From Allofournierella massiliensis (lineage in GTDB: Bacteria > Bacillota > Clostridia > Oscillospirales > Ruminococcaceae): 64,000 bases of DNA. Position 1 is the first letter of the stretch; the number at the start of each line of letters is the position of its first letter. Where the stretch lies: positions 1 through 64,000 of the forward strand of contig NZ_SLUM01000001.1 in NCBI RefSeq assembly GCF_004345265.1, given 5' to 3'. Under the pieces are notes generated by a model. The model was not told the DNA's origin, did not search any database, and saw only the letters and a list, made by a program, of their open reading frames with translations. Positions 1 through 64,000 of this stretch are shown here, in pieces. The translations under genes were made by a program, and so were the position numbers.

Positions 1-102
1 GCCAAGACACTCTCATTCTAACAGCTTAGGCAACGATACGGAAAAGACACGGCTGGCTGCCGTGCCTTAAACCGTAAATATATTGTAATAGGAGGAGTTG
101 CA

Positions 103-468
103 ATGAACGCACAGACCCAGGCGATTCTGGAGCAGGGCGGCGTGGACGTGAACGGCGCTCTGGAACGGTTCATGGGCAGCGAGGCGCTGCTGGAGCGCTT
201 TTTGAAGCGCTTTTTGCAGGAGGAATCCCTGCCCGCGCTGAAAGCGGCGCTGGACGTGGGCGACACCGAAGCCGCTGCCGGGGCGGCCCATTCCCTGAAG
301 GGAACCAGCGGCAACCTGTCGCTGACCGTTCTCTTTGAGCGCACCACCGCCCAGCTGGCCCAGCTGCGGGCCGGCGATCTGGCCGGGGCCCGGCAGGCCA
401 TGGCCGGTGTGGAGGAGGCTCATGCCGCCGCGGCCGATGCCATTCGCGCGGCCTTCGGCGAGGGCTGA
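103..468 (+). CDS. Hpt domain phosphotransfer protein
   Basis: This 121-residue protein is a single histidine phosphotransfer (Hpt) domain. The segment AAHSLKGTSGNLSL (residues 61-74) carries the phospho-accepting His63 followed by the usual Lys and Gly residues, inside a helical bundle. Such proteins shuttle phosphate between a hybrid histidine kinase and a response regulator in the cytoplasm. No kinase or regulator lies next to it, so the partner is elsewhere. The ATG has a good ribosome site (AGGAGG) about 5 bases upstream and the gene is followed by its own terminator, so it looks monocistronic. The call rests on the conserved motif and length; the pathway is unknown. Confidence 0.85.
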   Translation: MNAQTQAILEQGGVDVNGALERFMGSEALLERFLKRFLQEESLPALKAALDVGDTEAAAGAAHSLKGTSGNLSLTVLFERTTAQLAQLRAGDLAGARQAMAGVEEAHAAAADAIRAAFGEG

Positions 469-485
469 ATATCTGAAAAGAAAAA

Positions 486-547
486 CAAAGCGCCCGTTCG
501 GCGTTTCCCTTGAAAAAGGGGAAGCTGAACGGGCGCTTTTTGTTTTT
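486..547 (+). terminator. Intrinsic terminator after the Hpt gene
   Basis: AAAGCGCCCGTTC pairs with GAACGGGCGCTTT across a loop and is followed by TTTTTGTTTTTG. It lies between the convergent Hpt and HD-domain genes and could work in both directions. Confidence 0.85.
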
Positions 548-564
548 GTTTCGGGCCGGGCGGC

Positions 565-1221
565 TCACAGGATGGTTTGGCCGTTCACCACCAGCCGGAA
601 CACAAGGCCCAGCTTGTCCGCCGCCTTGCGGCAGAGCAGGGTGCGGTCCATGAAGATTTCGAAGTAGTCGATCACCGGCGAGATGGCGGTGTCGATGGTC
701 AGCTCCAGCAGCACCGCGCCGTCGTCGGTGAGGGTGGTGGAGGCTTTTTCCACCGCGTAGTTTACCCGGTCGTGGATGTCGAACTGGGCTGGGTCCTTGG
801 TGCGCACCCGGCTGCGGCGCACGTCGGTCTTGTCGGCCAGAATCAGCGCCGCCGCCACCGGGTTCACCGGGTAGGCGGTGGCTTCGTCGTGGTTGCCGAT
901 GGCCGAACACACGGTGGCGATCTCGTCCGCCTCCATGCCCAGATTGTCCAGAATGCGGAAGGCCATCACCGCGCCGGACTGGGCGTGGTCGATCCGGTTG
1001 ATCACGTTGCCGATGTCGTGCATGTAACCGGCGATCCAGGCCAGCTGGCAGGTGCGCTGGGAATAGCCCAGATGGGCCAGAATCTTTTCGGCAAAATGGG
1101 CCACCCGGGCCACATGGGCGGTGCTGTGTTCGGTGTAGCCCATGGCGGCAAGGGTCTCATCCGCCCGGCGGATGTAGGTTTGAATCTGTTTGTTTTCCTT
1201 GATGTGACGGGGTGTGATCAT
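565..1221 (-). CDS. HD domain metal-dependent phosphohydrolase
   Basis: The 218-residue product has an HD-domain layout: His36, the His68-Asp69 doublet in GYMHDIGN, His111 and Asp130 in LILADKTD. These residues bind a divalent metal in phosphohydrolases that cleave nucleotides or cyclic nucleotides. I chose the ATG at 1221 (MITPRH...) because GGAGGA lies 9 bases upstream; a longer in-frame reading upstream has no ribosome site. The residues after position 150 look like a small C-terminal alpha/beta domain rather than a second known module. The substrate cannot be deduced. It is convergent with the Hpt gene and divergent from rpoN. Confidence 0.8.
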   Translation of the reverse strand: MITPRHIKENKQIQTYIRRADETLAAMGYTEHSTAHVARVAHFAEKILAHLGYSQRTCQLAWIAGYMHDIGNVINRIDHAQSGAVMAFRILDNLGMEADEIATVCSAIGNHDEATAYPVNPVAAALILADKTDVRRSRVRTKDPAQFDIHDRVNYAVEKASTTLTDDGAVLLELTIDTAISPVIDYFEIFMDRTLLCRKAADKLGLVFRLVVNGQTIL

Positions 1222-1419
1222 ACAATAGAATCCTCCCAATGGATTGCAGTGAATCAGGAAATCCATTTTATTATACCGCTTTTTCTGCAAAGAAACGAAA
1301 AAATCAAGGTAAAACCTTTGTTAGAAAACCGGCGCCGCGGCCCCCCTTGTCATTCCCGACGGATTGTTATAAAATGAACGAAAATGCGGCCCGGCGGGCC
1401 GGAGCGGAGCGGTGGCCGG

Positions 1420-1448
1420 TTGCCCCGCCGCCCTCAAACGGATATAAT
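1420..1448 (+). promoter_or_regulatory. Promoter of rpoN
   Basis: TTGCCC (1420-1425), a 17-base spacer and TATAAT (1443-1448) form a housekeeping-sigma promoter about 35 bases upstream of the rpoN start codon. Confidence 0.65.
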
Positions 1449-1483
1449 GAAAAGGAGCAATTCGAATAAAGGAGCGGAGCATC

Positions 1484-2893
1484 ATGGAACTGATGCAGCG
1501 TCAGGAACAAAAACAGATCTTGAGCCAGAGCCAGCGGCAGTCGCTGGAGATTTTGCAGATGCCGGTGCTGGAACTGCAGGAATATCTGCAGGACAGGGCG
1601 CTGGAAAACCCGCTTCTGGAGCTGGAGCTGCCCCAGGAGCTGCACCTGCCCGACCCGGCGGAGCATGCCGCCGAGGAGACGGGCGGCGAGGCGGACCGGT
1701 GGGAGGCCACCGGCAGCGAGAGCGCCGCGGTGTGGGATCTGCCCGCAGGGGAAATGGCGGGCGACTGGAACCGGGGCGGCGACGGCGAATGGGATCGGAT
1801 GGCCACGCTGGCAGACCCGGCGGACCGGGGCGAAAGCCTTGCGCAGGCCCTGCACGAGCAGCTGCTGCGCATGCCCGGCCTCACCGACGGGCTGCGCCGG
1901 CTGGCGGATTATCTGGCCGACTGCCTGAATGAAAACGGCTTTCTGGAATTTGCGCTGGAGGATCTGGCGGCGGAGCAGGGCGTGAGCATGTTTGAGATGG
2001 AGCAGGCGCTGTATCTGCTGCAAAGCCTGCAGCCCACCGGTGTGGCCGCCCGCACTCTGCCGGAATGTCTGGTGCTTCAGCTGGCCCAGACAAAGGACTT
2101 CAACGAGCACACGGTGCGTCTGGTGCGCGAGGGGCTGGAGCTGCTGGCCAGAAACAACATGACCGCCATTGCCCGGCTGCTGGAATGCACCCCGGCCCAG
2201 GCCCAGGCGGCGGCAAAGGCGGTGCGGGCGCTGAATCCCCGCCCGGCCCAGGGCTACGGCACAGGGCCGCTGGCCTACCAGATCCCGGAGGCGGTGTTCC
2301 GCCGGGAGAACGGGCAGCTGGTCATTGAGCTGGAACGGCGGCTGGCCCCCCGGCTGCAGCTGAACGAGCAGAACTGCGCCCTGCTGCAGCAGAGCGGCAC
2401 CCCCGAGGCGAAAACCTACCTGAAGGAGCGCCGGGCCGAGGCCCAGCAGCTGCTGCGGGCGGTGAATGAACGGGAGAGCACGCTGGTGCGGCTGCTGCGT
2501 CAGCTGGCGCAGGACCAGCAGGACTTCTTTTTGCGGGGCGGGCCCCTGAAGCCCATGACCCTGACCCAGATGGCCCAGAGCCTGGGCCTGAGCCTTTCCA
2601 CGGTGAGCCGGGCGGTGCAGGGCAAGACCCTGCAGTTCGAGGGCAAAAGCCTGCCGCTGAAGCGGTTTTTCTCCGCCGGTGTGCCGGTGGAGGGCGGTCA
2701 GGTGAGCAGCGAGAGCATCAAGCGCCAGCTTTTACGCTTCGTGCAGGCGGAGGATCCGGCAAAGCCTTTGTCCGACGAGGCATTGCGGGCCGCGCTGGAG
2801 GCGGTGAACCTGCCGGTGGCCCGGCGTACCGTGGCCAAATACCGGGAGGAGCTGGGCATTCCCAGCTCGTCGGCCCGGCGGCGGATGGACTAA
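1484..2893 (+). CDS. rpoN: RNA polymerase sigma-54 factor
   Basis: The 469-residue protein has the whole sigma-54 architecture. Region I is Gln/Leu-rich (residues 1-50), an acidic Gly-rich linker follows (about 55-120), then the core-binding domain with LQPTGVAAR (182-190) and LNPRPA (250-255), a helix-turn-helix (about 359-380, TQMAQSLGLSLSTVSRA) and the RpoN box ARRTVAKYRE (446-455) that reads the -24 element. It directs core polymerase to -24/-12 promoters that need an AAA+ activator. No such activator is encoded in this window. The ATG at 1484 follows AAAGGAG at good distance and a sigma-A type promoter. Length is normal for the family. Confidence 0.97.
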   Translation: MELMQRQEQKQILSQSQRQSLEILQMPVLELQEYLQDRALENPLLELELPQELHLPDPAEHAAEETGGEADRWEATGSESAAVWDLPAGEMAGDWNRGGDGEWDRMATLADPADRGESLAQALHEQLLRMPGLTDGLRRLADYLADCLNENGFLEFALEDLAAEQGVSMFEMEQALYLLQSLQPTGVAARTLPECLVLQLAQTKDFNEHTVRLVREGLELLARNNMTAIARLLECTPAQAQAAAKAVRALNPRPAQGYGTGPLAYQIPEAVFRRENGQLVIELERRLAPRLQLNEQNCALLQQSGTPEAKTYLKERRAEAQQLLRAVNERESTLVRLLRQLAQDQQDFFLRGGPLKPMTLTQMAQSLGLSLSTVSRAVQGKTLQFEGKSLPLKRFFSAGVPVEGGQVSSESIKRQLLRFVQAEDPAKPLSDEALRAALEAVNLPVARRTVAKYREELGIPSSSARRRMD

Positions 2894-2977
2894 GGTGCAT
2901 AATTCCTCCTTTTCTGCGGCATACTGATGCCAGAAGCCCGGAGCATCGGGCCTGTTTGAGAAAAGGAGAGACGCGCC

Positions 2978-3439
2978 ATGAACCTGACCAAAAAGGAGCA
3001 GAGCCTTTTGAAGGATCTGCAAAACGAGGAAAAAACCTGCGCCGAGAAGTACCACAAGGCCGCGGAAGCCGCCTGTGACCCGGCGCTGAAGCAGATGTTC
3101 GCCCGGCTGGAAAAGGCCGAGCAGAACCATTACGACACCGTGACCGGCATGCTGGCGGGCGAGACCCCCACCCTGAAGCCGGGCCAGAGCCAGAACGCCA
3201 AAAAGCCCCAGCCGGAGCCCCAGCGCTCGCCGGTGAGCCGGGCGGAGAAAAAGAGCGATGCCTATCTGCTGGCGGATGTGCTGGCCACCGAAAAGTTCGT
3301 TTCCGGGGTGTACAACACCGCGGTGTTTGAATTTTCCGACCCGGCGGCCCGCAGCGCACTGGCCGCCATCCAGCAGCAGGAGCAGCAGCACGGCAAGGAA
3401 ATTTCCGACTATATGACCGCCAATGGTCTGTACTGCTGA
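2978..3439 (+). CDS. CotF-like spore coat / ferritin-like protein
   Basis: This 153-residue, mostly helical protein has two ferritin-like helical halves separated by a Gln/Pro-rich linker (about residues 67-82). The N-terminal half is Lys/Glu-rich and the C-terminal half contains LADVLATEKFVSGVYNTAVFEF and a Gln-rich EQQH segment, the pattern of the coat protein F family in Clostridia. Despite the name, members occur in non-sporulating gut Clostridia, so this gene alone does not prove sporulation. It has a good AAAGGAG site before the ATG and a strong terminator after the stop, so it is probably transcribed alone. Confidence 0.75.
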   Translation: MNLTKKEQSLLKDLQNEEKTCAEKYHKAAEAACDPALKQMFARLEKAEQNHYDTVTGMLAGETPTLKPGQSQNAKKPQPEPQRSPVSRAEKKSDAYLLADVLATEKFVSGVYNTAVFEFSDPAARSALAAIQQQEQQHGKEISDYMTANGLYC

Positions 3440-3458
3440 GCGTGAAAAAACAAAAACA

Positions 3459-3507
3459 GGCAGAGGCCGCCCCCGCAGCTTGCGGAAGGCGGCCTCTGCC
3501 TTTTATT
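3459..3507 (+). terminator. Intrinsic terminator after the CotF-like gene
   Basis: GGCAGAGGCCGCC and GGCGGCCTCTGCC form a 13-bp stem followed by TTTTATTT. Confidence 0.9.
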
Positions 3508-3533
3508 TGGGAAGAGAAGAAGGAAATTTCGCG

Positions 3534-3570
3534 GGTTTTCCACCGGGCAGCGCCCGGAATGTGGAAAACC
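3534..3570. other. Hairpin with TTTTCCAC arms
   Basis: GGTTTTCCAC (3534-3543) pairs with GTGGAAAACC (3561-3570), with a nested CGGGC/GCCCG stem and a GAAT bulge. It sits just past the trxB stop and may end minus-strand transcription, although no T-run follows on that strand. The arms also contain the TTTTCCACA-type 9-mer that is clustered near 54.7 kb. Confidence 0.5.
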
Positions 3571-3595
3571 GGAAACGGAAAAAGCAAAACAGAAA

Positions 3596-4522
3596 TCAGG
3601 AAAGCCCGTTCAGGTACTCCTCCAGATATTTGCTGGCGGTGGCGCCGTCGGCCACGGCGGTGACCACCTGACGCAGGGGCTTGGTGCGCACGTCGCCAAT
3701 GGCGAACACGCCCGGCTGGCTGGTGCGGCAGCTCTCGTCCGCCACAATGTAGCCCTGCCGGTCCAGCTCCAGCTGGCCCTTCACCAGCCAGGTGTTGGGC
3801 TGGCGGCCGATGGCCACGAAGAGGCCGTCCACCGGCAGATGGCTTTCCTCACCGGTTTTTGTATCGGTGAGGGTCAGGCCGGTGAGGGTGCCGTCCACGT
3901 CAAAGCCGGTGACCTGCCTGTTCCACAGAAACTCGATGTTCTCGGCCTTTTCCAGCGGCTTCAAATAGCTGCGGGTGGCGCTGAGGGTATCCCGCCGGTG
4001 AATCAGATATACCTTTTTGCAGAGCTTGGAGAGGGTGAGCGCGTCCTCGGCGGCGGAGTTGCCGCCGCCGGCCACGGCCACGGTCTTGCCCCGGTAGAAG
4101 CCGCCGTCACAGGTGGCGCAGTAGGCAACGCCACGGCCGCGCAGGCTGTCCTCCCCGGGCAGGCCCAGGGGGCGGGGATCCGCGCCGGTGGCGAAGATCA
4201 CGGCCCTGGCCCGCAGCTTGCCCTCGGTGGTGGTCAGGTGCTTTTCCGGCCCGGCCAGCTGTACCGCGGTCACCTGAGCGTACAGCGTCTCGCTGCCGAA
4301 TTTCTCCGCCTGCTGCTGCATGGTCATGGCCAGCTCAAAGCCGTCCACGCTTTCCACAAAGCCGGGGTAGTTTTCAATGGCGTTGGTGGTGGCCATCTGG
4401 CCGCCGGCGCTGAGCATCTCCACCACCAGGGTGGAATAGCCCGCACGCACCGCGTACAGCGCGGCGGAATACCCGGCGGGGCCGCCGCCCACGATCACAA
4501 CGTCCCACAGTTTTTTCATCAT
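3596..4522 (-). CDS. trxB: Thioredoxin-disulfide reductase
   Basis: The 308-residue flavoprotein has the FAD-binding GGGPAG (12-17), the redox-active Cys135-Ala-Thr-Cys138 in YCATCDGG, an NADPH-binding AGGGNSAAED (about 151-160) and the C-terminal GVFAIGDVR FAD motif. It passes electrons from NADPH to thioredoxin in the cytoplasm. The start codon lies 3 bases after the trxA stop, and its ribosome site (AGGAGG) is inside the last codons of trxA, so the two genes are translationally linked. Two consecutive ATG codons (4522 and 4519) are possible starts; the first is kept. Confidence 0.96.
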   Translation of the reverse strand: MMKKLWDVVIVGGGPAGYSAALYAVRAGYSTLVVEMLSAGGQMATTNAIENYPGFVESVDGFELAMTMQQQAEKFGSETLYAQVTAVQLAGPEKHLTTTEGKLRARAVIFATGADPRPLGLPGEDSLRGRGVAYCATCDGGFYRGKTVAVAGGGNSAAEDALTLSKLCKKVYLIHRRDTLSATRSYLKPLEKAENIEFLWNRQVTGFDVDGTLTGLTLTDTKTGEESHLPVDGLFVAIGRQPNTWLVKGQLELDRQGYIVADESCRTSQPGVFAIGDVRTKPLRQVVTAVADGATASKYLEEYLNGLS

Positions 4523-4525
4523 GGC

Positions 4526-4846
4526 TCACACCTCCTGACCGGCCAGCCACTCCTTGATCTGAGCGGCGGTGGAGGGAGCCACCAGAGCCGGGCCGTGGCT
4601 GCCGCCCCGGAACACCAGCAGGGTGGGGATGGTATCCACTTTAAAACGTTCGGCCAGCGCGGGCTCCTCGTCGATGTTCACGGCGGCGATGGGCAGCATG
4701 CCCTCTTCGCCGCTCATGCGCTGCAGAACGGGGGCCAGGCGGCGGCAGTAGCCGCACCAGGGGGCGGTGAACTCCACCAGCACCGGAGCAGCGGATTCGA
4801 TCACGGCCTTTTCAAAATCCTGTGTGGTAACGGAAAACATTGCCAT
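4526..4846 (-). CDS. trxA: Thioredoxin
   Basis: The 106-residue protein has a thioredoxin fold with active site Cys31-Gly-Tyr-Cys34 and the conserved cis-proline Pro74 (DTIPTLLVF). Classical thioredoxins have CGPC, so the Tyr in place of Pro is unusual and should change the redox potential or partner choice. Immediate co-transcription with trxB supports a real thioredoxin role. The ATG at 4846 has GGAGG a few bases upstream. The same start could be moved two codons (MAMF), without consequence. Confidence 0.92.
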   Translation of the reverse strand: MAMFSVTTQDFEKAVIESAAPVLVEFTAPWCGYCRRLAPVLQRMSGEEGMLPIAAVNIDEEPALAERFKVDTIPTLLVFRGGSHGPALVAPSTAAQIKEWLAGQEV

Positions 4847-4998
4847 AAAAAACGACCTCCTTCAAGGTTCGGAATACATTCGATTGGTTTTTTCGTTCTT
4901 ATCCTAGCATCAAAATGGGTAAAACTCTGTAACAAAGTCATGGAAACTCTTTTCGGCGGGCAATTTGATATGATATAGTTATAGTCGAGGGAGCACTG

Positions 4999-5026
4999 CA
5001 TCATTCACGCCTTGGCTTGAATGATG
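4999..5026 (+). other. 9-bp hairpin in the leader of the DUF523 gene
   Basis: CATCATTCA (4999-5007) and TGAATGATG (5018-5026) are perfect inverted repeats about 60 bases before the DUF523 start codon. They may be an operator or a leader hairpin; nothing further can be said. Confidence 0.4.
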
Positions 5027-5088
5027 TGGTGATGCCTGAAAAAGCAGGGCGTTCATGCCCGAAGAAAGCGAAAGGCGGGGTGGAGAAG

Positions 5089-5550
5089 ATGAAGCTGCTG
5101 GTTTCGGCATGCCTGTTGGGCTGTGCCTGCCGGTACGACGGGGCCGCCAAACAGAACCGGCCCCTTGTGGAATGGCTCAAAAGCCACGACTGCACCCCGG
5201 TGCCGGTCTGCCCGGAGATCTACGGCGGGCTGCCCACCCCCCGCACCCCTGCCGAGCGGCAGGGCGGCCGGGTGATGAACCGGGACGGGCAGGATGTGAC
5301 CGCCCAGTACGAAAAGGGCGCGGCCGAGGCGCTGGCCCTGGCCCGGCTGGCCGGGTGCGAAGCGGCGGTGCTGAAGGCCCGCAGCCCCTCCTGCGGGTGC
5401 GGGATGGTTTACGACGGCAGCTTTACCGGCACCCTTGTGCCAGGCAACGGGGTGGCCGCCGACCTGCTTTTGAAAAACGGCCTGCCGGTGTTCAGCGAGG
5501 AAACGCTGGACCGGCTGGACCAGTGGGCGCAAAGCCGCCCCATTGAATAA
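5089..5550 (+). CDS. DUF523 family protein
   Basis: The 153-residue product begins MKLLVSACLLG and keeps the Cys-rich pattern of the DUF523 family: Cys8, Cys12 and Cys14 near the N terminus, Cys41 in CPEIYGGLPTPR, and Cys102/Cys104 in SPSCGCG. The cysteines suggest metal or iron-sulfur binding, but the biochemical function of the family is not established. I chose the ATG at 5089 because GGGGTGGAG lies just upstream and homologues start at this position; upstream in-frame codons look like leader. The DUF1622 gene follows after 15 bases, so the two are probably one transcript. Confidence 0.85.
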   Translation: MKLLVSACLLGCACRYDGAAKQNRPLVEWLKSHDCTPVPVCPEIYGGLPTPRTPAERQGGRVMNRDGQDVTAQYEKGAAEALALARLAGCEAAVLKARSPSCGCGMVYDGSFTGTLVPGNGVAADLLLKNGLPVFSEETLDRLDQWAQSRPIE

Positions 5551-5565
5551 AAAGGAGAGAACACA

Positions 5566-5907
5566 ATGGAACTGTTGAACGACGTGCTGCACCTGATCGT
5601 GGAGGGCGCCATCCTGCTGTTTGAATTCATGGGCGTGGCGGTTCTGATCGCCGCCGGTGTGCGGGGCATCTGGAACTATCTGCGCCGGGACCCCCTGACC
5701 CGGCTCAAGCTGGCCAAGGGCATGGCCATGGGCCTTGAGTTCAAGCTGGGCAGCGAGATTCTGCGCACCGTGGTGGTGCGCCAGATGAGCGAGATCATGA
5801 TCGTGGGCGCCATCATTGTGCTGCGGGCCGCGCTGACCTTCCTGATTCACTGGGAAATCAAGAACGAGGAGGCCGAGGTGGAGGCCAAGCTGGAGCATCA
5901 GCAGTAA
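5566..5907 (+). CDS. DUF1622 family small membrane protein
   Basis: This 113-residue protein has two or three hydrophobic helices (about 10-34, 66-82 and 82-95 merging) separated by a basic loop RRDPLTRLKLAKG, and a charged C-terminal tail rich in Glu. The motif pattern around EFKLGSEILRTVV and ALTFLIHWEI is characteristic of DUF1622 membrane proteins. Function is unknown. It follows the DUF523 gene by 15 bases with a clear AAAGGAG site, and is followed by its own terminator. Confidence 0.82.
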   Translation: MELLNDVLHLIVEGAILLFEFMGVAVLIAAGVRGIWNYLRRDPLTRLKLAKGMAMGLEFKLGSEILRTVVVRQMSEIMIVGAIIVLRAALTFLIHWEIKNEEAEVEAKLEHQQ

Positions 5908-5921
5908 GCGGAATAAGGTTC

Positions 5922-5958
5922 GATTTTGCGGGGTTTTCGGGCCTCGCAAATTTTTTTG
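5922..5958 (+). terminator. Intrinsic terminator after the DUF1622 gene
   Basis: ATTTTGCGGGG is partly complementary to CCTCGCAAAT and is followed by a run of seven T residues. Confidence 0.8.
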
Positions 5959-5978
5959 AATTTTTTTGCAAAAAGGTG

Positions 5979-6007
5979 TTGACACCCGGCCCAAAATTGA
6001 GTATACT
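5979..6007 (+). promoter_or_regulatory. Promoter of the tRNA operon
   Basis: TTGACA (5979-5984), a 17-base spacer and TATACT (6002-6007) form a near-consensus promoter 36 bases before the first tRNA. Confidence 0.85.
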
Positions 6008-6043
6008 AATCAAGCACCCAACGAACAGGGGCCCTGAACACAA

Positions 6044-6119
6044 CGGGGTGTAGCGCAGCTGGTAGCGCGCCTGCTTTGGGAGCAGGATGCCGTGGGTTCG
6101 AATCCCGCCACTCCGACCA
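6044..6119 (+). tRNA. tRNA-Pro (UGG)
   Basis: A 76-base cloverleaf with acceptor stem CGGGGTG/CACTCCG, anticodon stem CCTGC/GCAGG around TTTGGGA (anticodon TGG), a GTTCGAATC T-loop and an encoded CCA end. Confidence 0.97.
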
Positions 6120-6127
6120 TCATATAA

Positions 6128-6203
6128 GCGGCTTTAGCTCATCTGGTAGAGCGCCACCTTGCCAAGGTGGAGGTAGCGAGTTCGAGCCTCGTAAGCCGCT
6201 CCA
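6128..6203 (+). tRNA. tRNA-Gly (GCC)
   Basis: Acceptor stem GCGGCTT/AAGCCGC, anticodon stem CCACC/GGTGG around TTGCCAA (anticodon GCC), T-loop GTTCGAGCC and an encoded CCA end. Confidence 0.97.
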
Positions 6204-6214
6204 TTTTTTTGTCT

Positions 6215-6290
6215 GGAAGTTTAGCTCAGCTGGGAGAGCATCTGCCTTACAAGCAGAGGGTCACAGGTTCGAGCCCTGTAACTTCCACCA
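6215..6290 (+). tRNA. tRNA-Val (UAC)
   Basis: Acceptor stem GGAAGTT/AACTTCC, anticodon stem TCTGC/GCAGA around CTTACAA (anticodon TAC), T-loop GTTCGAGCC and an encoded CCA end. Confidence 0.97.
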
Positions 6291-6296
6291 AAAAAC

Positions 6297-6372
6297 GCCT
6301 CTGTAGCTCAGTTGGTAGAGCAGGGGACTGAAAATCCCCGTGTCATTGGTTCGATTCCGATCGGAGGCACCA
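6297..6372 (+). tRNA. tRNA-Phe (GAA)
   Basis: Acceptor stem GCCTCTG with its 3' partner CGGAGGC, anticodon stem GGGGA/TCCCC around CTGAAAA (anticodon GAA), T-loop GTTCGATTC and an encoded CCA end. It is the last member of the four-gene operon. Confidence 0.97.
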
Positions 6373-6373
6373 C

Positions 6374-6410
6374 AAAGACCTGTCTTACAAACTAAGGCGG
6401 GTCTTTTTTT
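6374..6410 (+). terminator. Terminator of the tRNA operon
   Basis: AAAGACC and GGTCTTT, extended by CTT/AAG inside, form a hairpin ending in seven T residues. Confidence 0.85.
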
Positions 6411-6432
6411 GTGCGCGTGGGGGCCTTTTCTC

Positions 6433-6461
6433 TCGACAAGGCCCCGCCGCTTTGCTACAAT
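6433..6461 (+). promoter_or_regulatory. Promoter of the molybdenum hydroxylase operon
   Basis: TCGACA (6433-6438), 17 bases, TACAAT (6456-6461). It lies about 67 bases before the first gene. Confidence 0.55.
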
Positions 6462-6528
6462 TAAAGTGAGAACGAATGCCCTTGACCGGGGCCTTGCTCC
6501 GGAGAAAACGGAAAGGAGACTGTGAGGC

Positions 6529-7308
6529 ATGTTTACCGCACAGCAATATGTGAAGGCCGCCACGCTGGAGGAAGCCTGGCAGCTGAACCAGAAGCGCAGC
6601 ACCACCCTGCTGGCAGGGGGCTGCTGGCTGCGCCTGACCCGGCGCAGAGTGGGCGCCCTTGTGGACCTGAGCGGGCTGGGGCTGGATACCATTGAGGAGA
6701 CCGAAGGCGAGTTTTCGCTGGGGGCCATGGTCACCCTGCGCCAGCTGGAGACAAACAAAGCCCTGAACGAGGCCTTCGGCGGCCTGTTCAAGGAGATGAC
6801 CCGCCACATCGTGGGCGTGCAGTTCCGCAACTGCGCCACGCTGGGCGGCAGCATCGCGGCCCGGTTCGGTTTTTCCGACCTGCTCTGCGCGCTGCTGGCG
6901 CTGGACTGTGAGGTGGAGCTGTTCAAGGCCGGCCGCATGCCGCTGGAGCAGTACGCCAAGCTGCCCGCCGACCGGGATATTCTGGTGCGCATTCATGTGA
7001 AGAAGAACGACCGCCGCCCGGCCTACCAGACCATGCGCAACGCCGAGACCGATCTGCCGGTGCTGGCCGTGGCCGCCTCCGAGAAGGACGGCCAGGTGCG
7101 CGTGGTGGTGGGCGCACGTCCCGCCCGGGCCCAGGTGGTGAACGCACCGCTGGCCCTCTCGGCAGACAAGGCCGCGCTGGAGAGCTTCTGCGAGGCCATG
7201 CAGAGCCAGCTGACCTTCGCGAGCAACATGCGCGGCAGCGAGGAATACCGCCGCCATCTGGCAAACGTTTTGACCGGCCGCTGCCTTGCGGCCTTACAGG
7301 AGGGCTGA
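6529..7308 (+). CDS. Molybdenum hydroxylase FAD-binding subunit (xanthine dehydrogenase family)
   Basis: The 259-residue product matches the medium (FAD) subunit of the xanthine dehydrogenase/CO dehydrogenase family. It carries the FAD-contact stretches LLAGGCWL (about 28-35) and CATLGGSIAARFGFSDLLCALLAL (about 103-126, equivalent to the T-x-GG-N segment), and a C-terminal CO_deh_flav_C-like domain. It relays electrons from the iron-sulfur subunit to FAD. It is first in a tight three-gene operon (3-base gap, then a 4-base overlap). An AAAGGAG site lies a little far (about 10 bases) from the ATG. Confidence 0.9.
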   Translation: MFTAQQYVKAATLEEAWQLNQKRSTTLLAGGCWLRLTRRRVGALVDLSGLGLDTIEETEGEFSLGAMVTLRQLETNKALNEAFGGLFKEMTRHIVGVQFRNCATLGGSIAARFGFSDLLCALLALDCEVELFKAGRMPLEQYAKLPADRDILVRIHVKKNDRRPAYQTMRNAETDLPVLAVAASEKDGQVRVVVGARPARAQVVNAPLALSADKAALESFCEAMQSQLTFASNMRGSEEYRRHLANVLTGRCLAALQEG

Positions 7309-7311
7309 TCC

Positions 7312-7779
7312 ATGCAGGTGACCATTCAATTGAACGGCAGACCCTATACCGCCGAAGCCGCGCCGGACACCCAGCTGCTGCATTTTCTGCGGGATGCGGG
7401 CTGCAAATCCGTGAAGTGCGGCTGCGAGACCTCCGGCTGCGGCCTGTGCACCGTGCACATGGACGGCAAGCCGGTGCTGTCCTGCAGCGTGCTGGCCGCT
7501 CAGGCAGACGGCCACACCGTGACCACGCTGGAGGGCCTGCAGAAGGAAGCCGAGGAATTCGGCGGCTTTCTGGCCGATCAGGGCGGCGAGCAGTGCGGCT
7601 TCTGCAGCCCCGGCTTCATCATGAGCGTGCTGGCCATGGGCCGCGAGCTGGGCGCCGACGCCACCGACGAGGAAATCCGGGAATATCTGGAAGGCAACCT
7701 GTGCCGCTGCACCGGCTACCAGAGCCAGCTGCGGGCCATTCGCGCCTGGCTGGCCGCAAAGGAGGGCAAAGCACAATGA
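7312..7779 (+). CDS. Molybdenum hydroxylase [2Fe-2S] subunit
   Basis: The 155-residue protein binds two [2Fe-2S] clusters. The plant-ferredoxin-like cluster uses Cys38, Cys43, Cys46 and Cys58 (CETSGCGLC), and the second uses Cys95/Cys98 in EQCGFCSPG and Cys131/Cys133 in GNLCRCTGY. It carries electrons between the Mo and FAD subunits. Its stop codon overlaps the start of the Mo subunit gene (ATGA), which implies coupled translation. Length and all eight cysteines are as expected. Confidence 0.95.
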
Positions 7780-10058
7780 AGTATGTGAATCAGGCCATCC
7801 GCAAGGTGGATGCCATGAGCCTTGTGACCGGCAAGCCGGTCTACACCGGCGACATGGTGCCCGCCAACACCCTGATGGTGAAGATGCTGCGCAGCCCCCA
7901 TGCCCACGCGCTGATCGAGGAGATCGACACCGCCGCCGCCATGAAGGTGCCCGGCGTTGTGGCCATCTTTACTTATAAAGATGTACCCGCCAGCCGCTTC
8001 ACCACCGCGGGCCAGACCTACCCCGAACCCAGCCCCTACGACCGGCTGATTCTGGACCGCCGCCTGCGCTGCGTGGGCGACCCGGTGGCCCTTGTGGCCG
8101 CCGAGACCGAGGCTGCCGCTGCCAAGGCCGCGGGCCTCATTAAAGTGAAATATCAGGTGCTGGAGCCCGTGCTGGACTTTACCAAGGCCAAGGACAACCC
8201 GATTCTGGTGCACCCGGAAGAGGACTTCAAGGCCCTGTGCCCCGTGGGCGCGGACAACAAGCGCAACCTGTGCAGTGTGGACTGCATGGAGAACGGCGAC
8301 GTGGAAGCCGAGCTGGCCACCTGCCCGGTGGTGATCGAGCGGACCTTCTACACCAAGGCCAACAACCAGGCCATGATGGAGCCCTTCGTCACCTTCAGCT
8401 ATCTGGACGAGTACGGCCGGCTCACGCTGGTTTCCTCCACTCAGGTGCCCTTCCATGTGCGGCGCATTCTGTCCAACGCGCTGGAGATGAGCAAGGCCAA
8501 CATCCGGGTCATCAAGCCCCGCATCGGCGGCGGCTTCGGCGCAAAGCAGAGCGCCGTGAGCGAGGTATACCCCGCCTTTGTTACCATGAAAACCGGCCGC
8601 CCCGCCTGCCTGTGCTTCACCCGGCAGGAGAGCCAGGCCAACGGTTCCCCCCGCCACCAGATGCGCGTCACCGTGCGCATCGGTGCGGATGAGGACGGCA
8701 CCATCCGTGCGCTGGATGTGAAGGCTCTGTCCAACGCGGGCGCTTACGGCGAGCACGGCCCCACCACCGTGGGTCTGGTGGGCACCAAGTCCATCTCACT
8801 GTACGGCAGCCTGAAGGCCGCCCGCTTCAGCAGCGAGGTGGTGTACTCCAACACCATGGGCGCGGGCGCCTACCGCGGCTACGGCGCCACCCAGGGCATC
8901 TTTGCGGTGGAGAGCACCGTGAACGAGCTGGCCGCCCAGCTGGGCATGGACCCCTGCGCCATCCGGGAAAAGAACATGGTCCGTCTGGGCCAGACCTTCG
9001 CCATGTACTACGGCGAAAACTGCACCAGCTGCACGCTGGACAAGTGCATGGAAACCGCCAAGAAGATGATGGACTGGGACAACAAGGCCCCCCGCCGGGT
9101 GCTGGAAAACGGCCACATCCGCTCTGTGGGCGTGGCCATGGCCATGCAGGGCAGCGGTATCTCCGGCGTGGACATCGGCAGCGTGGAAATCCGTCTGAAC
9201 GACGACGGCTTCTACACCCTGCTGGTGGGCTGCACCGACATGGGCACCGGCTGTGATACCATCCTCACCCAGATGGCCGCCGACTGCCTGGACTGCCCCA
9301 TGGAGAACATCTCGGTGCGCGGTGTGGACACCGACCAGAGCCCCTACGACTGCGGCTCCTACGCCTCCTCCACCACCTATGTGACCGGCATGGCTGTGGT
9401 GAAGGCCTGCGCCCAGCTGCGGGAAAAGATCCTGGCCCAGGGCGCCAAGATGCTGGACGTTCCCGCCGACACCGCCGAGTTCGACGGCAAGCGGGTCTTT
9501 GTGCCCAGCACTGATAAGGAAGTGAGCCTTTCCGCCATCGGCTACGCCAGCTTTGAGGGCCACGCCCGGTGCATCTCCGCCTGCGAGAGCCATTCCTCCC
9601 CGGTATCGCCCCCGCCCATGATGGTGGGCATGGCCGAGATCGACCTGGATCCCGAGACCGGCAAGATCCAGCTGGTGGACTATGTGGCCGCCGTGGACTG
9701 CGGTACCGTGGTGAACAAGAATCTGGCCCGGGTGCAGACCGAGGGCGGCATCGTGCAGGGCATCGGCATAGCCCTGTATGAGGACATCCAGTACACCAAG
9801 GCAGGCCGGATGATGAACGACTCCTTCCTGCAGTACCGGATTCCCACCCGTCTGGAGGCGGGCACCATCCGGGTAGAGTTCGAGTCCAGCTACGAGCCCA
9901 GCGGCCCCTTCGGCGCCAAGAGCATCGGCGAGCTGGTCATCAACACCCCCGCCCCGGCGATTCTGGGCGCCATCCAGAACGCCACCGGCGTTGCCTTCCA
10001 CACCCTGCCGGTAAAGCCGGAGGACGTGGTCATGGCACTGCGCAACAAAGCTGAATAA
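7776..10058 (+). CDS. Molybdenum hydroxylase molybdopterin-binding subunit (xanthine dehydrogenase-like)
   Basis: The 760-residue catalytic subunit has the molybdopterin motif GGGFGAK (251-257), the substrate-channel motif GAYRGYGATQ in place of the FRGFG found in many xanthine dehydrogenases, and the catalytic glutamate Glu719 at the end of GPFGAKSIGE. Such enzymes hydroxylate purines or other N-heterocycles with water as oxygen donor. The substrate is not certain; a purine hydroxylase is the first guess. I start it at the ATG at 7776, which overlaps the preceding stop codon, because longer upstream readings overlap the iron-sulfur gene. No in-frame TGA suggests selenocysteine. Cofactor maturation genes are not in this window. 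Confidence 0.92.
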   Translation: MKYVNQAIRKVDAMSLVTGKPVYTGDMVPANTLMVKMLRSPHAHALIEEIDTAAAMKVPGVVAIFTYKDVPASRFTTAGQTYPEPSPYDRLILDRRLRCVGDPVALVAAETEAAAAKAAGLIKVKYQVLEPVLDFTKAKDNPILVHPEEDFKALCPVGADNKRNLCSVDCMENGDVEAELATCPVVIERTFYTKANNQAMMEPFVTFSYLDEYGRLTLVSSTQVPFHVRRILSNALEMSKANIRVIKPRIGGGFGAKQSAVSEVYPAFVTMKTGRPACLCFTRQESQANGSPRHQMRVTVRIGADEDGTIRALDVKALSNAGAYGEHGPTTVGLVGTKSISLYGSLKAARFSSEVVYSNTMGAGAYRGYGATQGIFAVESTVNELAAQLGMDPCAIREKNMVRLGQTFAMYYGENCTSCTLDKCMETAKKMMDWDNKAPRRVLENGHIRSVGVAMAMQGSGISGVDIGSVEIRLNDDGFYTLLVGCTDMGTGCDTILTQMAADCLDCPMENISVRGVDTDQSPYDCGSYASSTTYVTGMAVVKACAQLREKILAQGAKMLDVPADTAEFDGKRVFVPSTDKEVSLSAIGYASFEGHARCISACESHSSPVSPPPMMVGMAEIDLDPETGKIQLVDYVAAVDCGTVVNKNLARVQTEGGIVQGIGIALYEDIQYTKAGRMMNDSFLQYRIPTRLEAGTIRVEFESSYEPSGPFGAKSIGELVINTPAPAILGAIQNATGVAFHTLPVKPEDVVMALRNKAE

Positions 10059-10075
10059 AGCCGGAACGATACAAC

Positions 10076-10117
10076 GCGGCCGGAGCCCCCTTTGACGGGA
10101 GCTCCGGCCGCTTTTTT
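10076..10117 (+). terminator. Terminator of the molybdenum hydroxylase operon
   Basis: GCGGCCGGAGC (10076-10086) and GCTCCGGCCGC (10101-10111) form an 11-bp stem followed by six T residues. Confidence 0.92.
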
Positions 10118-10212
10118 GTTCTGTCAGAATGTTGCGAAGAAACACGAAGGAAAGTTCGCCCTCCGCACGGGTGCCCGGGCTTTTATAATAAAGGAAAGGG
10201 GGCGGAGGAAGG

Positions 10213-10944
10213 ATGTACCGGTTTGCGGTGTGTGATGACGACAGCTTTTACCGCTGGCAGCTGGCCCGGCTGCTGCGGAGCTTTGAGCCTTGGCAGAAAA
10301 CCGGCTGCCGGGTGGACTGCTTTTCCGAGGCGGCGCAGCTGCTGGCGGAATGCGAGCACTGCCGCTATGACGCGGTGTTTCTGGACGTGCAGATGCCCCG
10401 GATGAACGGGCTGGAGGCGGCCCGGCGACTGCGGGCGCTCTGGCCCTGGGTGCCGCTGGTGTTTGTGTCCGCCTTCTGTGAGTACGCGCCGGAGGGCTAT
10501 GGGCTGCGGGCCTTCCGCTATTTGTGTAAGGATCGGCTGGAGCAGTGCATGGGCCCATGTCTGGAGGATCTGCTGGCCCAGTACCTCGCCCCCTGCACGC
10601 TGGAGCTGCCGGTGGACGGGGAGGTGTGCCGGGTGAATCTGGCCCGGGTGGAATCCATCCGGCTGGACGGCCACACCGTGGAATTCCATTTTGCGGACAA
10701 TACCCTCCCGCTGCCCTGCCGTATCAGCCTTGCCCGGCTGGAGCAGCTGCTGGAGGGGAGGCCCTTTCTGCGCACCCAGCGCAGCTATTATGTGAATCTG
10801 TGTCAGGTGCAGCGGCTGCGCCGGTTCGAGTTCGTGCTGCGCAGCGGGCGCGGGGTGCCGGTGAGCGAGCGGCGCTATGGCCGGGTGCGGGCGGAGTATC
10901 TGGAATGGCAGGCCCGCTTTGAGGAATGGGCCGCCCGGTTCTGA
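10213..10944 (+). CDS. LytTR-family response regulator
   Basis: The 243-residue protein has a receiver domain (1-125) with the acidic pocket Asp8-Asp10, phospho-acceptor Asp58 in VFLDVQMPRMNG and Lys106 in YLCKD, then a LytTR DNA-binding domain (about 140-240; FLRTQRSYYVNL). It is the AgrA/LytR type that controls peptide or envelope responses. No histidine kinase gene is adjacent, so it is an orphan in this window. TATAAT (10184-10189) lies upstream and an AAAGGG-type site precedes the ATG. The gene ends next to a 280-bp structured repeat. Confidence 0.9.
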   Translation: MYRFAVCDDDSFYRWQLARLLRSFEPWQKTGCRVDCFSEAAQLLAECEHCRYDAVFLDVQMPRMNGLEAARRLRALWPWVPLVFVSAFCEYAPEGYGLRAFRYLCKDRLEQCMGPCLEDLLAQYLAPCTLELPVDGEVCRVNLARVESIRLDGHTVEFHFADNTLPLPCRISLARLEQLLEGRPFLRTQRSYYVNLCQVQRLRRFEFVLRSGRGVPVSERRYGRVRAEYLEWQARFEEWAARF

Positions 10945-11009
10945 ACTCCCGTCGAAAGGCCCTCAAAAAGAAAAAACATCCCCTGTTCCGTGCCAACACC
11001 GGCAGGGAA

Positions 11010-11289
11010 AGCCGGTGTGACACAAGAAAACGACGCCGGAAAAGGGCCGCTTTTGCGGGATTGCAGCGTCAAAGCCCCTTGACAACCACCAAGGGTGCCT
11101 GCGGGCCTTTTCCTTGCACTCCCATCAAAATCGGGCCTTTTCCGGTGCGAAGCAGTTCTGCCCCAGGATTTTGGATGCAGAAAGTGCGAAAAGGGGCGGA
11201 GCAAGCCTTGATGGCTTGCCCGCCCCTTTGAACATTTTGTGCGCCAAAATCCTAAGGCAGAACCGTTGTTTTCTTATGCCACACCGGCT
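11010..11289. repeat. 280-bp palindromic interspersed element, copy 1
   Basis: This element is 264/280 identical, without indels, to positions 55744-56023. Its ends are inverted repeats of 26 bases (11010-11035 against 11264-11289, 23/26 matching), starting AGCCGGTGTG. Inside are several stems: CCGGTGT/ACGCCGG (11012-11018/11033-11039), CCGC/GCGG, CCCTTG/CAAGGG, a long outer stem 11155-11174/11244-11263, and a nested stem 11193-11207/11213-11226 with one bulged A. It separates the convergent LytTR and anti-sigma genes. The region contains no credible gene: open frames cross it only by chance and run into neighbours. It may be a MITE-like transposable unit, a bidirectional terminator, or both. 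Confidence 0.9.
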
Positions 11290-11323
11290 AATGGGGGATG
11301 CTTTTGTTTTCGGGTTGCGCGCG

Positions 11324-11959
11324 TCATTCGCCGGGGCTGACCAGATAGAGCCGGTAGCTTCCGTCGCTTTCGCCAGCCAGCACAAAGGCAAAGGAGCCGT
11401 CCGGGGCAAGGCCGCTGGCCAGAACATCCGCCCGGGTGCGGCCCTCGCCCTCGGCGGCGAGGATCTCGTCCAGCTGCTCCAGCGCAGCGTCCGCGCCCTC
11501 CGCTTCGTCGGCGGGCTGCGTATCGGCAGGCAGAGCGGCTTCGGGGGAGTCTGCCTCCACGGTGGTGTAGGCGGGAGCGGCGGTTTCATCCGGCGCGCCG
11601 TTTTCGGCCATGGCGGCTTCCGGGGCGGCGGCCAGCGCAAAGGGCGCGGCCTCGGGGGCCACGGCAGCGCTGCTTTCCGGCATCTGGCGGGTGGCAACGC
11701 GGGGGCTGGCCTGATCCGCTGCGGTGGCGCCGCCCGAGACGGAGGTCAGGCTGCGGGCGGCGGCCGGGATCACCAGCAGGCAAATGGCGGCGGCGGTGGC
11801 CAGCGGAATGGCACGACGGCCGAAGGGAATGGTCCGGCGGGGCCGGGAGGCCTTTTGGGCCGCGGTCTCCGCCTGCATCTTTTCCAGAGTGGCTTGCTTC
11901 CAGCGCTGGCCGGCGGCGACTTTTTCCATGGCGCTTTTGTAATCCTTGGAGTCGGGCAT
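11324..11959 (-). CDS. Putative membrane-bound anti-sigma factor
   Basis: The 211-residue product has a cytosolic N-terminal part rich in Lys/Gln (1-50), one transmembrane helix (about 54-75, AIPLATAAAICLLVIPAAARSL) and an Ala/Glu-rich acidic outer part that ends in a small domain with DGSFAFVLAGESDGSYRLYLV. The start ATG lies 2 bases after the stop of the ECF sigma gene, so the pair is an operon. By position and topology it should sequester the sigma factor, but it lacks a recognisable zinc-binding anti-sigma motif, so the role is inferred. Confidence 0.65.
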   Translation of the reverse strand: MPDSKDYKSAMEKVAAGQRWKQATLEKMQAETAAQKASRPRRTIPFGRRAIPLATAAAICLLVIPAAARSLTSVSGGATAADQASPRVATRQMPESSAAVAPEAAPFALAAAPEAAMAENGAPDETAAPAYTTVEADSPEAALPADTQPADEAEGADAALEQLDEILAAEGEGRTRADVLASGLAPDGSFAFVLAGESDGSYRLYLVSPGE

Positions 11960-11961
11960 GG

Positions 11962-12444
11962 TCAGAAGTCTCCTTTCAGCGTGTCTTTCAGAAGGGCCCG
12001 CCCGCGGGAAAGCTGGCTGAGCACGGTGTTCTGCTTTAAGCCCAGCAGCGCCGCGATCTCGGCGGTGGAATAACCCTCGATGTAATGCAGATAGATCACC
12101 TGCCGGTATTTCATGGGCAGGGCGGCCACCGCGTCCAGCACGGTGTTTTCTGCGGGGGTGAAGGGGGTGGAGAGGTGCTCGTCCAGCGGGGCGCTGCGGC
12201 GCACCCAGGCACTGCGGAAGTGGCTTTTGCACCGGTTGATGGTGCAGCGCAGCAGCCAGGCCTTCTGATGCTCGGCGGAATCAAACTGGGGTGCATGGCG
12301 CACCAGATTCAAAAATACTTCCTGGGCAATGTCCTCCGCGTCCTGCGGATTTTTTACCAGACCGAAGGCGGCCCGGAACACGGTATCGCCAAACTGCTCC
12401 ACCGCCGCTTCCGGGGTGAAGGCAGGCATCTGGGCCGTTTCCAC
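11962..12444 (-). CDS. ECF-type RNA polymerase sigma factor
   Basis: The 160-residue protein has sigma-70 region 2 (about 17-85, with KNPQDAEDIAQEVFLNLV and a TINRCKSHFRS end) and region 4 (about 105-155, LPMKYRQVIYLHYIEGYSTAEIAALLGLKQNTVLSQLSRGR), the minimal layout of extracytoplasmic-function sigma factors. The start is a GTG at 12444 because an AAGGGGGG ribosome site sits about 7 bases upstream; the next Met is six codons in. It is co-transcribed with the putative anti-sigma gene. Confidence 0.93.
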   Translation of the reverse strand: METAQMPAFTPEAAVEQFGDTVFRAAFGLVKNPQDAEDIAQEVFLNLVRHAPQFDSAEHQKAWLLRCTINRCKSHFRSAWVRRSAPLDEHLSTPFTPAENTVLDAVAALPMKYRQVIYLHYIEGYSTAEIAALLGLKQNTVLSQLSRGRALLKDTLKGDF

Positions 12445-12531
12445 GGGGCAGGCCCCCCTTTCTCATACAGAATACAACACAACTGGCCCTATTATTGCAC
12501 GGATGGTTTGGATTGTAAAGAAAAATGGGCG

Positions 12532-12595
12532 AAAAGCGCCCCCGACTCATCCTGCCCCGCAGGCTACTGCCCGCAGAGGGATGCGCCGGGGGCGC
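12532..12595 (-). terminator. Terminator of the TrpXYZ-type ABC operon
   Basis: GCGCCCCCG (12536-12544) and CGGGGGCGC (12587-12595) close a branched hairpin with CATCC/GGATG inside; on the minus strand it is followed by TTTTCGCCC. Confidence 0.7.
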
Positions 12596-12620
12596 CTTTC
12601 GTTCTATTTCCGCTGCCCCG

Positions 12621-12677
12621 GTTGGCCATTGGGGGCCGCCCCGCACAGCGGCGAGGGGCCCCCAAGGCAGCCAATCG
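12621..12677. other. Long structured palindrome in the ECF-ABC intergenic region
   Basis: The 370-base gap between the ECF gene and the ABC ATPase gene holds no gene. Besides the terminator it contains GGTTGGC...GCCAATC enclosing TTGGGGGCC...GGCCCCCAA, then further short stems (GGGG...CCCC near 12697-12710, CGCGCC...GGCGCG near 12745-12766). The density of pairing resembles a structured repeat or RNA, but no second copy is in the window. Confidence 0.45.
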
Positions 12678-12813
12678 GAGGGGAAAGCATAGATAGGGGG
12701 AGCAACCCCGCACGATTCACGCCCGATGGGCGCAGGCGGCGTATCGCGCCAAAATTTTCCGGCGCGTTCCACCATCTGGAAGTGTGCGGTGCTGCCCAAA
12801 AGAAGGCAAGCGG

Positions 12814-13608
12814 TTAGGACAGCAGCAGCTTGTCGTCCGCTTCGCTGGAGCCGCTGGCCTGATTGAATTTCTCCAGCAGGTCCTCCACGGTCAGGCGGCG
12901 CTTTTCCTCGCCCCGCACGTCAACCACCACGCGCCCGTCGTACAGCATGACCAGCCGGTTGCCGTGGGCAATGGCGTCGCGCATGTTGTGGGTGATCATC
13001 AGGGTGGTCAGATTGTCCCGCCGGACGATCTGCTCGGTGGCCGAAAGCACCTTGGCGGCGGTCTTGGGATCCAGCGCGGCGGTGTGCTCGTCCAGCAAAA
13101 GCAGCTGGGGCTTTTTCAGCGTGGCCATCAGAAGGGTCAGCGCCTGCCGCTGGCCGCCGCTGAGCAGGCCCACCTTGCTGGTGAGCCGGTCCTCAAGGCC
13201 CAGATCCAGAATCTTTAAAAGCTCCCGGTACTGCTCCCGCTCGGCCCGGCTGATGCCGGTGCGCAGGCCCCGGCGCTGGCCACGCCGGGCGGCGAGGGCC
13301 AGGTTTTCCTCAATCTGCATGGTGGCGGCGGTGCCCATCATGGGGTCCTGAAAGACCCGGCCGATGTAGGGGGCACGCTTGTATTCCGGCAGGCGGGTCA
13401 CATCCACCCCGCCGATGGAGATGCTGCCCTCGTCCACGGTGGAAGCGCCGGAGATGATGTTCAGCATGGTGGATTTGCCCGCGCCGTTGCCGCCGATCAC
13501 GGTGACGAAATCGCCGTCCGCCAGCGAGAGATTCAGCCCCTGCAGCGCCCGCTTTTCGTTCACGGTGCCCGGGTTGAAGGTTTTATAGATGTTTTTCAGT
13601 TCAAGCAT
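12814..13608 (-). CDS. ABC transporter ATP-binding protein (TrpZ-like)
   Basis: The 264-residue ATPase has Walker A GGNGAGKST (39-47), Q-loop around 87, signature LSGGQ (149-153) and Walker B LLLLDEH (169-175). The usual DEP after Walker B reads DEH, which is typical of this COG1101 subfamily. It powers import by the adjacent permease and lipoprotein. Its first 8 bases overlap the end of the permease gene. The three-gene set matches the TrpXYZ/COG2984-COG4120-COG1101 importer type; aromatic amino acids are the known substrate in streptococci, but the substrate here is not proven. Confidence 0.93.
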   Translation of the reverse strand: MLELKNIYKTFNPGTVNEKRALQGLNLSLADGDFVTVIGGNGAGKSTMLNIISGASTVDEGSISIGGVDVTRLPEYKRAPYIGRVFQDPMMGTAATMQIEENLALAARRGQRRGLRTGISRAEREQYRELLKILDLGLEDRLTSKVGLLSGGQRQALTLLMATLKKPQLLLLDEHTAALDPKTAAKVLSATEQIVRRDNLTTLMITHNMRDAIAHGNRLVMLYDGRVVVDVRGEEKRRLTVEDLLEKFNQASGSSEADDKLLLS

Positions 13609-14524
13609 GGCTGCCCGCTCCTTTCCCGGTGCGTTTTGTGAAGTACCGGCCCTTCCAGTAGGGCACGGCCAGGAACAGCGCCACGATCAGGGCGGTGATG
13701 AGCTTCATGTCGTCGCTCTTGAGGCCCAGCAGAATGACCACCTGATACACCAGATAGTAGATCAGCGAGCCGAACACCACGGCCAGCAGCTTGAGCGCGA
13801 AGTTGCGGAACACTTTGGAGAACAGCACCTCGCCGATGATCACCGCCGCAAGGCCGATGACGATGGCGCCGCGGCCGCTGTTCACGTCCGCGAAGCCCTG
13901 ATACTGGGCCAGCAGCGCGGCGGAAAGAGCCACCAGACCGTTGGAGAGCATCAGCCCCAGCACGGTGGTGAAATTGGTGTTGATGCCCTGAGCCCGGGCC
14001 ATGTTGGGGTTCGCGCCGGTGGCACGCACCGCGCAGCCCTGCTCGGTGCCGAAGAACCAGTACAGGGCACCGATGGTGGCGGCGGTGAAGAGCACGCACA
14101 TCAGAATGGGGTTGGACAGCGCGGCCTCGCGCACATTGCGGGCGCTCACCAGCAGGGGGTATTTGTCCACGCTGATGGGCCGGTTGGACTGGCCCATGAT
14201 GCGCAGGTTCACGGAATACAACGCCAGCTGGGTGAGGATGCCGGCCAGGATGGCAGGAATGCCGCAGGCGGTGTGCAACAGGCCGGTGACAAGCCCCGCT
14301 GCCATGCCCGCCAGAAAGGCGGCCACCAGCGCGGGCCAGGGATTCCAGCCTCCGGTCACCAGCATGATGAATACCGCGCCGCCGGTGCACATGGTGCCGT
14401 CCACCGTCAGGTCGGCCACGTCCAGAATTTTATAGGTGATGTAAACGCCGATGGCCATGATGCTCCAGATCAGGCCCTGGGCGACCACGCCCGGCAGGGC
14501 GTTCAGAAGTGTGTTGATGAACAA
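13601..14524 (-). CDS. ABC transporter permease (TrpY-like)
   Basis: The 307-residue membrane protein has about eight to nine hydrophobic segments and the signature ILDVADLTVDGTMCTGGAVF near residues 33-52 that marks the COG4120 permease group related to branched-chain amino-acid permeases. GANPNMARAQGINTN (about 173-187) matches the cytoplasmic coupling region. It forms the channel of the importer with the overlapping ATPase gene. The ATG at 14524 has a GGAGG-like site upstream. Confidence 0.92.
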   Translation of the reverse strand: MFINTLLNALPGVVAQGLIWSIMAIGVYITYKILDVADLTVDGTMCTGGAVFIMLVTGGWNPWPALVAAFLAGMAAGLVTGLLHTACGIPAILAGILTQLALYSVNLRIMGQSNRPISVDKYPLLVSARNVREAALSNPILMCVLFTAATIGALYWFFGTEQGCAVRATGANPNMARAQGINTNFTTVLGLMLSNGLVALSAALLAQYQGFADVNSGRGAIVIGLAAVIIGEVLFSKVFRNFALKLLAVVFGSLIYYLVYQVVILLGLKSDDMKLITALIVALFLAVPYWKGRYFTKRTGKGAGSHA

Positions 14525-14570
14525 GAAAAGCTCCTCCTAAAGCCGGGAATCTGGCCCGGCGGATGATGGA

Positions 14571-15590
14571 TCATTCCGCTTCAATGGCGGTGTAGCCCTC
14601 GGGGATGGTCACGCCCAGCTGCTCGCACAAAGTGGGGTTGTACATCTTGGTGAAGGTGGGGGCGGACTGCACCTCCATGGTGGTGATGTCCGCTTCGCCG
14701 GTGAGGATCTTGGCGGCCATCTCACCGGTGGTGCGGCCCAGCTCGTAATAGTCGATGGACAAAGTGGCCACGCCGCAGCCGCTGCAGATACCCTGCTCGC
14801 CTGCCACGATGGGAACCCCGGCGGGCACCGCGATGTTGGCGATCAGTTCAGTGTTGTTGGCGGCGGTGTTATCGGTGGGGATGTAGATCACGTCACTGGC
14901 CGCGCAGGCGCTGGTGCACACAGCGGACAGATCGTTGGTGTCCGAGAAGGAATACTCGGTGCAGGTGTAGCCCAGCTCGGTGAGGTATTCGGTGATCACG
15001 TTTACCTGATACTTGGAGTTGGGTTCCGCCGAGCAGTAGAGCAGGCCCACGTTCTTGGCGTCCGGGAACAGCTCCTTGATCATGTCGGCCTGACCGTCCA
15101 GCGGGGCCAGATCGGTGGTGCCGCTGATGTTGCGGCCGGAGGAGCCGGTCCAGTCGGTCACGTCCAGCGCGGTGGCGTAGTCGGTGATGGAGGTGCCCAG
15201 AATGGGGATGCTGTCGGTGGCTGCGGCCGCCGCCTGCAGGGGCGTGGTGGCGTTGGCCAGAATCAGATCCACATCCGAGGACACAAAGCTGTTGATGATG
15301 GTGGCGCAGTTGGAGTTATCGCCGGAGGCGTTCTCCACATCGAAGGTGACGGCGTCGCCAAAGGTCTCGGTGAGGGCATCCTGAAAGCCCTGGGTGGCGG
15401 AGTCCAGCGCGGGGTGCTGCATCAGCTGGCACACGCCCACCCGGTAGGACGCGCCCTCGGCGGAGCCGGATGCACCGGACGCAGTGGAAGCGGTGGACGC
15501 AGCGGAAGAAGTGCCGCCGGAGCCGCAGCCGGCCAGAGTGGCCAGCATGGCGCAGGCCAGAACGCCTGCCATGGTCTTGCGAAGTTTCAT
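14571..15590 (-). CDS. ABC transporter substrate-binding lipoprotein (TrpX-like)
   Basis: The 339-residue precursor has a lipoprotein signal peptide ending LATLAGC (acylated Cys22), a Ser/Ala/Gly-rich linker to about residue 47, then a two-lobe type I periplasmic-binding fold of the COG2984/PF04392 family (VGVCQLMQHPALDSATQGF, and later GEADITTMEVQ). It captures the ligand outside the membrane and delivers it to the permease. It is the first gene of the operon, with a consensus promoter and a hairpin in its leader. Confidence 0.93.
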   Translation of the reverse strand: MKLRKTMAGVLACAMLATLAGCGSGGTSSAASTASTASGASGSAEGASYRVGVCQLMQHPALDSATQGFQDALTETFGDAVTFDVENASGDNSNCATIINSFVSSDVDLILANATTPLQAAAAATDSIPILGTSITDYATALDVTDWTGSSGRNISGTTDLAPLDGQADMIKELFPDAKNVGLLYCSAEPNSKYQVNVITEYLTELGYTCTEYSFSDTNDLSAVCTSACAASDVIYIPTDNTAANNTELIANIAVPAGVPIVAGEQGICSGCGVATLSIDYYELGRTTGEMAAKILTGEADITTMEVQSAPTFTKMYNPTLCEQLGVTIPEGYTAIEAE

Positions 15591-15671
15591 GTGTGGTTCC
15601 TCCCTGTGAAAAAAAGAAGTTCACTTTGCCGCCACAATGAATTGCAGCAGTAAAGTGCAAGGTGCTGGAAA

Positions 15672-15689
15672 AAGGCCGCTGCCGGCCTT
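15672..15689 (-). promoter_or_regulatory. Leader hairpin of the TrpXYZ-type operon
   Basis: On the minus strand AAGGCCG-GCAG-CGGCCTT is followed by TTTCC, only about 7 bases after the -10 box. It could be an mRNA-stabilising 5' hairpin or a weak attenuator. No T-box motif is visible in the short leader. Confidence 0.4.
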
Positions 15690-15695
15690 GGCTTT

Positions 15696-15724
15696 ATTCT
15701 AGTAAAGTTTTACGGTTCTGTCAA
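15696..15724 (-). promoter_or_regulatory. Promoter of the TrpXYZ-type operon
   Basis: On the minus strand TTGACA (15724-15719), exactly 17 bases, and TAGAAT (15701-15696) form an almost perfect sigma-A promoter. Confidence 0.9.
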
Positions 15725-15826
15725 CGGGGAATGGGCAAAAAGGCAAAAAAAAGGCGGCCCCGGCCCCGAAAAAGGGCACAGAAGGGGTGAAAAAGGGCAT
15801 AAAACGGCGCGGGCGGCGGTTTTTCC

Positions 15827-15855
15827 TTGTAGATACGGGCAAAAAATGCTATACT
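15827..15855 (+). promoter_or_regulatory. Promoter of the glycosyltransferase gene
   Basis: TTGTAG (15827-15832), 17 bases, TATACT (15850-15855), about 33 bases before the start codon. Confidence 0.65.
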
Positions 15856-15888
15856 AAAATAGACTAATTACGCTTGGAGGATGCCCGA

Positions 15889-16659
15889 ATGAGGAAGATC
15901 AGCGCCTGCATCGTGAGCTATAACGGAGCCGACGAGGTGATCCGGGCGGTGGAATCGCTGCTGAAATACACGAAGGACTGCGCGCTCACGGTCTATCTGG
16001 TGGATAACGCCAGCCCGGACGGAGCCGGCGAAACGCTGGAGCGGCAGGGCTTTCCCGAAAACGTGAAGGTCATCCGGCTGCCGGAGAATCTGGGCTTCGG
16101 CAAGGGGCACAATCAGGTGCTGGAGCTGCTGGACAGCGAGTATCATTTTGTGCTGAACCCGGATATTTTTATCGATAGCAACGTGCTGCCCGCCATCTGT
16201 GACTGGATGGATAGTCACCCGGATGTGGTGATGGCCACCCCGAAGCTGCTGTTCCCGGACGGGCGGGTGCAGATTCTGCCCAAGCGCAAGCCGAACATTC
16301 TGGGGCTTGCGGCGCGGCAGGGGGTACCGGGCCTTAAAAAATTCGGTGACCGGTACGCCATGCTGGATGAGGACCTGAGCGTGCCCACGGCCATCGAGTT
16401 CTGCACCGGCAGCTTTTTCTGCATGCGCACCAGCGTGTACAAGGCCATCGGCGGGTTTGACGAGGGCTACTTCATGTATGTGGAGGACGCGGACATCACC
16501 CAGAAGGCCCGGCAGAAGGGCTTTGTGTATTATCTGCCCCAGTTCACGGCCTATCACGCCTGGCACCGGGCTCCGAACAAGAGCCTGAAGCCCTTTTTGC
16601 AGCAGCTCAAAAGCATGGGCCGCTACTTTAACAAATGGGGCTGGCGTTTGGGCTGCTGA
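15889..16659 (+). CDS. Family 2 glycosyltransferase
   Basis: The 256-residue protein is a GT-A fold, family 2 inverting glycosyltransferase of the rhamnosyltransferase kind: N-terminal ACIVSYNG (6-13), DNAS (39-42), the nucleotide-sugar/metal motif NPD (90-92) and the acceptor-side motif GFDEGYFMYVEDAD (about 193-206). It probably transfers a dTDP-sugar such as rhamnose to a cell-surface glycan, consistent with the dTDP-sugar genes that follow. I start at the ATG at 15889, 8 bases after GGAGG, rather than at an in-frame TTG five codons upstream. The protein lacks membrane helices. Confidence 0.88.
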   Translation: MRKISACIVSYNGADEVIRAVESLLKYTKDCALTVYLVDNASPDGAGETLERQGFPENVKVIRLPENLGFGKGHNQVLELLDSEYHFVLNPDIFIDSNVLPAICDWMDSHPDVVMATPKLLFPDGRVQILPKRKPNILGLAARQGVPGLKKFGDRYAMLDEDLSVPTAIEFCTGSFFCMRTSVYKAIGGFDEGYFMYVEDADITQKARQKGFVYYLPQFTAYHAWHRAPNKSLKPFLQQLKSMGRYFNKWGWRLGC

Positions 16660-16837
16660 AACAGGCCCTGCCCCCGCTCTCTCGCAGCGTTCCGAACGCC
16701 GAAAAAACGGCTGGCAATGCTTGCGGGGGAAGAAATTTCGATTTTTCCCAACTTACGGGATGCAGGTTCAAGGCAGTCGGCGGCCATCGCTGAGGAAAGC
16801 CCGGTGTGGTGGGCTTACGGATCAGACTTAACTTCCG

Positions 16838-16863
16838 GTCGAGTCCGGAAAAAGTCGAGTCCG
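16838..16863. repeat. Tandem 10-bp direct repeats upstream of rfbA
   Basis: GTCGAGTCCG occurs at 16838-16847 and 16854-16863, 16 bases apart, just before TATATA (16873-16878). The 309-base gap 16660-16968 has no gene; it also holds a GCCCGGG/CCCGGGC hairpin (16927-16945) close to rfbA. The repeats could be a regulator site. Confidence 0.4.
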
Positions 16864-16968
16864 CTAAAAAAGTATATAGCGGCTGTAGCTCCGCTTTGTG
16901 TTAAGCTGCGCAAATTTTTTAAAATGGCCCGGGCATGACCCGGGCGGAAAAAGGAGCGTAATGCTATT

Positions 16969-17856
16969 ATGAAAGGTATCATCCTTGCCGGCGGCGCAGG
17001 CACTCGCCTGTATCCGCTCACCATGGTCACCAGCAAGCAGCTGCTGCCGGTGTACGACAAACCCATGATCTACTACCCCCTGTCCACGTTGATGCTTGCC
17101 GGCATTCAGGACATCCTGATCATCTCCACCCCGGAGGACACCCCGCGGTTCGAGCATCTGCTGGGCGACGGCAGCCAGTACGGCCTGCACCTGTCCTATA
17201 AGGTACAGCCCAGCCCGGACGGCCTGGCTCAGGCCTTTTTGCTGGGCGAGGAATTCATCGGCGACGACTGCTGCGCCATGATTCTGGGCGATAACATCTT
17301 CTACGGCAACGGCTTCTCCCGCATTCTGAAGAATGCCGTGAAGAACGCCGAGGAAAACGGCCGCGCCACCGTGTTCGGCTACTATGTGAACGACCCCGAG
17401 CGGTTCGGCATCGTGGAATTCGACGAGACCGGCAAGGTCATCAGCGTGGAGGAAAAGCCGAAGGAACCCAAATCCAACTACGCCATCACCGGCCTGTATT
17501 TCTACGACAACCGGGTCAGCGCCCAGGCCAAGCAGGTGAAGCCCAGCGCCCGCGGCGAGCTGGAAATCACCACCCTGAACGCCATGTATCTGGAAGAAGG
17601 CAAGCTGGACGTGCAGCTGCTGGGCCGCGGCTTTGCCTGGCTGGACACCGGCACCATGGACAGTCTGGTGGACGCCGCCGACTTCGTGCGCATGGTGGAA
17701 AAGCGGCAGGGCATCAAGATCAGCGCCCCCGAGGAAATTGCCTACAAGAACGGCTGGATCAGCAAGGAAAAGCTGCTGGAAAGCGCCGAGCGTTACGGCA
17801 AGAGCCCCTACGGCGAACACCTGAAACGAGTTGCCGACGCAAAGATCAAATACTAA
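16969..17856 (+). CDS. rfbA: Glucose-1-phosphate thymidylyltransferase
   Basis: The 295-residue enzyme has the nucleotidyltransferase signature [11 protein letters not shown] (8-18), [16 protein letters not shown] (23-38), ILGDNIFYG (about 105-113) and VEEKP (about 163-167). It makes dTDP-glucose from dTTP and glucose-1-phosphate, the first step of dTDP-rhamnose synthesis. It heads the rfbA-rfbD-rfbB cluster, with an AAAAGGAG site about 10 bases before the ATG. Length is normal. Confidence 0.97.
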
Positions 17857-17869
17857 GGGAGGCCTTTGC

Positions 17870-18766
17870 ATGAAGATCCTCATCACCGGCGCCAGCGGCC
17901 AGCTGGGCACCGAGATCCAGCGCCAGCTGAAAAACGGCGGCAGCGCCCTTGGCCCCGTGCCCGAGCGGCTGAAAAACGCCACCGTCATCGCCACCGACGT
18001 GGCCGAGCTGGACATCACCGACCGGGACGCCACCATCGCCTTTGTGCGCCGCCATCAGCCCGATACCATCATCAGCTGCGCCGCCTTCACCAACGTGGAC
18101 GGCTGCGAGACAAACCCCGAGGCCGCCTTCAAGGTGAACGCCATCGGCGCTTCCAATCTGGCGCAGGCCGCCGAGCGCATCAACGCCCGGCTGATCCACG
18201 TCTCCACCGACTATGTGTTCCGGGGCGAGGGCGACAAGCCTCTGGACGAGAGCGAGCGGGTGGACCCCAAGAGCGTCTACGGCAAAACCAAGGCCCTGGG
18301 CGAGGAATATGTGAAGAATTTCTGCCACCGGTACTTCATTGTTCGCACCGCCTGGCTGTATGGCTACGCGGGCAAGAACTTCGTGAAAACCATCGTGAAC
18401 GCGGGCAAAAAGTTCGGCAGGCTGGAGGTAGTCAGCGACCAGCTGGGCAACCCCACCAACGCCGAGGACCTGGCCCATCACATTCTGCAGCTGGCCGTGA
18501 GCCACGACTATGGCGTCTACCACTGCACCGGCGAGGGCGTCTGCTCCTGGTATGAGTTCGCCAGCGAGATCATCCGCCTTTCCGGCGTGGATGCCACCGT
18601 GGCCCCCTGCACCAGCGCGGAATATTCCGCCAAGCACCCCGCCGCTGCCGACCGCCCCGCATGGAGCGCGCTGGAAAACCGGATGCTGGCCTGCACCGTG
18701 GGCAACCACATGCGGGACTGGAAAGAAGCTCTGGCCGATTTCTTCGCCCACTGGAACGGCGAATAA
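17870..18766 (+). CDS. rfbD: dTDP-4-dehydrorhamnose reductase
   Basis: The 298-residue short-chain dehydrogenase has the NADPH loop GASGQLG (7-13), STDYVF (about 104-109), the catalytic YGKTK (about 128-132) and the RTAWLYG motif. It reduces dTDP-4-keto-rhamnose to dTDP-rhamnose. The ATG at 17870 is preceded by AGGGAGG at 8 bases and lies 13 bases after rfbA. The usual rfbC epimerase is not found between rfbA and rfbD or after rfbB. Confidence 0.94.
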   Translation: MKILITGASGQLGTEIQRQLKNGGSALGPVPERLKNATVIATDVAELDITDRDATIAFVRRHQPDTIISCAAFTNVDGCETNPEAAFKVNAIGASNLAQAAERINARLIHVSTDYVFRGEGDKPLDESERVDPKSVYGKTKALGEEYVKNFCHRYFIVRTAWLYGYAGKNFVKTIVNAGKKFGRLEVVSDQLGNPTNAEDLAHHILQLAVSHDYGVYHCTGEGVCSWYEFASEIIRLSGVDATVAPCTSAEYSAKHPAAADRPAWSALENRMLACTVGNHMRDWKEALADFFAHWNGE

Positions 18767-18792
18767 CTGATAACATAAGGAGTATATAAGAG

Positions 18793-19851
18793 ATGAAACG
18801 CTATCTCATCACCGGCTGCGCCGGCTTTATTGGTTCCAACTTTGTTTACTATATGTTGAATAAATACAAGGAAATCCAGCTGGTAAACCTGGATAAGCTC
18901 ACCTACGCGGGCAACCTGGAAAACCTGAAGGGTGTGGAAGGCGACGAGCGCCACATCTTCGTGCAGGGCGATATCTGCGACCGGGAGCTGGTAAGCGGCC
19001 TGTTCGAGAAATACGATTTTGATTATGTGATCAACTTCGCCGCCGAGAGCCATGTGGACCGCTCCATCACCAACCCTGAAATCTTCGTGGAGACCAACGT
19101 GCTGGGCACCGTGAACCTGCTGCAGTGCGCCAAGAACGCCTGGTTCAAGGACGGCAAGTGGGCCGAGGGCAAGAAGTACATTCAGGTTTCCACCGACGAG
19201 GTGTACGGCTCCCTGGGCGAGGACGGCTACTTCATGGAGACCACCCCGCTGTGCCCCCACAGCCCCTACTCCTCCTCCAAGGCCAGCGCCGACATGTTCG
19301 TGATGGCCTTCCACGACACCTACGGCATGCCGGTGAACATCACCCGCTGCTCCAATAACTACGGCCCCTACCAGTTCCCCGAGAAGCTGATCCCCCTGAT
19401 GATCAACAACGTGAAGCATCACAAGCAGCTGCCCGTGTACGGCGACGGCATGAACGTGCGCGACTGGCTGTATGTGGAGGATCACTGCAAGGCCATCGAC
19501 ATGGTAGCCGAGGGCGGTCGTGACGGCGAGGTTTACAACGTGGGCGGCCATAACGAGCGTCCCAACATCTTCATCGTCAAGACCATCATCAACCAGCTGC
19601 ACGATCGCCTGAAGGACGAGGGCATCAACGAGGGCCTGATCAAGTATGTGGCCGACCGTCTGGGCCACGACCGACGCTACGGCATCGACCCCACCAAGAT
19701 CAAGGAAGAGCTGGGCTGGTACCCGGAGACCACCTTTGAGGTTGGCATCGTAAAGACCATCGACTGGTATCTGGCCAACGAAGAGTGGATGAACAACGTG
19801 ACCAGCGGCAACTACCAGAAGTACTACGAAGAGATGTACAAGAACAAGTAA
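18793..19851 (+). CDS. rfbB: dTDP-glucose 4,6-dehydratase
   Basis: The 352-residue extended SDR enzyme has GCAGFIGSNF (8-17), NFAAESHVDRSI, STDEVYG with the catalytic Thr-Asp-Glu, and Tyr-x3-Lys in SPYSSSKAS. It converts dTDP-glucose to dTDP-4-keto-6-deoxyglucose. The order here (A-D-B) puts the second pathway step last. An AAGGAG site lies upstream of the ATG and a GC-rich hairpin follows the stop. Confidence 0.96.
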   Translation: MKRYLITGCAGFIGSNFVYYMLNKYKEIQLVNLDKLTYAGNLENLKGVEGDERHIFVQGDICDRELVSGLFEKYDFDYVINFAAESHVDRSITNPEIFVETNVLGTVNLLQCAKNAWFKDGKWAEGKKYIQVSTDEVYGSLGEDGYFMETTPLCPHSPYSSSKASADMFVMAFHDTYGMPVNITRCSNNYGPYQFPEKLIPLMINNVKHHKQLPVYGDGMNVRDWLYVEDHCKAIDMVAEGGRDGEVYNVGGHNERPNIFIVKTIINQLHDRLKDEGINEGLIKYVADRLGHDRRYGIDPTKIKEELGWYPETTFEVGIVKTIDWYLANEEWMNNVTSGNYQKYYEEMYKNK

Positions 19852-19863
19852 ACCGCAACAAAA

Positions 19864-19891
19864 CGGGCCCTTCGGCAGCACGAAGGGCCCG
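19864..19891 (+). terminator. Hairpin after rfbB
   Basis: CGGGCCCTTCG and CGAAGGGCCCG form an 11-bp stem. No T-run follows, so termination may be partial and some transcripts may enter the next gene. Confidence 0.5.
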
Positions 19892-19917
19892 CTGTGGTAT
19901 CAAGGAGGAATACGCCC

Positions 19918-20349
19918 ATGAAAAAACGGGATCTGTTGATTCTGGCCTTCCTGCCCACCGTGGCGGGTATCGTGCTGTTCAATCTGGTGGTGCTGCTTGG
20001 CGGCAGCGAAGCGGCTTTGTACGGGCTGCAGACCGTGCTGTCGGTGGCGCTGCTGGCCGGCTGGTACGGCGTGGGCCGCTGGGCCGCCGGGCAGGACAAG
20101 CGCCCCTGGCCGGGCTTCGCCCTGCTGCAGTGGTGGGGCGCGGTGAGCGTGGTGTTCGGTTTTGTGCCCTCGGTGGCGGTGCTGGGCTCCCTGAGCCAGA
20201 TGTACGGCGCCTGTATGAGCCTGCTGCTGACCCCGACGGCCGATCTGCTGGGCGGGGCGTATCTGCCCCTGCAGGCATTCCTCACGCTGGCCCTCACCAG
20301 CGCGGCCTACCTGCTGGGCTTTGCCGCAAAGCAAAGGAGGAGCCTGTGA
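19918..20349 (+). CDS. Small polytopic membrane protein of unknown function
   Basis: The 143-residue protein has four hydrophobic segments (about 5-28, 36-54, 68-92 and 104-138) and a short basic tail. I do not recognise a family. The ATG at 19918 has a perfect AAGGAGG site 9 bases upstream; a longer in-frame reading has none. Its stop codon overlaps the GTG start of the following GNAT gene (GTGA), so the two are translationally coupled. Confidence 0.7.
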   Translation: MKKRDLLILAFLPTVAGIVLFNLVVLLGGSEAALYGLQTVLSVALLAGWYGVGRWAAGQDKRPWPGFALLQWWGAVSVVFGFVPSVAVLGSLSQMYGACMSLLLTPTADLLGGAYLPLQAFLTLALTSAAYLLGFAAKQRRSL

Positions 20350-20840
20350 GCGAATTTGTAATGCAGCGGGCCACGCGGGCGGATCTGCCCGCCATGAAGG
20401 CCCTGTATGCCCATGCCAGAAAATTCATGGCCGAGCAGGGCAACCCGGGCCAGTGGGGTGACTCCTACCCGGACGAGGCCCAGCTGACGGAGGACATTGA
20501 CTCCGGCTGCGCCTGGCTGTGCCGGGAAAAGGGCGAATTGCTGGCCGCCTTCTATCTGGCTCCCGGCCCGGACGAGGACTATGCCGTGATCCGGGACGGC
20601 AGCTGGCTGGAGGAGGAGCGGCCCTACTGGGTCGTGCACCGGGTGGCCTCCTACGGCGGCAGGGGCGCGGCGGCCTGGTGCCTTGACTGGTGCTGGCAGC
20701 GGTGCGACAACCTGCGCATCGACACCCACCGGGACAACCTTCCCATGCAGCGGCTGCTGGAAAAATGCGGCTTCGGGCTGCGGGGCGTGGTGAGCTGCCG
20801 CCACGGCGGCGAGCGGCTGGCCTACCAGAAGCTGCGGTGA
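20346..20840 (+). CDS. GNAT family N-acetyltransferase
   Basis: The 164-residue protein has the GNAT layout: N-terminal RATRADLPAMKALY, a central beta hairpin (WVVHRVASYGGRGAAAWCLDWC, where the acetyl-CoA loop R-x-x-G-x-G/A is partly kept) and the C-terminal LRIDTHRDNLPMQRLLEKCGF, the strong motif B of this subfamily. It transfers an acetyl group to an amine on an unknown substrate. The start is a GTG that overlaps the upstream stop codon and sits 5-7 bases after AAAGGAGG. Confidence 0.85.
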   Translation: MSEFVMQRATRADLPAMKALYAHARKFMAEQGNPGQWGDSYPDEAQLTEDIDSGCAWLCREKGELLAAFYLAPGPDEDYAVIRDGSWLEEERPYWVVHRVASYGGRGAAAWCLDWCWQRCDNLRIDTHRDNLPMQRLLEKCGFGLRGVVSCRHGGERLAYQKLR

Positions 20841-20850
20841 TCGAAACAGA

Positions 20851-20886
20851 AAAGAGCGCGTGCCCCTGAGGACATGCGCTCTTTTT
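20851..20886 (+). terminator. Terminator after the GNAT gene
   Basis: AAAGAGCGC (20851-20859) and GCGCTCTTT (20876-20884) with two further pairs inside, followed by TT. Confidence 0.85.
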
Positions 20887-20996
20887 GCAGCAAAATCGGC
20901 GATTCCCGCCTTCCGGGAGCAAATTCCCGCCCGGCGGGGTGGCGGTGGGAGGGGATTCCTGCTACAATGAAGCAGGAACGAAAGGAGGGGCCGAGG

Positions 20997-21713
20997 ATGG
21001 AACCCGGAACGGCATTCAGAATGGAGCAAAGCTTCAGCGAGCGGCTCAAACGCTACCGCAAGGAAAGAAACCTGACCCAGCAGCAGCTGGCGGACGCGCT
21101 GGGCGTGAGCAACAAAAGCGTCTTCCGTTGGGAGTCGGGCGGAGGCTACCCGGACGTGCCGCTGCTGGTGCCGCTGGCAAGGGTGCTGGGGGTGGGCGTC
21201 ACCGCCCTCACTGTGACCCTGCTGCACCGCCGGTTTGCCACCGGCGCGCCGGAGGGGGCCGTGCTGGGCTGGCACATGCCCCGGGGCCGGGCGTTGCTGC
21301 CGCTGTTCGGCTTTGCGCTGCTGGTCGGATTCTGGGCCATGTACCTGTGGCCGAAGCTGCCGCTGGTGCTCTGGCAGCGGCAGGGCTGGCTGTTTGCCGG
21401 GCTGTTGGCGGCGCTGGCGCTGGGCTACGGGCTGGCGCTGAAACGGAAGCCGCTGGAGCTGCTGCTGGCCTGGCTCACCCTGACCATGAGCGGCGGGGTC
21501 TGGTGGCTGCGCCAGCTGGATCATGTGGCCTGGGTGCAGAGCCTTTCCTCCGGCAAGCTGTTTGAGTGGAACTCCGGGCTGAACATGGAGAAGTATCTGC
21601 CGCTGATCCAGCCGCTGCCCGCTCTCTTTGCGGTGCTGGCGGCGCTGGCGGCAATCTATCTGCTGGCGGCGGGTCTGACGCTGCGGGAAAATAAGCAAAG
21701 CAGTGAGGCGTAA
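20997..21713 (+). CDS. XRE-family helix-turn-helix membrane regulator
   Basis: The 238-residue protein starts with a Cro/C1-type helix-turn-helix (about 11-65: LKRYRKERNLTQQQLADALGVSNKSVFRWESG) followed by five hydrophobic segments. DNA-binding proteins with such a membrane half probably sense the envelope, but the signal is unknown. TACAAT (20963-20968) is a likely -10 box and AAAGGAGGGG lies 7 bases before the ATG. The TAA stop codon is the loop of the terminator hairpin. Confidence 0.8.
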   Translation: MEPGTAFRMEQSFSERLKRYRKERNLTQQQLADALGVSNKSVFRWESGGGYPDVPLLVPLARVLGVGVTALTVTLLHRRFATGAPEGAVLGWHMPRGRALLPLFGFALLVGFWAMYLWPKLPLVLWQRQGWLFAGLLAALALGYGLALKRKPLELLLAWLTLTMSGGVWWLRQLDHVAWVQSLSSGKLFEWNSGLNMEKYLPLIQPLPALFAVLAALAAIYLLAAGLTLRENKQSSEA

Positions 21714-21730
21714 CGCCTCACTGCTTTTTT
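21697..21730 (+). terminator. Terminator whose loop is the stop codon of the XRE gene
   Basis: AAAGCAGTGAGGCG (21697-21710) and CGCCTCACTGCTTT (21714-21727) are perfectly complementary over 14 bases; the three loop bases are the TAA stop codon, and TTT follows. Confidence 0.92.
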
Positions 21731-21799
21731 ATGCCCGGATTGCCGCCGCGCCGGGTGCCATGCTACAATGGGAAAAAGACTCCAAAGGAGGAAGGAAAC

Positions 21800-22078
21800 A
21801 TGAAGCTGGCACGAATCCTTTCGCTGGCGGTACTGGTGGCGGTGCTGTTCGTCACGGTGGATCTGGGCATCAACTGTCTGGGGGCGCTGGTGCCGGAATT
21901 GCAGGACGGTATCCCCTATTACAGCCTGCTGCAGCGGTGGTTCGGCGTGTGGGAGGGCGAGATGCGCACCCGGCCGGATTTCTTCTTTGTGTTCCGCCGC
22001 TGGCTGTGGATCTCCTTTGCGGTATTTGTGGAAAACGCTGTGCTGTGGAGCATCAGCATCTGGAAACAGGGCCGCTGA
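21800..22078 (+). CDS. Small two-helix membrane protein of unknown function
   Basis: This 92-residue protein has hydrophobic segments at about 5-28 and 68-86, separated by a loop with YYSLLQRWFGVWEGEMRTRPDFF. I recognise no family. The ATG has AAAGGAGG 8 bases upstream and TACAAT (21765-21770) further upstream could be a -10 box, so it is probably a real gene. Confidence 0.6.
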   Translation: MKLARILSLAVLVAVLFVTVDLGINCLGALVPELQDGIPYYSLLQRWFGVWEGEMRTRPDFFFVFRRWLWISFAVFVENAVLWSISIWKQGR

Positions 22079-22108
22079 AATTTTTCGGCGCGAATTTTCA
22101 AAAAACCA

Positions 22109-22139
22109 TTGACCTGGCATCTGGTGCATCCCTTATGCT
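22109..22139 (+). promoter_or_regulatory. MerR-type promoter with 19-bp spacer
   Basis: TTGACC (22109-22114) and TATGCT (22134-22139) are separated by 19 bases, the long spacing that MerR-family activators untwist. It drives the MerR gene directly downstream, so autoregulation is likely. Confidence 0.65.
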
Positions 22140-22173
22140 GAGAGTGCAAAACACAGAGCAGGAGGCGAATTCT

Positions 22174-23040
22174 ATGAACGCAAAGCAGACCGAAGCGGCC
22201 ACCGGCATCTCCCGGCGGAACCTGCGCTTTTACGAGGACCAGGGCCTCATCCACCCCCACCGCAACCTGGGCAACGATTATCGGGACTACACGGAACAGG
22301 ACATCCGGGACTTAAAGCTGATCCGGGCGCTGCGCATGCTGGATGTGCCGCTGGAGGAGATCGGGGCCTGCCTGACAGGCAAAACCACGCTGGCCCAGGT
22401 CTCCACGGCCCAGCGGTTCCGGCTGGAGCAGCGGCAGAAGGAGCTGGAGGCGGCCATCCGCTTTTGCCGGGAGCTGCAAAGCGCCCCGCAGCCGGACGAG
22501 GAATTTCTGGATGGACTGCTGGACCGGATGGACGCGCCGGAAAACCGGGCGGGCCTGTTTGCAGAATGGACCCGGGACTACAAAAAGGTGGCGAAGGCCG
22601 AGGGGAAAAAGGTGTTCACCTTCACGCCGGACGACCCGGTGACAAACCCGGCGGAGCTGACCATGGCCCTCTGCCGCTACGGTGAGCAGCAGGGGGTGAA
22701 TCTGGTGGTGACCAAGGAGAGCATGGCCCCGGAATTTGAGATCGACGGCATTCCCTATACCGCCCAGCTGGTCTGGTGGCGGATGGGGCCGGGGATTCTG
22801 CTGATTGTGCGCTGCACCGCCCTGCACCCGGAGCAGCTGGAAAGCGATGTGCCAAAGGCCCGCAGCCGCTGGATGAAGCTGGTGCACTACGGCTGGCCGG
22901 TGGCGCTGTTCGTGCTGCTGTGGGCGCCGCGGGTGATCGACGCCGACCCGGCCAACCGGCCGGAGGTGGCACTGGCGGGCGCGACGCTGGCCGTGACCAT
23001 CACGGCCATGTACTGGGTGTTCCGCCACTTCAAAAGCTGA
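22174..23040 (+). CDS. MerR-family regulator with C-terminal membrane part
   Basis: The 288-residue protein begins with a MerR winged helix (about 3-70: TEAATGISRRNLRFYEDQGLIHP, LIRALRMLDVPLEEIG) and a coiled coil (about 80-110). A middle domain of about 100 residues (TFTPDDPVTNPAELTMALCRYG...) is not recognised and may bind a ligand. Two hydrophobic helices (about 237-255 and 263-282) close the protein, so it is probably membrane tethered, unusual for the family. It may control the MFS transporter downstream. Confidence 0.82.
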   Translation: MNAKQTEAATGISRRNLRFYEDQGLIHPHRNLGNDYRDYTEQDIRDLKLIRALRMLDVPLEEIGACLTGKTTLAQVSTAQRFRLEQRQKELEAAIRFCRELQSAPQPDEEFLDGLLDRMDAPENRAGLFAEWTRDYKKVAKAEGKKVFTFTPDDPVTNPAELTMALCRYGEQQGVNLVVTKESMAPEFEIDGIPYTAQLVWWRMGPGILLIVRCTALHPEQLESDVPKARSRWMKLVHYGWPVALFVLLWAPRVIDADPANRPEVALAGATLAVTITAMYWVFRHFKS

Positions 23041-23046
23041 AACGGC

Positions 23047-23075
23047 TTGCGCGACGCGGGCCGCCATGGTATGAT
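23047..23075 (+). promoter_or_regulatory. Promoter of the MFS leader region
   Basis: TTGCGC (23047-23052), 17 bases, TATGAT (23070-23075). It lies directly after the MerR gene and 33 bases before a 34-codon leader frame. Confidence 0.6.
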
Positions 23076-23108
23076 GAGGGCAGAAACAAACGAAAGGAGG
23101 GCGCGGCC

Positions 23109-23213
23109 ATGGGATGGAAATTTCGCACGATTCGTGTACAAAAAGGCAACGAAATGGCGATTCCGGCTCGAAGTGCGCCCTTTTTTCGGTCAGAACGCTG
23201 CCCCCGTGCCTGA
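23109..23213 (+). CDS. 34-residue leader peptide upstream of the MFS gene
   Basis: The frame starts at an ATG with a perfect AAAGGAGG site 8 bases upstream and encodes 34 residues (MGWKFRTIRVQK... to ...RSERCPRA). It has the usual features of a translated small gene: promoter, ribosome site, start and stop. A terminator-like hairpin that includes the MFS ribosome site follows 48 bases after its stop, so it may act as an attenuator leader in which ribosome stalling changes downstream folding. It has no recognisable family and could instead be a relic. Confidence 0.5.
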   Translation: MGWKFRTIRVQKGNEMAIPARSAPFFRSERCPRA

Positions 23214-23260
23214 ACAGGCCACGTTTCCGGGAATTTCCCGGGAAGATTTTTGTGCAATGG

Positions 23261-23314
23261 ATCCTTTCCGAAACAGGGCGTGAACACGCATCTTGATTCG
23301 GAAAGGATTTTTTG
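23261..23314 (+). promoter_or_regulatory. Terminator/ribosome-site-sequestering hairpin before the MFS gene
   Basis: ATCCTTTCCGAA (23261-23272) is perfectly complementary to TTCGGAAAGGAT (23297-23308), which is followed by TTTTTTG and, 2 bases later, by the MFS start codon. The 3' arm contains the GGAAAGGA ribosome site of the MFS gene. The hairpin could thus stop transcription and also hide the ribosome site. A second hairpin, CCGGGA/TCCCGG, lies at 23227-23241. Confidence 0.65.
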
Positions 23315-23316
23315 TT

Positions 23317-24513
23317 ATGAAGATCAATCATCAGCTCCGCGCGCTGTATTTTCTGGAAGCGGTGAGCGGATTCGGGCTTGCCCAGGTGATCTGGGTGGTG
23401 CTGCTGGCCGGGCGGGGCTTTTCGCTGGCCCAGATCGGGCTGGCCGAGGGGTTTTTCCATCTGGTGAGCCTTTTGTGTGAGGTGCCCAGCGGCATGGCGG
23501 CGGACTTGTTCGGCCGCAGGCGCACGCTGGCCGCCAGCATGGCCGTGCGGGCGCTGGCCTGCCTTGCCATGATCGCCAGCCGGGGCATCGGGGGCGTCTG
23601 CCTTGCCATGGGGCTTTCGGCCCTTTCCTACAATCTGATCAGCGGCACACGGGAGGCCATCACCTACGACAGCCTGCTGCAGGCGGGCCGGGCCGGGGAC
23701 TATGAACGGGTGGCCGGGCGAATGGGCGTTCTTTACCGGGCGTCCGCCGTGGGCTGTGCCCTCTGCGCCGGGGCGGCACTGGCTCTGGGCTGGCGGCTGG
23801 CCTACCTGACGGATTTTGCCGCCGCTCTGGCGGGGTTTGTGTTGGCGCTGGGGCTGGCGGAGCCGCCCCACGGGCAGGCTGCGCAGGGCACGATTCGGGA
23901 GTTCCGGCCCCGGCTGCGGCAGCATGTGGCCGAGACCGGTGTGTTTTTGCGCCAGAACCCGGCGGCGGTGGAAAAAATGCTGCTGGACGGCGCCTGCGGC
24001 TGCTGCGCCTATTTCGGGGGCCAGCTGTTGCAGCCTCGCCTGATGGAACTGGGCCTTCCTGCCGGGCTGCTGGGGCCGGTGCTGGCCCTGCTGCCGCTGG
24101 CGGGCGCGGCGGGTTCCGCGCTGGCCGGCCGGATGGGCGGGCGCTTTCGGTTTCGCAGTGTGGCGCTGCTGTGCGCGACGGGCATCGGGGGCAGCCTTGC
24201 GCTGGCCGGTGCGCCGGTGCTCAGTCTGGCACTGGCCGCCGGAGCCGCCGCCACCTTTTGGGACGGCGTGCTGGAGGTGAAGATGACCGCCCGCCTGAAC
24301 CGGGATTTCCCCAGCGACCGGCGGGCCACGCTGGTGAGTGTGCAGAGCATGGCGTACAGTCTGGTCATGCTGCCGGTGAGCCCGCTGGCGGGCGCACTGT
24401 GTGACAGGCTGGGCTATTCCGGCGGCATGGCGGCGCTGGGGCTTGGGTTGCTTTCGCTGGTGGCGGCGGGCATGGCCGCGCACCGTTGCAGAAAAGGGAG
24501 GAAACGGGAATGA
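23317..24513 (+). CDS. MFS transporter
   Basis: The 398-residue protein has about 12 hydrophobic segments and the MFS loop 2-3 signature GMAADLFGRRRTLA (about 57-70). It is a proton-driven exporter of unknown substrate, plausibly a drug or metabolite. I chose ATG 23317; a TTG eight codons upstream is less likely because it would lie inside the leader hairpin. It is followed by a coupled small membrane gene (ATGA overlap). The leader arrangement suggests induction at the level of transcription or translation. Confidence 0.85.
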   Translation: MKINHQLRALYFLEAVSGFGLAQVIWVVLLAGRGFSLAQIGLAEGFFHLVSLLCEVPSGMAADLFGRRRTLAASMAVRALACLAMIASRGIGGVCLAMGLSALSYNLISGTREAITYDSLLQAGRAGDYERVAGRMGVLYRASAVGCALCAGAALALGWRLAYLTDFAAALAGFVLALGLAEPPHGQAAQGTIREFRPRLRQHVAETGVFLRQNPAAVEKMLLDGACGCCAYFGGQLLQPRLMELGLPAGLLGPVLALLPLAGAAGSALAGRMGGRFRFRSVALLCATGIGGSLALAGAPVLSLALAAGAAATFWDGVLEVKMTARLNRDFPSDRRATLVSVQSMAYSLVMLPVSPLAGALCDRLGYSGGMAALGLGLLSLVAAGMAAHRCRKGRKRE

Positions 24514-24731
24514 ACTGGAAAAAACACGTCCGCACCGGGCTGAATCTGTTTATGGGCACCATGGCCGGGGTGTTTCTGGGCAGCAGCCTGTACACCTGCT
24601 GGGAACGGGTGGCGCGGCCGGGGCTTTACGCCATGATGAGCGCACCCTGGTACACCTCCATCCTGCTGCATGCCCTGGTCACGGCGGTGTGCATCGGTCT
24701 GGCACTGGTGGTCAGGCGGGCACTGCGCTGA
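24510..24731 (+). CDS. Small membrane protein, unknown
   Basis: This 73-residue protein has two hydrophobic segments (about 12-30 and 48-68). Its ATG overlaps the stop of the MFS gene by four bases and follows a GGGAGG site. It may assist the transporter, but this is only an inference from coupling; no family is recognised. Confidence 0.65.
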   Translation: MNWKKHVRTGLNLFMGTMAGVFLGSSLYTCWERVARPGLYAMMSAPWYTSILLHALVTAVCIGLALVVRRALR

Positions 24732-24750
24732 GCATCCTCATATAAAAAAG

Positions 24751-24809
24751 AAAACAGAACCGCCGCGCCGCTCCAGGGGAAAGAATGGAGCGGTGCGGCG
24801 GTCTGTTTT
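24751..24809 (+). terminator. Terminator after the MFS operon
   Basis: AAAACAGA-CCGCCGC-CCGCTCCA pairs with TGGAGCGG-GCGGCGG-CTGTTTT through a long stem with single mismatches. Confidence 0.88.
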
Positions 24810-24863
24810 GGGTGTTTGGGTGTTGCGGGAAAACACGGACAAGGGAAACGCCGCGTCAGGGCA

Positions 24864-26810
24864 TTACAGAGCCTTGGCGGTCTCGTAGCCGGCGCCGATG
24901 GCGTCCTTGATGGTGCCAACCTTGTTGGCGTCACCGATCAGGTGGTAGCTGGCTCCGGCAGCCTTCAGCATCTCCTCCAGCGCCGGGTCGGCCTTGTAGC
25001 CCATGGCCAGAACCAGAGTGTCCGCGTCGGCAATGCAGTGCTGCTGGCCGTCTTTGGTGTACCAGATGCTCGATTCGTCCACCTTCTCCACCTTGGCGCC
25101 GCAGATCATCTGCACGCCCTTGGCCATCATGCGCTGCACCAGCAGGCTGCGGCCCGGGCCGGACTCGCTGGCCATCACGCCGGGAGCCATTTCCAGCAGG
25201 GTGATCTCCCGGTTGCGGGGATACAGATCGTTCACCAGCGGGGCCAGGTAGTCGGCGGTCTCGCAGCCCACCGAGCCGCCGCCGATCACAACGATCTTAC
25301 GGCCGGGGAAGGCGCGGCCCGCCAGCACGTCGTCGGCGGTCATCCACTGCTTGAAGCCGGTGAAGGCAGGCACCACAATGGGCTGTGCGCCCGCGCCGGC
25401 GATCACCTCCCAGCCCTTGAACTCGCCCTCCAGCATGGCTTTGTCCACGGCGCAGTTCAGGCGTACCTCCACGCCCGCGCCCTCCAGACGGCGGGCCATG
25501 TACTGAATCAGGCGGGTCAGATCCTGCTTGGCGATGGGCACCGCGGCAATGCGCATCAGGCCGCCCAGCTCGGCTTCCTTCTCGCACAGCACCACATGGT
25601 GGCCCCGCTTTGCGGCCACAAAGGCGGCTTCCATGCCGGCGGGGCCGCTGCCGATCACCAGCACGTTCTTCTTTTCGGCGGCGGGGGCCAGGGTGTCCTC
25701 ATTCTCCAGCTCGAAGGAGGGGTTCACGGTGCAGGCCACCCGCTTGCCGAACATGATGCCGTTCAGGCAGCGCAGGCAGCCGATGCAGGGGCGGATGTCG
25801 TCGGCCTTTTCGGCGGCCACCTTGTTGGCAAACTCCGGGTCGCACAGGTTGGCGCGGCCGATCATGCAGATGTCCGCCTTGCCGTTGGCGATCAGTTCCT
25901 CGGCAATCCAGGGCTCGGTGATGCGGCCCACAGTGGCCACCGGGATGGACACATACTTCTTGATCTCGGCGGCGGTGGCGGCATGGGAGCCCATGGGGGT
26001 GCCGGGGGCGGGGATGGAGCTGCCGCGGGCGATGGTGGTGCCGCCGGAAACGTGCAGGAAGTCCACACCGGCCTTTTCCAGCTGCTTGGCCACATAGATC
26101 ATGTCGTTCAGGTTCAGGCCGCCGTCGGTGTACTCGCTGCCGGAGATGCGCACGTCGATGATGAAGTTCTTGCCGCAGACCCGGCGAACCTCCTCGATCA
26201 CCTCCAGCGTCAGGCGCAGGCGGTGGTCGATGTCGCCGCCGTATTCATCGGTGCGCTTGTTGTACAGGGGGGACAGGAAGCCGCCCAGCAGGCCGTGGGC
26301 GTGGGCCGCGTGAATCTCCACACCGTCGGCGCCGGCGATCTGGGCGCGCTTTGCGGCCTCGCCGAACTGGCGGATGATCACCTTCAGCTCCTCTTTTGTC
26401 ACGGCGCGGGGCGCCTCCCTGGCGTAGTAGGGGCCCACGTTGGAGGGGGCGATCAGCCGGGGCGTGCCGGGCAGGGGGAAGGCCATGTGGGCCGGGTGGA
26501 ACAGCTGGGGCAGAATCTTCGCGCCGTACTCGTGCACGCCGTCCGCCAGCTTCTTCCAGCCGGGGATGAAGGAATCGTCGTAGATGCACATGTCGCCGGG
26601 CAGGTAGCAGTAGGTGGGCTCCACGGTCACCACCTCGGTGACGAACAGACCCACGCCGCCCTTTGCACGGGCCTTGTAGTGCTCCACCAGCTCGTCGGTC
26701 ACATAGCCCTTATCCGCCAGATTGGTGGACAGGGGCGGCATGAAGATGCGGTTTTTCACGGTGGTCTCGCCAATCTTGATGGGCGAGAGCAGATGCTCGT
26801 ATTTGCTCAT
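24864..26810 (-). CDS. Old-yellow-enzyme type NADH:flavin oxidoreductase / enoate reductase
   Basis: The 648-residue protein joins an FMN TIM barrel (1-335; GVEIHAAHAHGLLGGFLSP at 164-181), a [4Fe-4S] site (Cys342, Cys345, Cys348, Cys360) and a C-terminal FAD/NADH part (GSGPAG at 387-392; IGGGSVGCETADYL later). The layout is that of 2,4-dienoyl-CoA reductase, BaiCD-type and enoate reductases, which reduce activated C=C bonds with NADH. The substrate is unknown; the nearby AraC gene may control it. I start at the ATG at 26810, 8 bases after AAGGAG; a start six codons upstream is less likely. Confidence 0.92.
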   Translation of the reverse strand: MSKYEHLLSPIKIGETTVKNRIFMPPLSTNLADKGYVTDELVEHYKARAKGGVGLFVTEVVTVEPTYCYLPGDMCIYDDSFIPGWKKLADGVHEYGAKILPQLFHPAHMAFPLPGTPRLIAPSNVGPYYAREAPRAVTKEELKVIIRQFGEAAKRAQIAGADGVEIHAAHAHGLLGGFLSPLYNKRTDEYGGDIDHRLRLTLEVIEEVRRVCGKNFIIDVRISGSEYTDGGLNLNDMIYVAKQLEKAGVDFLHVSGGTTIARGSSIPAPGTPMGSHAATAAEIKKYVSIPVATVGRITEPWIAEELIANGKADICMIGRANLCDPEFANKVAAEKADDIRPCIGCLRCLNGIMFGKRVACTVNPSFELENEDTLAPAAEKKNVLVIGSGPAGMEAAFVAAKRGHHVVLCEKEAELGGLMRIAAVPIAKQDLTRLIQYMARRLEGAGVEVRLNCAVDKAMLEGEFKGWEVIAGAGAQPIVVPAFTGFKQWMTADDVLAGRAFPGRKIVVIGGGSVGCETADYLAPLVNDLYPRNREITLLEMAPGVMASESGPGRSLLVQRMMAKGVQMICGAKVEKVDESSIWYTKDGQQHCIADADTLVLAMGYKADPALEEMLKAAGASYHLIGDANKVGTIKDAIGAGYETAKAL

Positions 26811-26884
26811 GGCCAAACTCCTTCTCATGGGGCATCGGGCGGGGCCGCTGGCCCGCCGTGCCGGTTCCTTGTTTCAATGGCCAC

Positions 26885-26890
26885 ATTATA
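26885..26890 (-). promoter_or_regulatory. -10 box upstream of the enoate reductase gene
   Basis: TATAAT on the minus strand about 75 bases before the start codon. No convincing -35 box is seen at 17 bases, so an activator such as the adjacent AraC protein may be needed. Confidence 0.5.
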
Positions 26891-26990
26891 GCACGGTGGG
26901 GCGGCCAAAAGCCCGTGCGCTGGTTGCCATCAACGGCGGGATTTTGTTAGAAGTTTGTCAGCCGGAGCCATAAAACTGCCGACAAAAGAC

Positions 26991-27038
26991 AAAAAATGCC
27001 TGTTTTGACGTGGTTAAACGTTAAAACAGGCGTTTTTT
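26991..27038 (-). terminator. Terminator after the AraC gene
   Basis: AAAAAATGCCTGTTTT and AAAACAGGCGTTTTTT form a long stem; runs of A and T on both sides make it work in both directions. Confidence 0.85.
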
Positions 27039-27072
27039 GTTCTGAAAATGGAGCGGCGGGGAAAACCGGCTT

Positions 27073-28146
27073 TCAATTCTTCGTGGGGGTAAACTCCACC
27101 ACCAGTTTGCCCGCCTGCTGGGTGAGGGCGGCGGGGCCGTCGCTCTCGCACACCACCGCTTCGCCCCGGCGCAGGATGGTAAGGCCCGGCGCCTGATGGA
27201 TGGTCTGGTCCGGCAGGCGCAGCAGGTGATCCAGCAGGGCCAGATGGGCCGCGTCCAGCCGCATTTTCTGGTCCGCGCCGGTCTCGCTGTACCGCAGGTT
27301 CTGCAAAAACCGCTTGCGGTAGACGCTGGGCAGAATGCCGTACATCTCCTTAAAGGCGGCGGCGTAGGCCTTGGCGCTGGGCATGCCGCAGTCCAGCGCC
27401 AAGGCCTCGATGCTCTCTTTGCCCTCTAAAAGGGCCTCCAGCGAGGCCCGCACCCGCACATAGGAAAGGTATTTTACAAAGGGCAGGCCGATGTGTTTGG
27501 TGAACAGCTTGGAGGTATAGGACACGCTGAAGGCCAGCTCTTTGGCCACGTCCTCCAGATGGATGTCCTGCCGGAAGTTCCGGTTGATGAACCGGATGGC
27601 CCGGCGGGAGCTTTCGTGCAATGGCGATTGCAGCGGGATGGACTCCATGGGCCGTCTGGCCCCGCTGGCGCACAGGTCCGCCAGCTCCATCATCCGGGCG
27701 TTCAGCTGAAACAGGCTGTGCTCCGGCTGGGTGAGCAGCCGCAGCAGCCGGCCCAGCGTCTGGCGCAGCCGGCCCAGCAGGGGGGCGTTTTCCGCTTCGG
27801 TGCACACCATGGTGGAGAACAGGCCGTCCACCTGGCCCACCAGCGCCTCGGGCATCCGCTCGAAATCGATGTGCACCGTGAGAATCACGCTGGCCGCGCT
27901 GTTTTCCGCGTCGGGGGCCTTGCGGATCATGTGGATCTCCCCGGGGGCGATGAGGGCCAGTTCATGGCGGTTCAGCAGGTGGGAAAAGCCCTCGGTGATC
28001 ACCTCATACCGCCCTTCCAGCACGTAGGAAAGCTCCAGACTGGTCTGCTGGCTGAACACCTGCCGGTCAAAGCCGTTGATGCTCAGGCTCAGAGGGTGGC
28101 CGAACTTCTGGCCGGAAAAATCGTAATAGGCGTTCATGTTCTGCAT
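27073..28146 (-). CDS. AraC-family transcriptional regulator
   Basis: The 357-residue protein has an N-terminal cupin-like sensing domain (about 15-100: SYVLEGRYEVITEG, LALIAPGEIHMI) and two helix-turn-helix units (about 180-280, HESSRRAIRFINRNFRQDIHLEDVAKELAFSVSYTSKLFTKH and GMPSAKAYAAAFKEMYGILPSVYRK). About 75 further residues follow, longer than usual for the family. It lies upstream of the enoate reductase gene on the same strand and may regulate it. Confidence 0.9.
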   Translation of the reverse strand: MQNMNAYYDFSGQKFGHPLSLSINGFDRQVFSQQTSLELSYVLEGRYEVITEGFSHLLNRHELALIAPGEIHMIRKAPDAENSAASVILTVHIDFERMPEALVGQVDGLFSTMVCTEAENAPLLGRLRQTLGRLLRLLTQPEHSLFQLNARMMELADLCASGARRPMESIPLQSPLHESSRRAIRFINRNFRQDIHLEDVAKELAFSVSYTSKLFTKHIGLPFVKYLSYVRVRASLEALLEGKESIEALALDCGMPSAKAYAAAFKEMYGILPSVYRKRFLQNLRYSETGADQKMRLDAAHLALLDHLLRLPDQTIHQAPGLTILRRGEAVVCESDGPAALTQQAGKLVVEFTPTKN

Positions 28147-28198
28147 GGCGGTCCCCCCCTTTTTTATAACGAATCAATGCGGAACAGTGGGCGCGGCA

Positions 28199-29074
28199 TC
28201 AGCGGCCGCTGTCTGCAAAAATGGTGCCCAGATCGTATAAAATGTCGTGGGGCAGCATGCCGTACTGGCCCAGCCGGGTGGCGCACCGGTCGGCGGCGGC
28301 TCCGTGCAGCCACACCGCGCACACCGCTGCATACAGCGGGTCCAGCCCCTGACCCAGAAAGGCCGCGGTCATGCCGGCCAGAATGTCGCCGCTGCCGCCC
28401 CGGGAAAGCCCCGGGTTGCCGGTGGTGTTGCAGAATACCTCGCCCTGCGGCCCGGCCACGATGGTCCGGTGGCCCTTCAGCACCACCACGCACCGGTTGG
28501 CCCGGGCATAGCCGGCGGCCACGCTCTCCCGGCTGGCGTTGATCTCGGCGGTGGTCACCCCGCACAGCCGGGCCATCTCGCCGGGGTGGGGGGTGATGAT
28601 CAGGGGCAGGTTTGCGGGCCGGGGTAGGCTTTCCATGGCCGCGGCGGCGTTCAGGCCGTCCGCGTCCAGCACCAGCGGGCAGCCCGCGCTTTCGCCCAGC
28701 TGCTCCAGAAGGGCGGCGGTGCCCGGCGTGTTGCCAAGGCCCGGGCCGAAGAGCATCGCGTCCGAGCCCCGGGCGGCCTGCAGGATGCGCTCGCCCTCGG
28801 CCGGGTCGATGCCGCCGTCCTCGCCGGTGCGGCAGGGCAGGAACACCGCCTCCGGGCAGCGGGCTCCCACCCCCTGCAGTACCGGCTCGATGGATGCCAG
28901 CGTGAGCACACCGGCGCCGGCGCGCAGCGCGCCCTCCACCGCCAGCGCCGCCGCGCCCCGATACTGGTTGCAGCCGCACACGCACAAAAGCTTTCCGTAG
29001 CTGCCCTTGTGGCTGTCCGGCTTGCGGGCGGGCAGATGCTCAAACACCAGACTGGCTGTGATTTCCTTTGCCAT
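28199..29074 (-). CDS. nnrD: ADP-dependent NAD(P)H-hydrate dehydratase
   Basis: The 291-residue protein matches the C-terminal (YjeF_C / carbohydrate-kinase-like) domain: GSYGKLLCVCGCNQYRGAA (24-42), the TPHPGE loop (161-166) and the catalytic GGSGDILAG (226-234) with Asp230. It dehydrates damaged NAD(P)H hydrates back to NAD(P)H, using ADP. The N-terminal epimerase domain found in many fused homologues is absent, so the epimerase, if present, is encoded elsewhere. The ATG follows AGGGAGG at 9 bases. Confidence 0.92.
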   Translation of the reverse strand: MAKEITASLVFEHLPARKPDSHKGSYGKLLCVCGCNQYRGAAALAVEGALRAGAGVLTLASIEPVLQGVGARCPEAVFLPCRTGEDGGIDPAEGERILQAARGSDAMLFGPGLGNTPGTAALLEQLGESAGCPLVLDADGLNAAAAMESLPRPANLPLIITPHPGEMARLCGVTTAEINASRESVAAGYARANRCVVVLKGHRTIVAGPQGEVFCNTTGNPGLSRGGSGDILAGMTAAFLGQGLDPLYAAVCAVWLHGAAADRCATRLGQYGMLPHDILYDLGTIFADSGR

Positions 29075-29203
29075 ACGGGTTTCCTCCCTTTTTGCCCGGC
29101 GGCATGGCCGGGCGGATGGATTTGTGGTATCATTTCTATAAGGTTATTATACTACACCGCCCGCCGGGCGGCAAAGAGAGACAAGGCAAAGGAGTGTGGG
29201 CCC

Positions 29204-29908
29204 ATGAACCGGCAGCTGGAGGATTTGATCGCAAAGAGCAACAATATTGTGTTTTTCGGGGGCGCGGGGGTGAGCACCGAGAGCGGCATCCCGGATTTCC
29301 GCAGCGTGGACGGTTTGTACAACCAGCAGTGGAAGTACCCGCCGGAACAGATCATCAGCCGCAGCTTTTTTGAAGCGAATCCGGAGGAATTCTACCGGTT
29401 TTACCGGGCCAAGCTGATCGTGAAGGACGCCCGGCCCAACGCCGCCCATCTGCGGCTGGCCAGACTTGAGGCTCAGGGCAGGCTGAAGGCGGTGATCACC
29501 CAGAACATCGACGGGCTGCATCAGGCGGCGGGCAGCAAAAACGTGCTGGAGCTGCACGGCAGCACCCTGCGCAACTACTGCACCCGGTGCGGCAAATTCT
29601 ACCCGGTGGAGTTCATTGCCGAAAGCGAGGGCGTGCCCCGGTGTGAATGCGGCGGCATCGTGAAGCCGGACGTGGTGCTGTATGAGGAATCGCTGGATCA
29701 GAAGGTACTGACCCGGGCGGTGCATGCGCTGGAGGCAGCGGATCTTCTGATCGTGGGCGGCACCAGCCTTGCGGTGTATCCGGCGGCGGGCCTTTTGCGC
29801 TATTACGGCGGAAGGGAACTGGTGGTCATCAACATGACCCCCACCCCGGCAGACAGGATGGCCACCCTGTGCATCCAGCAGCCCATCGGTCAGGTTTTTG
29901 GAGAATGA
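29204..29908 (+). CDS. NAD-dependent protein deacylase (SIR2 family)
   Basis: The 234-residue sirtuin has GAGVSTESGIPDFRS (20-34), QNIDGLH (100-106), catalytic His118 in LELHGS and four zinc ligands Cys126, Cys129, Cys147 and Cys149. It removes acyl groups from lysines and consumes NAD. The zinc pair CEC is closer spaced than the usual Cx2C but appears complete. AAAGGAG lies about 9 bases upstream of the ATG. It is divergent from nnrD. Confidence 0.94.
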   Translation: MNRQLEDLIAKSNNIVFFGGAGVSTESGIPDFRSVDGLYNQQWKYPPEQIISRSFFEANPEEFYRFYRAKLIVKDARPNAAHLRLARLEAQGRLKAVITQNIDGLHQAAGSKNVLELHGSTLRNYCTRCGKFYPVEFIAESEGVPRCECGGIVKPDVVLYEESLDQKVLTRAVHALEAADLLIVGGTSLAVYPAAGLLRYYGGRELVVINMTPTPADRMATLCIQQPIGQVFGE

Positions 29909-29962
29909 GATAGAATTATTCAATAAAAAGAGAAAAAATCATTAAAAACAGACAAAAAACAG

Positions 29963-29992
29963 TTGCAACAGCCCCCGCTCTGCTGGTATAGT
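29963..29992 (+). promoter_or_regulatory. Promoter of the HAD-like gene
   Basis: TTGCAA (29963-29968), 18 bases, TATAGT (29987-29992). A leader of about 125 bases with GC-rich pairing follows before the start codon at 30124. Confidence 0.6.
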
Positions 29993-30123
29993 TAAGTTAT
30001 AAAGAATTTTACCCGGCGCGGATAAGTTAAGGCAGTCCCGCAGAATTTCAGGCGGCGGAGCGCGTCTGAGGCGTTCGCCGTGAATGGTGCGGTGTTGCCT
30101 GAGAAAAAATTGGGGGCGTTGTT

Positions 30124-30645
30124 ATGGAACGGACACAGAAGATCCCGCCGAAGGCGAGGGCGTTCATGGTCTGCCTTCTGGGCGCGGAATATGCGCTGGA
30201 TGCTGCCCGCGGCCAGGTGTTCGACGGGGTGAAGGCCTGCCTGGAGCGGATGCGCATCGTGGCGGACATTGTGCTGCTCACCAATCTGAACGTACGCTCG
30301 GCATACAGCGAATGGAATTTCCATGGCCTGCCCCCCTGCACGGCGATGTGCATCAAGCGGCGGGAGCTGGCCCACTGCGTGAGCGAGCTGCTGACCCGCG
30401 GCTACGACCGCCAGAAGGTTCTGGTGGTGGGCTTCGGGCCCCAGTGCCTTGCGGCGGCGGAGAAAAACGGGGTGCTGTTTTACCCCATTCTGCCGGAGCA
30501 GGAGGCCATGAGCTGGCACTCGCTGGAGGAGGAAGCCCTGCCAAAGCTGCTGCACGGCACCTATGCGGGCGACTACCAGCGGCGGCTGATGGCCCGCCAC
30601 ACCGCGGCCATGATTCAGGCAGGCGGCGAAACGCCCGGAGACTGA
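30124..30645 (+). CDS. Degenerate HAD-like protein, function unknown
   Basis: The 173-residue protein resembles the core of a haloacid-dehalogenase fold: a strand ending in LLTN (about 52-55, like motif II), a basic helix, and VLVVGFGPQCLAAAEKNGVLFYPI (about 99-122), which looks like motif IV. The motif I aspartates (DxD) are replaced (MVCLLGAEYALD) and the usual GD pair in motif IV is GF, so it is probably not a phosphatase. The match is weak and made by eye. It is preceded by a promoter and ends at a terminator that carries a fragment of the 280-bp repeat. Confidence 0.45.
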   Translation: MERTQKIPPKARAFMVCLLGAEYALDAARGQVFDGVKACLERMRIVADIVLLTNLNVRSAYSEWNFHGLPPCTAMCIKRRELAHCVSELLTRGYDRQKVLVVGFGPQCLAAAEKNGVLFYPILPEQEAMSWHSLEEEALPKLLHGTYAGDYQRRLMARHTAAMIQAGGETPGD

Positions 30646-30656
30646 TACCAAAACAC

Positions 30657-30700
30657 AAAAGGAGCGTTCTCAGCCGGTGTGGCATAAGAACGCTCCTTTT
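30657..30700. terminator. Bidirectional terminator with a repeat-end fragment in its loop
   Basis: AAAAGGAGCGTTCT (30657-30670) and AGAACGCTCCTTTT (30687-30700) form a perfect 14-bp stem between convergent genes. The loop plus the start of the 3' arm (30672-30690) reads AGCCGGTGTGGCATAAGAA, identical to the terminal 19 bases of the 280-bp element on the minus strand (11271-11289). Confidence 0.88.
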
Positions 30701-30719
30701 TGCTGCTCAGATTCTGGAC

Positions 30720-31229
30720 TCAGCTGGTCTGCTGCACCCGCACCATGAAGAAGTAGCGCACCGAGCCGCGCCAGCCGAAGCCCGCTTCCACCTGATAGAG
30801 ATACAGGCCCGGCGCACTGGGGCTGATGATCTGGCCGTCGCTCACGTCCGCCAGCTCCACAAAGTTTTCCAGCGCATCGTCCGACGCACGCTGGATGCGC
30901 AGGGTTTTGGGCGGCAGCGAGAAGCTGATGTCCAGCACGCTGTTGGGGGCAAGATCCACCGGATACAGCTGCTCGCGCAGGGTGGCGCTGGTGTAGGTGG
31001 GGGTATCCTTGGCCACGGTGGTGAAGAAGTTCCACTCGTATCCGGCCCGGAACACCATTTTATCGTTCAGGTTCACATCCCCGTTCACCGTGATGGTGAT
31101 GGTGGGCAGGGCCTGCTCCGGGTCCTTTACGTCCATATTTTCCCGAATCAGCACCGTGATGATGATGGCCACGGTCATGAGCACCGCGCCCAGCAGCAGC
31201 TTGCGGATCACAAGCTTTGGCGTATACAT
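30720..31229 (-). CDS. Membrane-anchored protein of unknown function
   Basis: The 169-residue protein has one N-terminal membrane anchor (about 8-28, IRKLLLGAVLMTVAIIITVLI) and an exported beta-rich domain that probably has an immunoglobulin-like fold (ITITVNGDVNLNDKMVF, LYLYQVEAGFGWRGSVRYFF). No family is recognised. ATG 31229 follows AAGGGGGG; longer readings through the opposite gene have no ribosome site. Confidence 0.65.
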   Translation of the reverse strand: MYTPKLVIRKLLLGAVLMTVAIIITVLIRENMDVKDPEQALPTITITVNGDVNLNDKMVFRAGYEWNFFTTVAKDTPTYTSATLREQLYPVDLAPNSVLDISFSLPPKTLRIQRASDDALENFVELADVSDGQIISPSAPGLYLYQVEAGFGWRGSVRYFFMVRVQQTS

Positions 31230-31409
31230 GGCAAAAGCCCCCCTTATCCACACCGGACAACCGGGCCCGGCAGATGGTTTCCTTTTCATTATATACGAAC
31301 CGGCGGCAAAAATCCAGCGGCGGGGCTTGAAGGGCCTGCCAAAAGCGGGTAAAATTACAAAAGAGACAAAAACGGGGCGGAAAGCGCCCCGGATACGGAG
31401 GCAGAATCG

Positions 31410-32369
31410 ATGAAAATTGTTGTGCTGGACAGCTACTGTGTACGCCCGGGCGATCTGGACTGGAGCCGGCTGCACGACCTGGCGGATGTGGTGGAGGAAT
31501 ACCCCCGCACCCCTCCCGAGCAGCTGGCCCAGCGGCTGCGGGATGCGGATTTTGCGGTGGACAACAAATGCTACATCGACGAGACGGTGCTGGCGGCCTG
31601 CCCGAAGCTGCGCTGGGTGGGGCTGATGTCCACCGGCATCGACAAGCTGGATCTGGACGCCTGCCACGCCCATGGGGTGGCGGTGGCCAACGTGCCGGGC
31701 TACTCCACCGAAAGCGTGGCCCAGCACACCTTTGCATTGCTGCTGGAGCTGGCCAACAGCATCGCCGGCCGGGATGCCAGCGTGCGGGACGGCTACTGGC
31801 AGGTGGATGTGCCGGAGCAGCACTACGGCATCCGCCCCCATTTTGAGCTGGCGGGCCGCACCTTCGGCGTGGTGGGCTACGGGGCCATCGGCCGGGCGGT
31901 GGCGCGCATTGCCCGGGGCTTTGGCATGCGGGTGCTGGTTTATACCCGCCATGTGAAGCCGGAATACGCCGCCGACGGGGTGGAGTTCGTGCCCTTTGAG
32001 CAATTGCTGGAGGACAGCGATGTGGTGAGTCTGCACTGCCCCGCCACCGCCGAGACCCGTGGCATGATCGATGAGGCGGCGCTGGCGGCCATGAAGCCGG
32101 GGGCGATTCTGCTGAACACCGCCCGGGGTGCGCTGGTGGACGAGGCGGCGGTGTGCGCCGCGCTGAAAAGCGGGCATTTGGGCTACTACGCCTCGGACGT
32201 GGCGGCCCATGAGCCGGTGCGCCCGAAGGACGGGCTGCTCCACTGCCCGAATGTGCTGATCACACCCCATGTGGCCTGGGCCACCGAAGAGGCGCTGGCC
32301 CGGCTGAGCGCCGAGGTGTGCGCCAATCTGGAAGCCTTTTTGCAGGGCAAAAAGCGCAACCTGGTATAA
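31410..32369 (+). CDS. D-2-hydroxyacid dehydrogenase
   Basis: The 319-residue NAD-dependent enzyme has GYGAIG (156-161) in the Rossmann fold and the catalytic Arg239 (NTARG), Glu268 (AAHEP) and His287 (TPHVAW). It interconverts a 2-keto acid and a D-2-hydroxy acid, most like glycerate/hydroxypyruvate reductases; the substrate is not certain. An ACGGAGG-like site precedes the ATG. The MATE transporter gene follows after 62 bases. Confidence 0.92.
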   Translation: MKIVVLDSYCVRPGDLDWSRLHDLADVVEEYPRTPPEQLAQRLRDADFAVDNKCYIDETVLAACPKLRWVGLMSTGIDKLDLDACHAHGVAVANVPGYSTESVAQHTFALLLELANSIAGRDASVRDGYWQVDVPEQHYGIRPHFELAGRTFGVVGYGAIGRAVARIARGFGMRVLVYTRHVKPEYAADGVEFVPFEQLLEDSDVVSLHCPATAETRGMIDEAALAAMKPGAILLNTARGALVDEAAVCAALKSGHLGYYASDVAAHEPVRPKDGLLHCPNVLITPHVAWATEEALARLSAEVCANLEAFLQGKKRNLV

Positions 32370-32431
32370 GGCGCCAGAACAAAAGAAAAAGCGGGGCCAG
32401 GCCCCCTGGCAAACGGAAAGGAGCGGGTGGC

Positions 32432-33775
32432 TTGACCCCGTTGAAACGGCAGTTTTTTCGCTATGCGCTGCCCAGCATGCTGAGCCAGCTGCTGAACAGC
32501 TGCTTTATCATTGTGGACGGCTTTTTCATCGGCCGGAATATGGGCGATATCGGCCTTGCGGCCATCAATGTGGCCTGGCCCGTCACCGCCTTCATTCAGG
32601 CGGTGAGCCTGGGGCTCGGGCTGGGGGGCGCGGTGCGCCTTTCCACCGCGCTGGGCCGGGGCGATAAGGAAGAGGCGGCGCTGGCGAGGGGCAACACCCT
32701 CACCGCGCTGGCAGCGGCGGGCGTTGCCATGAGCGTGGGGCTCTGGCTGGCCTGCCCGGTGATTCTGCCTTTGATCGGCGCGAAGGGCGAGCTGTACGCC
32801 CCGGCGCTGGAATACAGCCGGATGATCTGCGCGCTGGCGCTGGGCCAGACCATCAACACCGGCGTGCTGCCCCTGTTGCGGGGCAGCCACAAGACCATAC
32901 AGGCCATGAGCTTCACCATTGTGGGGCTGCTGGGGAATATTCTGATGGACTGGCTGTTCATTCAGGCCTTCCAGTGGGGGCTGGCGGGCGCTGCGGTGGC
33001 CACCGGCTCGGCCCAGATTCTCTGTGCGGTGCTGGCTTTGCCCTGCCTGCTGGCGAGCAGGGAGCTGCCCCTGCGCCGGGCGGATTTTGTTCCCCGTTGG
33101 GGCATGCTGCGGCGCATTGTGCAATACGGCGTTTCGCCCTTCGGGCTTTCCATCTCCACCAGCGTGATTCTGCTGATCACCAATCTGCAGGCGCTGCACT
33201 GGGGCAGCACCCGGGGCGTGGCGGTGTATGCGGTGCTCAGCTATGTGCTGGGTGCGGTGATCCCGCTGGTGAGCGGCGTGGGCGACGGTGTGCAGCCGCT
33301 GCTCAGCCATGCCCGCGGCGCCGGGGAGTGGGAGCATCTGGCTCAGCTGCGCCGGTGGGGCCTCTGCCTTGCGGTGGGGGTGGCCCTCGCCTGCAGCGCC
33401 CTCACCTGGATTGGCCGTTACCAGCTGCCGCTGGTGTTCGGGGCCAGCCCCGAAGCCACCGCCGAGGGCGCGTCGGCCATCTGGACGCTGTGCATCGGCT
33501 ACCCCTTCATGGCGGTGGTGCGCTTTTGCAGCAGCTACTTCTGCGCGGTGGGCGAGCCGGTGGCGAGCGGCATTCTGGCCTACGGCGAGCCGCTGGGCAC
33601 CCAGCCGCTGGCGCTGCTCACCCTGCCGCTTGTTCTGGGGCTCACCGGTGTGTGGGTGGCCTGGCCGGTGGCGGTGGCGCTGGCGGCGCTGGCCGCTGTG
33701 GTGCTGCTGGCGGTGCAGGCGGGCAGGCAGCGCCCGGATACAGAACACGAGAAACCGGCCGGTCAGCGGCCGTAA
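32432..33775 (+). CDS. MATE family efflux transporter
   Basis: The 447-residue protein has about 12 hydrophobic segments in two MatE halves (FRYALPSMLSQLLNSCFIIVDGFFIG at 8-33, and the second half beginning about 222). It exports drugs or metabolites in exchange for Na+ or H+. A TTG start at 32432 is chosen because GGAAAGGAG lies 8 bases upstream and the frame starts with the usual polar-then-hydrophobic pattern; no ATG sits nearby. Confidence 0.9.
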   Translation: MTPLKRQFFRYALPSMLSQLLNSCFIIVDGFFIGRNMGDIGLAAINVAWPVTAFIQAVSLGLGLGGAVRLSTALGRGDKEEAALARGNTLTALAAAGVAMSVGLWLACPVILPLIGAKGELYAPALEYSRMICALALGQTINTGVLPLLRGSHKTIQAMSFTIVGLLGNILMDWLFIQAFQWGLAGAAVATGSAQILCAVLALPCLLASRELPLRRADFVPRWGMLRRIVQYGVSPFGLSISTSVILLITNLQALHWGSTRGVAVYAVLSYVLGAVIPLVSGVGDGVQPLLSHARGAGEWEHLAQLRRWGLCLAVGVALACSALTWIGRYQLPLVFGASPEATAEGASAIWTLCIGYPFMAVVRFCSSYFCAVGEPVASGILAYGEPLGTQPLALLTLPLVLGLTGVWVAWPVAVALAALAAVVLLAVQAGRQRPDTEHEKPAGQRP

Positions 33776-33817
33776 TGCACAGGCCCGCCCGGCGGGCCGC
33801 AAAAGGGAGGAACCACC

Positions 33818-34588
33818 ATGGAAGAGAAAAAGACCGTTGCCGGCGCTGCCGGCGGTACGCTGGTGAATTTTGTGCTGCTGGAGCAGCCCGCCTTTGACCG
33901 GGAGCAGCTGATCCGGGATCTGCAAAGCGAATGGGGCCTGCCGGTGAACGGCGAGAAGGAGGCCCCCGCCACCGGCAACGTGGTGTTCGACGCCGACGGT
34001 ATGATCGCGGCGGTGGCCCTGATCGACGCGCCGGTGCCGGAGGGCGAGGCGGAGCAGCAGGCGAAAACCAACTACTGGTGGGAGGAAGCGGTGCAGGCCG
34101 CGGCGGCCCACAGGGCCCATCTGCTGATCACGGTGCTGCCCCAGGGGCAGGCGGGCCCGGTGGAAGCGGCAAAGCTGCTCACCAAGGTGAGTGCGGCGGC
34201 CTGCGGCCAGCCCGGCGCGCTGGGCGTGATGGCGGCGGGCACCCTGCTGGCCCCGGATTTTTACCGGGCCGTGGCCGACACCATGCGCGAGTATGTTTTG
34301 CCCATTCTGAACTGGGTGTATTTCGGCCTGTGGCAGAGCGAGCAGGGGGTGTGCGCCTACACCTACGGCTTGCAGGACTTTGAGCTGCCCGAGCTGGAAA
34401 TTCTGCACAGCGCCCGCCGCCCGGTGGAGCTGCGGGATCTGCTGGCGAATCTGGTGATGGATCTGCTGGAGGGCGAAGTGGAGCTGGCCGAGGGCCAGGT
34501 GCTGGCCATGGGGGACGGCACGCCGATTCCGGTGAGCCGCAGCGCCGGCGTGGCCGTGGAAGGCGAGAGCCTGAAGCTGGGCTTTTAA
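33818..34588 (+). CDS. DUF4261 domain protein
   Basis: The 256-residue protein fits the DUF4261 family: FVLLEQPAFDREQLIRDL (about 18-35), the central VVFDADGMIAAVALIDAPVPEGEAEQQAKTNYWW stretch, and the C-terminal YTYGLQDFELPELEI motif. The family has no assigned biochemical role, but members occur beside SUFU-domain or toxin/immunity genes. Here a SUFU/TPR giant gene follows after 30 bases, so the two probably form one transcript. Confidence 0.8.
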   Translation: MEEKKTVAGAAGGTLVNFVLLEQPAFDREQLIRDLQSEWGLPVNGEKEAPATGNVVFDADGMIAAVALIDAPVPEGEAEQQAKTNYWWEEAVQAAAAHRAHLLITVLPQGQAGPVEAAKLLTKVSAAACGQPGALGVMAAGTLLAPDFYRAVADTMREYVLPILNWVYFGLWQSEQGVCAYTYGLQDFELPELEILHSARRPVELRDLLANLVMDLLEGEVELAEGQVLAMGDGTPIPVSRSAGVAVEGESLKLGF

Positions 34589-34618
34589 ACAAACAGGGGA
34601 AGGAGAACGAAACAGGGG

Positions 34619-37600
34619 ATGACACGGCTGTTGGACGAAAAGACCCGGGCCAGAGTGGAGGAGCTGGCGGCCCGGGGCCGCTGGTACGACGCGCTGGATC
34701 TGGTGCAGGATCAGGTGGAGGGCGCCATTGATCTGGGCCTTGTCAGCCGGGAGCAGATGCGCGCCGATCTGGAGCTGGCGCTGCTGGTGGCCCGGCTGGA
34801 TCTGGGCGCGGCGGAATACGAGGCCTGGCAGCAGGCCGTCCAGTGGCTGGCCCGGCTGGAGGAGCAGGGCGCGGGCAATCTGGAATGGTGCCGCAGTCTG
34901 GCGCTGGCCCGGCTGTACACCGGCGCGCCGGAGGAAAGCCTGCGCCTTGCCCGCATGGGCCTTTCGCTGGACGGGCAGGACGAAATCTGCCGGTATCTGG
35001 CGGCGGTGCTCACCGCCCATTTTGGCGACGAAGCCGCCGCCGAACAGCTGCTGGAGGAGGGCCTTGCCGCCTGCCCCGGCCAGACCCGGCTGGAACGGGC
35101 GCTGAAGGGCCTGCGTGCCGGGCAGGGGCTGGAGCAGATCGAGGCCGCCCGGCTGGAGGCGGAGGGCGTCTGCCCGGCCCAGAGCGAGGAGCGGGCAGGC
35201 CGGGGCCTGCGCAGCCCCGCCGAAGAAGCGCTGCTCTGCATGCTGGGCGACGACGAGGGCCTTGCCCGGGCCGCCGCGGCCTTCGGGGCGGAGAATCCCC
35301 TCTTCGAGGGCATCTACTGCTTTGCGGACCTGAAATTTCAGGGGAATTTTGTGAACCTGCGTCTGGATATGAACCAGCGGGGCGCGGGCAAGGTGAGCGA
35401 AGCCTGGGCCGCGGCCCTCGCCGCCCGGCTGGAGGAGCTGGATCGGCTGGCCAGGGCGGCCATCCGGAAAAAGGAAGCGGGCCGCCGACTGGAGCTGGCC
35501 CATCTGCTCATCGAGCGCAGCGGGGCCTTCCGGCTGGGATATCAGGTGGGCCGCAGCCGGGAGGAACGGCTGTTCGCCTACCAGCGGTTCGACGCCAACT
35601 TTGAACGCTGGGGCGAGCCGGAATACGAGGATTATTCAGCGGATGAACCTCCCCTGCCCGCGGAGGAGCAGGCGGCGGAGCCCTCGGCCCCGCCCGCTGC
35701 CTATACCGAAGAGCAGAAGGCCCGGCTGATCGAGCATCTGCACCGCTGGCTGGGGCCGGTGAGCGAGGTGATTCCCCCGGCCGAGAGCGGCGGAGTGGAG
35801 CTGCTGGTGCTGCGGCCCCACCGCCACCGGCACTGGACGGTGCTCGTCACCTGCGGCATGGGCGCCGCGCCCATGAACGTGCCGCCGGAGCTGGCGGGCT
35901 TCGGGGCCGAGCGGGCCGAGATCATGATGTATCTGCCGCCCCATTGGGATTCCCGCTCCGCCGACCCGCAAAACGCATGGCCGGTGGGCTGGCTGCGGCT
36001 GCTGGCCGCCATGCCCCGGGAGCAGGGCACCTGGCTGGGCTGGGGCCACACCATTCCCAACGGGCGACCCTTTGCCCCCGGCTGCGGCTTCACCGGGGTG
36101 ATTCTGCTCATCCCCGGCGGCGTGCCGGATGCGGCGGCGGTCTGCCCGCTGCCCGGCGGGGGCGAGGTGAACCTGTATCAGGCCGCGCCCCTCTACAACG
36201 AAGAGATGGCCTACAAGCTGGAGCAGGAGGCCGAGGGCCTTCTGCGCCTGTTCGACGAAAAGGAGCTGGAGCCCCGGGCCCCCCTGAGCAGCCCGGCCCG
36301 GCCCAATGCCTGCCCGGCACAGGGCGGCGCACCGGAGGATGAGGCGCTGCTGGCGCAGATCGAAGCCTGGAACGCCGACCGGCAGTATGAGCGGATTTTA
36401 AAAGCCATCGAAGCGGTGCCGCCCGAACAGCGAGGCCCGAAGCTGCTGGGCCAGCAGGCCCGGGCGCTGAACAATCTGGGCCGCTTTGAGGAAGCACTGC
36501 AGGTGCTGGATCTGTGCAAAGAACAGAGCGCGGCGGACCCGCTGTGGCATTTCCGGGCCGGGTATGCCTGGTATCATCTGGGCCGGGAGGAAAAGGCGCT
36601 GGAGGCCTTTGACCGGGCGGATGAGCTGGCCCCCGGCGACGAGGAGACCGAGCGGTATCTGGACTGGTGCCGCAGCGCCATTGCCCTGCCGGTGCAAAAG
36701 CAGCCCTTCACCGAGCGCGTGCGGGACTACTGGGCCGATTTTGCCGCCCGGGAACAGGAGCTGCTGGCGCTGAGCGAAGCGGGCGATGCCAAAAAGACCC
36801 GCCATCTGCACGCGGAGCTGCTGGCCGGGGTGTTCGGCGGGGCGGAGTTCTCGCTGGATACCGCAGCGGACGGCCGCCTGCGCCTTGCGGTGTGGGCCGA
36901 GTGCATGCCCACCCGGCTGATTCAGATTCTCTACTGGCAGGAGAAGGCCCCCGAAACGCTGGCCGAGCGCTGGGTGTTCTGGGCGGGCCAGCCCGCCGAC
37001 CCACAGGCCCCGGCGCTGGAAGGGGCGCTGGTCTGGCCCGAGCGGCGGGGCGAAAAGGCTGTGATGGCCGTCTGGGCCCCCGGCCTGCACGCCGGGCAGG
37101 ACATCGCCCCCGCGGCCCGGCTGCTGAGCCAGGCCATGGGCGAGGGTGCCGCGCTGTGCCGGGTGGAGCGGCTGGAGGTGCTGGCCGCGCCCCGGCCCCA
37201 GGGCGGCATGCCGCTGCGGGAGCTGCGGGCGAAGATGGCGGAATGGTTCTGCGGCGGCGACGAAGCCGCGCTGGACCAGGCCCAGGCCATTGCCTGGAAC
37301 TACCAGAATTACTACTACGAGCCCTCCACCCAGGAGGACTGGGCCCTGCGGCAGGATGTAATTGCCGGGGCCACCTGCTGCAGCGAGCTGCTGGCGGACT
37401 ATTACCGGGGCGACGATTCCCGCATGGACCGTTTGCAGGCGGACGGCGTGATCGGCGGCTTCTTCTTTTACAGCACCGAACAGGTGCCGGAGGGCCAGCG
37501 GGTGGAGCTGCGGGGAAAGCTGGAGGACGAATTGCAGAAGGCCGCGGGCGATGATCTGTGGATTCTGGGCGGGGCCACCGGCTTTGCCTATTCCTACATC

Positions 37601-37762
37601 GACTGCATCTGCTTCGATCTGAAAACCGCCCTGAACGCGGCCAGCGCCCTGCTGAACCGGTATCCCTTCGCGGAGATCGGCTTCCATGTGTTCCGGCTGA
37701 ACTGCGGCGGTGTGAACCTGCGGGATGAAGCCGGGCTGCCGGCGGAAGAGGAACAAAACTGA
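34619..37762 (+). CDS. Large TPR / suppressor-of-fused domain protein
   Basis: The 1047-residue cytoplasmic protein has an N-terminal helical TPR-like part (1-330), a suppressor-of-fused (SUFU) domain at about 363-550 (LIEHLHRWLGP, LPPHWD, WPVGWLRLLAAMPREQGTWLGWGHTIPN), TPR units at about 590-680 (LGRFEEALQVLDLCKEQ, HLGREEKALEAFDRADELAPGD) and a C-terminal alpha/beta module (about 700-1047) that I do not recognise. SUFU domains are common as immunity or protein-binding modules in bacteria. The start codon is a weak point: AAGGAG lies 14 bases upstream. It is the longest gene in the window. Confidence 0.8.
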   Translation: MTRLLDEKTRARVEELAARGRWYDALDLVQDQVEGAIDLGLVSREQMRADLELALLVARLDLGAAEYEAWQQAVQWLARLEEQGAGNLEWCRSLALARLYTGAPEESLRLARMGLSLDGQDEICRYLAAVLTAHFGDEAAAEQLLEEGLAACPGQTRLERALKGLRAGQGLEQIEAARLEAEGVCPAQSEERAGRGLRSPAEEALLCMLGDDEGLARAAAAFGAENPLFEGIYCFADLKFQGNFVNLRLDMNQRGAGKVSEAWAAALAARLEELDRLARAAIRKKEAGRRLELAHLLIERSGAFRLGYQVGRSREERLFAYQRFDANFERWGEPEYEDYSADEPPLPAEEQAAEPSAPPAAYTEEQKARLIEHLHRWLGPVSEVIPPAESGGVELLVLRPHRHRHWTVLVTCGMGAAPMNVPPELAGFGAERAEIMMYLPPHWDSRSADPQNAWPVGWLRLLAAMPREQGTWLGWGHTIPNGRPFAPGCGFTGVILLIPGGVPDAAAVCPLPGGGEVNLYQAAPLYNEEMAYKLEQEAEGLLRLFDEKELEPRAPLSSPARPNACPAQGGAPEDEALLAQIEAWNADRQYERILKAIEAVPPEQRGPKLLGQQARALNNLGRFEEALQVLDLCKEQSAADPLWHFRAGYAWYHLGREEKALEAFDRADELAPGDEETERYLDWCRSAIALPVQKQPFTERVRDYWADFAAREQELLALSEAGDAKKTRHLHAELLAGVFGGAEFSLDTAADGRLRLAVWAECMPTRLIQILYWQEKAPETLAERWVFWAGQPADPQAPALEGALVWPERRGEKAVMAVWAPGLHAGQDIAPAARLLSQAMGEGAALCRVERLEVLAAPRPQGGMPLRELRAKMAEWFCGGDEAALDQAQAIAWNYQNYYYEPSTQEDWALRQDVIAGATCCSELLADYYRGDDSRMDRLQADGVIGGFFFYSTEQVPEGQRVELRGKLEDELQKAAGDDLWILGGATGFAYSYIDCICFDLKTALNAASALLNRYPFAEIGFHVFRLNCGGVNLRDEAGLPAEEEQN

Positions 37763-37772
37763 ACAAACCATA

Positions 37773-37820
37773 AAAGCGCCCCCGGGCCTGCCGTTCTGGC
37801 AAGGCCCGGGGGCGCTTTGT
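37773..37820 (+). terminator. Terminator after the SUFU gene
   Basis: AAAGCGCCCCCGGGCCT and AGGCCCGGGGGCGCTTT form a 17-bp stem followed by GTGTTTTT. Confidence 0.92.
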
Positions 37821-37828
37821 GTTTTTCG

Positions 37829-38944
37829 TTATTTCTCTTCCATCCGCTTTGCCAGTTCGGCGGCGTAGGCGCCCGGGGGCGGGGGCACCGGCACGGTGCC
37901 GCCCTGCCAGGCGGAAAGATAGGCCGCGTTGGTGGCCAGCAGGCTTCCCAGCGCATCCGGCACCGGGCACAGCGGGGCGCGGCGGCCTTCCACCGCCGCC
38001 AGAAAATCCGCCACGATGCCCGCCTGCTGGGCTTCGTTCGGCTCCTCCGGGGTTTCCCACCGCTCCTCGGTGAAGGGGATGGGCCCGAAATAGCCAGTGG
38101 TGGCCCGGGCAAAGTCCCGCTCGTCCTGCGCAAGGCGGCGCAGGGTGAACAGCCGGTCGTTTTCCAGAATCAGCTGGCCTTTGCTGCCGCTCAGTTCCAG
38201 CCGGTTGGTGCCGGGGAACTCCCGGCTGGAGGCGATGAACTGGCCGGTGGCGCCGCCCGGCCAGCGGATATGCAGGGTTACGTCGTTTTCCACCTGAATG
38301 GCCCGCTCGGCCCCGAATTCGCACAGGGCGGTCACCTCATTGGGAACCCCGCACAGCCAGGTGAGCAGATCCAGCTGGTGGCTGGCCTGGGTGAGCAGCA
38401 GCCCGCCGCCCTCGCCCTTCCAGCTGCCCCGCCAGGGCTCGCTGGCGTGGTAGGCCGGGGTGCGGTACAGGTTGGTGATCAGCCAGCAGGCGCGCTTCAA
38501 TTGCCCCAGCGCACCGCTTGCCACCAGCTGCTTTGCCTGCTGATAGGCGGCGCTGGCCCGGCGGCAGTAGAGCACCCCGGCGGTAAGCTCCGGGTGGGCC
38601 TTGCAGGCGGCCAGCAGGGCGCGGGCCTCGTCCGCGTCCACCGCCAGCGGCTTTTCGATCAGGGGGTGCACCCCGGCCTTCAGCGCCTGCAATGCCATGG
38701 GCACATGCCGGTTGTGGGGCGTGCAGATCATCACCACGTCCACAAGGCCGCTGTGCAGCATGGCTTCGTAATCGGTGAAGAGGGCGGCATCCGGGGTGCA
38801 GAAGGCGTCCCGGGCGCCGGTCAGGTGAGTCATGTTCCGGCTGGACAGGGCGGTGACGCGCCCGCCGGGGATTTTTCCGGCGGCGAACAGGCCCAGATAC
38901 ACCCGGGCGATGGAGCCGATGCCGGCAATGCCGACGCGCAGCAT
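37829..38944 (-). CDS. Gfo/Idh/MocA family oxidoreductase
   Basis: The 371-residue protein has an N-terminal NAD(P) Rossmann fold (VGIAGIGSIARVYL, 4-17) and the EKPLAVDADEA motif (about 97-107) whose Lys is catalytic in the family. It oxidises or reduces a sugar or cyclitol. I start it at the ATG at 38944, preceded by AAAGGAGG. It follows two esterase-like genes on the same strand (28-base gap), so a carbohydrate-use operon is likely. Confidence 0.9.
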   Translation of the reverse strand: MLRVGIAGIGSIARVYLGLFAAGKIPGGRVTALSSRNMTHLTGARDAFCTPDAALFTDYEAMLHSGLVDVVMICTPHNRHVPMALQALKAGVHPLIEKPLAVDADEARALLAACKAHPELTAGVLYCRRASAAYQQAKQLVASGALGQLKRACWLITNLYRTPAYHASEPWRGSWKGEGGGLLLTQASHQLDLLTWLCGVPNEVTALCEFGAERAIQVENDVTLHIRWPGGATGQFIASSREFPGTNRLELSGSKGQLILENDRLFTLRRLAQDERDFARATTGYFGPIPFTEERWETPEEPNEAQQAGIVADFLAAVEGRRAPLCPVPDALGSLLATNAAYLSAWQGGTVPVPPPPGAYAAELAKRMEEK

Positions 38945-38972
38945 GGCGATTCCTCCTTTGAAAACAGAATGA

Positions 38973-39860
38973 TCAGGCCAGATGCTGCAACAGAAATTCC
39001 AGCTGGGCGTCCTCATACCAGTTTACCCGCTCATGGGTGTATTTGTCGAATAAAATCTGCCGTTTGTCTGTGCTGGCTGAATGCTGGAACAGGGCCAGCT
39101 GGGCAGCAGCGGGGCTGAGCGGGTCCATCCGGCTGCTGCCCAGCAGAAAGGCGCAGCTGGATGGTGGGGCAAAATTCATGCAGTCCAGATGATCCAGTGC
39201 GCAGAACAGCTCTTCCTGCCGGCTGCGGGTGGGATTTTGGGCGCGGAACCAGTTGGTCAGGGGCTGATAATAGCCGCCCGCGCCGGCGCCTGCCATGGTT
39301 CGCAGATCCAGCAGCAGTGGGTTCAGCACCGTGCAGACAGTCACCGCGTCGCTTTGGGCGGCACACAACAACGCCATCGCGCCGCCCAGCCCTTCGCCGC
39401 TCACGGCGACAGGCAGGTGCGGAAAAAGCTGCCGTGCGGCGCGCAATGCCCGCAAAGCGGCTTTGTAAGTGCGCAGCAGTACTGGTACGCCGCCGGGGGT
39501 TTGGGGGTCTGGCGCACCGCAGCATACCGCGGCGTCGGCGGGCAGCTCGGGGGCCAACACGGCGCAGCCTGCAGGCAGATATCGGCTCAGATAGTAATGG
39601 CCCCGTGCGGAACGGCCGATATCATGAAAGTCGATCAGCACGCTGGTGGGGGTAGCTGGCCGGAGCAGCCGAGCGCAGAGTACGTCCTTGCCGTTTTGCA
39701 ATATCAGGCGGCAGAACGCGGCCTGCGGGGAGGAAAATTCTTCGGTTTCGTGCAGATCGTCTGGAGCAAGACTCGCCTGACAGGTGTTCCAGAAAATGTC
39801 AAAATCCACAGGATGCTGCGTGGAGCAGGTGGGTGCAGGCCAGTTGGTACGGTTTGTCAT
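38973..39860 (-). CDS. CE7-like esterase paralogue lacking the catalytic serine
   Basis: The 295-residue protein aligns by eye with the CE7 esterase encoded directly upstream: an alpha/beta hydrolase core with HDIGRSARGHYY in place of the oxyanion strand, Asp246 in GSSRMDPLSP and His276 in YTHER. The nucleophile elbow, GGSQGG in its neighbour, is SGEGLGG (154-160), with Gly157 where Ser should be. The enzyme is therefore probably inactive as an esterase. The start ATG overlaps the stop of the upstream gene (4 bases). It may be a structural partner, a binding protein, or a decaying duplicate. Confidence 0.75.
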   Translation of the reverse strand: MTNRTNWPAPTCSTQHPVDFDIFWNTCQASLAPDDLHETEEFSSPQAAFCRLILQNGKDVLCARLLRPATPTSVLIDFHDIGRSARGHYYLSRYLPAGCAVLAPELPADAAVCCGAPDPQTPGGVPVLLRTYKAALRALRAARQLFPHLPVAVSGEGLGGAMALLCAAQSDAVTVCTVLNPLLLDLRTMAGAGAGGYYQPLTNWFRAQNPTRSRQEELFCALDHLDCMNFAPPSSCAFLLGSSRMDPLSPAAAQLALFQHSASTDKRQILFDKYTHERVNWYEDAQLEFLLQHLA

Positions 39861-40855
39861 ACATATTCCTCCTCTTCCCAGAGATCGGGCCCCTGACAGC
39901 AGAAAAAGCGAATCAGCCGGTCATCAAATTCCTGAATCTCTTCATGGGCAAAATCCGGATACAGCAGATGTCGCTTAGGCGAGGTGATCCGGTTGTAGAC
40001 CGCATACTGGGTAACAGGTGGGCAGATCGTGTCTTGAAAACCGGTGGCAAACAGCACCGGGCAGCGAACCATGGGGGCAAAGTTGATGGTATCCACATAG
40101 CCAAGTTTGCGGAAGATTTCGTCAGTATGCAGGCCTATCGGGTCGAACCAGCGCATGTAATAGCGCAGACCCTCGTAGGCGATCAGATCGGCATCCAACT
40201 CCCAGACTTTCTGGAAATCACTGAGAAACGGATACTGGATGCCCGCCTTCCGGATCAGATCCGAATGGAGGGCGGCGGTGGCCAGCGCAAGCGCACCGCC
40301 CTGAGAACCGCCGTTCACATAGACCCGGTCCAGATCCAGGCCGGGCAGCTGCCGGGCAATGCGGATCAGCAGGGCAATATCCTGATGAACCTTGACATAA
40401 TACATCTGTTCCGGTGGACCGTCCAGTCCAAGAATCATGTTGCCGCTGGCACGAGTGCTCTGGTAGGAGGCGGCATCCAGGCTGGCACCCCCCTGGCCCC
40501 GGCAGTCCATGGCCAGCATGGCCACTCCCATGCTGGCGGCGTAGCTGGTCAGCTCCAACCAGCTGCGGGTGGCGCCGGGGTAACCGTGGAAATGCAGCAG
40601 CAGCGGTACCGGCTGCTCCGACGCGGGGCGGATGTATTTGGCATAGAGCAGCGAACCATCTGCCCCGCGAAAGCGCAGCTCCTGATAGCGCACGGAACCA
40701 CGGGCTGGAAATGGGCCGTCACGCAGTTCCCATTCTAACGGGACACGATTCATCTCCGCCATGCGTTCGGCCCAGAAGACGGCGAAATCCTCTGGGCAGG
40801 GGGCGGTACCCCGATAGGAGTCCAGAAAAGAACGGTCATCGGGTTTCCATGTCAT
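39857..40855 (-). CDS. CE7-family acetyl xylan / cephalosporin-C esterase
   Basis: The 332-residue alpha/beta hydrolase matches acetyl xylan esterase AXE1 (carbohydrate esterase family 7). It has RGQGG (119-123), nucleophile Ser184 in GGSQGG, Asp275 in TGFQDTICPP and His304 in PDFAHEE. It removes acetyl groups from xylo-oligosaccharides in the cytoplasm (no signal peptide). Length is typical (about 320). It starts the operon that also holds the degenerate paralogue and the Gfo/Idh/MocA oxidoreductase. Confidence 0.93.
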   Translation of the reverse strand: MTWKPDDRSFLDSYRGTAPCPEDFAVFWAERMAEMNRVPLEWELRDGPFPARGSVRYQELRFRGADGSLLYAKYIRPASEQPVPLLLHFHGYPGATRSWLELTSYAASMGVAMLAMDCRGQGGASLDAASYQSTRASGNMILGLDGPPEQMYYVKVHQDIALLIRIARQLPGLDLDRVYVNGGSQGGALALATAALHSDLIRKAGIQYPFLSDFQKVWELDADLIAYEGLRYYMRWFDPIGLHTDEIFRKLGYVDTINFAPMVRCPVLFATGFQDTICPPVTQYAVYNRITSPKRHLLYPDFAHEEIQEFDDRLIRFFCCQGPDLWEEEEYV

Positions 40856-40921
40856 AAAAACACTTCCTTATTTGTTGAGTATTTGAAGGCAGAATCCGGA
40901 ACGAACCGGACTTGCCTTGTA

Positions 40922-42970
40922 TCAGTTGAAGGTGGTGCGTTCAAACAGGTGGGAGACCTGTGCCGCCAGCAGGCTGTGCTCCGGGGCGGCCAGCTTCGGG
41001 TCCTGCTCCAGCAGCTCGTGGGCGCATTTCTGGGCGGCCTCCAGCGTGCGGGTGTCGCCCATCAGGTCGGCCAATTGCAGGGTGGGCAGGCCGTGCTGCC
41101 GATCCCCGAAGAAGTCGCCGGGGCCGCGGGTCTCCAGATCGTATTTGGCGATCTCGAAGCCGTCCTGTGTATGGCAGAGAAAGCGCAGCCGGTCCCGCAC
41201 CGCTTCGCCGGTGTGGTCGCTGATGAGAATGCAGTAGGCTTCGCCGCCGCCCCGGCCCACCCGGCCCCGCAGCTGGTGCAGCGCCGACAGACCGTACCGC
41301 TCGGCGTTTTCAATCACCATCACGGTGGCGTTGGGCACGTCCACGCCCACCTCGATCACGGTGGTGGAGACCAGCACGTCCAGCTCGCCGTTTTTGAACT
41401 GCTCCATCACGGCGGCCTTTTCCTTTGGCTTCAGCTTGCCGTGCATCAGGCCGATGCGCCGGTGGGGCAGAAGCGCCCCGGCCACGTCGGTGAGGTAGCT
41501 GGTCACCGCCTGCAGATCCGCCGCGCCGGGCGCTTCGGTATCACTCTCCTCCACCCGGGGGCAGACGATGTACACCTGATGGCCCTTGTCGATCTGGTCG
41601 TCCAGAAAATGATACATGTCCCGCCGCTTTTTGCCGGTCACCGCATAGGTTTTCACCGGCAGGCGGCCGGGGGGCAGCTCGTCCAGAATGGAGATGTCCA
41701 GATCGCCGTACATCAGAAGGCCCAGCGTGCGGGGGATGGGCGTGGCGCTCATCACCAGCACATGGGGGGCGGTGGATTTGTCCGCCAGCAGGCCCCGCTG
41801 GCGCACGCCGAACCGGTGCTGCTCGTCCACCACCGCAAAGCCAAGGCGGGCAAACTCCACCCCGCTGCTGATCACCGCGTGGGTGCCCACCACCAGATCC
41901 GCCTCGTGGGCGGCGATGGCCGCAAGGGTGGTGCGCTTCTGGGCCGCCTTCATGCCGCCGGTGAGCAGCGCCACCCGAAGCCCGAAGGGCTCGAGAAAGG
42001 TCTGCAATGTGGCCGCGTGCTGGGCGGCCAGAATCTCGGTGGGGGCCATGAGGGCGCTCTGGTAGCCGTTTTTCGCGGCCATGTAGATGCCCGCCGCGGC
42101 CACAAGGGTTTTGCCGCTGCCCACGTCCCCCTGCAACAGCCGGTTCATGGGCCGCTTTGCCGCCATGTCGGCGCAGATCTCGGCGGCGGCCCGCCGCTGG
42201 GCCCCGGTGGGGGAGAAGGGCAGGCTGTCCCAGAAGGGGGTGAGGCCGGTGGGCTGCATGGGTGCGCCGCTCTTCACCGCGCCCCGGCTTTTTAAAAGGC
42301 TCAGGCCGATTTGCAGGGTGAACAGCTCCTCAAACACCAGCCGCCGCCGTGCCGCGGCCAGCGCCTGCGGGGAGGCAGGGTGGTGGATGTTCTTCACCGC
42401 CGTCCACTTATCCGGCATCCGGAAGCGGGGCAGGTAGTCCGGCGGCAGGGGCTCGGGCAGCGGGTCCGCCGCGGCCAGCGCGTTCTCCACGCAGCGGGCG
42501 ATCTGGCCGCTGGCAAGGCCCTCGGTCTGGGGGTAGACCGCCACAAAGGGCTTGCGCTCCACCTCCGCCCGGGTGCGCACGATGGGATTTGCCATCTCCC
42601 GGCGGGAGAGTGCGCCTTTCGCCCGGCCCTCGAAATAGTATTCCTCGCCCAGCAGCAGCTTGTCCGCCATGAAATGGGTGTTGAACCAGGTGAGGGTCAA
42701 GGTGCCGGTGTCGTCCGCGGCGGTGGCCTGCACCATGGTGCGGCCCCCGGGCAGGCGCACCGCTCCCTTTTTGGCGCACACTTCGGCCCTGATGACCACC
42801 TCGGTGCCGGAGGGGGCTTCGGCAATGGGGCTGGGCTGACTGTAATCAATATAGCGGCGGGGATAGTGGCAGAGCAGGTCGCCCACGGTGGCGATGCCCA
42901 GCCGGGCGAACCGCTCGGCCAGCCTGGGGCCCACGCCCTTGACGTATTGAATGGGGGTATCCGGCTTCAT
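40922..42970 (-). CDS. recG: ATP-dependent DNA helicase RecG
   Basis: The 682-residue helicase has the N-terminal wedge/OB domain (about 1-150), Walker A GDVGSGKT (281-288), DEQH box (382-385), SATPIPRT, and the C-terminal GRVGRGG and RecG-type tail (DFFGDRQHGLP). It remodels stalled replication forks and Holliday junctions. In many Firmicutes recG lies after asp23-like and fakA genes; here a GIY-YIG gene lies between. The ATG follows AAGGAGG. Confidence 0.97.
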   Translation of the reverse strand: MKPDTPIQYVKGVGPRLAERFARLGIATVGDLLCHYPRRYIDYSQPSPIAEAPSGTEVVIRAEVCAKKGAVRLPGGRTMVQATAADDTGTLTLTWFNTHFMADKLLLGEEYYFEGRAKGALSRREMANPIVRTRAEVERKPFVAVYPQTEGLASGQIARCVENALAAADPLPEPLPPDYLPRFRMPDKWTAVKNIHHPASPQALAAARRRLVFEELFTLQIGLSLLKSRGAVKSGAPMQPTGLTPFWDSLPFSPTGAQRRAAAEICADMAAKRPMNRLLQGDVGSGKTLVAAAGIYMAAKNGYQSALMAPTEILAAQHAATLQTFLEPFGLRVALLTGGMKAAQKRTTLAAIAAHEADLVVGTHAVISSGVEFARLGFAVVDEQHRFGVRQRGLLADKSTAPHVLVMSATPIPRTLGLLMYGDLDISILDELPPGRLPVKTYAVTGKKRRDMYHFLDDQIDKGHQVYIVCPRVEESDTEAPGAADLQAVTSYLTDVAGALLPHRRIGLMHGKLKPKEKAAVMEQFKNGELDVLVSTTVIEVGVDVPNATVMVIENAERYGLSALHQLRGRVGRGGGEAYCILISDHTGEAVRDRLRFLCHTQDGFEIAKYDLETRGPGDFFGDRQHGLPTLQLADLMGDTRTLEAAQKCAHELLEQDPKLAAPEHSLLAAQVSHLFERTTFN

Positions 42971-42995
42971 GGCGGGGCCTCCTTACAAAGTAATT

Positions 42996-43652
42996 TTAAA
43001 GAATACGAGTGTTTAGTGTAGCACATGCCTCGAGCAGATTTGTTGTATCTCCGCCGATCCGGTTGGTTAAATATTTATTGGGAAAATCGTTGACTAAAGC
43101 ACTCTCGATCCCTTCGGAAATTTTTCTTGGCCATATATAAATTCTTGTTGTATCCAATGCTCGGAAAAAATCAATAGAGAAGCAAGACGTTTGGAAGGCG
43201 TACATGGGCAACAACGTCCGGTCAAAAGGTTTACTGTTCTGCCAGTGCTCCCGAATTCGCTTTTTTATGTTTGAGGATTTACCGATATATGCTTGCTTAT
43301 AGTTATCCAGAATCATCAGATAATATCCAGAAATTTCATAGTCGGATAAATCTGAAATCTGATGGAATTGAGGATGCTTTTCCAAAAAGTTTTGAAGTGC
43401 ACAATTGAAATCATTTGCGTCTAGACTATTGAAATAAGCCATGTTCAAGTCAAAGTTTTTTAGGCAAACGGCGCGATACTTTTCACACCACTCCAAACGA
43501 TATTGCTTCCCGGAATCATCCACATAGGCATTTTCTTTTACTAGGTTGGGGAATTTAGGAAGAGTACATCGTGTATTAATAGGGGCGAACTCTTCGCGTG
43601 TAAGGTGTAGTGAGTATTTGCGCTTAACGACGGTAACACCAAAATGTTCCAT
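42996..43652 (-). CDS. AT-rich GIY-YIG nuclease-like protein
   Basis: The 218-residue protein has a C-terminal GIY-YIG-like domain: GYY (109-111), YIG (122-124), SNIKKRIREHW (127-137) with the expected Arg and His, Glu183 in EGIESALV and Asn197 in YLTNRIGG. The N-terminal 100 residues are not recognised. Base composition differs strongly from the neighbours: the 60-base rows starting at 43081 and 43381 have 23 and 20 G+C, whereas flanking genes exceed 60%. This suggests recent transfer. It is co-oriented with recG (25-base gap). Confidence 0.7.
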   Translation of the reverse strand: MEHFGVTVVKRKYSLHLTREEFAPINTRCTLPKFPNLVKENAYVDDSGKQYRLEWCEKYRAVCLKNFDLNMAYFNSLDANDFNCALQNFLEKHPQFHQISDLSDYEISGYYLMILDNYKQAYIGKSSNIKKRIREHWQNSKPFDRTLLPMYAFQTSCFSIDFFRALDTTRIYIWPRKISEGIESALVNDFPNKYLTNRIGGDTTNLLEACATLNTRIL

Positions 43653-43674
43653 GTTAGATACCTCGGTAATAGAA

Positions 43675-43700
43675 AAAGCGCCGCCGATTTTCGGCGGCGC
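43675..43700 (-). terminator. Terminator after fakA
   Basis: On the minus strand GCGCCGCCG-AAAA-TCGGCGGCGC is followed by TTTTTCTATT. It separates fakA from the GIY-YIG gene, which therefore needs its own promoter. Confidence 0.9.
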
Positions 43701-43727
43701 TTGAAAACGCTTGCGATCAGGGAAGAA

Positions 43728-45419
43728 TTACTCCACGCTGATCATGTAGTAGTAGACGGGCTGGCCGCCGTTGATCAGGGTGACCTCGATGCCGTCGCCC
43801 ACCTTGGCCTGCACCAGCTCCAGCGTGCGCTGGGCGTCCTCCTCGCTCACGTCGCAGCCGGAGATCAGGGTGATGAAGCTGGTATCCTTCTTCACCATGC
43901 TGCGGGCAAGGCGGTAGGTGGTCTTGGTGATGTCGGTGCCGATGTTCACGATCTTGCCGTTCTCCATGGCCATGATCTCGCCCTTCTTGATCTTGTGGCC
44001 GTCGAAGTCGCTGTTGCGGGCGGCGAAGGTCACAAGGCCGGTGCTCACCTGACCGGCAGCCTGCATCATGTTGATGGTGTTGGCGTCCACGGTGGCGTCC
44101 GGGTCAAAGCTCAGCATGGCGGTGATGCCCTGCGGGATGGTGCGGGTGGGCAGCACCACAATGCGCCGGTCGGCCAGCTTCTGGGCCTGCTCGGCGGCCA
44201 TGATGATGTTCTTGTTGTTGGGCAGCACGAACACGGTCTTGGCGGGCACGCTCTGCACCGCGGCCACAATGTCCTCGGTGGAGGGGTTCATGGTCTGGCC
44301 GCCGGACACAACGGCGGAAACGCCCAGATCGGTGAACACGTTGGCCAGACCCTCGCCGGCGGCCACGGCCACAAAGCCGTACTCCTGATCCGGGTCAACG
44401 GCAGCGTACACAAAGGGGCTGGTCTGCTCGGCCTGCTCGGCTTCCCGCTGCTTCTCCAGGCCCTTGCCCTGCTTCTGGCGGGCCAGGAACTGCTCGTGCA
44501 TGTTCTCGATCTTGAAGCCGGTCAGGTAGCCGTACTGGATGGCGTGGCTCAGAATCTTGCCGGGGTCGGCGGTGTGCACATGGCAGTTGATCACGTCGTC
44601 GTCCTCAATAACCACCACGCTGTCGCCGTTGCTCTCGCAGAAGGCGCGCAGCTTGTCGCTGGAAACGCCCTCGTTCTTATTCACCAGGAACTGGGTGCAG
44701 TAGCCGTTCTTGATGTCCTCAACCTTCATCAGGTCGTCGCTGAACACGCCCTTGCCGGCGGCGTCGCTGGAGTGCTTGACCTTGCTCTGGGTCTGCTCCT
44801 CGCCCTTCACGGGCTCGCCGCCCTTGAACACGATGTCCATGCCCTCGAAGATCACCATCAGGCCCTGGCCGCCCGCGTCCACCACGCCGGCCTTCTTCAG
44901 AACCGGCAGCTGGTTGGGGGTGTTGTCCAGCGCGCGCTGACCGGCGGAAAGCACCAGAGTCCACAGCTCGTTCACGTCGGCCAGGCCGCTGGCAGAAGCT
45001 TCCTCGCTGGCGATGCGGGCTACGGTGAGCATGGTGCCCTCGGTGGGCTTCATCACGGCCTTGTAGGCGGCTTCCACGCCCTTTTCCAGCGCGTGAACCA
45101 GATCCTCGGCGCCGGCTTCCTTCTTGCCGTCCAGCGCCTTGGACAGGCCGCGGAACAACAGGCTGGTGATCACGCCGGAGTTGCCGCGGGCGCCGCGCAG
45201 CATGGCGGAAGCGGCCACCTTGGCGGCCTCGCCCACGGTGCAGCTGTCGGGCAGGTTTTCCAGCTCACGGGCAGCGGCCATCACGGTCATGCTCATGTTG
45301 GTGCCGGTGTCGCCGTCCGGCACGGGGAAAACGTTCAGCTCGTCCACACGGGAACGCTGGTTGGAGATGTTGTTGGCGCCGGAGATGATGGCGTCACGCA
45401 GGATCTTACCGGTAATCAT
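43728..45419 (-). CDS. fakA: Fatty acid kinase catalytic subunit (DAK2/DegV-linked family)
   Basis: The 563-residue protein has an N-terminal DhaL-type kinase domain with the ATP/Mg motif PVPDGDTGTNM (32-42), a middle domain and the C-terminal FakA_C domain (about 320-563). FakA phosphorylates fatty acids bound to FakB (DegV) proteins for membrane lipid synthesis or envelope signalling. The asp23-like/fakA pair upstream of recG matches the usual Firmicutes order. Ile/Val-rich segments and length are typical. Confidence 0.93.
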   Translation of the reverse strand: MITGKILRDAIISGANNISNQRSRVDELNVFPVPDGDTGTNMSMTVMAAARELENLPDSCTVGEAAKVAASAMLRGARGNSGVITSLLFRGLSKALDGKKEAGAEDLVHALEKGVEAAYKAVMKPTEGTMLTVARIASEEASASGLADVNELWTLVLSAGQRALDNTPNQLPVLKKAGVVDAGGQGLMVIFEGMDIVFKGGEPVKGEEQTQSKVKHSSDAAGKGVFSDDLMKVEDIKNGYCTQFLVNKNEGVSSDKLRAFCESNGDSVVVIEDDDVINCHVHTADPGKILSHAIQYGYLTGFKIENMHEQFLARQKQGKGLEKQREAEQAEQTSPFVYAAVDPDQEYGFVAVAAGEGLANVFTDLGVSAVVSGGQTMNPSTEDIVAAVQSVPAKTVFVLPNNKNIIMAAEQAQKLADRRIVVLPTRTIPQGITAMLSFDPDATVDANTINMMQAAGQVSTGLVTFAARNSDFDGHKIKKGEIMAMENGKIVNIGTDITKTTYRLARSMVKKDTSFITLISGCDVSEEDAQRTLELVQAKVGDGIEVTLINGGQPVYYYMISVE

Positions 45420-45470
45420 AAGCTATTGCACCTCATGTAAAGTAAAGTATCGTTGTTTTATGGGGCGGAA

Positions 45471-45824
45471 TCAGTCCGCCACGATGTCGTCCACCGAGAC
45501 CTCGATGCGGGCCACGGTCAGGCCGGTGGCCTTTTCCACCTCGTGCTTGACCTTGTGGGTGATGCTCTTCACGATGGTGGCGATGTTCAGCCCGTAGCCC
45601 ACCTTAATGTGCAGTTCGATGGTGAGGCTGCGGTCCGACTGGGTCACGCGAACGCCCTTTTCCGGGAAATCGCTGCCGAACACCAGGCTCTTCAGATCGT
45701 CGCCGCGGCCGCCGGTGGCCATGCCCGCCACGCCGTAGCAGCTGCGGGCCGCCTGGCTGACCAGCTCGGCGAAGTAGTCCGACGTCATGCTTATGGTGCC
45801 CATGGGGTTTTGCAATGTGATCAT
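45471..45824 (-). CDS. Asp23/Gls24 family envelope stress response protein
   Basis: The 117-residue protein has the family pattern: GTISMTSDYFAELVSQAARSCYGVAGM (about 9-35) and VKHEVEKATGLTVARIEVSVDDIV at the C terminus. Such proteins (YloU type) associate with the membrane and with envelope stress. I chose the ATG at 45824 after AAAGGAG. fakA follows after 51 bases; the two are one conserved pair. Confidence 0.92.
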   Translation of the reverse strand: MITLQNPMGTISMTSDYFAELVSQAARSCYGVAGMATGGRGDDLKSLVFGSDFPEKGVRVTQSDRSLTIELHIKVGYGLNIATIVKSITHKVKHEVEKATGLTVARIEVSVDDIVAD

Positions 45825-45874
45825 AAACTGCCGCTCCTTTGCAATTTGTATCCGCCCGTGGGCGGTGGGGTCTG

Positions 45875-47449
45875 TTATTCGGCCGCGTCGAAGCGCAGGC
45901 CTTCCAGCGAATAGAATACGTTGCTGATGGAACAGCTCAGCCCGCTGATGCCGCTGCTGTGCACCACCGTGCCGTTGCGCCACACCAGCGGCACAAAGGG
46001 CATTTCGGCGGCGAAAGCCGTTTCCAGCGCGCCGGCGGTGTTCTGGTCCGCCTTGAAGGCGGTGTAGGCGGCGGCGAGCGCTTCGCTTTGCACGATGCCC
46101 ACGCTGGCCTGCCCCCCTTCAAAAAAGGGACTCATATCCATATTATTATACAACTTGACCTCGCCGATGTACAGGTCAAAATCACCGGATGCAACTTTTT
46201 GGCTGTAAACGTCAAAATCCGACGCTTCCTCCACCGTCACATACAGCCCGGCGGCGGCCAGCTGGTCCTTGATCAGGCTGGCGGCGTAGCGCTTGTAGGT
46301 GTTGCCGCTGTAAACCAGCAGCCGCAGGTTCACCCGCTGGCCGTCGGCGTCCTGATAATAGCCCGCCGCGTCCAGCGTGTAGCCCAGCGCGGCCAGATCT
46401 GCGGCGGCCTGCTCGGCGTTCACTTCGGCGGTGGACTGGATCACATGGCTGTCGGCCACGCAGTCGTAGTGGTCGTTGATGCAGCCGGTGGCCGGGTAGG
46501 CCCGGGCATAATAGCTTTTCTGGGCGATCTGGGTGCGGTCGATCAGCTGGCTGAGCAGGCCGCGCCCGCCGGGGGTGGTGAGCAGAGGGCTTTTGGTTCC
46601 GCTTTCCGGCGGGGTGGCGTTCACGCCCAGAAACACCAGATTGTTGGTTTTGTAATAGTCCGACACGCTGGAAAAGCCGGCGCTGGTCTGGGCCGAGTCG
46701 CTGGCGGTGTACAGGTTCAGGCTGCCCACCGCAAAGCCGGAGACCATCTCTTCATAGCTGCTCACCTCGGTGAGATAGATCACCTCCGGCCCGTTTTCCG
46801 CGAAGGCGCAGGAGTTGTTGCGCACCAGGCTGCCGCTGTCGCCGTAGGTGTAGCGGCCGTTCGGCGTGGGCTGGGCCGCGCCGGTCTCGGCGGCCTTCAG
46901 CACCGGAATGTCGCACAGGTAGGCGAACATGGAATCCGGCGAAGCAAGGGTCACGGTCACGGTGTCGCCCTCGGCCTTCACCTCGGTCACACCCGCAAAG
47001 CGGGCGGCGTAACGCTCGCTGACCCGGGCGGCCTCCAGGCTGGCGGCGGCGTCCTGGGCGGTGACGGGGGTGCCGTCCGCGAAGGTGCAGCCGGAGCGGA
47101 TATGGATGGTCACCGTTTCGCCCGCGCTCACGATGGAATCCGCCAGCCGGTATTCCAGCGAAAGCTCCGGCGACAGCTCCACCAGGCATTCAAACAACAG
47201 CCCGGCGTTCTGCTCCACCAGATTGGAGGAGGAGGTGTAGGGGTTGAAGCCCGCCGAGGGGGTGTAGCCCAGCACCAGCGCGGTGGGCGCGCCGGCGCTC
47301 TGCCCGGGCACAGAGGCCGCGCCCGAAGCGGCGGAGGCGGAAGAGGTGGAGGAGGCCGCCTGCGAGGCGGAGGAAGCCGCCTGCCGGCCGCAGCCGGCAA
47401 GCAGGGCAAAACACAGCGCAAGGGCTGCGATGCGGCGAAAACGTGCCAT
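45875..47449 (-). CDS. Family 5 ABC substrate-binding lipoprotein (peptide/nickel type)
   Basis: The 524-residue precursor has a lipoprotein signal ending ALLAGC (Cys20), a Ser/Ala linker to about residue 50, and an SBP_bac_5 fold (LSLEYRLADSIVSAGETVTIHIRSGCTFADGTPVTAQD, a family hallmark). It probably binds oligopeptides or similar ligands outside the cell. No permease or ATPase genes of the system are nearby, so it works with components encoded elsewhere. Start chosen at ATG 47449, 10 bases after AAAGGA. Confidence 0.9.
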   Translation of the reverse strand: MARFRRIAALALCFALLAGCGRQAASSASQAASSTSSASAASGAASVPGQSAGAPTALVLGYTPSAGFNPYTSSSNLVEQNAGLLFECLVELSPELSLEYRLADSIVSAGETVTIHIRSGCTFADGTPVTAQDAAASLEAARVSERYAARFAGVTEVKAEGDTVTVTLASPDSMFAYLCDIPVLKAAETGAAQPTPNGRYTYGDSGSLVRNNSCAFAENGPEVIYLTEVSSYEEMVSGFAVGSLNLYTASDSAQTSAGFSSVSDYYKTNNLVFLGVNATPPESGTKSPLLTTPGGRGLLSQLIDRTQIAQKSYYARAYPATGCINDHYDCVADSHVIQSTAEVNAEQAAADLAALGYTLDAAGYYQDADGQRVNLRLLVYSGNTYKRYAASLIKDQLAAAGLYVTVEEASDFDVYSQKVASGDFDLYIGEVKLYNNMDMSPFFEGGQASVGIVQSEALAAAYTAFKADQNTAGALETAFAAEMPFVPLVWRNGTVVHSSGISGLSCSISNVFYSLEGLRFDAAE

Positions 47450-47688
47450 GGGAAACACATCCTTTTCTGGTCAGAATCGGTACCTTAAAGCATATCATAA
47501 AACGAGGCCGTTGACCAGCAGAATCGGGCAAAAAAGCACCTTTGCACCGCCCGGCGCCGCCTTCATAAGTTTTTCACACCCCGGGGCGCGAAATGTGTTA
47601 AAATAAAGATACCGAATCATGGAATCCCGGGCCGGAGCCTTCCGGTTCGTTTTTTGAGAAATGCAGCGCGTAAAGTGAGGTTTTGTGA

Positions 47689-48147
47689 GTGAATTTGCTG
47701 TTCTTTTTAACGCCCAAGCAGGATGTGGCCTTTCTGTATGAGGATTTCACCCTGCGGCAGGCGCTGGAGAAGATGGAGTACCACCGGTATTCCAGCATCC
47801 CCGTGCTGAACCGGGTGGGCGAATATGTGGGCACCATGACCGAGGGCGATCTTTTGTGGGCCATCAAGAACCAGGGCATCGATCTGGACGACGCGGAGGA
47901 CATCCCCTTAAGCAGCATCCCCCGCAAGCGGGACTACAAGCCCGTGGCCGTGACCACCCAGATGGATGAGCTGGTGGCCGCCGCCATGACCCAGAATTTC
48001 GTGCCCGTGCTGGACGACAAGAAGAGTTTCATCGGTCTGGTCAAGCGCAATGCCATCATCCAGTACTGCTACGACCGCTACCGGGCCGTGGCCCCCATGC
48101 TGGACGGCCAGAAAACCGGCAAATCGAGCGAAAGAAAGGTGTTTTGA
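47689..48147 (+). CDS. CBS-pair domain protein
   Basis: The 152-residue protein consists of two CBS domains (about 8-60 and 78-132: ALEKMEYHRYSSIPVLNRVGEYVGTMTEGDLLWAI, and DELVAAAMTQNFVPVLDDKKSFIGLVKRNAII). CBS pairs bind adenine nucleotides and act as energy sensors. The start is a GTG at 47689, with AAAGTGAGG upstream. The flavin reductase gene follows 3 bases after the stop. A likely -10 box TAAAAT lies near 47600. Confidence 0.88.
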   Translation: MNLLFFLTPKQDVAFLYEDFTLRQALEKMEYHRYSSIPVLNRVGEYVGTMTEGDLLWAIKNQGIDLDDAEDIPLSSIPRKRDYKPVAVTTQMDELVAAAMTQNFVPVLDDKKSFIGLVKRNAIIQYCYDRYRAVAPMLDGQKTGKSSERKVF

Positions 48148-48150
48148 ACA

Positions 48151-48666
48151 ATGGAGTACCGGAAAATCGAGTCCGCCGCCATCGCGGGCAATCCCTTTGA
48201 GCTGATCGGCAAAGAGTGGGCGCTGGTGAGCGCCAAAAAGGCCGACGGCACCGTGAACACCATGACCGTGAGCTGGGGCTCCATGGGCGTATTGTGGGGC
48301 AAAAACGTGGTGCAGATTTTCCTGCGGCCCCAGCGCTACACCAAGGAGTTCGTGGACGAGGCCGGCCGCTTCACCCTGAGCTTTTACGGCGAAGGGGCGA
48401 AGAAGGAATTGGGCTATCTGGGCAAGGTGAGCGGCCGGGACGAGGACAAGATCGCCAAGGTGGGCTACACCGTGAAGGACTTCGACGGCGCGCCCGCCTT
48501 CGACGGGGCCCGGCTGGTGCTGGTCTGCCGCAGCCTGTATGCCCAGACGCTGGAGCCGGAGTGCTTTTTACCCGGCAACAGCTGCGATAAGGACTGCTAC
48601 CCCCAAAAGGACTACCACACCATGTATGTGGCCGAGATCGAGGCCGTGTACGAGAAGGCGGAATAA
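48151..48666 (+). CDS. Flavin reductase-like protein
   Basis: The 171-residue protein matches the FMN-binding flavin reductase-like family (PF01613): MTVSWGSMGVLWGKNVVQIFLRPQRYTKEFVD (about 37-68), GYLGKVSGRDEDKIAK, and a C-terminal AEIEAVY. It binds FMN and reduces flavin or a flavoprotein partner. It is co-transcribed with the CBS gene (3-base gap; AAAGGTG upstream of ATG) and has its own terminator. Confidence 0.9.
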   Translation: MEYRKIESAAIAGNPFELIGKEWALVSAKKADGTVNTMTVSWGSMGVLWGKNVVQIFLRPQRYTKEFVDEAGRFTLSFYGEGAKKELGYLGKVSGRDEDKIAKVGYTVKDFDGAPAFDGARLVLVCRSLYAQTLEPECFLPGNSCDKDCYPQKDYHTMYVAEIEAVYEKAE

Positions 48667-48682
48667 GCTTATCAAAAGCAGC

Positions 48683-48713
48683 AAGGCCCCCGGCTTTTTC
48701 CGGGGGCCTTTTT
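48683..48713 (+). terminator. Terminator after the flavin reductase gene
   Basis: AAGGCCCCCGG and CCGGGGGCCTT with a TTTTT loop, followed by TTTCTG. Confidence 0.92.
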
Positions 48714-48874
48714 CTGTGTGCTTTAAAAGGGTTGTTTATCGGACTGCATTTTGCCGCGGAATGATGCAAAGTACAAATTATCGGACTTATGTTCTGATAG
48801 AATAAGACCATCGGAAGGGGGCGCGGCCCCCGAAAACACAACATCGACAAAAATTGAGAAAGGCAGGGTCGGGT

Positions 48875-48994
48875 ATGGATTGCATCATTCGGAACGTGGG
48901 GTCTCATGTGGAGGTATACAGCCGCAGCGGCGTGTTTCTGTTCTCGGCCGACAACACCCGCGAGGCCATGGAGGAGCTGGGCCAGGCGGGCTGA
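48875..48994 (+). CDS. 39-residue small protein
   Basis: A short frame encodes MDCIIRNVGSHVEVYSRSG... and ends AMEELGQAG. It has alternating beta-type residues then an amphipathic helix, which looks like a folded mini-protein, and an AAAGGCAGGG ribosome-like stretch about 7-12 bases upstream. It is not in any neighbour's frame. Similar 40-residue proteins are common in Clostridia in my recollection, but I cannot verify this here. Confidence 0.5.
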   Translation: MDCIIRNVGSHVEVYSRSGVFLFSADNTREAMEELGQAG

Positions 48995-49124
48995 GCCTGT
49001 AAGGCGGCGATACGCCCGGCGCGGCGGATGAAAAATCTGCCGGCAGGGGGCGAAAGATGAAATAAAAGGCCGCTCCGGCCCGTTCTGTATATGAACGGAT
49101 CAAACGGAAAGGGAGTGTGCCGCC

Positions 49125-50234
49125 ATGACAGAGAAACGCAGCGTAAACAGAAGAAAAGGGATCACCGCCGCGCTGGTGCTGGCTCTGGCACTGGGCCTGC
49201 TGATGGCAGGCTGCGGCGGGCAGACGGCGAGCCCCGGCGGCGAAGGCGGGGCGGACCGGAACGTGGTGTCCGGCAGCAGCACACCCCAGACCGCGCAGGA
49301 CGCCATGGCCTTTCTGGAGGGCAGCCTGCGCCCCTGCGAGGGCGGCGTGGAGTTCACCCTGCCCGAGGGCTGGCCCGGCGAGGACTGGAACATCCAGATC
49401 TGTGGCCGTGCCGCCATGGGCGAGGGCGGCATGAGCGTGCATCTGCTGGAAAAGGAGAACGTGGAAAAGGCCTGGAAGCCGGGGCAGACCTATCAGATCG
49501 AATGCGCCGAGGGCTATCTGGAGCTGAACATGAGCGCGGTGCTGGATTCGGACGACGGGCTGGAGCCGCTTTCGGTGGATCTGCTGGCACTGGCGCTGGG
49601 GCAGCCCCAGCCGGAGCAGCCGGATGCCCCCGAGGCGCAGCCGGTGGAAAGCCAGCCGGAAAGCGCCAGCGAGCAGGACATGACCCAGCGGGTGAGCGCC
49701 CGGTTCCCCGCCTATCAGGAGGGGCGAAACGAGTTCAACGGGGAATATTACGATCAGGCCCCCTTCACCGCCAGCTTTCTGCTGCCCCAAGGCTGGAGCC
49801 TGACGGAGCCGGAGGAAAGCGAGCGGGTGTTTGATCAGGGCATGAACACCCAGCTGCTGATCTGCGACAGCGCGGGCAACGCCGTGGGCCGCATCGGCTA
49901 CGGGTTGATCGAGCCCACCGAGCCGGGCAACGAGCCGGAGGAGGGGGAGTATTACAAGCTGGTGTACAGCTATCTGCGCACCCCGTCCAGCTGCTTCTGG
50001 GAGGATTACCGGGTGGTGAAAAAGACCGCCGCCGGCGAAAACGCGGTGGCCACCGTGTATTTCGGTGAGTCCGAGCCGGGATACGCCACCGAAGAGCGCA
50101 CCGCCCACGGGGCCCTGGCCTACGATAAGGAGCTGGGGGTCTATGTGGCCCTGCGCATGGAGGAGGATGCCCCCTTCACCGCCGATCAGGTGGAAACCCT
50201 GGCCCAGAGCCTGACCCTGGCAGCCGTGGCCTGA
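49125..50234 (+). CDS. Lipoprotein of unknown function
   Basis: The 369-residue protein has a lipoprotein signal ending LLMAGC (Cys30), a Gly/Ser linker, an unrecognised beta-rich domain (about 60-170), a Gln/Pro/Glu spacer (about 172-185) and a second beta domain (about 190-365, ASFLLPQGWSLTEPE and similar). The two domains share the FTLPEGWP / FLLPQGWS motif, so they may be duplicated. Function is unknown. A GAAAGGGAG site precedes the ATG. Confidence 0.75.
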   Translation: MTEKRSVNRRKGITAALVLALALGLLMAGCGGQTASPGGEGGADRNVVSGSSTPQTAQDAMAFLEGSLRPCEGGVEFTLPEGWPGEDWNIQICGRAAMGEGGMSVHLLEKENVEKAWKPGQTYQIECAEGYLELNMSAVLDSDDGLEPLSVDLLALALGQPQPEQPDAPEAQPVESQPESASEQDMTQRVSARFPAYQEGRNEFNGEYYDQAPFTASFLLPQGWSLTEPEESERVFDQGMNTQLLICDSAGNAVGRIGYGLIEPTEPGNEPEEGEYYKLVYSYLRTPSSCFWEDYRVVKKTAAGENAVATVYFGESEPGYATEERTAHGALAYDKELGVYVALRMEEDAPFTADQVETLAQSLTLAAVA

Positions 50235-50258
50235 CGGTCAGCAAACGCCAGAATAACA

Positions 50259-50302
50259 AAAAACCAGCCGCCGCAACATTCCGGTTGCGGCGGCTGGTTT
50301 TG
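50259..50302 (+). terminator. Terminator after the lipoprotein gene
   Basis: AAAACCAGCCGCCGCAAC and GTTGCGGCGGCTGGTTTT form an 18-bp stem followed by GTTTTTT. It lies between convergent genes and could also serve glnN. Confidence 0.93.
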
Positions 50303-50344
50303 TTTTTTATTGGATAAGGCTTGTCCGGCGCTTACACCCGGCGA

Positions 50345-52435
50345 TTACACATAGAACAGCATGGTGCTGTAGCTGGGCAGGGGCCAGTACTCCGCACCGC
50401 AGATGGACTCGGCGGCGTCGGCGGCGGCACGCAGGTCGGCCATGGCGGGCAGAACCACATCGTGGTAGCAGCGGCCGGTGGCCAGCGCGCCCTCGCTGCG
50501 CTCGGCCTTCTCCACGCAGGCTTCCAGCCGGTCGGCCGCGTCGCTCATGGCGTCGGTGTAGTTGGTCAGCTGGCGCAGCACCTTCTCCTCGGCCTTGCAG
50601 CTGATGCCCGGGCAGGCGGTCTTTTTCCGGTTCATGCCCTTGGCAATGTCGCCCATGTAGCGGCTGGCGGCGGGCACCAGCTGGCGGCGGGCCATTTCCA
50701 GCATGGTAACGGCCTCAATGTGGCGAACCTTGGCGTAGTTCTCCAGCTTTACCTCGTAGCGGCTGCGGCACTCGGTCTCGTTCAGAACGCCCATCTGCTC
50801 GAACAGGGCGATGTTCTTCGGGTCCACAAAGGCGCCCAGAGCTTCGCATGCGCTGGGCTCGTTCTTCAGGCCGCGGCGGGCGGCTTCTTCCTCCCACTCC
50901 TTGCTGTAGCCGTTGCCGTTGAAGATCACCCGCTTGTGGTCGCGGATGGTGCGCTTGATCAGGGCAACCACGGCCTTGTCGAAGTCCTCGGCCTGCTCCA
51001 GCTCGTCGGCGTAGCCCTTCAGCTCCTTGGCCACGGCGGTGTTCAGCACGGTGTTGGCGTCGGAGATGTTCACCGAGGAGCCGGGCATGCGGAACTCGAA
51101 CTTGTTGCCGGTGAAGGCGAAGGGGCTGGTGCGGTTGCGGTCGGTGTCGTCCTTGGCGAACTGGGGCAGAACCTCCACGCCCAGGTCGATCTTGGCGGCG
51201 GCGGGGGCCACGTACTCGCTGCCGGAGGCGATGGCGTCCAGAATGCCCTCCAGCACCTCGCCCATGAAGATGGACACGATGGCCGGGGGCGCCTCGTTGC
51301 CGCCCAGACGGTGCTCGTTGCCCGCGCCCACGATGCTCATGCGCAGAAGATCGTTGTATTCATCCACGGCCTTGATGATGGCGGCCAGGAAAATCAGGAA
51401 CTGCAGGTTGTCCTTGGGGGTGTCGCCCGGGTCCAGCAGGTTCATGCCGGGGGCGGACAGAGACCAGTTGTTGTGCTTGCCGCTGCCGTTCACGCCGTCG
51501 AAGGGCTTTTCGTGCAGCAGGCACACAAGGCCGTGCTTCGGGGCCAGCTTCTTCATCATCTCCATGGTGAGCAGGTTGTGGTCCACCGCCACGTTGCACC
51601 GGTCGAAGATGGGGGCCAGCTCGTGCTGGCAGGGGGCAACCTCGTTGTGCTTGGTCTTGGCGGAAACGCCCAGCTTCCACAGCTCCTCGTCCAGATCCTT
51701 CATGAAGGCGGACACTTCCTCACGCAGGGCGCCGAAGTAGTGCTCCTCCATCTCCTGACCCTTGGAGGGGGCCGCGCCGAACAGGGTGCGGCCGGTGAGG
51801 ATCAGATCCTCGCGGGTGTCGTAGTGCTCCTTCTTGATCAGGAAATACTCCTGCTCGGGGCCAACGGTCACGTCCACATGGCTCACGTCCTTGCCGAACA
51901 GGTGCAGCACCCGCCTGGCCTGGGTGGTCACAGCCTTCATGCTGCGCAGCAGAGGGGTTTTCTTGTCCAGCGCTTCGCCGGTCCAGCTGCAGAAGGCGGT
52001 GGGGATGCACAGGGTGCCATCCTTGATGAAGGCGTAGCTGGTGGGATCCCATGCGGTGTAGCCGCGGGCTTCGGCGGTGGCGCGCAGGCCGCCGTTGGGG
52101 AAGCTGGAAGCGTCCGATTCGCCCTTCACCAGCTCCTTGCCGGAGAACTCCATGATGGCGGTGCCGTCCCGGTTGGGGCTCAAAAAGCTGTCGTGCTTTT
52201 CGCTGGTGATGCCGGTGAGCGGCTGGAACCAGTGGGTGTAGTGGGTGGCGCCGTTTTCAATGGCCCAGTCCCGCATGACGCTGGCCACGATGTTGGCCAG
52301 ATCCAGATCCAGCGCCGCGCCCCGCTGCAGGGTGGCCTTCAGGCTCTTGTAGGTGGCGCTGGGCAGGCGCTCCTTCATCACATGCTCGTTGAACACGAGC
52401 GAACCGTAGATCTCCTTGGTGTTGGCTGGTGCCAT
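50345..52435 (-). CDS. glnN: Type III glutamine synthetase
   Basis: The 696-residue enzyme matches the GSIII family by size and motifs: [10 protein letters not shown] (metal-binding), [23 protein letters not shown] and [15 protein letters not shown]. It makes glutamine from glutamate, ammonia and ATP as a dodecamer. I chose the ATG at 52435 after GGGAGG; a longer reading is inside the leader. A consensus promoter lies 70 bases upstream. No GlnR or other nitrogen gene is adjacent. Confidence 0.96.
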
Positions 52436-52503
52436 AATTGTTCCTCCCTCACACAAAAGGCCGGACGGGTCCGGCGGTTTCCCATACGAATATTTCACAA
52501 AAA

Positions 52504-52532
52504 ATTATATGTTTTTTTACACCCGCCGTCAA
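52504..52532 (-). promoter_or_regulatory. Promoter of glnN
   Basis: On the minus strand TTGACG (52532-52527), 17 bases, TATAAT (52509-52504). Confidence 0.9.
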
Positions 52533-52542
52533 TTCAAAACAA

Positions 52543-52588
52543 GGGCCCGGCTTTGCAGTTTGGCGGGTTTGCAAAGACCGGGCCCATG
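52543..52588 (-). terminator. Terminator after rlmI
   Basis: GGGCCCGG-CTTTGCA and TGCAAAG-CCGGGCCC form a long stem; on the minus strand TTGTTTTG follows. Confidence 0.8.
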
Positions 52589-52722
52589 GCGGCAAAAATT
52601 GTTGGTGACAGTGCCGAGAAGCGGCGGCGAAAAGTGTGATTTTTCCCGGCCGCAGCGGCGGATTGAACGGCCCGCCCGGGCGGCAGTGCGCCGGTTCGGG
52701 CAGCGCCCGGCCAGACCGCCGG

Positions 52723-53952
52723 TCAGATCACCTGGAAGAGGAAGAATTTCAGGTAGTTGGTTTCCTCCACGTTCCACAGAATGGGATGATCCGGGGACTG
52801 CTGGCGCACCTCGATCTGGCGCAGCTGGCGGCCCGCGTCCGCCGCGGCGCTTTTCAGCATCTTGACGAACATCTCCTCGGTGGCGAAGTGGCTGCAGCTG
52901 GCGGTGGCCAGATAGCCGCCCCGGGGCAGCAGCTTCATGGCCCGGTAGTTGATCTCCTTATAGCCCCGCATGGCGTTGGCCGCGGTTTTGCGGGCCTTGG
53001 TGAAGGCGGGCGGGTCCAGAATGATAAAGTCGTAATTGTGGGTGCCCTCCAGCGTGGGCAGCAGCTCGAACACGTCGGTGCACACAAAGTCCATCCGGTC
53101 GGCCAGGCCGTTGCGCTCGGCGTTGGCGCGGGCCATGTCCACCGCGGTCTGGCTCACGTCCACCGCGGTCACATGGGCGGCCCCGCCGTAGGCGGCGTTC
53201 AGCGCAAAGCTGCCGGTGTGGGTGAAGCAGTCCAGCACCCGCTTGCCCCGGGCAAGCTTTGCCACCTGCCGGCGGTTGTATTTCTGATCCAGGAAAAAGC
53301 CGGTTTTCTGGCCGTTCTCAAAATCCACCGCGTAGCGCACCCCGTTTTCGCAGATCTCGGTGGTGGTGGAGGCGGGGTGATCCTCGCCGTGCAGCTCGAA
53401 CCAGCCCCTGTTTTCAAACAGACCCTCCCGGGCCCGCAGGGCCACGTCGTTGCGCTCGTAAATGCCGCTGATGATCTGGCCGTCGGCGCGCAGCACATCC
53501 ACCAGCAGGGGGAACAGCTGGGCCTTGCGGATCTCCATACCGTAGGAGAGGGTCTGGGTGACCAGAATGTCGCCAAAGCGGTCCACGGTCAGGCCGGGCA
53601 TCTGATCCGCCTCACCGAAGATCACCCGGCAGCAGGAAAGATCCTCTTCGCCCATCACGGTTTTCCGGTAGGCCCAGGCGTACTCAAAGCGCCGCCGCCA
53701 GAAGGCCTCGTCGAAGCTGTCGTTGGCGTTGCGGCTGATCAGCCGGATGCGGATCTTGCTCTCCCAGCTCAGGAAGCCGGTGCCCAGATAACGGCCCTTG
53801 CCGCTCACCACGTCCACCAGTGCGCCGTTCTCCGGCATGGTTTCCGGCTGACCGGTGAGCTCGTCGGCATAGACCCAGGGATGGCCGCTCAGAATGCTGT
53901 TCTCGGCCTTTTTGGTCACGGTGTAAACGGGGTAGGGACGGGTCTGTTTCAT
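52723..53952 (-). CDS. rlmI: 23S rRNA (cytosine-C5)-methyltransferase, RlmI type
   Basis: The 409-residue protein has an N-terminal PUA RNA-binding domain (GHPWVYADEL), a small middle domain, and a SAM-dependent methyltransferase domain (VLDCFTHTGSFALNA, VDVSQTAVD, DPPAF and CSH in ATASCSH). RlmI methylates C1962 of 23S rRNA; related COG1092 proteins may have other RNA targets. Start ATG 53952 has GGAAAGG upstream. Confidence 0.9.
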   Translation of the reverse strand: MKQTRPYPVYTVTKKAENSILSGHPWVYADELTGQPETMPENGALVDVVSGKGRYLGTGFLSWESKIRIRLISRNANDSFDEAFWRRRFEYAWAYRKTVMGEEDLSCCRVIFGEADQMPGLTVDRFGDILVTQTLSYGMEIRKAQLFPLLVDVLRADGQIISGIYERNDVALRAREGLFENRGWFELHGEDHPASTTTEICENGVRYAVDFENGQKTGFFLDQKYNRRQVAKLARGKRVLDCFTHTGSFALNAAYGGAAHVTAVDVSQTAVDMARANAERNGLADRMDFVCTDVFELLPTLEGTHNYDFIILDPPAFTKARKTAANAMRGYKEINYRAMKLLPRGGYLATASCSHFATEEMFVKMLKSAAADAGRQLRQIEVRQQSPDHPILWNVEETNYLKFFLFQVI

Positions 53953-54123
53953 GGTGCACTTTCCTTTCCTGACGGTTTCTTTTATAATAAAACCGAACGC
54001 TTTTGCGGGGCCCCGGGCCCCGCCTGTAAAATTTTCTGTATCAATTCAAGTATAACCGGTTTGCACCCCGGTGGCAAGCGAAATCCGCCGCCGCAAAGCA
54101 GCCGGGAAAAGGAGAGATTCGCC

Positions 54124-54636
54124 ATGGAGATCGAACGCAAATGGCTGGTAAAGGGCTGGCCGGAGGGCCTTACCCCGGTGAAAACCTTCGTGATGCGGCA
54201 GGGCTATGTGACAACCCGCCCCACCGTGCGCATCCGCAGCGAGGAGTCGGGGGGCAGGACCGATTATATCCTCTGCTTTAAAGGCAAGGCCAGTGCGGAC
54301 GGCCTGGCCCGGGAGGAGATCGAAGCGCCCATCGACCCGGCCCTCTTTGCCCGGCTGGAGGCCTTTCTGCAGCGGCCCCTCATCCAGAAGGAGCAGCGGC
54401 GCTACCCGCTGGAGGGCGGCCTTGTGCTGGAGGTGAACCAGGTGGACGCGGGCCAGCCCGGCGAGTTCTTCTATGCCGAGGTGGAGTTTGCCACCGAGGA
54501 TGCCGCCCGCGCGTGGCAGCCCGGCGCGCTGGCGGGGTATCTGGAAAACGAGGTCACCGGTACGCCGGGCCAGAGCATGGCCGCCTACTGGTGCGCCACC
54601 CGGGGCGATCTGGCCGACGAATACCGGGTGGAGTAA
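54124..54636 (+). CDS. CYTH domain triphosphate tunnel protein
   Basis: The 170-residue protein starts MEIERKWLV, the ExExK signature of the CYTH superfamily (residues 2-6), and continues with the alternating strands VRIRSE, DYILCFKG, EEIEAPI, LEVNQV and YAEVEFA that line the tunnel. Members hydrolyse inorganic triphosphate, thiamine triphosphate or act as adenylate cyclases; triphosphatase is most likely here. The ATG follows AAAGGAG. Confidence 0.92.
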   Translation: MEIERKWLVKGWPEGLTPVKTFVMRQGYVTTRPTVRIRSEESGGRTDYILCFKGKASADGLAREEIEAPIDPALFARLEAFLQRPLIQKEQRRYPLEGGLVLEVNQVDAGQPGEFFYAEVEFATEDAARAWQPGALAGYLENEVTGTPGQSMAAYWCATRGDLADEYRVE

Positions 54637-54651
54637 TTCCCGGTGGGAAAG

Positions 54652-54896
54652 TTTTCCACAAAAATACGAAAAGTATTCCACGGTTTTCGACAGGTTTTCA
54701 ACATCGGGGTTTTCCCCGGGGTGTGGAAAACCCGGCCGTCCGGTAAAATTTCTGTAAAATCCGGTGAGAAACTGGAAAAAATCCGGTAACAGGAATGATT
54801 TTTAACAAGGCAGGGGCCCCTGTGTTTCCCATTGTGTGGAAAACAGGGGCCCTTTTTACCGGGTTTTCCACACAAAAAAGTGGAAAGTGTTGAAAA
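54652..54896. other. Cluster of DnaA-box-like TTTTCCACA motifs
   Basis: The 356-base gap between the CYTH and ZIP genes holds TTTTCCACA at 54652 (+), 54722 (-), 54835 (-) and 54864 (+); TTTTCAACA at 54695 (+) and 54888 (-); TTTTCGACA at 54684 (+) and TATTCCACG at 54674 (+). Three neighbours start 10-11 bases apart, that is one helical turn. An AT-rich stretch lies at 54746-54806. This resembles a DnaA-binding cluster, but dnaA/dnaN are absent. Some boxes are also arms of hairpins. Confidence 0.5.
54814..54857 (+). terminator. Terminator in the CYTH-ZIP gap
   Basis: GGGCCCCTGT (54814-54823) and ACAGGGGCCC (54843-54852) followed by TTTTT. Probably ends CYTH transcription. Confidence 0.8.
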
Positions 54897-54992
54897 CCGG
54901 CACTTTGCCGCCTTGCGCTGCCCGAAGCCTGCGCAGGAACCCCCGCCGCCCCCTTCGCATAGGGTGAAGGCAGAGGAAAGGGGGAGAGAGGG

Positions 54993-55721
54993 ATGCACCA
55001 GATTCTGGCGGCGGTATCCATGACCGTATTTCCCTGCCTGTGCACGGCGCTGGGGGCGGGGGCGGTGTTTCTGGCCCGGCCCGCGCCGGGCGGCGGGGCG
55101 GGGCAGGGGCTGGCCGGCGGCGTGATGCTGGCGGCCTGTGTGTTCAATCTGCTGCTGCCCGCGGCCGAAAGCGGCTGGCTTGCCCCGGCGGCGGGGCTGG
55201 TGGCCGGGGCGGCGTTGCTGCTGCTGGCCGAGCGGCTGGCCGGAGCGCTGGAAAACGGCTGCGAAAAAAAGGGCCGTGGCTGGAGCGCGGCGCTGGCCAT
55301 CGGGCTGCACAACCTGCCTCAGGGCATGGTGGTGGGCCTTGCGGCGGGCAGCACCGGCCCCACCGGGGCGGCGACCGCGGGGGCGCTGGCGCTGAGCGTG
55401 GGCATCGGGCTGCAGAACCTGCCGGAGGGCGCGGCGGTGAGTTTGCCCATCTGGCGGGCCGGTGGCGGGCGCTGGCGGGCCTTCGGCGCAGGGGTGGCCA
55501 GCGGCCTTGTGGAGCCGATTGGCGCGGCGCTGGCCGCAGTGCTGGCAGGGGGCGTGCTGGCCGGGCTGATGCCCTGGCTGCTGGCGCTGGCCGCCGGGGT
55601 GATGCTGGCGGCAGCCATGCAGGAGCCGCTGGCCGCGGCCGTGCAGCAGGGCGCACCGGGGGTGCTGGCGGTGGCGGTGGGCTTTGGCCTGTTGATGGCG
55701 CTGAATCTGGCGCTGGGCTGA
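54993..55721 (+). CDS. ZIP family divalent metal transporter
   Basis: The 242-residue membrane protein has about eight hydrophobic segments and the two metal-site helices ALAIGLHNLPQGMVVGLAAG (about 98-117) and GIGLQNLPEGAAVSLP (about 136-151), plus GLVEPIGA. ZIP proteins import zinc, iron or manganese. The first site reads HNLPQG where HNxPEG is common, a conservative change. GGGGGAGAGAG precedes the ATG. It ends 22 bases before the second copy of the 280-bp repeat. Confidence 0.9.
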   Translation: MHQILAAVSMTVFPCLCTALGAGAVFLARPAPGGGAGQGLAGGVMLAACVFNLLLPAAESGWLAPAAGLVAGAALLLLAERLAGALENGCEKKGRGWSAALAIGLHNLPQGMVVGLAAGSTGPTGAATAGALALSVGIGLQNLPEGAAVSLPIWRAGGGRWRAFGAGVASGLVEPIGAALAAVLAGGVLAGLMPWLLALAAGVMLAAAMQEPLAAAVQQGAPGVLAVAVGFGLLMALNLALG

Positions 55722-55743
55722 CGCACAGAAAAAGGCCCCCAAA

Positions 55744-56023
55744 AGCCGGCGTGACATAAGAAAATGACGCCGGAAAAGGGCCGCTTTTGCGGGATTGCAG
55801 CGTCAAAGCCCCTTGACAACCACCAAGGGTGCCTGCGGGTCTTTTCCTTGCACTCCCATCAAAATCGAACCTTTTCCGGTGCAGGGCAGTTCTGCCCCAG
55901 GATTTTGGATGCGGAAAGTGCGAAAAGGGGCAGAGCAAGCCTTGGTGGCTTGCCTGCCCCTTTGAACATTTTGTGCGCCAAAATCCTACGGCAGAACCGT
56001 CGTTCTCTTATGCCACACCGGCT
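55744..56023. repeat. 280-bp palindromic interspersed element, copy 2
   Basis: This copy aligns to 11010-11289 with 16 substitutions and no gaps, in the same orientation. Its inverted ends match in 22 of 26 bases. It keeps all stems; in the nested stem one G-C pair of copy 1 is A-T here, and in the 5' stem a G-T pair is G-C, which keeps pairing. It lies between the convergent ZIP and desulfoferrodoxin genes. Confidence 0.9.
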
Positions 56024-56062
56024 AACTCCGGGGGCCAGTGTGTTTTTATGTGTTGGGAAGAA

Positions 56063-56437
56063 TCAGATCGCGGTTTTCCACAGCCCGTGCAGGTTGCAGT
56101 AGGCCCAGGCGGCCACGGGGGCTTCGCCCTCGGCCAGCGCGAACTTGACCTCGGGGGCATCGCCGGCGGCCAGCGCCTTCTGCTGCCAGCCCTGGCTGGT
56201 TTCCAGAACGATCCACTGGATCAGGTGCTCCTCGGTCATGGGATGGGCCACGCTGCCCACGCTCACGGTCACCGAACGGCCATTCACCGCCACCACGGGC
56301 AGGTGCTTTTCCACCGCGGCGTCCACCACGCCGGGCTCCAGCAGCTTCATTTTTTCGCCGCAGCATACCACCGGCACGCCGCTTTTGTTCAGAAAGGCAA
56401 CAATGTTGCCGCAGTGCTCACAACGATAGAATTCCAT
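56063..56437 (-). CDS. dfx: Desulfoferrodoxin (superoxide reductase)
   Basis: The 124-residue protein has both iron centres: the desulforedoxin-like N terminus with Cys6, Cys9, Cys25 and Cys26, and the superoxide-reducing centre with His45 (EKH), His65, His71, Cys114 and His117 (CNLHG). It reduces superoxide to peroxide without making oxygen, a hallmark of anaerobes. Start ATG 56437 follows AAAGGAG at 8 bases. An Rrf2 regulator is encoded divergently. Confidence 0.96.
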   Translation of the reverse strand: MEFYRCEHCGNIVAFLNKSGVPVVCCGEKMKLLEPGVVDAAVEKHLPVVAVNGRSVTVSVGSVAHPMTEEHLIQWIVLETSQGWQQKALAAGDAPEVKFALAEGEAPVAAWAYCNLHGLWKTAI

Positions 56438-56493
56438 ACCAAACGCTCCTTTCCGTGCGCTCAACAGTCAAAAGGGTTGTTCCCTTGTCTACC

Positions 56494-56522
56494 AGTTTAC
56501 TCGATTTTGCCCCGTTTTACAA
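56494..56522 (-). promoter_or_regulatory. Promoter of dfx
   Basis: On the minus strand TTGTAA (56522-56517), 17 bases, TAAACT (56499-56494). Confidence 0.65.
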
Positions 56523-56621
56523 CCGTTTCTGACCGCCGTATGGAGACAATGTCACACAAAATGCAATGTTGTTTCACCGACAGGGCAAAGAATCTGAACA
56601 AATTGTGAAATGTTGCTTGCC

Positions 56622-56668
56622 AATGATAATACTTTTATTGACAAAAACAGATATCCATACTATCATTA
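56622..56668 (+). promoter_or_regulatory. Promoter and inverted repeat of the Rrf2 gene
   Basis: TTGACA (56638-56643), 17 bases, TATCAT (56661-56666). The promoter is flanked by AATGATA (from 56622) and TATCATT (56661-56667), an inverted repeat that could be an operator. Confidence 0.65.
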
Positions 56669-56735
56669 ACGAATAGGCTTTCTTTATATTATAAACAGGG
56701 CCCCCTGCGCCGGGGCTTTCCCAGATGACTGCTCG

Positions 56736-56782
56736 GCTCGCGGGCTTTATACATCCTGCCCGCGGGCGTTTTGTTATTTTTT
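56736..56782 (+). promoter_or_regulatory. Leader terminator of the Rrf2 gene
   Basis: GCTCGCGGGC (56736-56745) and GCCCGCGGGC (56758-56767) form a stem followed by GTTTTGTTATTTTTT, between the promoter and the start codon. Another stem, GCCCC/GGGGC, lies at 56700-56716. The leader may work by attenuation. Confidence 0.55.
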
Positions 56783-56825
56783 AGAGAGAGTTTGAGAAAC
56801 AGTTGAAAGGAGGAAACGAATTCCC

Positions 56826-57236
56826 ATGCGTTTGCGTTTGGAAACAGATTATGGAATCCGATGCATGCTGTATCTGGCACAGCAGACCGATTATGTGCAG
56901 GCCGGCAAGATCGCCGCGGCGATGGATGTGCCGGAAAATGTGATCCCCCGGGTGCTCAGCCGGCTGAAAAAGGCCGGGCTGGTGCAGGCCCGCAGCGGGG
57001 TGACCGGCGGCCACAAGCTGGGCCGCCCCGCCGACGAGATCACCATGCTGGACATTATCTCCTGCATGGAGGATCACACCATGCTGGGCCGCTGCCTGGG
57101 CGACAGTGCCAAAACGACGGAGCAGAGCGGCGCCATTGCAGGGATGCAGCACTATTTTCTGGAGCTGCAGCAGGTGATGGAAAATTCCATGCGGTCGGTC
57201 ACGGTGGAGCAGCTGCTCACCGAGCAGACCGCCTGA
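56826..57236 (+). CDS. Rrf2-family transcriptional regulator
   Basis: The 136-residue protein has the Rrf2 winged helix: LETDYGIRCMLYLA (5-18), AGKIAAAMDVPENVIPRVLSRLKKAGLVQARSGVTGGHKLGRP (about 26-68). The three conserved cysteines that hold an iron-sulfur cluster in IscR/NsrR are not all present (one Cys in GRCLG), so it may sense another signal. It lies beside dfx, so oxidative or metal stress control is possible. AAAGGAGG lies 9 bases before the ATG. Confidence 0.88.
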   Translation: MRLRLETDYGIRCMLYLAQQTDYVQAGKIAAAMDVPENVIPRVLSRLKKAGLVQARSGVTGGHKLGRPADEITMLDIISCMEDHTMLGRCLGDSAKTTEQSGAIAGMQHYFLELQQVMENSMRSVTVEQLLTEQTA

Positions 57237-57267
57237 AGTGAAAACAGAACAATAGGCCGGGGAGCTG

Positions 57268-57295
57268 GCCGGGGAGCTTTGCTCCCCGGCTTTTT
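57268..57295 (+). terminator. Terminator after the Rrf2 gene
   Basis: GCCGGGGAGC and GCTCCCCGGC with a TTT loop, followed by TTTTT. Confidence 0.93.
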
Positions 57296-57407
57296 GTTTT
57301 GACAAAGCCCGGTGGCTGTGATATACCAAGATTGAAATACATCAAAATGAAAATGGATGAGTTTGCGCGGCAGAGCGAAAAGCCCGCCGCAGGAGGGGGA
57401 ACCAAGC

Positions 57408-59447
57408 ATGGAAACAATCGAACAGCAGCTGGCCCAGTGGAACCGCATCCGCCGGTATCTGGATATTTCCTATTCCTATGTGCTGGCAAAGCGGATGGAA
57501 AAGCCCCGCACCAACCCGGTGCTGGGCTACCGCACCGCCGGCAGCCGGGCCGAGTTCGAGACCGGCGAGCTGCTGGCCGCCGAGATGCGCGCCATCGGCC
57601 TTTCGGTGGAAAAGCACCGCTTTACGCTGGACGGGTGGGACTTCCACCACGCCCGCCTTACTTATAAAGACGAAGAGGGCCGCGAGCACACCGCCGAGCT
57701 GGGCGGCTACCAGACCGACTTCGACACCAAAGGCCCCAGGCACTACACCCTGATCGACGCGGGCACCGGCACCGCCGCCGAACTGGACCGGCTGGACGTG
57801 CGGGGCAAGCTGGTGCTGGTGCACATCAACCAGCGAAACGACTGGTGGATCAACTACCCGGCCTATCAGGCCCATCTGCGGGGTGCGGCGGCCATTCTGG
57901 CGGTGCAGGCAGGCGGCTACGGCGAAGTGGACGAGCAGGCGCTGAACGCCCAGAACATCTGCGGCCCCCGGCAGGCGCCGGCCTTCTCCATGTCCCGAAA
58001 GGACGCGGCCGGGCTGGCCCGGGCGGCGGGCCTTGGCTTCGGCCGCTGCGCCGAGGTGACGCTGGACGCAAAGAGCACCGTGATGCCGGAAACGGAAAGC
58101 TACAACATCGTGGGCACCCTGCCCGGCGAGGACGCCGACGAGATGATCGTGGTCAGCGCCCACTACGACTCCTATTTCGAGGGCTTTCAGGACGACAACA
58201 CCGCCGTTTCCCTGATGCTGGGCATGGCCCGCGCCCTGAAGCTGGCGGGCTACAAGCCCAAAAAGACGCTGGTGTTCTGCGCTTTCGCCGCCGAGGAGTG
58301 GGGCGTGATCGACAGCCGCTACGACTGGTCCACCGGCGCATACAACCAGATCTTCCGGGTTCGGCCGGACTGGGCGGGCCGGGTGATCGCCAACATCAAT
58401 CTGGAGCTGCCCGCCCACGCCCACGGCAAAAAGCACCGGGTGCGCAGCGTGTACGAGCTGAAGCGCTTTCTGAGCGAGTGCATCCGCGCGCTGCCCGCCG
58501 AGGTGGCAAACCTCTACCCCAAGGGGGTGGGGGTGGTCTGCCCGGTGCAGACTTGGTCGGACGATTTCTCCATGGCCATCGGCGGCGTGCCCAGCATGGT
58601 GGACGAGTTCGGCGGCGGCCGGTTCATGGCCACCCATTACCACTCCCAGTTCGACAACGACGGCGCTTATGACGAAAAGGTGTATCTGTTCCACCATCTG
58701 TTCTACACCTGGGTGCTGCTGCGGCTGGACGGCTGCGTGCTGCCCCCGCTGGACTTTGCCGAGCGGCTGTGGGCGCTGGACGCCAGCCTCACCAACCAGA
58801 AGCTGAGCGCCCAGACCGAGGGCTCCTTCCGCAAAAAGCTGGCCGAGGCCGCCCGCCGGGCGGATAAGCTCACCCGCTGGGTCTGGAAGATGAATCAGGG
58901 CGAGGTGGAGCTGAGCGAGGAGGAGCGGGTGGCGCTGCGCCGCCGCCTGCTGGAAATCTTCCGCCTTGCGCAGGACTGCTTTGTGCGGCTGGACTGGAGC
59001 GAGAACGCCATCTTCCCCCACGAGAACACCCAGGCGAACCTGAACGCGCTGCATACCGCTGCCTGGCAGCTGGCGGCGGGCATGGGCAAACAGGCGGTGG
59101 AAAGCCTGTGCGCCATCGACGACAACCACTACGCCAACGCCTTTGACCCGGCGGTGGTGGATTACTTTGCGGACAAGGCCCGCAACCAGCCCCCCGAGCG
59201 GCTGATGTGGGGCGCGGGCCGTTTGCAGGAGCGGCTGGCGCTGGGGAGCCTGTTGCGCCGCATCAAGGCGGAGGAAAAGGCGGAAAAGCCGGATCACGCC
59301 GCCGCTCTGGCCCAGGTCAAGCAGCTGAAAAAGGACCAGCAGGAGCTGCTGAAGGAGATCGTCAAGGCCGAGACCGCCGACCTTGCCCGGCTGAGCAGAA
59401 CCCTCAAGCAGACCACCGGCGAATTTTTTGCCGGGAAAGGGGAGTGA
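57408..59447 (+). CDS. M28 family metallopeptidase
   Basis: The 679-residue protein has an interrupting PA-like domain (about 115-215) and a zinc aminopeptidase core: His252-x-Asp254 in SAHYDSY, Asp262/263, the Glu296-Glu297 pair in AAEEWG and a C-terminal THYHSQFDND. The last 150 residues are helical and Lys/Glu-rich, a probable coiled coil. There is no signal peptide, so it may act in the cytoplasm on peptides. ATG 57408 follows GGAGGGGG. It is the first gene of a three-gene operon with a GNAT and larA. Confidence 0.88.
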   Translation: METIEQQLAQWNRIRRYLDISYSYVLAKRMEKPRTNPVLGYRTAGSRAEFETGELLAAEMRAIGLSVEKHRFTLDGWDFHHARLTYKDEEGREHTAELGGYQTDFDTKGPRHYTLIDAGTGTAAELDRLDVRGKLVLVHINQRNDWWINYPAYQAHLRGAAAILAVQAGGYGEVDEQALNAQNICGPRQAPAFSMSRKDAAGLARAAGLGFGRCAEVTLDAKSTVMPETESYNIVGTLPGEDADEMIVVSAHYDSYFEGFQDDNTAVSLMLGMARALKLAGYKPKKTLVFCAFAAEEWGVIDSRYDWSTGAYNQIFRVRPDWAGRVIANINLELPAHAHGKKHRVRSVYELKRFLSECIRALPAEVANLYPKGVGVVCPVQTWSDDFSMAIGGVPSMVDEFGGGRFMATHYHSQFDNDGAYDEKVYLFHHLFYTWVLLRLDGCVLPPLDFAERLWALDASLTNQKLSAQTEGSFRKKLAEAARRADKLTRWVWKMNQGEVELSEEERVALRRRLLEIFRLAQDCFVRLDWSENAIFPHENTQANLNALHTAAWQLAAGMGKQAVESLCAIDDNHYANAFDPAVVDYFADKARNQPPERLMWGAGRLQERLALGSLLRRIKAEEKAEKPDHAAALAQVKQLKKDQQELLKEIVKAETADLARLSRTLKQTTGEFFAGKGE

Positions 59448-59453
59448 GCCGCC

Positions 59454-60119
59454 GTGCAGACCGACCGACTCTACCGGGTGACGGAATACGACATTCCCAA
59501 CGTGATCCGCACCCTGACCGAATGCTTTCAGGCGGACCCCTTGTACCGGCAGCTGATCCCGGACGCGGACGTGCGCCAGCGCACCCTGCCGGAAATCTTT
59601 AACTGCGACGCCAACGAGATGCTCTCCTGCTGCAACGTGTATGCGGACAGCCACGAGGTGGGCGGACTGGTGATTCTGGACGATGAGACCGAGCCCTACG
59701 ACCCGCTGCGCTATTTTTCCACCGAGGCCTTTTACGCCCTGAAAACCGACGTGTGCCTGGTGCGGGAGGACTGGTCGCTGAAGACCCTGTGGAACTTCTT
59801 TCTGGGCCGGCAGTACCTGAACTCCCGCTGGACCGAGGAGCTGCCGGACAACCGGATGCAGCTGATCTATTTCGCGGTGCGCCCGGCCTTGCAGGGCGCG
59901 GGGGTGGGCCACCGGATGATCCAGCCGGTGATGGACTACGCCGACGAGCACGGGCTGCTCATCTCGCTGGAGACCCACAACCCGGCCAACCTGCCCCGCT
60001 ACGACCACTACGGCTTCGACGTGTACAAAACCCTGAAAAGCCATTTTGAACTGACCCAATACTGTCTGGTGCGCCAGCCGGGCGCGCCGCTGCGACCCAG
60101 AAGAGAGAAAGGAATGTGA
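59454..60119 (+). CDS. GNAT family N-acetyltransferase
   Basis: The 221-residue protein has the acetyl-CoA motif IYFAVRPALQGAGVGHRMIQPVMDYAD (about 139-165; Q-x-x-G-x-G/A as QGAGVG) and the C-terminal ETHNPANLPRYDHYGFDV that marks GNATs acting on small molecules or peptides. The start is a GTG at 59454, six bases after the M28 stop. The substrate is not known. Confidence 0.87.
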   Translation: MQTDRLYRVTEYDIPNVIRTLTECFQADPLYRQLIPDADVRQRTLPEIFNCDANEMLSCCNVYADSHEVGGLVILDDETEPYDPLRYFSTEAFYALKTDVCLVREDWSLKTLWNFFLGRQYLNSRWTEELPDNRMQLIYFAVRPALQGAGVGHRMIQPVMDYADEHGLLISLETHNPANLPRYDHYGFDVYKTLKSHFELTQYCLVRQPGAPLRPRREKGM

Positions 60120-60122
60120 ACC

Positions 60123-61391
60123 ATGCCCCGCTTTGATTTTGCCTATGGCAGCGGCCGGGTGCAGCTGGACCTGCCGGAGAACGCCCGGTATCAGGAGCTG
60201 CACGGCCACAACGAACCCCCCATCGAGGACATCCCCGCCGCTTTGCGCGCCGCGCTGGAAGCGCCCATCCATGAAAAGCCCCTGCGCAGCTGGCTGCAGC
60301 CCGGCGACGCGGTGACCCTGATCATCAGCGACATGAGCCGCTTCTGGATGCGGCAGGATCTGGTGATTCCCGCGCTGGTGGAGTATATGGAAAAAGAGTG
60401 CGGCATCCGGATGGAGGATCTGGTGATTCTGGTGGCCAACGGCACCCATCTGGGCGGCGACGAGGCCGAGCTGCGCACGCTGGTCACCGACGCGGTCTAT
60501 GACCGGGTGAAGGTGGTAAACCACGACTGCCTGGCCGATGACCTTGTGTATCTGGGCACCACCAGCCGGGGCACCCAGGTGGTGGTGAACCCGCTGGCGG
60601 TGGGCCGCAAGGTGGTGGCGCTGGGCGCGGCCACCCAGCATGTGATGGCCGGCTTTGGCGGCGGGCGCAAGAGCATCCTGCCCGGCATCGCCTCCATGAA
60701 AACCATCCAGCAGAACCACGCCCACTCGCTGGACCCGAACGAACCCCATTCCAACCCGGCCATCGGCAACGCGGTGCTGGAGGGCAACCCCCTGCACGAG
60801 GACATGTGCGAGGCCGCGGCCATGGTGGAGCAGCTGTATGTGGTGAATCTGGTGATGAACGCGGGCATGAAGCTGGCCCGCATCACCGCCGGTCACTGGC
60901 TGGATTCCTGGCTGGAGGCCTGCAAGGCCGCCGACGCCATGTACCAGACCCCCATCCCGGAAAAGGCGGATGTGATCATCACCAGCTGCGGCGGCTACCC
61001 GAAGGACATGTCTCTGTATCAGGGCACCAAGACCATCGACAATGTGGAGTTCGGCCTGAAAAAGGGCGGCACGCTGGTGCTGCTGGCCGAATGCCGGGAC
61101 GGCGGCGGCCCCGCCGAGTACTTCGACTGGGTGGACTCCCTCTGCGCCGGTACGCTGGACGCGGATCTGCGCAAAAACTTCACCATCCCCGGCTACATCT
61201 TCTATCTGAACTGCGAGCAGGCCGCCCGCTACAACATCCTCATGCTCACCACCGCCCCCGCCGAGCCGCTGGCGCGCATGGGCATCAAAGCCTTCACCGA
61301 CCCGGCCGAGCTGTGCCGCCAGCTGAAGCTGGACGGCAAGCTGGTGTATGTGATTCCCAACGGCTCCACCGTGATCCCCGCGGTGAAATGA
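60123..61391 (+). CDS. larA: Nickel-dependent lactate racemase family protein
   Basis: The 422-residue protein matches LarA in length and in key residues: His109 (ANGTHLGGDE), His173 (ATQHVM), Lys183 in GGGRKSILPG (the lysine that anchors the nickel-pincer cofactor) and His199. LarA-type enzymes racemise or epimerise 2-hydroxy acids such as lactate. The maturation genes larB, larC and larE are not in this window. It is the last gene of the M28-GNAT-larA operon (3-base gap; AAAGGAATG ribosome site). Another 2-hydroxy acid may be the substrate. Confidence 0.9.
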   Translation: MPRFDFAYGSGRVQLDLPENARYQELHGHNEPPIEDIPAALRAALEAPIHEKPLRSWLQPGDAVTLIISDMSRFWMRQDLVIPALVEYMEKECGIRMEDLVILVANGTHLGGDEAELRTLVTDAVYDRVKVVNHDCLADDLVYLGTTSRGTQVVVNPLAVGRKVVALGAATQHVMAGFGGGRKSILPGIASMKTIQQNHAHSLDPNEPHSNPAIGNAVLEGNPLHEDMCEAAAMVEQLYVVNLVMNAGMKLARITAGHWLDSWLEACKAADAMYQTPIPEKADVIITSCGGYPKDMSLYQGTKTIDNVEFGLKKGGTLVLLAECRDGGGPAEYFDWVDSLCAGTLDADLRKNFTIPGYIFYLNCEQAARYNILMLTTAPAEPLARMGIKAFTDPAELCRQLKLDGKLVYVIPNGSTVIPAVK

Positions 61392-61463
61392 TGCGCCCGG
61401 CGGCGATATGCTGCATATTCACTGCATAACGAATATTTATGCACGGCCCGCCGTGCAAACTGC

Positions 61464-61505
61464 CACAAGACCGGGGCGCAGAGCCGTCCCGGTTTTGTGA
61501 ATTCC
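61464..61505 (+). terminator. Terminator after larA
   Basis: CACAAGACCGGG (61464-61475) and CCCGGTTTTGTG (61488-61499) form a 12-bp stem with one G-T pair. The 313-base gap 61392-61704 also has TGCATA...TATGCA near 61428-61448, the next promoter and a structured leader. Confidence 0.65.
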
Positions 61506-61547
61506 ATGGAAAAAACGATTCAGGCTGAATATTTTTTCAAAAATACC

Positions 61548-61583
61548 TTGCAAAAATCGGAACAGTGTGTATAATTATACACA
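61548..61583 (+). promoter_or_regulatory. Promoter and 18-bp palindrome of the amino-acid ABC operon
   Basis: TTGCAA (61548-61553), 16 bases, TATAAT (61570-61575). TGTGTATAATTATACACA (61566-61583) is a perfect 18-bp palindrome centred on the -10 box; its centre resembles an ArgR/AhrC ARG box. Confidence 0.75.
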
Positions 61584-61704
61584 TGGACGGGGCACACACC
61601 CCGCAAAGCAAAACGAACCACGGCGGCGCGGGCCGGGCAAAGGGAGCCCGACCGGGGGAAAAACAGCAACCCCAATGCCGCCCCACATACGGAGGGAATC
61701 AACC

Positions 61705-62610
61705 ATGAAAAAGTTTCTTGCCATTGCCATGGCCGCTGTTCTCAGCCTGAGCCTGGCCGCCTGCGGCGGCGCTTCTTCCAGCACCGCCTCTTCCGCCGCT
61801 GCCTCCTCTGAGGCCGCTTCCACCGCCGCTTCTTCCGAAGCCGCCAGCGCATCCACCACCGCTTACGACTACTCTTCCTACACCGGCGAGACCATCGACG
61901 CCATCAAGGCTGCCGGCAAGCTGGTGGTTGGCACCGAGGCTCAGTACGCTCCCTTCGAGTTCAAGGATCTGGACGCCAACTTCGTGGGCTGCGACATGTG
62001 GCTGGCCCAGCAGATTGCCGACGCTCTGGGCGTTGAGCTGGAAGTGATGGACATGGCTTTTGACGGCATCATCCCCGCCGTGAAGTCCAACCAGGTGGAC
62101 ATCGGCATCGCCGCCTTCACCGTGGACGAGGAGCGCGCCAAGGAGATCGACTTCACCGACATGTACCAGAAGGACGAGCAGATGCTGATCGTCAAGAAGG
62201 GCAACGAGGAAGTTTACACCACCAAGGAGTCCCTGGCCGGCCAGCAGGTTGGCGCCCAGCGCGGCACCATCCAGAGCAAGCTGATCCAGAGCGCTCTGCC
62301 CGATTCCACCCTGTTCGAGCTGGACAAGTGGCCCACCCTGGCCATGGAAGTGGCCAACGGCAACATTGCCGCCATCGTGGTGGACGGCGCCGTGGGCGAG
62401 AGCCTGATCGCCACCAACGACGGCATTGCTCAGGCCAACTTCACCTTCAGCGCCGAGGAGGCCAACTTCGGTAAGGCCGCCGTGGTTGCCAAGGGCAAGG
62501 ATGACCTGAAGGAGCTGGTGAACGCCGTGATCGCCAACGTGACCGCCGACGGTTCCTTCCAGGCTGCCTACGACGAAGCGGTTGAACTGGCCGGCACTCT
62601 GGGCGTATAA
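61705..62610 (+). CDS. Amino-acid ABC transporter substrate-binding lipoprotein
   Basis: The 301-residue precursor has a lipoprotein signal ending LSLAAC (Cys20), a long Ser/Ala linker to about residue 53, and a family 3 solute-binding fold (LVVGTEAQYAPFEFKD, DMWLAQQIADALGVELEVMDMAFDGIIPAVKSNQVDIGIAAFTVDEERA). It binds a polar amino acid, perhaps arginine or another basic amino acid in view of the ARG-box-like operator. AGGGAG precedes the ATG. The permease gene follows. Confidence 0.95.
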   Translation: MKKFLAIAMAAVLSLSLAACGGASSSTASSAAASSEAASTAASSEAASASTTAYDYSSYTGETIDAIKAAGKLVVGTEAQYAPFEFKDLDANFVGCDMWLAQQIADALGVELEVMDMAFDGIIPAVKSNQVDIGIAAFTVDEERAKEIDFTDMYQKDEQMLIVKKGNEEVYTTKESLAGQQVGAQRGTIQSKLIQSALPDSTLFELDKWPTLAMEVANGNIAAIVVDGAVGESLIATNDGIAQANFTFSAEEANFGKAAVVAKGKDDLKELVNAVIANVTADGSFQAAYDEAVELAGTLGV

Positions 62611-62625
62611 TAAAAGGAAAAAAGG

Positions 62626-62660
62626 GCATCCTCACACCCCGGTTCGGGGCGTGAGGATGC
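62626..62660 (+). terminator. Intercistronic hairpin between binding-protein and permease genes
   Basis: GCATCCTCAC-A-CCCC and GGGG-C-GTGAGGATGC form a strong stem without a T-run. It likely stabilises the binding-protein mRNA and reduces downstream expression. Confidence 0.65.
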
Positions 62661-62688
62661 TGTTGTGTCTCTACGAAAGGGGAGTCTT

Positions 62689-63384
62689 ATGGAGTTTCTG
62701 GAAAAGATGGTGACCCTGTTCACCAAGTACAACAGCTTCTTCAGCGCAGGTGTGGCCAACACCATCATTCTTGCGCTGTTCACTGTGCTGCTGGGCACCG
62801 TGCTGGGCACGCTGCTGGCCATCATGAAGCTGGGCAAGTTTGCCCCCACCCGCTGGCTGGCCAACGTTTACATCGAGTTCATCCGCGGCACGCCGCTGAT
62901 GATTCAGGTCATGTTTCTGTTCTACGGCCTGCCCATGGTGGGCATCACCTTCCCCAGCCTGCCCTTCATCTCCAACTCCGACCGGTTCATGGCCGGTATC
63001 TGCGCCATGAGCATCAACAGCGGCGCCTATGTGGCCGAGATCATCCGCAGCGGCATCCAGGCGGTGGACAAGGGCCAGACCGAGGCCGCCCGCAGCCTGG
63101 GCTTCAAATCCGGCCAGACCATGCGCATGGTGGTGCTGCCTCAGGCCATCAAGAACATCCTGCCCGCTTTGGGCAACGAGTTCGTGACCGTGATCAAGGA
63201 ATCCTCCATTGTATCGGTCATCGGCATTGCCGACCTGATGTACCAGACCAACAGCGTGATCTCCACCACCTACCGCTCGCTGGCGGCGCTGGCGGTGGCA
63301 GCCATCATCTACTTTATCATGACCTTCGTAACCTCCCGCCTGATCGCGTTTGCAGAAAGGAAAATGGCCAATGGCACAAGATGA
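62689..63384 (+). CDS. Amino-acid ABC transporter permease
   Basis: The 231-residue protein has five hydrophobic segments and the His/Glu/Gln/Arg-type permease signature [13 protein letters not shown] (about 63-75), with the EAA loop [38 protein letters not shown]. It forms the channel of the importer. ATG 62689 follows AAAGGGGAG. Its 3' end overlaps the ATPase gene by 14 bases. Confidence 0.95.
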
Positions 63385-64000
63385 ACTGATCGTTGTAAAA
63401 GATTTGAACAAGTCCTTCGGTAAGCTCCATGTGCTCAAGGATGTGAACACCAGCATCCGCAAGGGTGAAGTGGTGGCGGTGATCGGCCCCTCCGGCAGCG
63501 GCAAGAGCACCTTTCTGCGCTGTTTGAACCTGCTGGAGGTACCCACCAGCGGCCATGTGTTCTTTGAAGGCGTGGACATCTGCGACAAAAAGACCAATAT
63601 CGACCTGCACCGCCAGAAGATCGGCATGGTGTTCCAGCAGTTCAACCTGTTCAACAACATGACCGTTCTGAAAAACATCACCGCCGCGCCGGTGAAGATC
63701 CGCAAAATGGACCCCAAGGCCGCCGAGGAAAAGGCCCTGCAGCTGCTGGACCGGGTGGGCCTCGCGGACAAGGCGGACAGCTACCCCGCCCAGCTTTCCG
63801 GCGGCCAGAAGCAGCGCGTGGCCATTGTGCGTGCGCTGGCCATGGAGCCGGACGTGATGCTCTTCGACGAGCCCACCAGCGCCCTTGACCCGGAGATGGT
63901 GGGCGAGGTGCTGCAGGTTATGAAGGATCTGGCCGCCGAGGGCATGACCATGGTGGTGGTGACCCACGAGATGAGCTTTGCCCGCGAGGTGTCCAGCCGG
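63371..64000 (+). CDS. Amino-acid ABC transporter ATP-binding protein (partial)
   Basis: The first 210 residues are visible, cut by the window end. Walker [10 protein letters not shown] (39-47), Q-loop VFQQFNLF (87-94), signature LSGGQKQ (142-148) and Walker [13 protein letters not shown] (162-173), then the H-loop His199, mark a GlnQ/ArtP-type ATPase. It overlaps the permease gene by 14 bases. The missing C-terminal part should be about 30-40 residues. Confidence 0.95.

Follow-up and report, generated by a model that had tools for sequence, protein, structure and literature searches.

The window, by which we mean the whole 64,000-nucleotide stretch of Allofournierella massiliensis DNA that was analyzed, contains two copies of a short element, copy 1 at 11010..11289 and copy 2 at 55744..56023. 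As the preliminary description stated, each copy is 280 bp long and the two are identical at 264 of 280 positions without a gap; both were placed on the minus strand, which serves here as the canonical orientation. When recomputed, the 26-base inverted ends matched at 23/26 positions in copy 1 (left terminal repeat, 11010..11035; right terminal repeat, 11264..11289) and at 22/26 in copy 2, again in line with that description. Its statement that the flanks differ also held, with an identity of 4/10 on either side in the first 10 bases outside the element; over the first 20 flanking bases, 7/20 were alike on the left and 10/20 on the right.

Both copies lie between convergent genes, and three of the four neighbors could be named by Pfam. 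A LytTR response regulator gene (10192..10944, plus strand) ends to the left of copy 1, and an open reading frame (ORF) without a Pfam match (11324..12280, minus strand) ends to its right; copy 2 is likewise bounded by a ZIP metal transporter gene (54963..55721, plus strand) and a desulfoferrodoxin gene (56063..56467, minus strand). Each copy is bordered by an AA target duplication (11008..11009 and 11290..11291 for copy 1; 55742..55743 and 56024..56025 for copy 2) and lies inside a host hairpin, weakly so for copy 1, a feature that the preliminary description lacked. Around copy 2, the host terminator consists of the left arm GGCCCCC (55734..55740), preceded by an A-tract, and the right arm GGGGGCC (56030..56036), and its flanks ranked 0/54 in the flank test described below. 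Around copy 1, an A-tract and the left arm CATCCCC (10965..10983) face the right arm GGGGGATG and a T-rich tract (11293..11310). The arms pair in folds, 26 further bases separate the left arm from the element, and the longest perfect stem is 7 bp; the rank of 43/54 in the 30-base flank test is not outstanding.

As for the earlier remark that no named family fits the element, neither an Rfam family nor a paper in the literature searched matched it. At the gathering score, Rfam identified only tRNAs in the window, which has a four-tRNA-gene array at 6044-6369. At lax E values, nothing on the element rose above threshold at 13 loci; weak overlaps included Thr_leader (26.3 bits; cutoff, 55) and rimP (28.3 bits; cutoff, 47) on L131. 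A description of the element was likewise absent from the literature searched, a search that left subscription papers largely outside its scope.

Multiple dispersed copies in the host genome and genus

The preliminary description had proposed that copies be counted, that target-site duplications and empty sites be sought, and that a transposase with the same inverted ends be looked for. The count gave more than two copies, dispersed and with fixed ends: BLASTN recovered seven full-length copies at 94 to 100% identity in the host genome (G000), the window's two included, together with one copy interrupted by ~97 inserted bp (C4) and another cut short by a contig end (C46). Since the similarity ends at the element ends and seven full copies occur in the host genome, segmental duplication and chance were ruled out. 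By BLASTN, the element was present in five of seven genus genomes, and its 25-bp end pattern (≤3 mismatches) was present in four of the seven; G003 is a genus genome without the element. An exact scan of the genome contig collection for the end pattern returned 18 stretches, all from Gemmiger or Fournierella; Gemmiger falls within the Clostridia.

Twenty-two elements could be aligned over 284 columns, four of them gapped, and fell into three subfamilies (main, 15 elements; G005 type, 5; phage type, 2). All 22 contain a stop-free stretch of 88 to 94 codons, in several frames at once and on both strands. In the main subfamily, variable sites fall about equally on the three codon positions (20/21/18), with a silent fraction of 0.19 to 0.29 across all six frames. 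Given the long frames in several frames and on both strands and the lack of codon-position bias, coding across the element was rejected; the long stop-free frames perhaps reflect base composition only. The unit is thus gene-less, as had been described, with open frames that lack a coding signature. An ORF test on the joined flanks was discarded, since it returned mostly the long spurious frames of GC-rich DNA. In G005, one copy (L025:1446-1727) lies within a small hydrophobic ORF.

Longer forms of 376 to 378 bp and 471 to 474 bp contain a ~97-bp module or two related modules of this size, for which there are two places; this folded module was inserted at one or both places in L008, L027, L037, L055, L057, L058, and L062. 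The forms of 318 bp (L020 and L023) resemble recombinants of forms with the ~97-bp module, and ~30-bp remnants (L030, L031, L032, L033, and L034) retain little beyond one end. At one and the same locus, the Gemmiger isolate An87 has a full element (L052) and the Gemmiger isolate An194 a remnant (L034). In G465, one terminal repeat (≤2 mismatches) was matched 31 times, and no fewer than 11 of these matches fall in the first 250 bases of a contig, which suggests that this genome carries many near-identical copies; elements of such a kind can break assemblies, G465 being an example.

The element is mobile

The same dinucleotide, AA or TT, stood on both sides of 22 of the 28 genus copies (permuted mean, 10.9; 0/5,000 permutations as high), whereas a 3-bp match was found at only 5 of the 28, giving a target-site duplication of 2 bp. 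Since TT is AA on the complementary strand, the occurrence of both among copies set in the canonical orientation means that the element inserts both ways round.

Empty sites were present in sister species. The site of window copy 2 (L006) is empty in An50 and An194, and the window itself has two empty sites: 57264..57281, an intact terminator hairpin that is occupied in An194 (L019), and 52467..52471, a hairpin that holds a 376-bp copy in An50 (L027). The empty sites of L006, L019, and L027 are all intact hairpins; that of L023 is not. Since the empty loop matched the predicted preinsertion loop letter for letter at none of the three hairpin sites (0/3), the duplication rests on statistics. 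Taken together, these results indicate that the 280-bp element is mobile.

Relatives of 284 bp interrupt the major tail gene of two prophages, in An194 (L071:9802-10085) and An50 (L072:6060-6343). The joined tail protein matches PHROG 820 (E value, 3e-37), and an uninterrupted relative of the gene (L073) has 97% protein identity. The two phage elements are 98.9% identical within flanks that are ~95% identical, and they lie in opposite orientations, which may reflect two insertions or an inversion in place. Because both elements occupy the same site of the tail gene, because their exact removal gives a gapless in-frame protein, and because both gene halves stay open, we considered whether the element is removed from RNA or skipped by the ribosome, in the manner of an intron or a translational bypass. 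A ribozyme intron, however, should not tolerate the opposite orientations of the two phage copies; the other copies examined lie outside recognizable long genes, except for the small ORF at L025; and the base changes over 149 codons (9 silent, 7 replacement) do not demonstrate function after insertion. We therefore regard removal or skipping as highly improbable. The interrupted tail gene may be split, dead, or rescued. Downstream of the tail gene, L071 contains repeated pieces of tape-measure-like genes (~11700-17700), perhaps a variable cassette.

The interior is a conserved fold with two inverted arms

The interior of the element, on which the preliminary description was silent in this respect, is as structured as its ends (fold z-scores, -11.5 and -14.1 for the two strands). 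Read along the minus strand, copy 1 has arm 1, a mini-hairpin of three pairs, and arm 2, enclosed by the closing stem that the inverted ends form. Arm 2 occupies 11036..11154 on the minus strand and has the conserved internal loops, and arm 1 occupies 11146..11263 on the opposite (plus) strand; the 9 bases common to both form the central mini-hairpin. In copy 2, arm 2 lies at 55770..55888 (minus strand) and arm 1 at 55880..55997 (plus strand).

RNAalifold predicted 107 pairs for the 22 aligned elements, 52 of them doubly compensated. Once five loop-loop pairs are included, pairing holds in 97.4% of cells, and double changes number 240, versus 63.6 ± 6.2 in shuffled and 16 to 41 in slid controls. 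A set of 29 diverse arms shows double compensation at 36 of 38 pairs (score, 0.788, versus 0.195 shuffled). All of these pair counts lean towards structure because the alignments or structures had been fitted to a structure or model. Judged by eye, distant arms have two internal loops in common, CAAGG/GACGCAG and CGCAG/CAAG or CGAG, whose order is mirrored. The apical loops of the two arms are complementary within the genus (ACCAA/UUGGU; 99.1% of cells), and in a Subdoligranulum copy both have changed (ACAAA/UUUGU). We do not claim a kissing loop between the arms, since across 32 two-arm pairs an element's own loops scored 3.25 versus 3.11 for exchanged loops (2,804/20,000), with a loop finder that misread some arms, L001 included.

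Inverted repeats are known substrates for template switching, so the compensatory changes could in principle be a mutational by-product of quasi-palindromic arms that are copied onto each other, with no need for selection; the 318-bp and ~30-bp derivatives indeed indicate that the element rearranges. Template switching should erase mismatches, however, and by eye the mismatched internal loops are largely conserved in diverse arms while the surrounding stems change, which speaks against this explanation. Even between two-arm sequences that differ greatly, moreover, the apical loops keep nearly the same positions. On balance, we find a purely mutational origin of the covariation doubtful.

A second possibility is that the element acts as a transcript, i.e., a structured RNA such as a 3′-untranslated-region element or a small RNA that has been dispersed incidentally. 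Its very low folding energies and conserved internal loops would suit such a role, as would the strand bias of the main subfamily, in which the minus strand contains 99 G-U versus 11 A-C cells and has the lower energy in 15 of 15 copies (consensus, -160.0 versus -152.7). The G-U excess, however, was counted on a structure that had itself been predicted on the minus strand. For pairs predicted from both strands, G-U and A-C cells number 11 versus 9 in the main subfamily and 23 versus 30 in all 22 elements, and pairs predicted on a single strand are rich in the wobble of the predicting strand, as expected. In the other subfamilies, moreover, the plus strand folds better in five of seven elements, and no Rfam family reached its threshold. 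The strand controls thus do not support a one-strand RNA. Given that the arms lie on opposite strands, a transcript would carry one of each; since a canonical arm is present on each strand, folded DNA is the simpler interpretation, and we consider a transcript-level function unlikely.

Relatives of the arms occur across the Clostridia

A covariance model of arm 2 (R1) scored 138.1 bits on arm 2 of copy 1 and 136.8 bits on that of copy 2; it also matched arm 1 on the other strand (57.5 and 54.5 bits, respectively). Since R1 also matches the reverse complement of arm 2 itself, more weakly (42.9 bits), the evidence that the arms are inverted relatives comes from the model R2, which scored 71.5 bits on arm 1 of copy 1. 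At 34 two-arm loci, neighboring R2 arm matches fell on opposite strands in 32/32 cases and on the same strand in none. Judged by these matches, the two arms are inverted relatives of each other.

R1 matches were found in 23 of 394 genomes of the order, and those of the distant matches that were examined were mostly ~160 to 200 bp long, single-armed, and bounded by terminal repeats of their own. R2 was applied with an E value of 1e-5 and strict filters, no more than nine candidates being scored in each genome; it had matches in 83 of the 391 Clostridia genomes, representing 53 of 223 genera, and, over the phylum, in 14 of 398 genomes. A boundary script was run on 96 arm loci, and a locus was kept only if its ends could be defined, there was room on either side, and the flanks differed; the retained set comprised, by size, 24 one-arm and 35 two-arm elements, a few of the latter being near-orthologous sites (L129/L132). 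The superfamily has one-arm (~160 bp) and two-arm (~275 to 283 bp) forms with unlike terminal repeats; the two-arm form was met repeatedly, its ends differing and its apical loops falling mostly close to positions 76 and 193. The equal length of the window copies had been read as a sign of selection on the complete unit, and the 273 to 283 bp of the 35 two-arm elements from other genera fit this suggestion. The 2-bp duplication is weak in these other genera (6 of 35 elements; permuted mean, 2.6; 173/5,000 as high).

A search of plasmids gave one match, a search of phages gave none, and viral contigs yielded only the two prophages already known. The plasmid match is a Subdoligranulum variabile copy (OY725846.1) of 281 bp, with ends that match at 24/26 positions and TT on both sides, and it sits inside a strong T-tailed hairpin.

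The element prefers the loops of host hairpins

In the flank test, the flanks of the 28 genus copies paired with each other at a mean of -15.8 kcal/mol over 20 bases, versus -9.2 kcal/mol for exchanged flanks (0/5,000), and at -19.0 versus -12.8 kcal/mol over 30 bases (0/5,000). Within 40 bases, a perfectly paired host stem of at least 7 bp surrounds 18 of the 28 copies, versus 17% of exchanged flanks, and one of at least 8 bp surrounds 13, versus 7%. An A-tract on the left and/or a T-tract on the right accompanies 25 of the 28 copies, and both accompany 14, in a count made without a control. Taken singly, 12 of the 28 copies rank in the lowest ~6% against their own exchanged flanks over 30 bases, and the remaining 16, which include window copy 1, do not. 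As a group, therefore, the element prefers hairpin loops, usually those of intrinsic and often bidirectional terminators; exceptions include L023, outside a terminator, and L024/L036, within a phage gene. The 35 two-arm elements of other genera share the preference (-8.0 versus -5.3 kcal/mol for exchanged flanks; 0/5,000), whereas one-arm relatives showed no hairpin preference (546/5,000 at 20 bases and 2,156/5,000 at 30 bases).

When 12 chosen copies were folded on both strands, each with eight shuffles, the host arms formed a mean of 16.5 pairs with the element in place, 16.1 pairs with a 4-nucleotide loop, and 14.8 pairs with shuffled elements; such equilibrium folding speaks to compatibility, not to termination, and distinguishes real from shuffled elements only at weak host arms. 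An element inside a terminator loop probably does little harm.

Transposases with PF13751 and PF05598 domains, which we take to represent the IS1182 family, occur in three of the seven genus genomes, and at all six loci examined (L114, L115, L116, L117, L120, and L125) an end of such an insertion sequence (IS) lies at a terminator hairpin; at L114, in An194, a stem-loop lies on both sides of the IS. The 280-bp element might thus be a miniature inverted-repeat transposable element (MITE) of these IS elements, particularly as the IS ends start TCAGCCTGT and the element ends start AGCCGGTGT. However, the two kinds of ends have little in common beyond AGCC, the IS lies at the foot of the hairpin and the element in its loop, and An50 (G001) has several copies of the element and no PF13751 match. 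Given these differences in ends and target, the element was not classed as IS1182 derived, and IS1182 is a weak candidate as its driver; we judge such a descent to be quite unlikely. Since IS1182-type elements lie at the terminator foot at 6/6 loci, terminators here attract more than one kind of element. Y1 transposases (PF01797) are present in all seven genus genomes, with or without the element (G003 being one without), so that their presence is uninformative as to whether a RAYT (Y1) transposase drives the element.

Discussion

Our analyses favor, with a probability of about 0.68, a nonautonomous transposable element that is moved in trans, belongs to a Clostridia-wide superfamily, and prefers terminator loops. 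The preliminary description had offered a MITE-like mobile element or a family of structured repeats, and on this reading the two hold together. A search for a transposase with the same inverted ends recovered no autonomous element, either in the genome contigs (exact pattern) or in the seven genus genomes (≤3 mismatches); the same was true for another terminal type in the four genomes that carry that type. These searches thus gave no parent transposon of the kind expected of a MITE.

As to mechanism, the moving enzyme may read the folded DNA of the arms, in single-stranded or cruciform form, with or instead of fixed ends. By closing its own ends into a stem above the host hairpin, the element would let the terminator form with the element in its loop, and insertions would be tolerated and persist because the terminator would still form around them. 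We tentatively propose, as a possibility less likely than not, that the identity of the superfamily lies in its folded core, i.e., two inverted arms with conserved noncanonical internal loops and one canonical arm per strand, which a recombinase would read as folded DNA; the terminal repeats would change freely, and the two-arm form would be specialized for terminator loops in which the terminator keeps working. Here the interior fold is common to a bacterial class and the ends are not, which suggests either an unrecognized way of moving small elements or an unrecognized role for the core. The element is also a clear example of a parasite with a preferred place in the genome, namely, terminator loops, in which an insertion that closes on itself should be least harmful.

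MITEs are normally defined by their ends, and their interior is free to vary. Bacterial MITEs are short and gene-less, have inverted ends and a target duplication, occur in several copies, and form stem-loops, as set out in a review (PMC10969869). The element resembles them in being 280 bp long, gene-less, dispersed, and able to form stem-loops, with 26-bp inverted ends and a 2-bp duplication; it differs in that no parent transposon was found, the shared part is the interior fold, the ends vary between genera, and hairpin loops are preferred. SMR-A, a short mobile repeat of the archaeon Haloquadratum (PMC3119063), is ~110 bp long, makes no target duplication, and targets PATEs and IS605-type palindromes; it has inverted ends unrelated to known transposons, no gene, and insertion inside palindromes, all of which our element shares. 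Our element is set apart from SMR-A by its 2-bp duplication and by host stems with A/T tracts.

IS1272, of the IS1182 family, also targets stem-loops of unrelated sequence, as the element does; as described (PMC5678879), it is autonomous and replaces the stem-loop without a target duplication, a model variant duplicating only the loop. Unlike with IS1272, both arms of the host stem remain around the element (18 of 28 copies) and 2 bp are doubled, so that the stem-loop is not replaced. REPs are 20 to 40 bp long and bear GTAG or CGTC tags. The inverted hairpin pairs of REPs, BIMEs/REPINs, and RAYT transposases (PMC3116915, PMC2817692, and PMC3733652), which have been proposed to be moved in trans, are similar to the two arms in arrangement. 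The arms of the element, in contrast, are ~120 nucleotides long, and its ends (AGCCGG and the like) show no GTAG or CGTC tag. Finally, bcr1 of the Bacillus cereus group is a structured mobile repeat of ~155 bp in the Bacillota, and by description alone the one-arm forms are like it in size.
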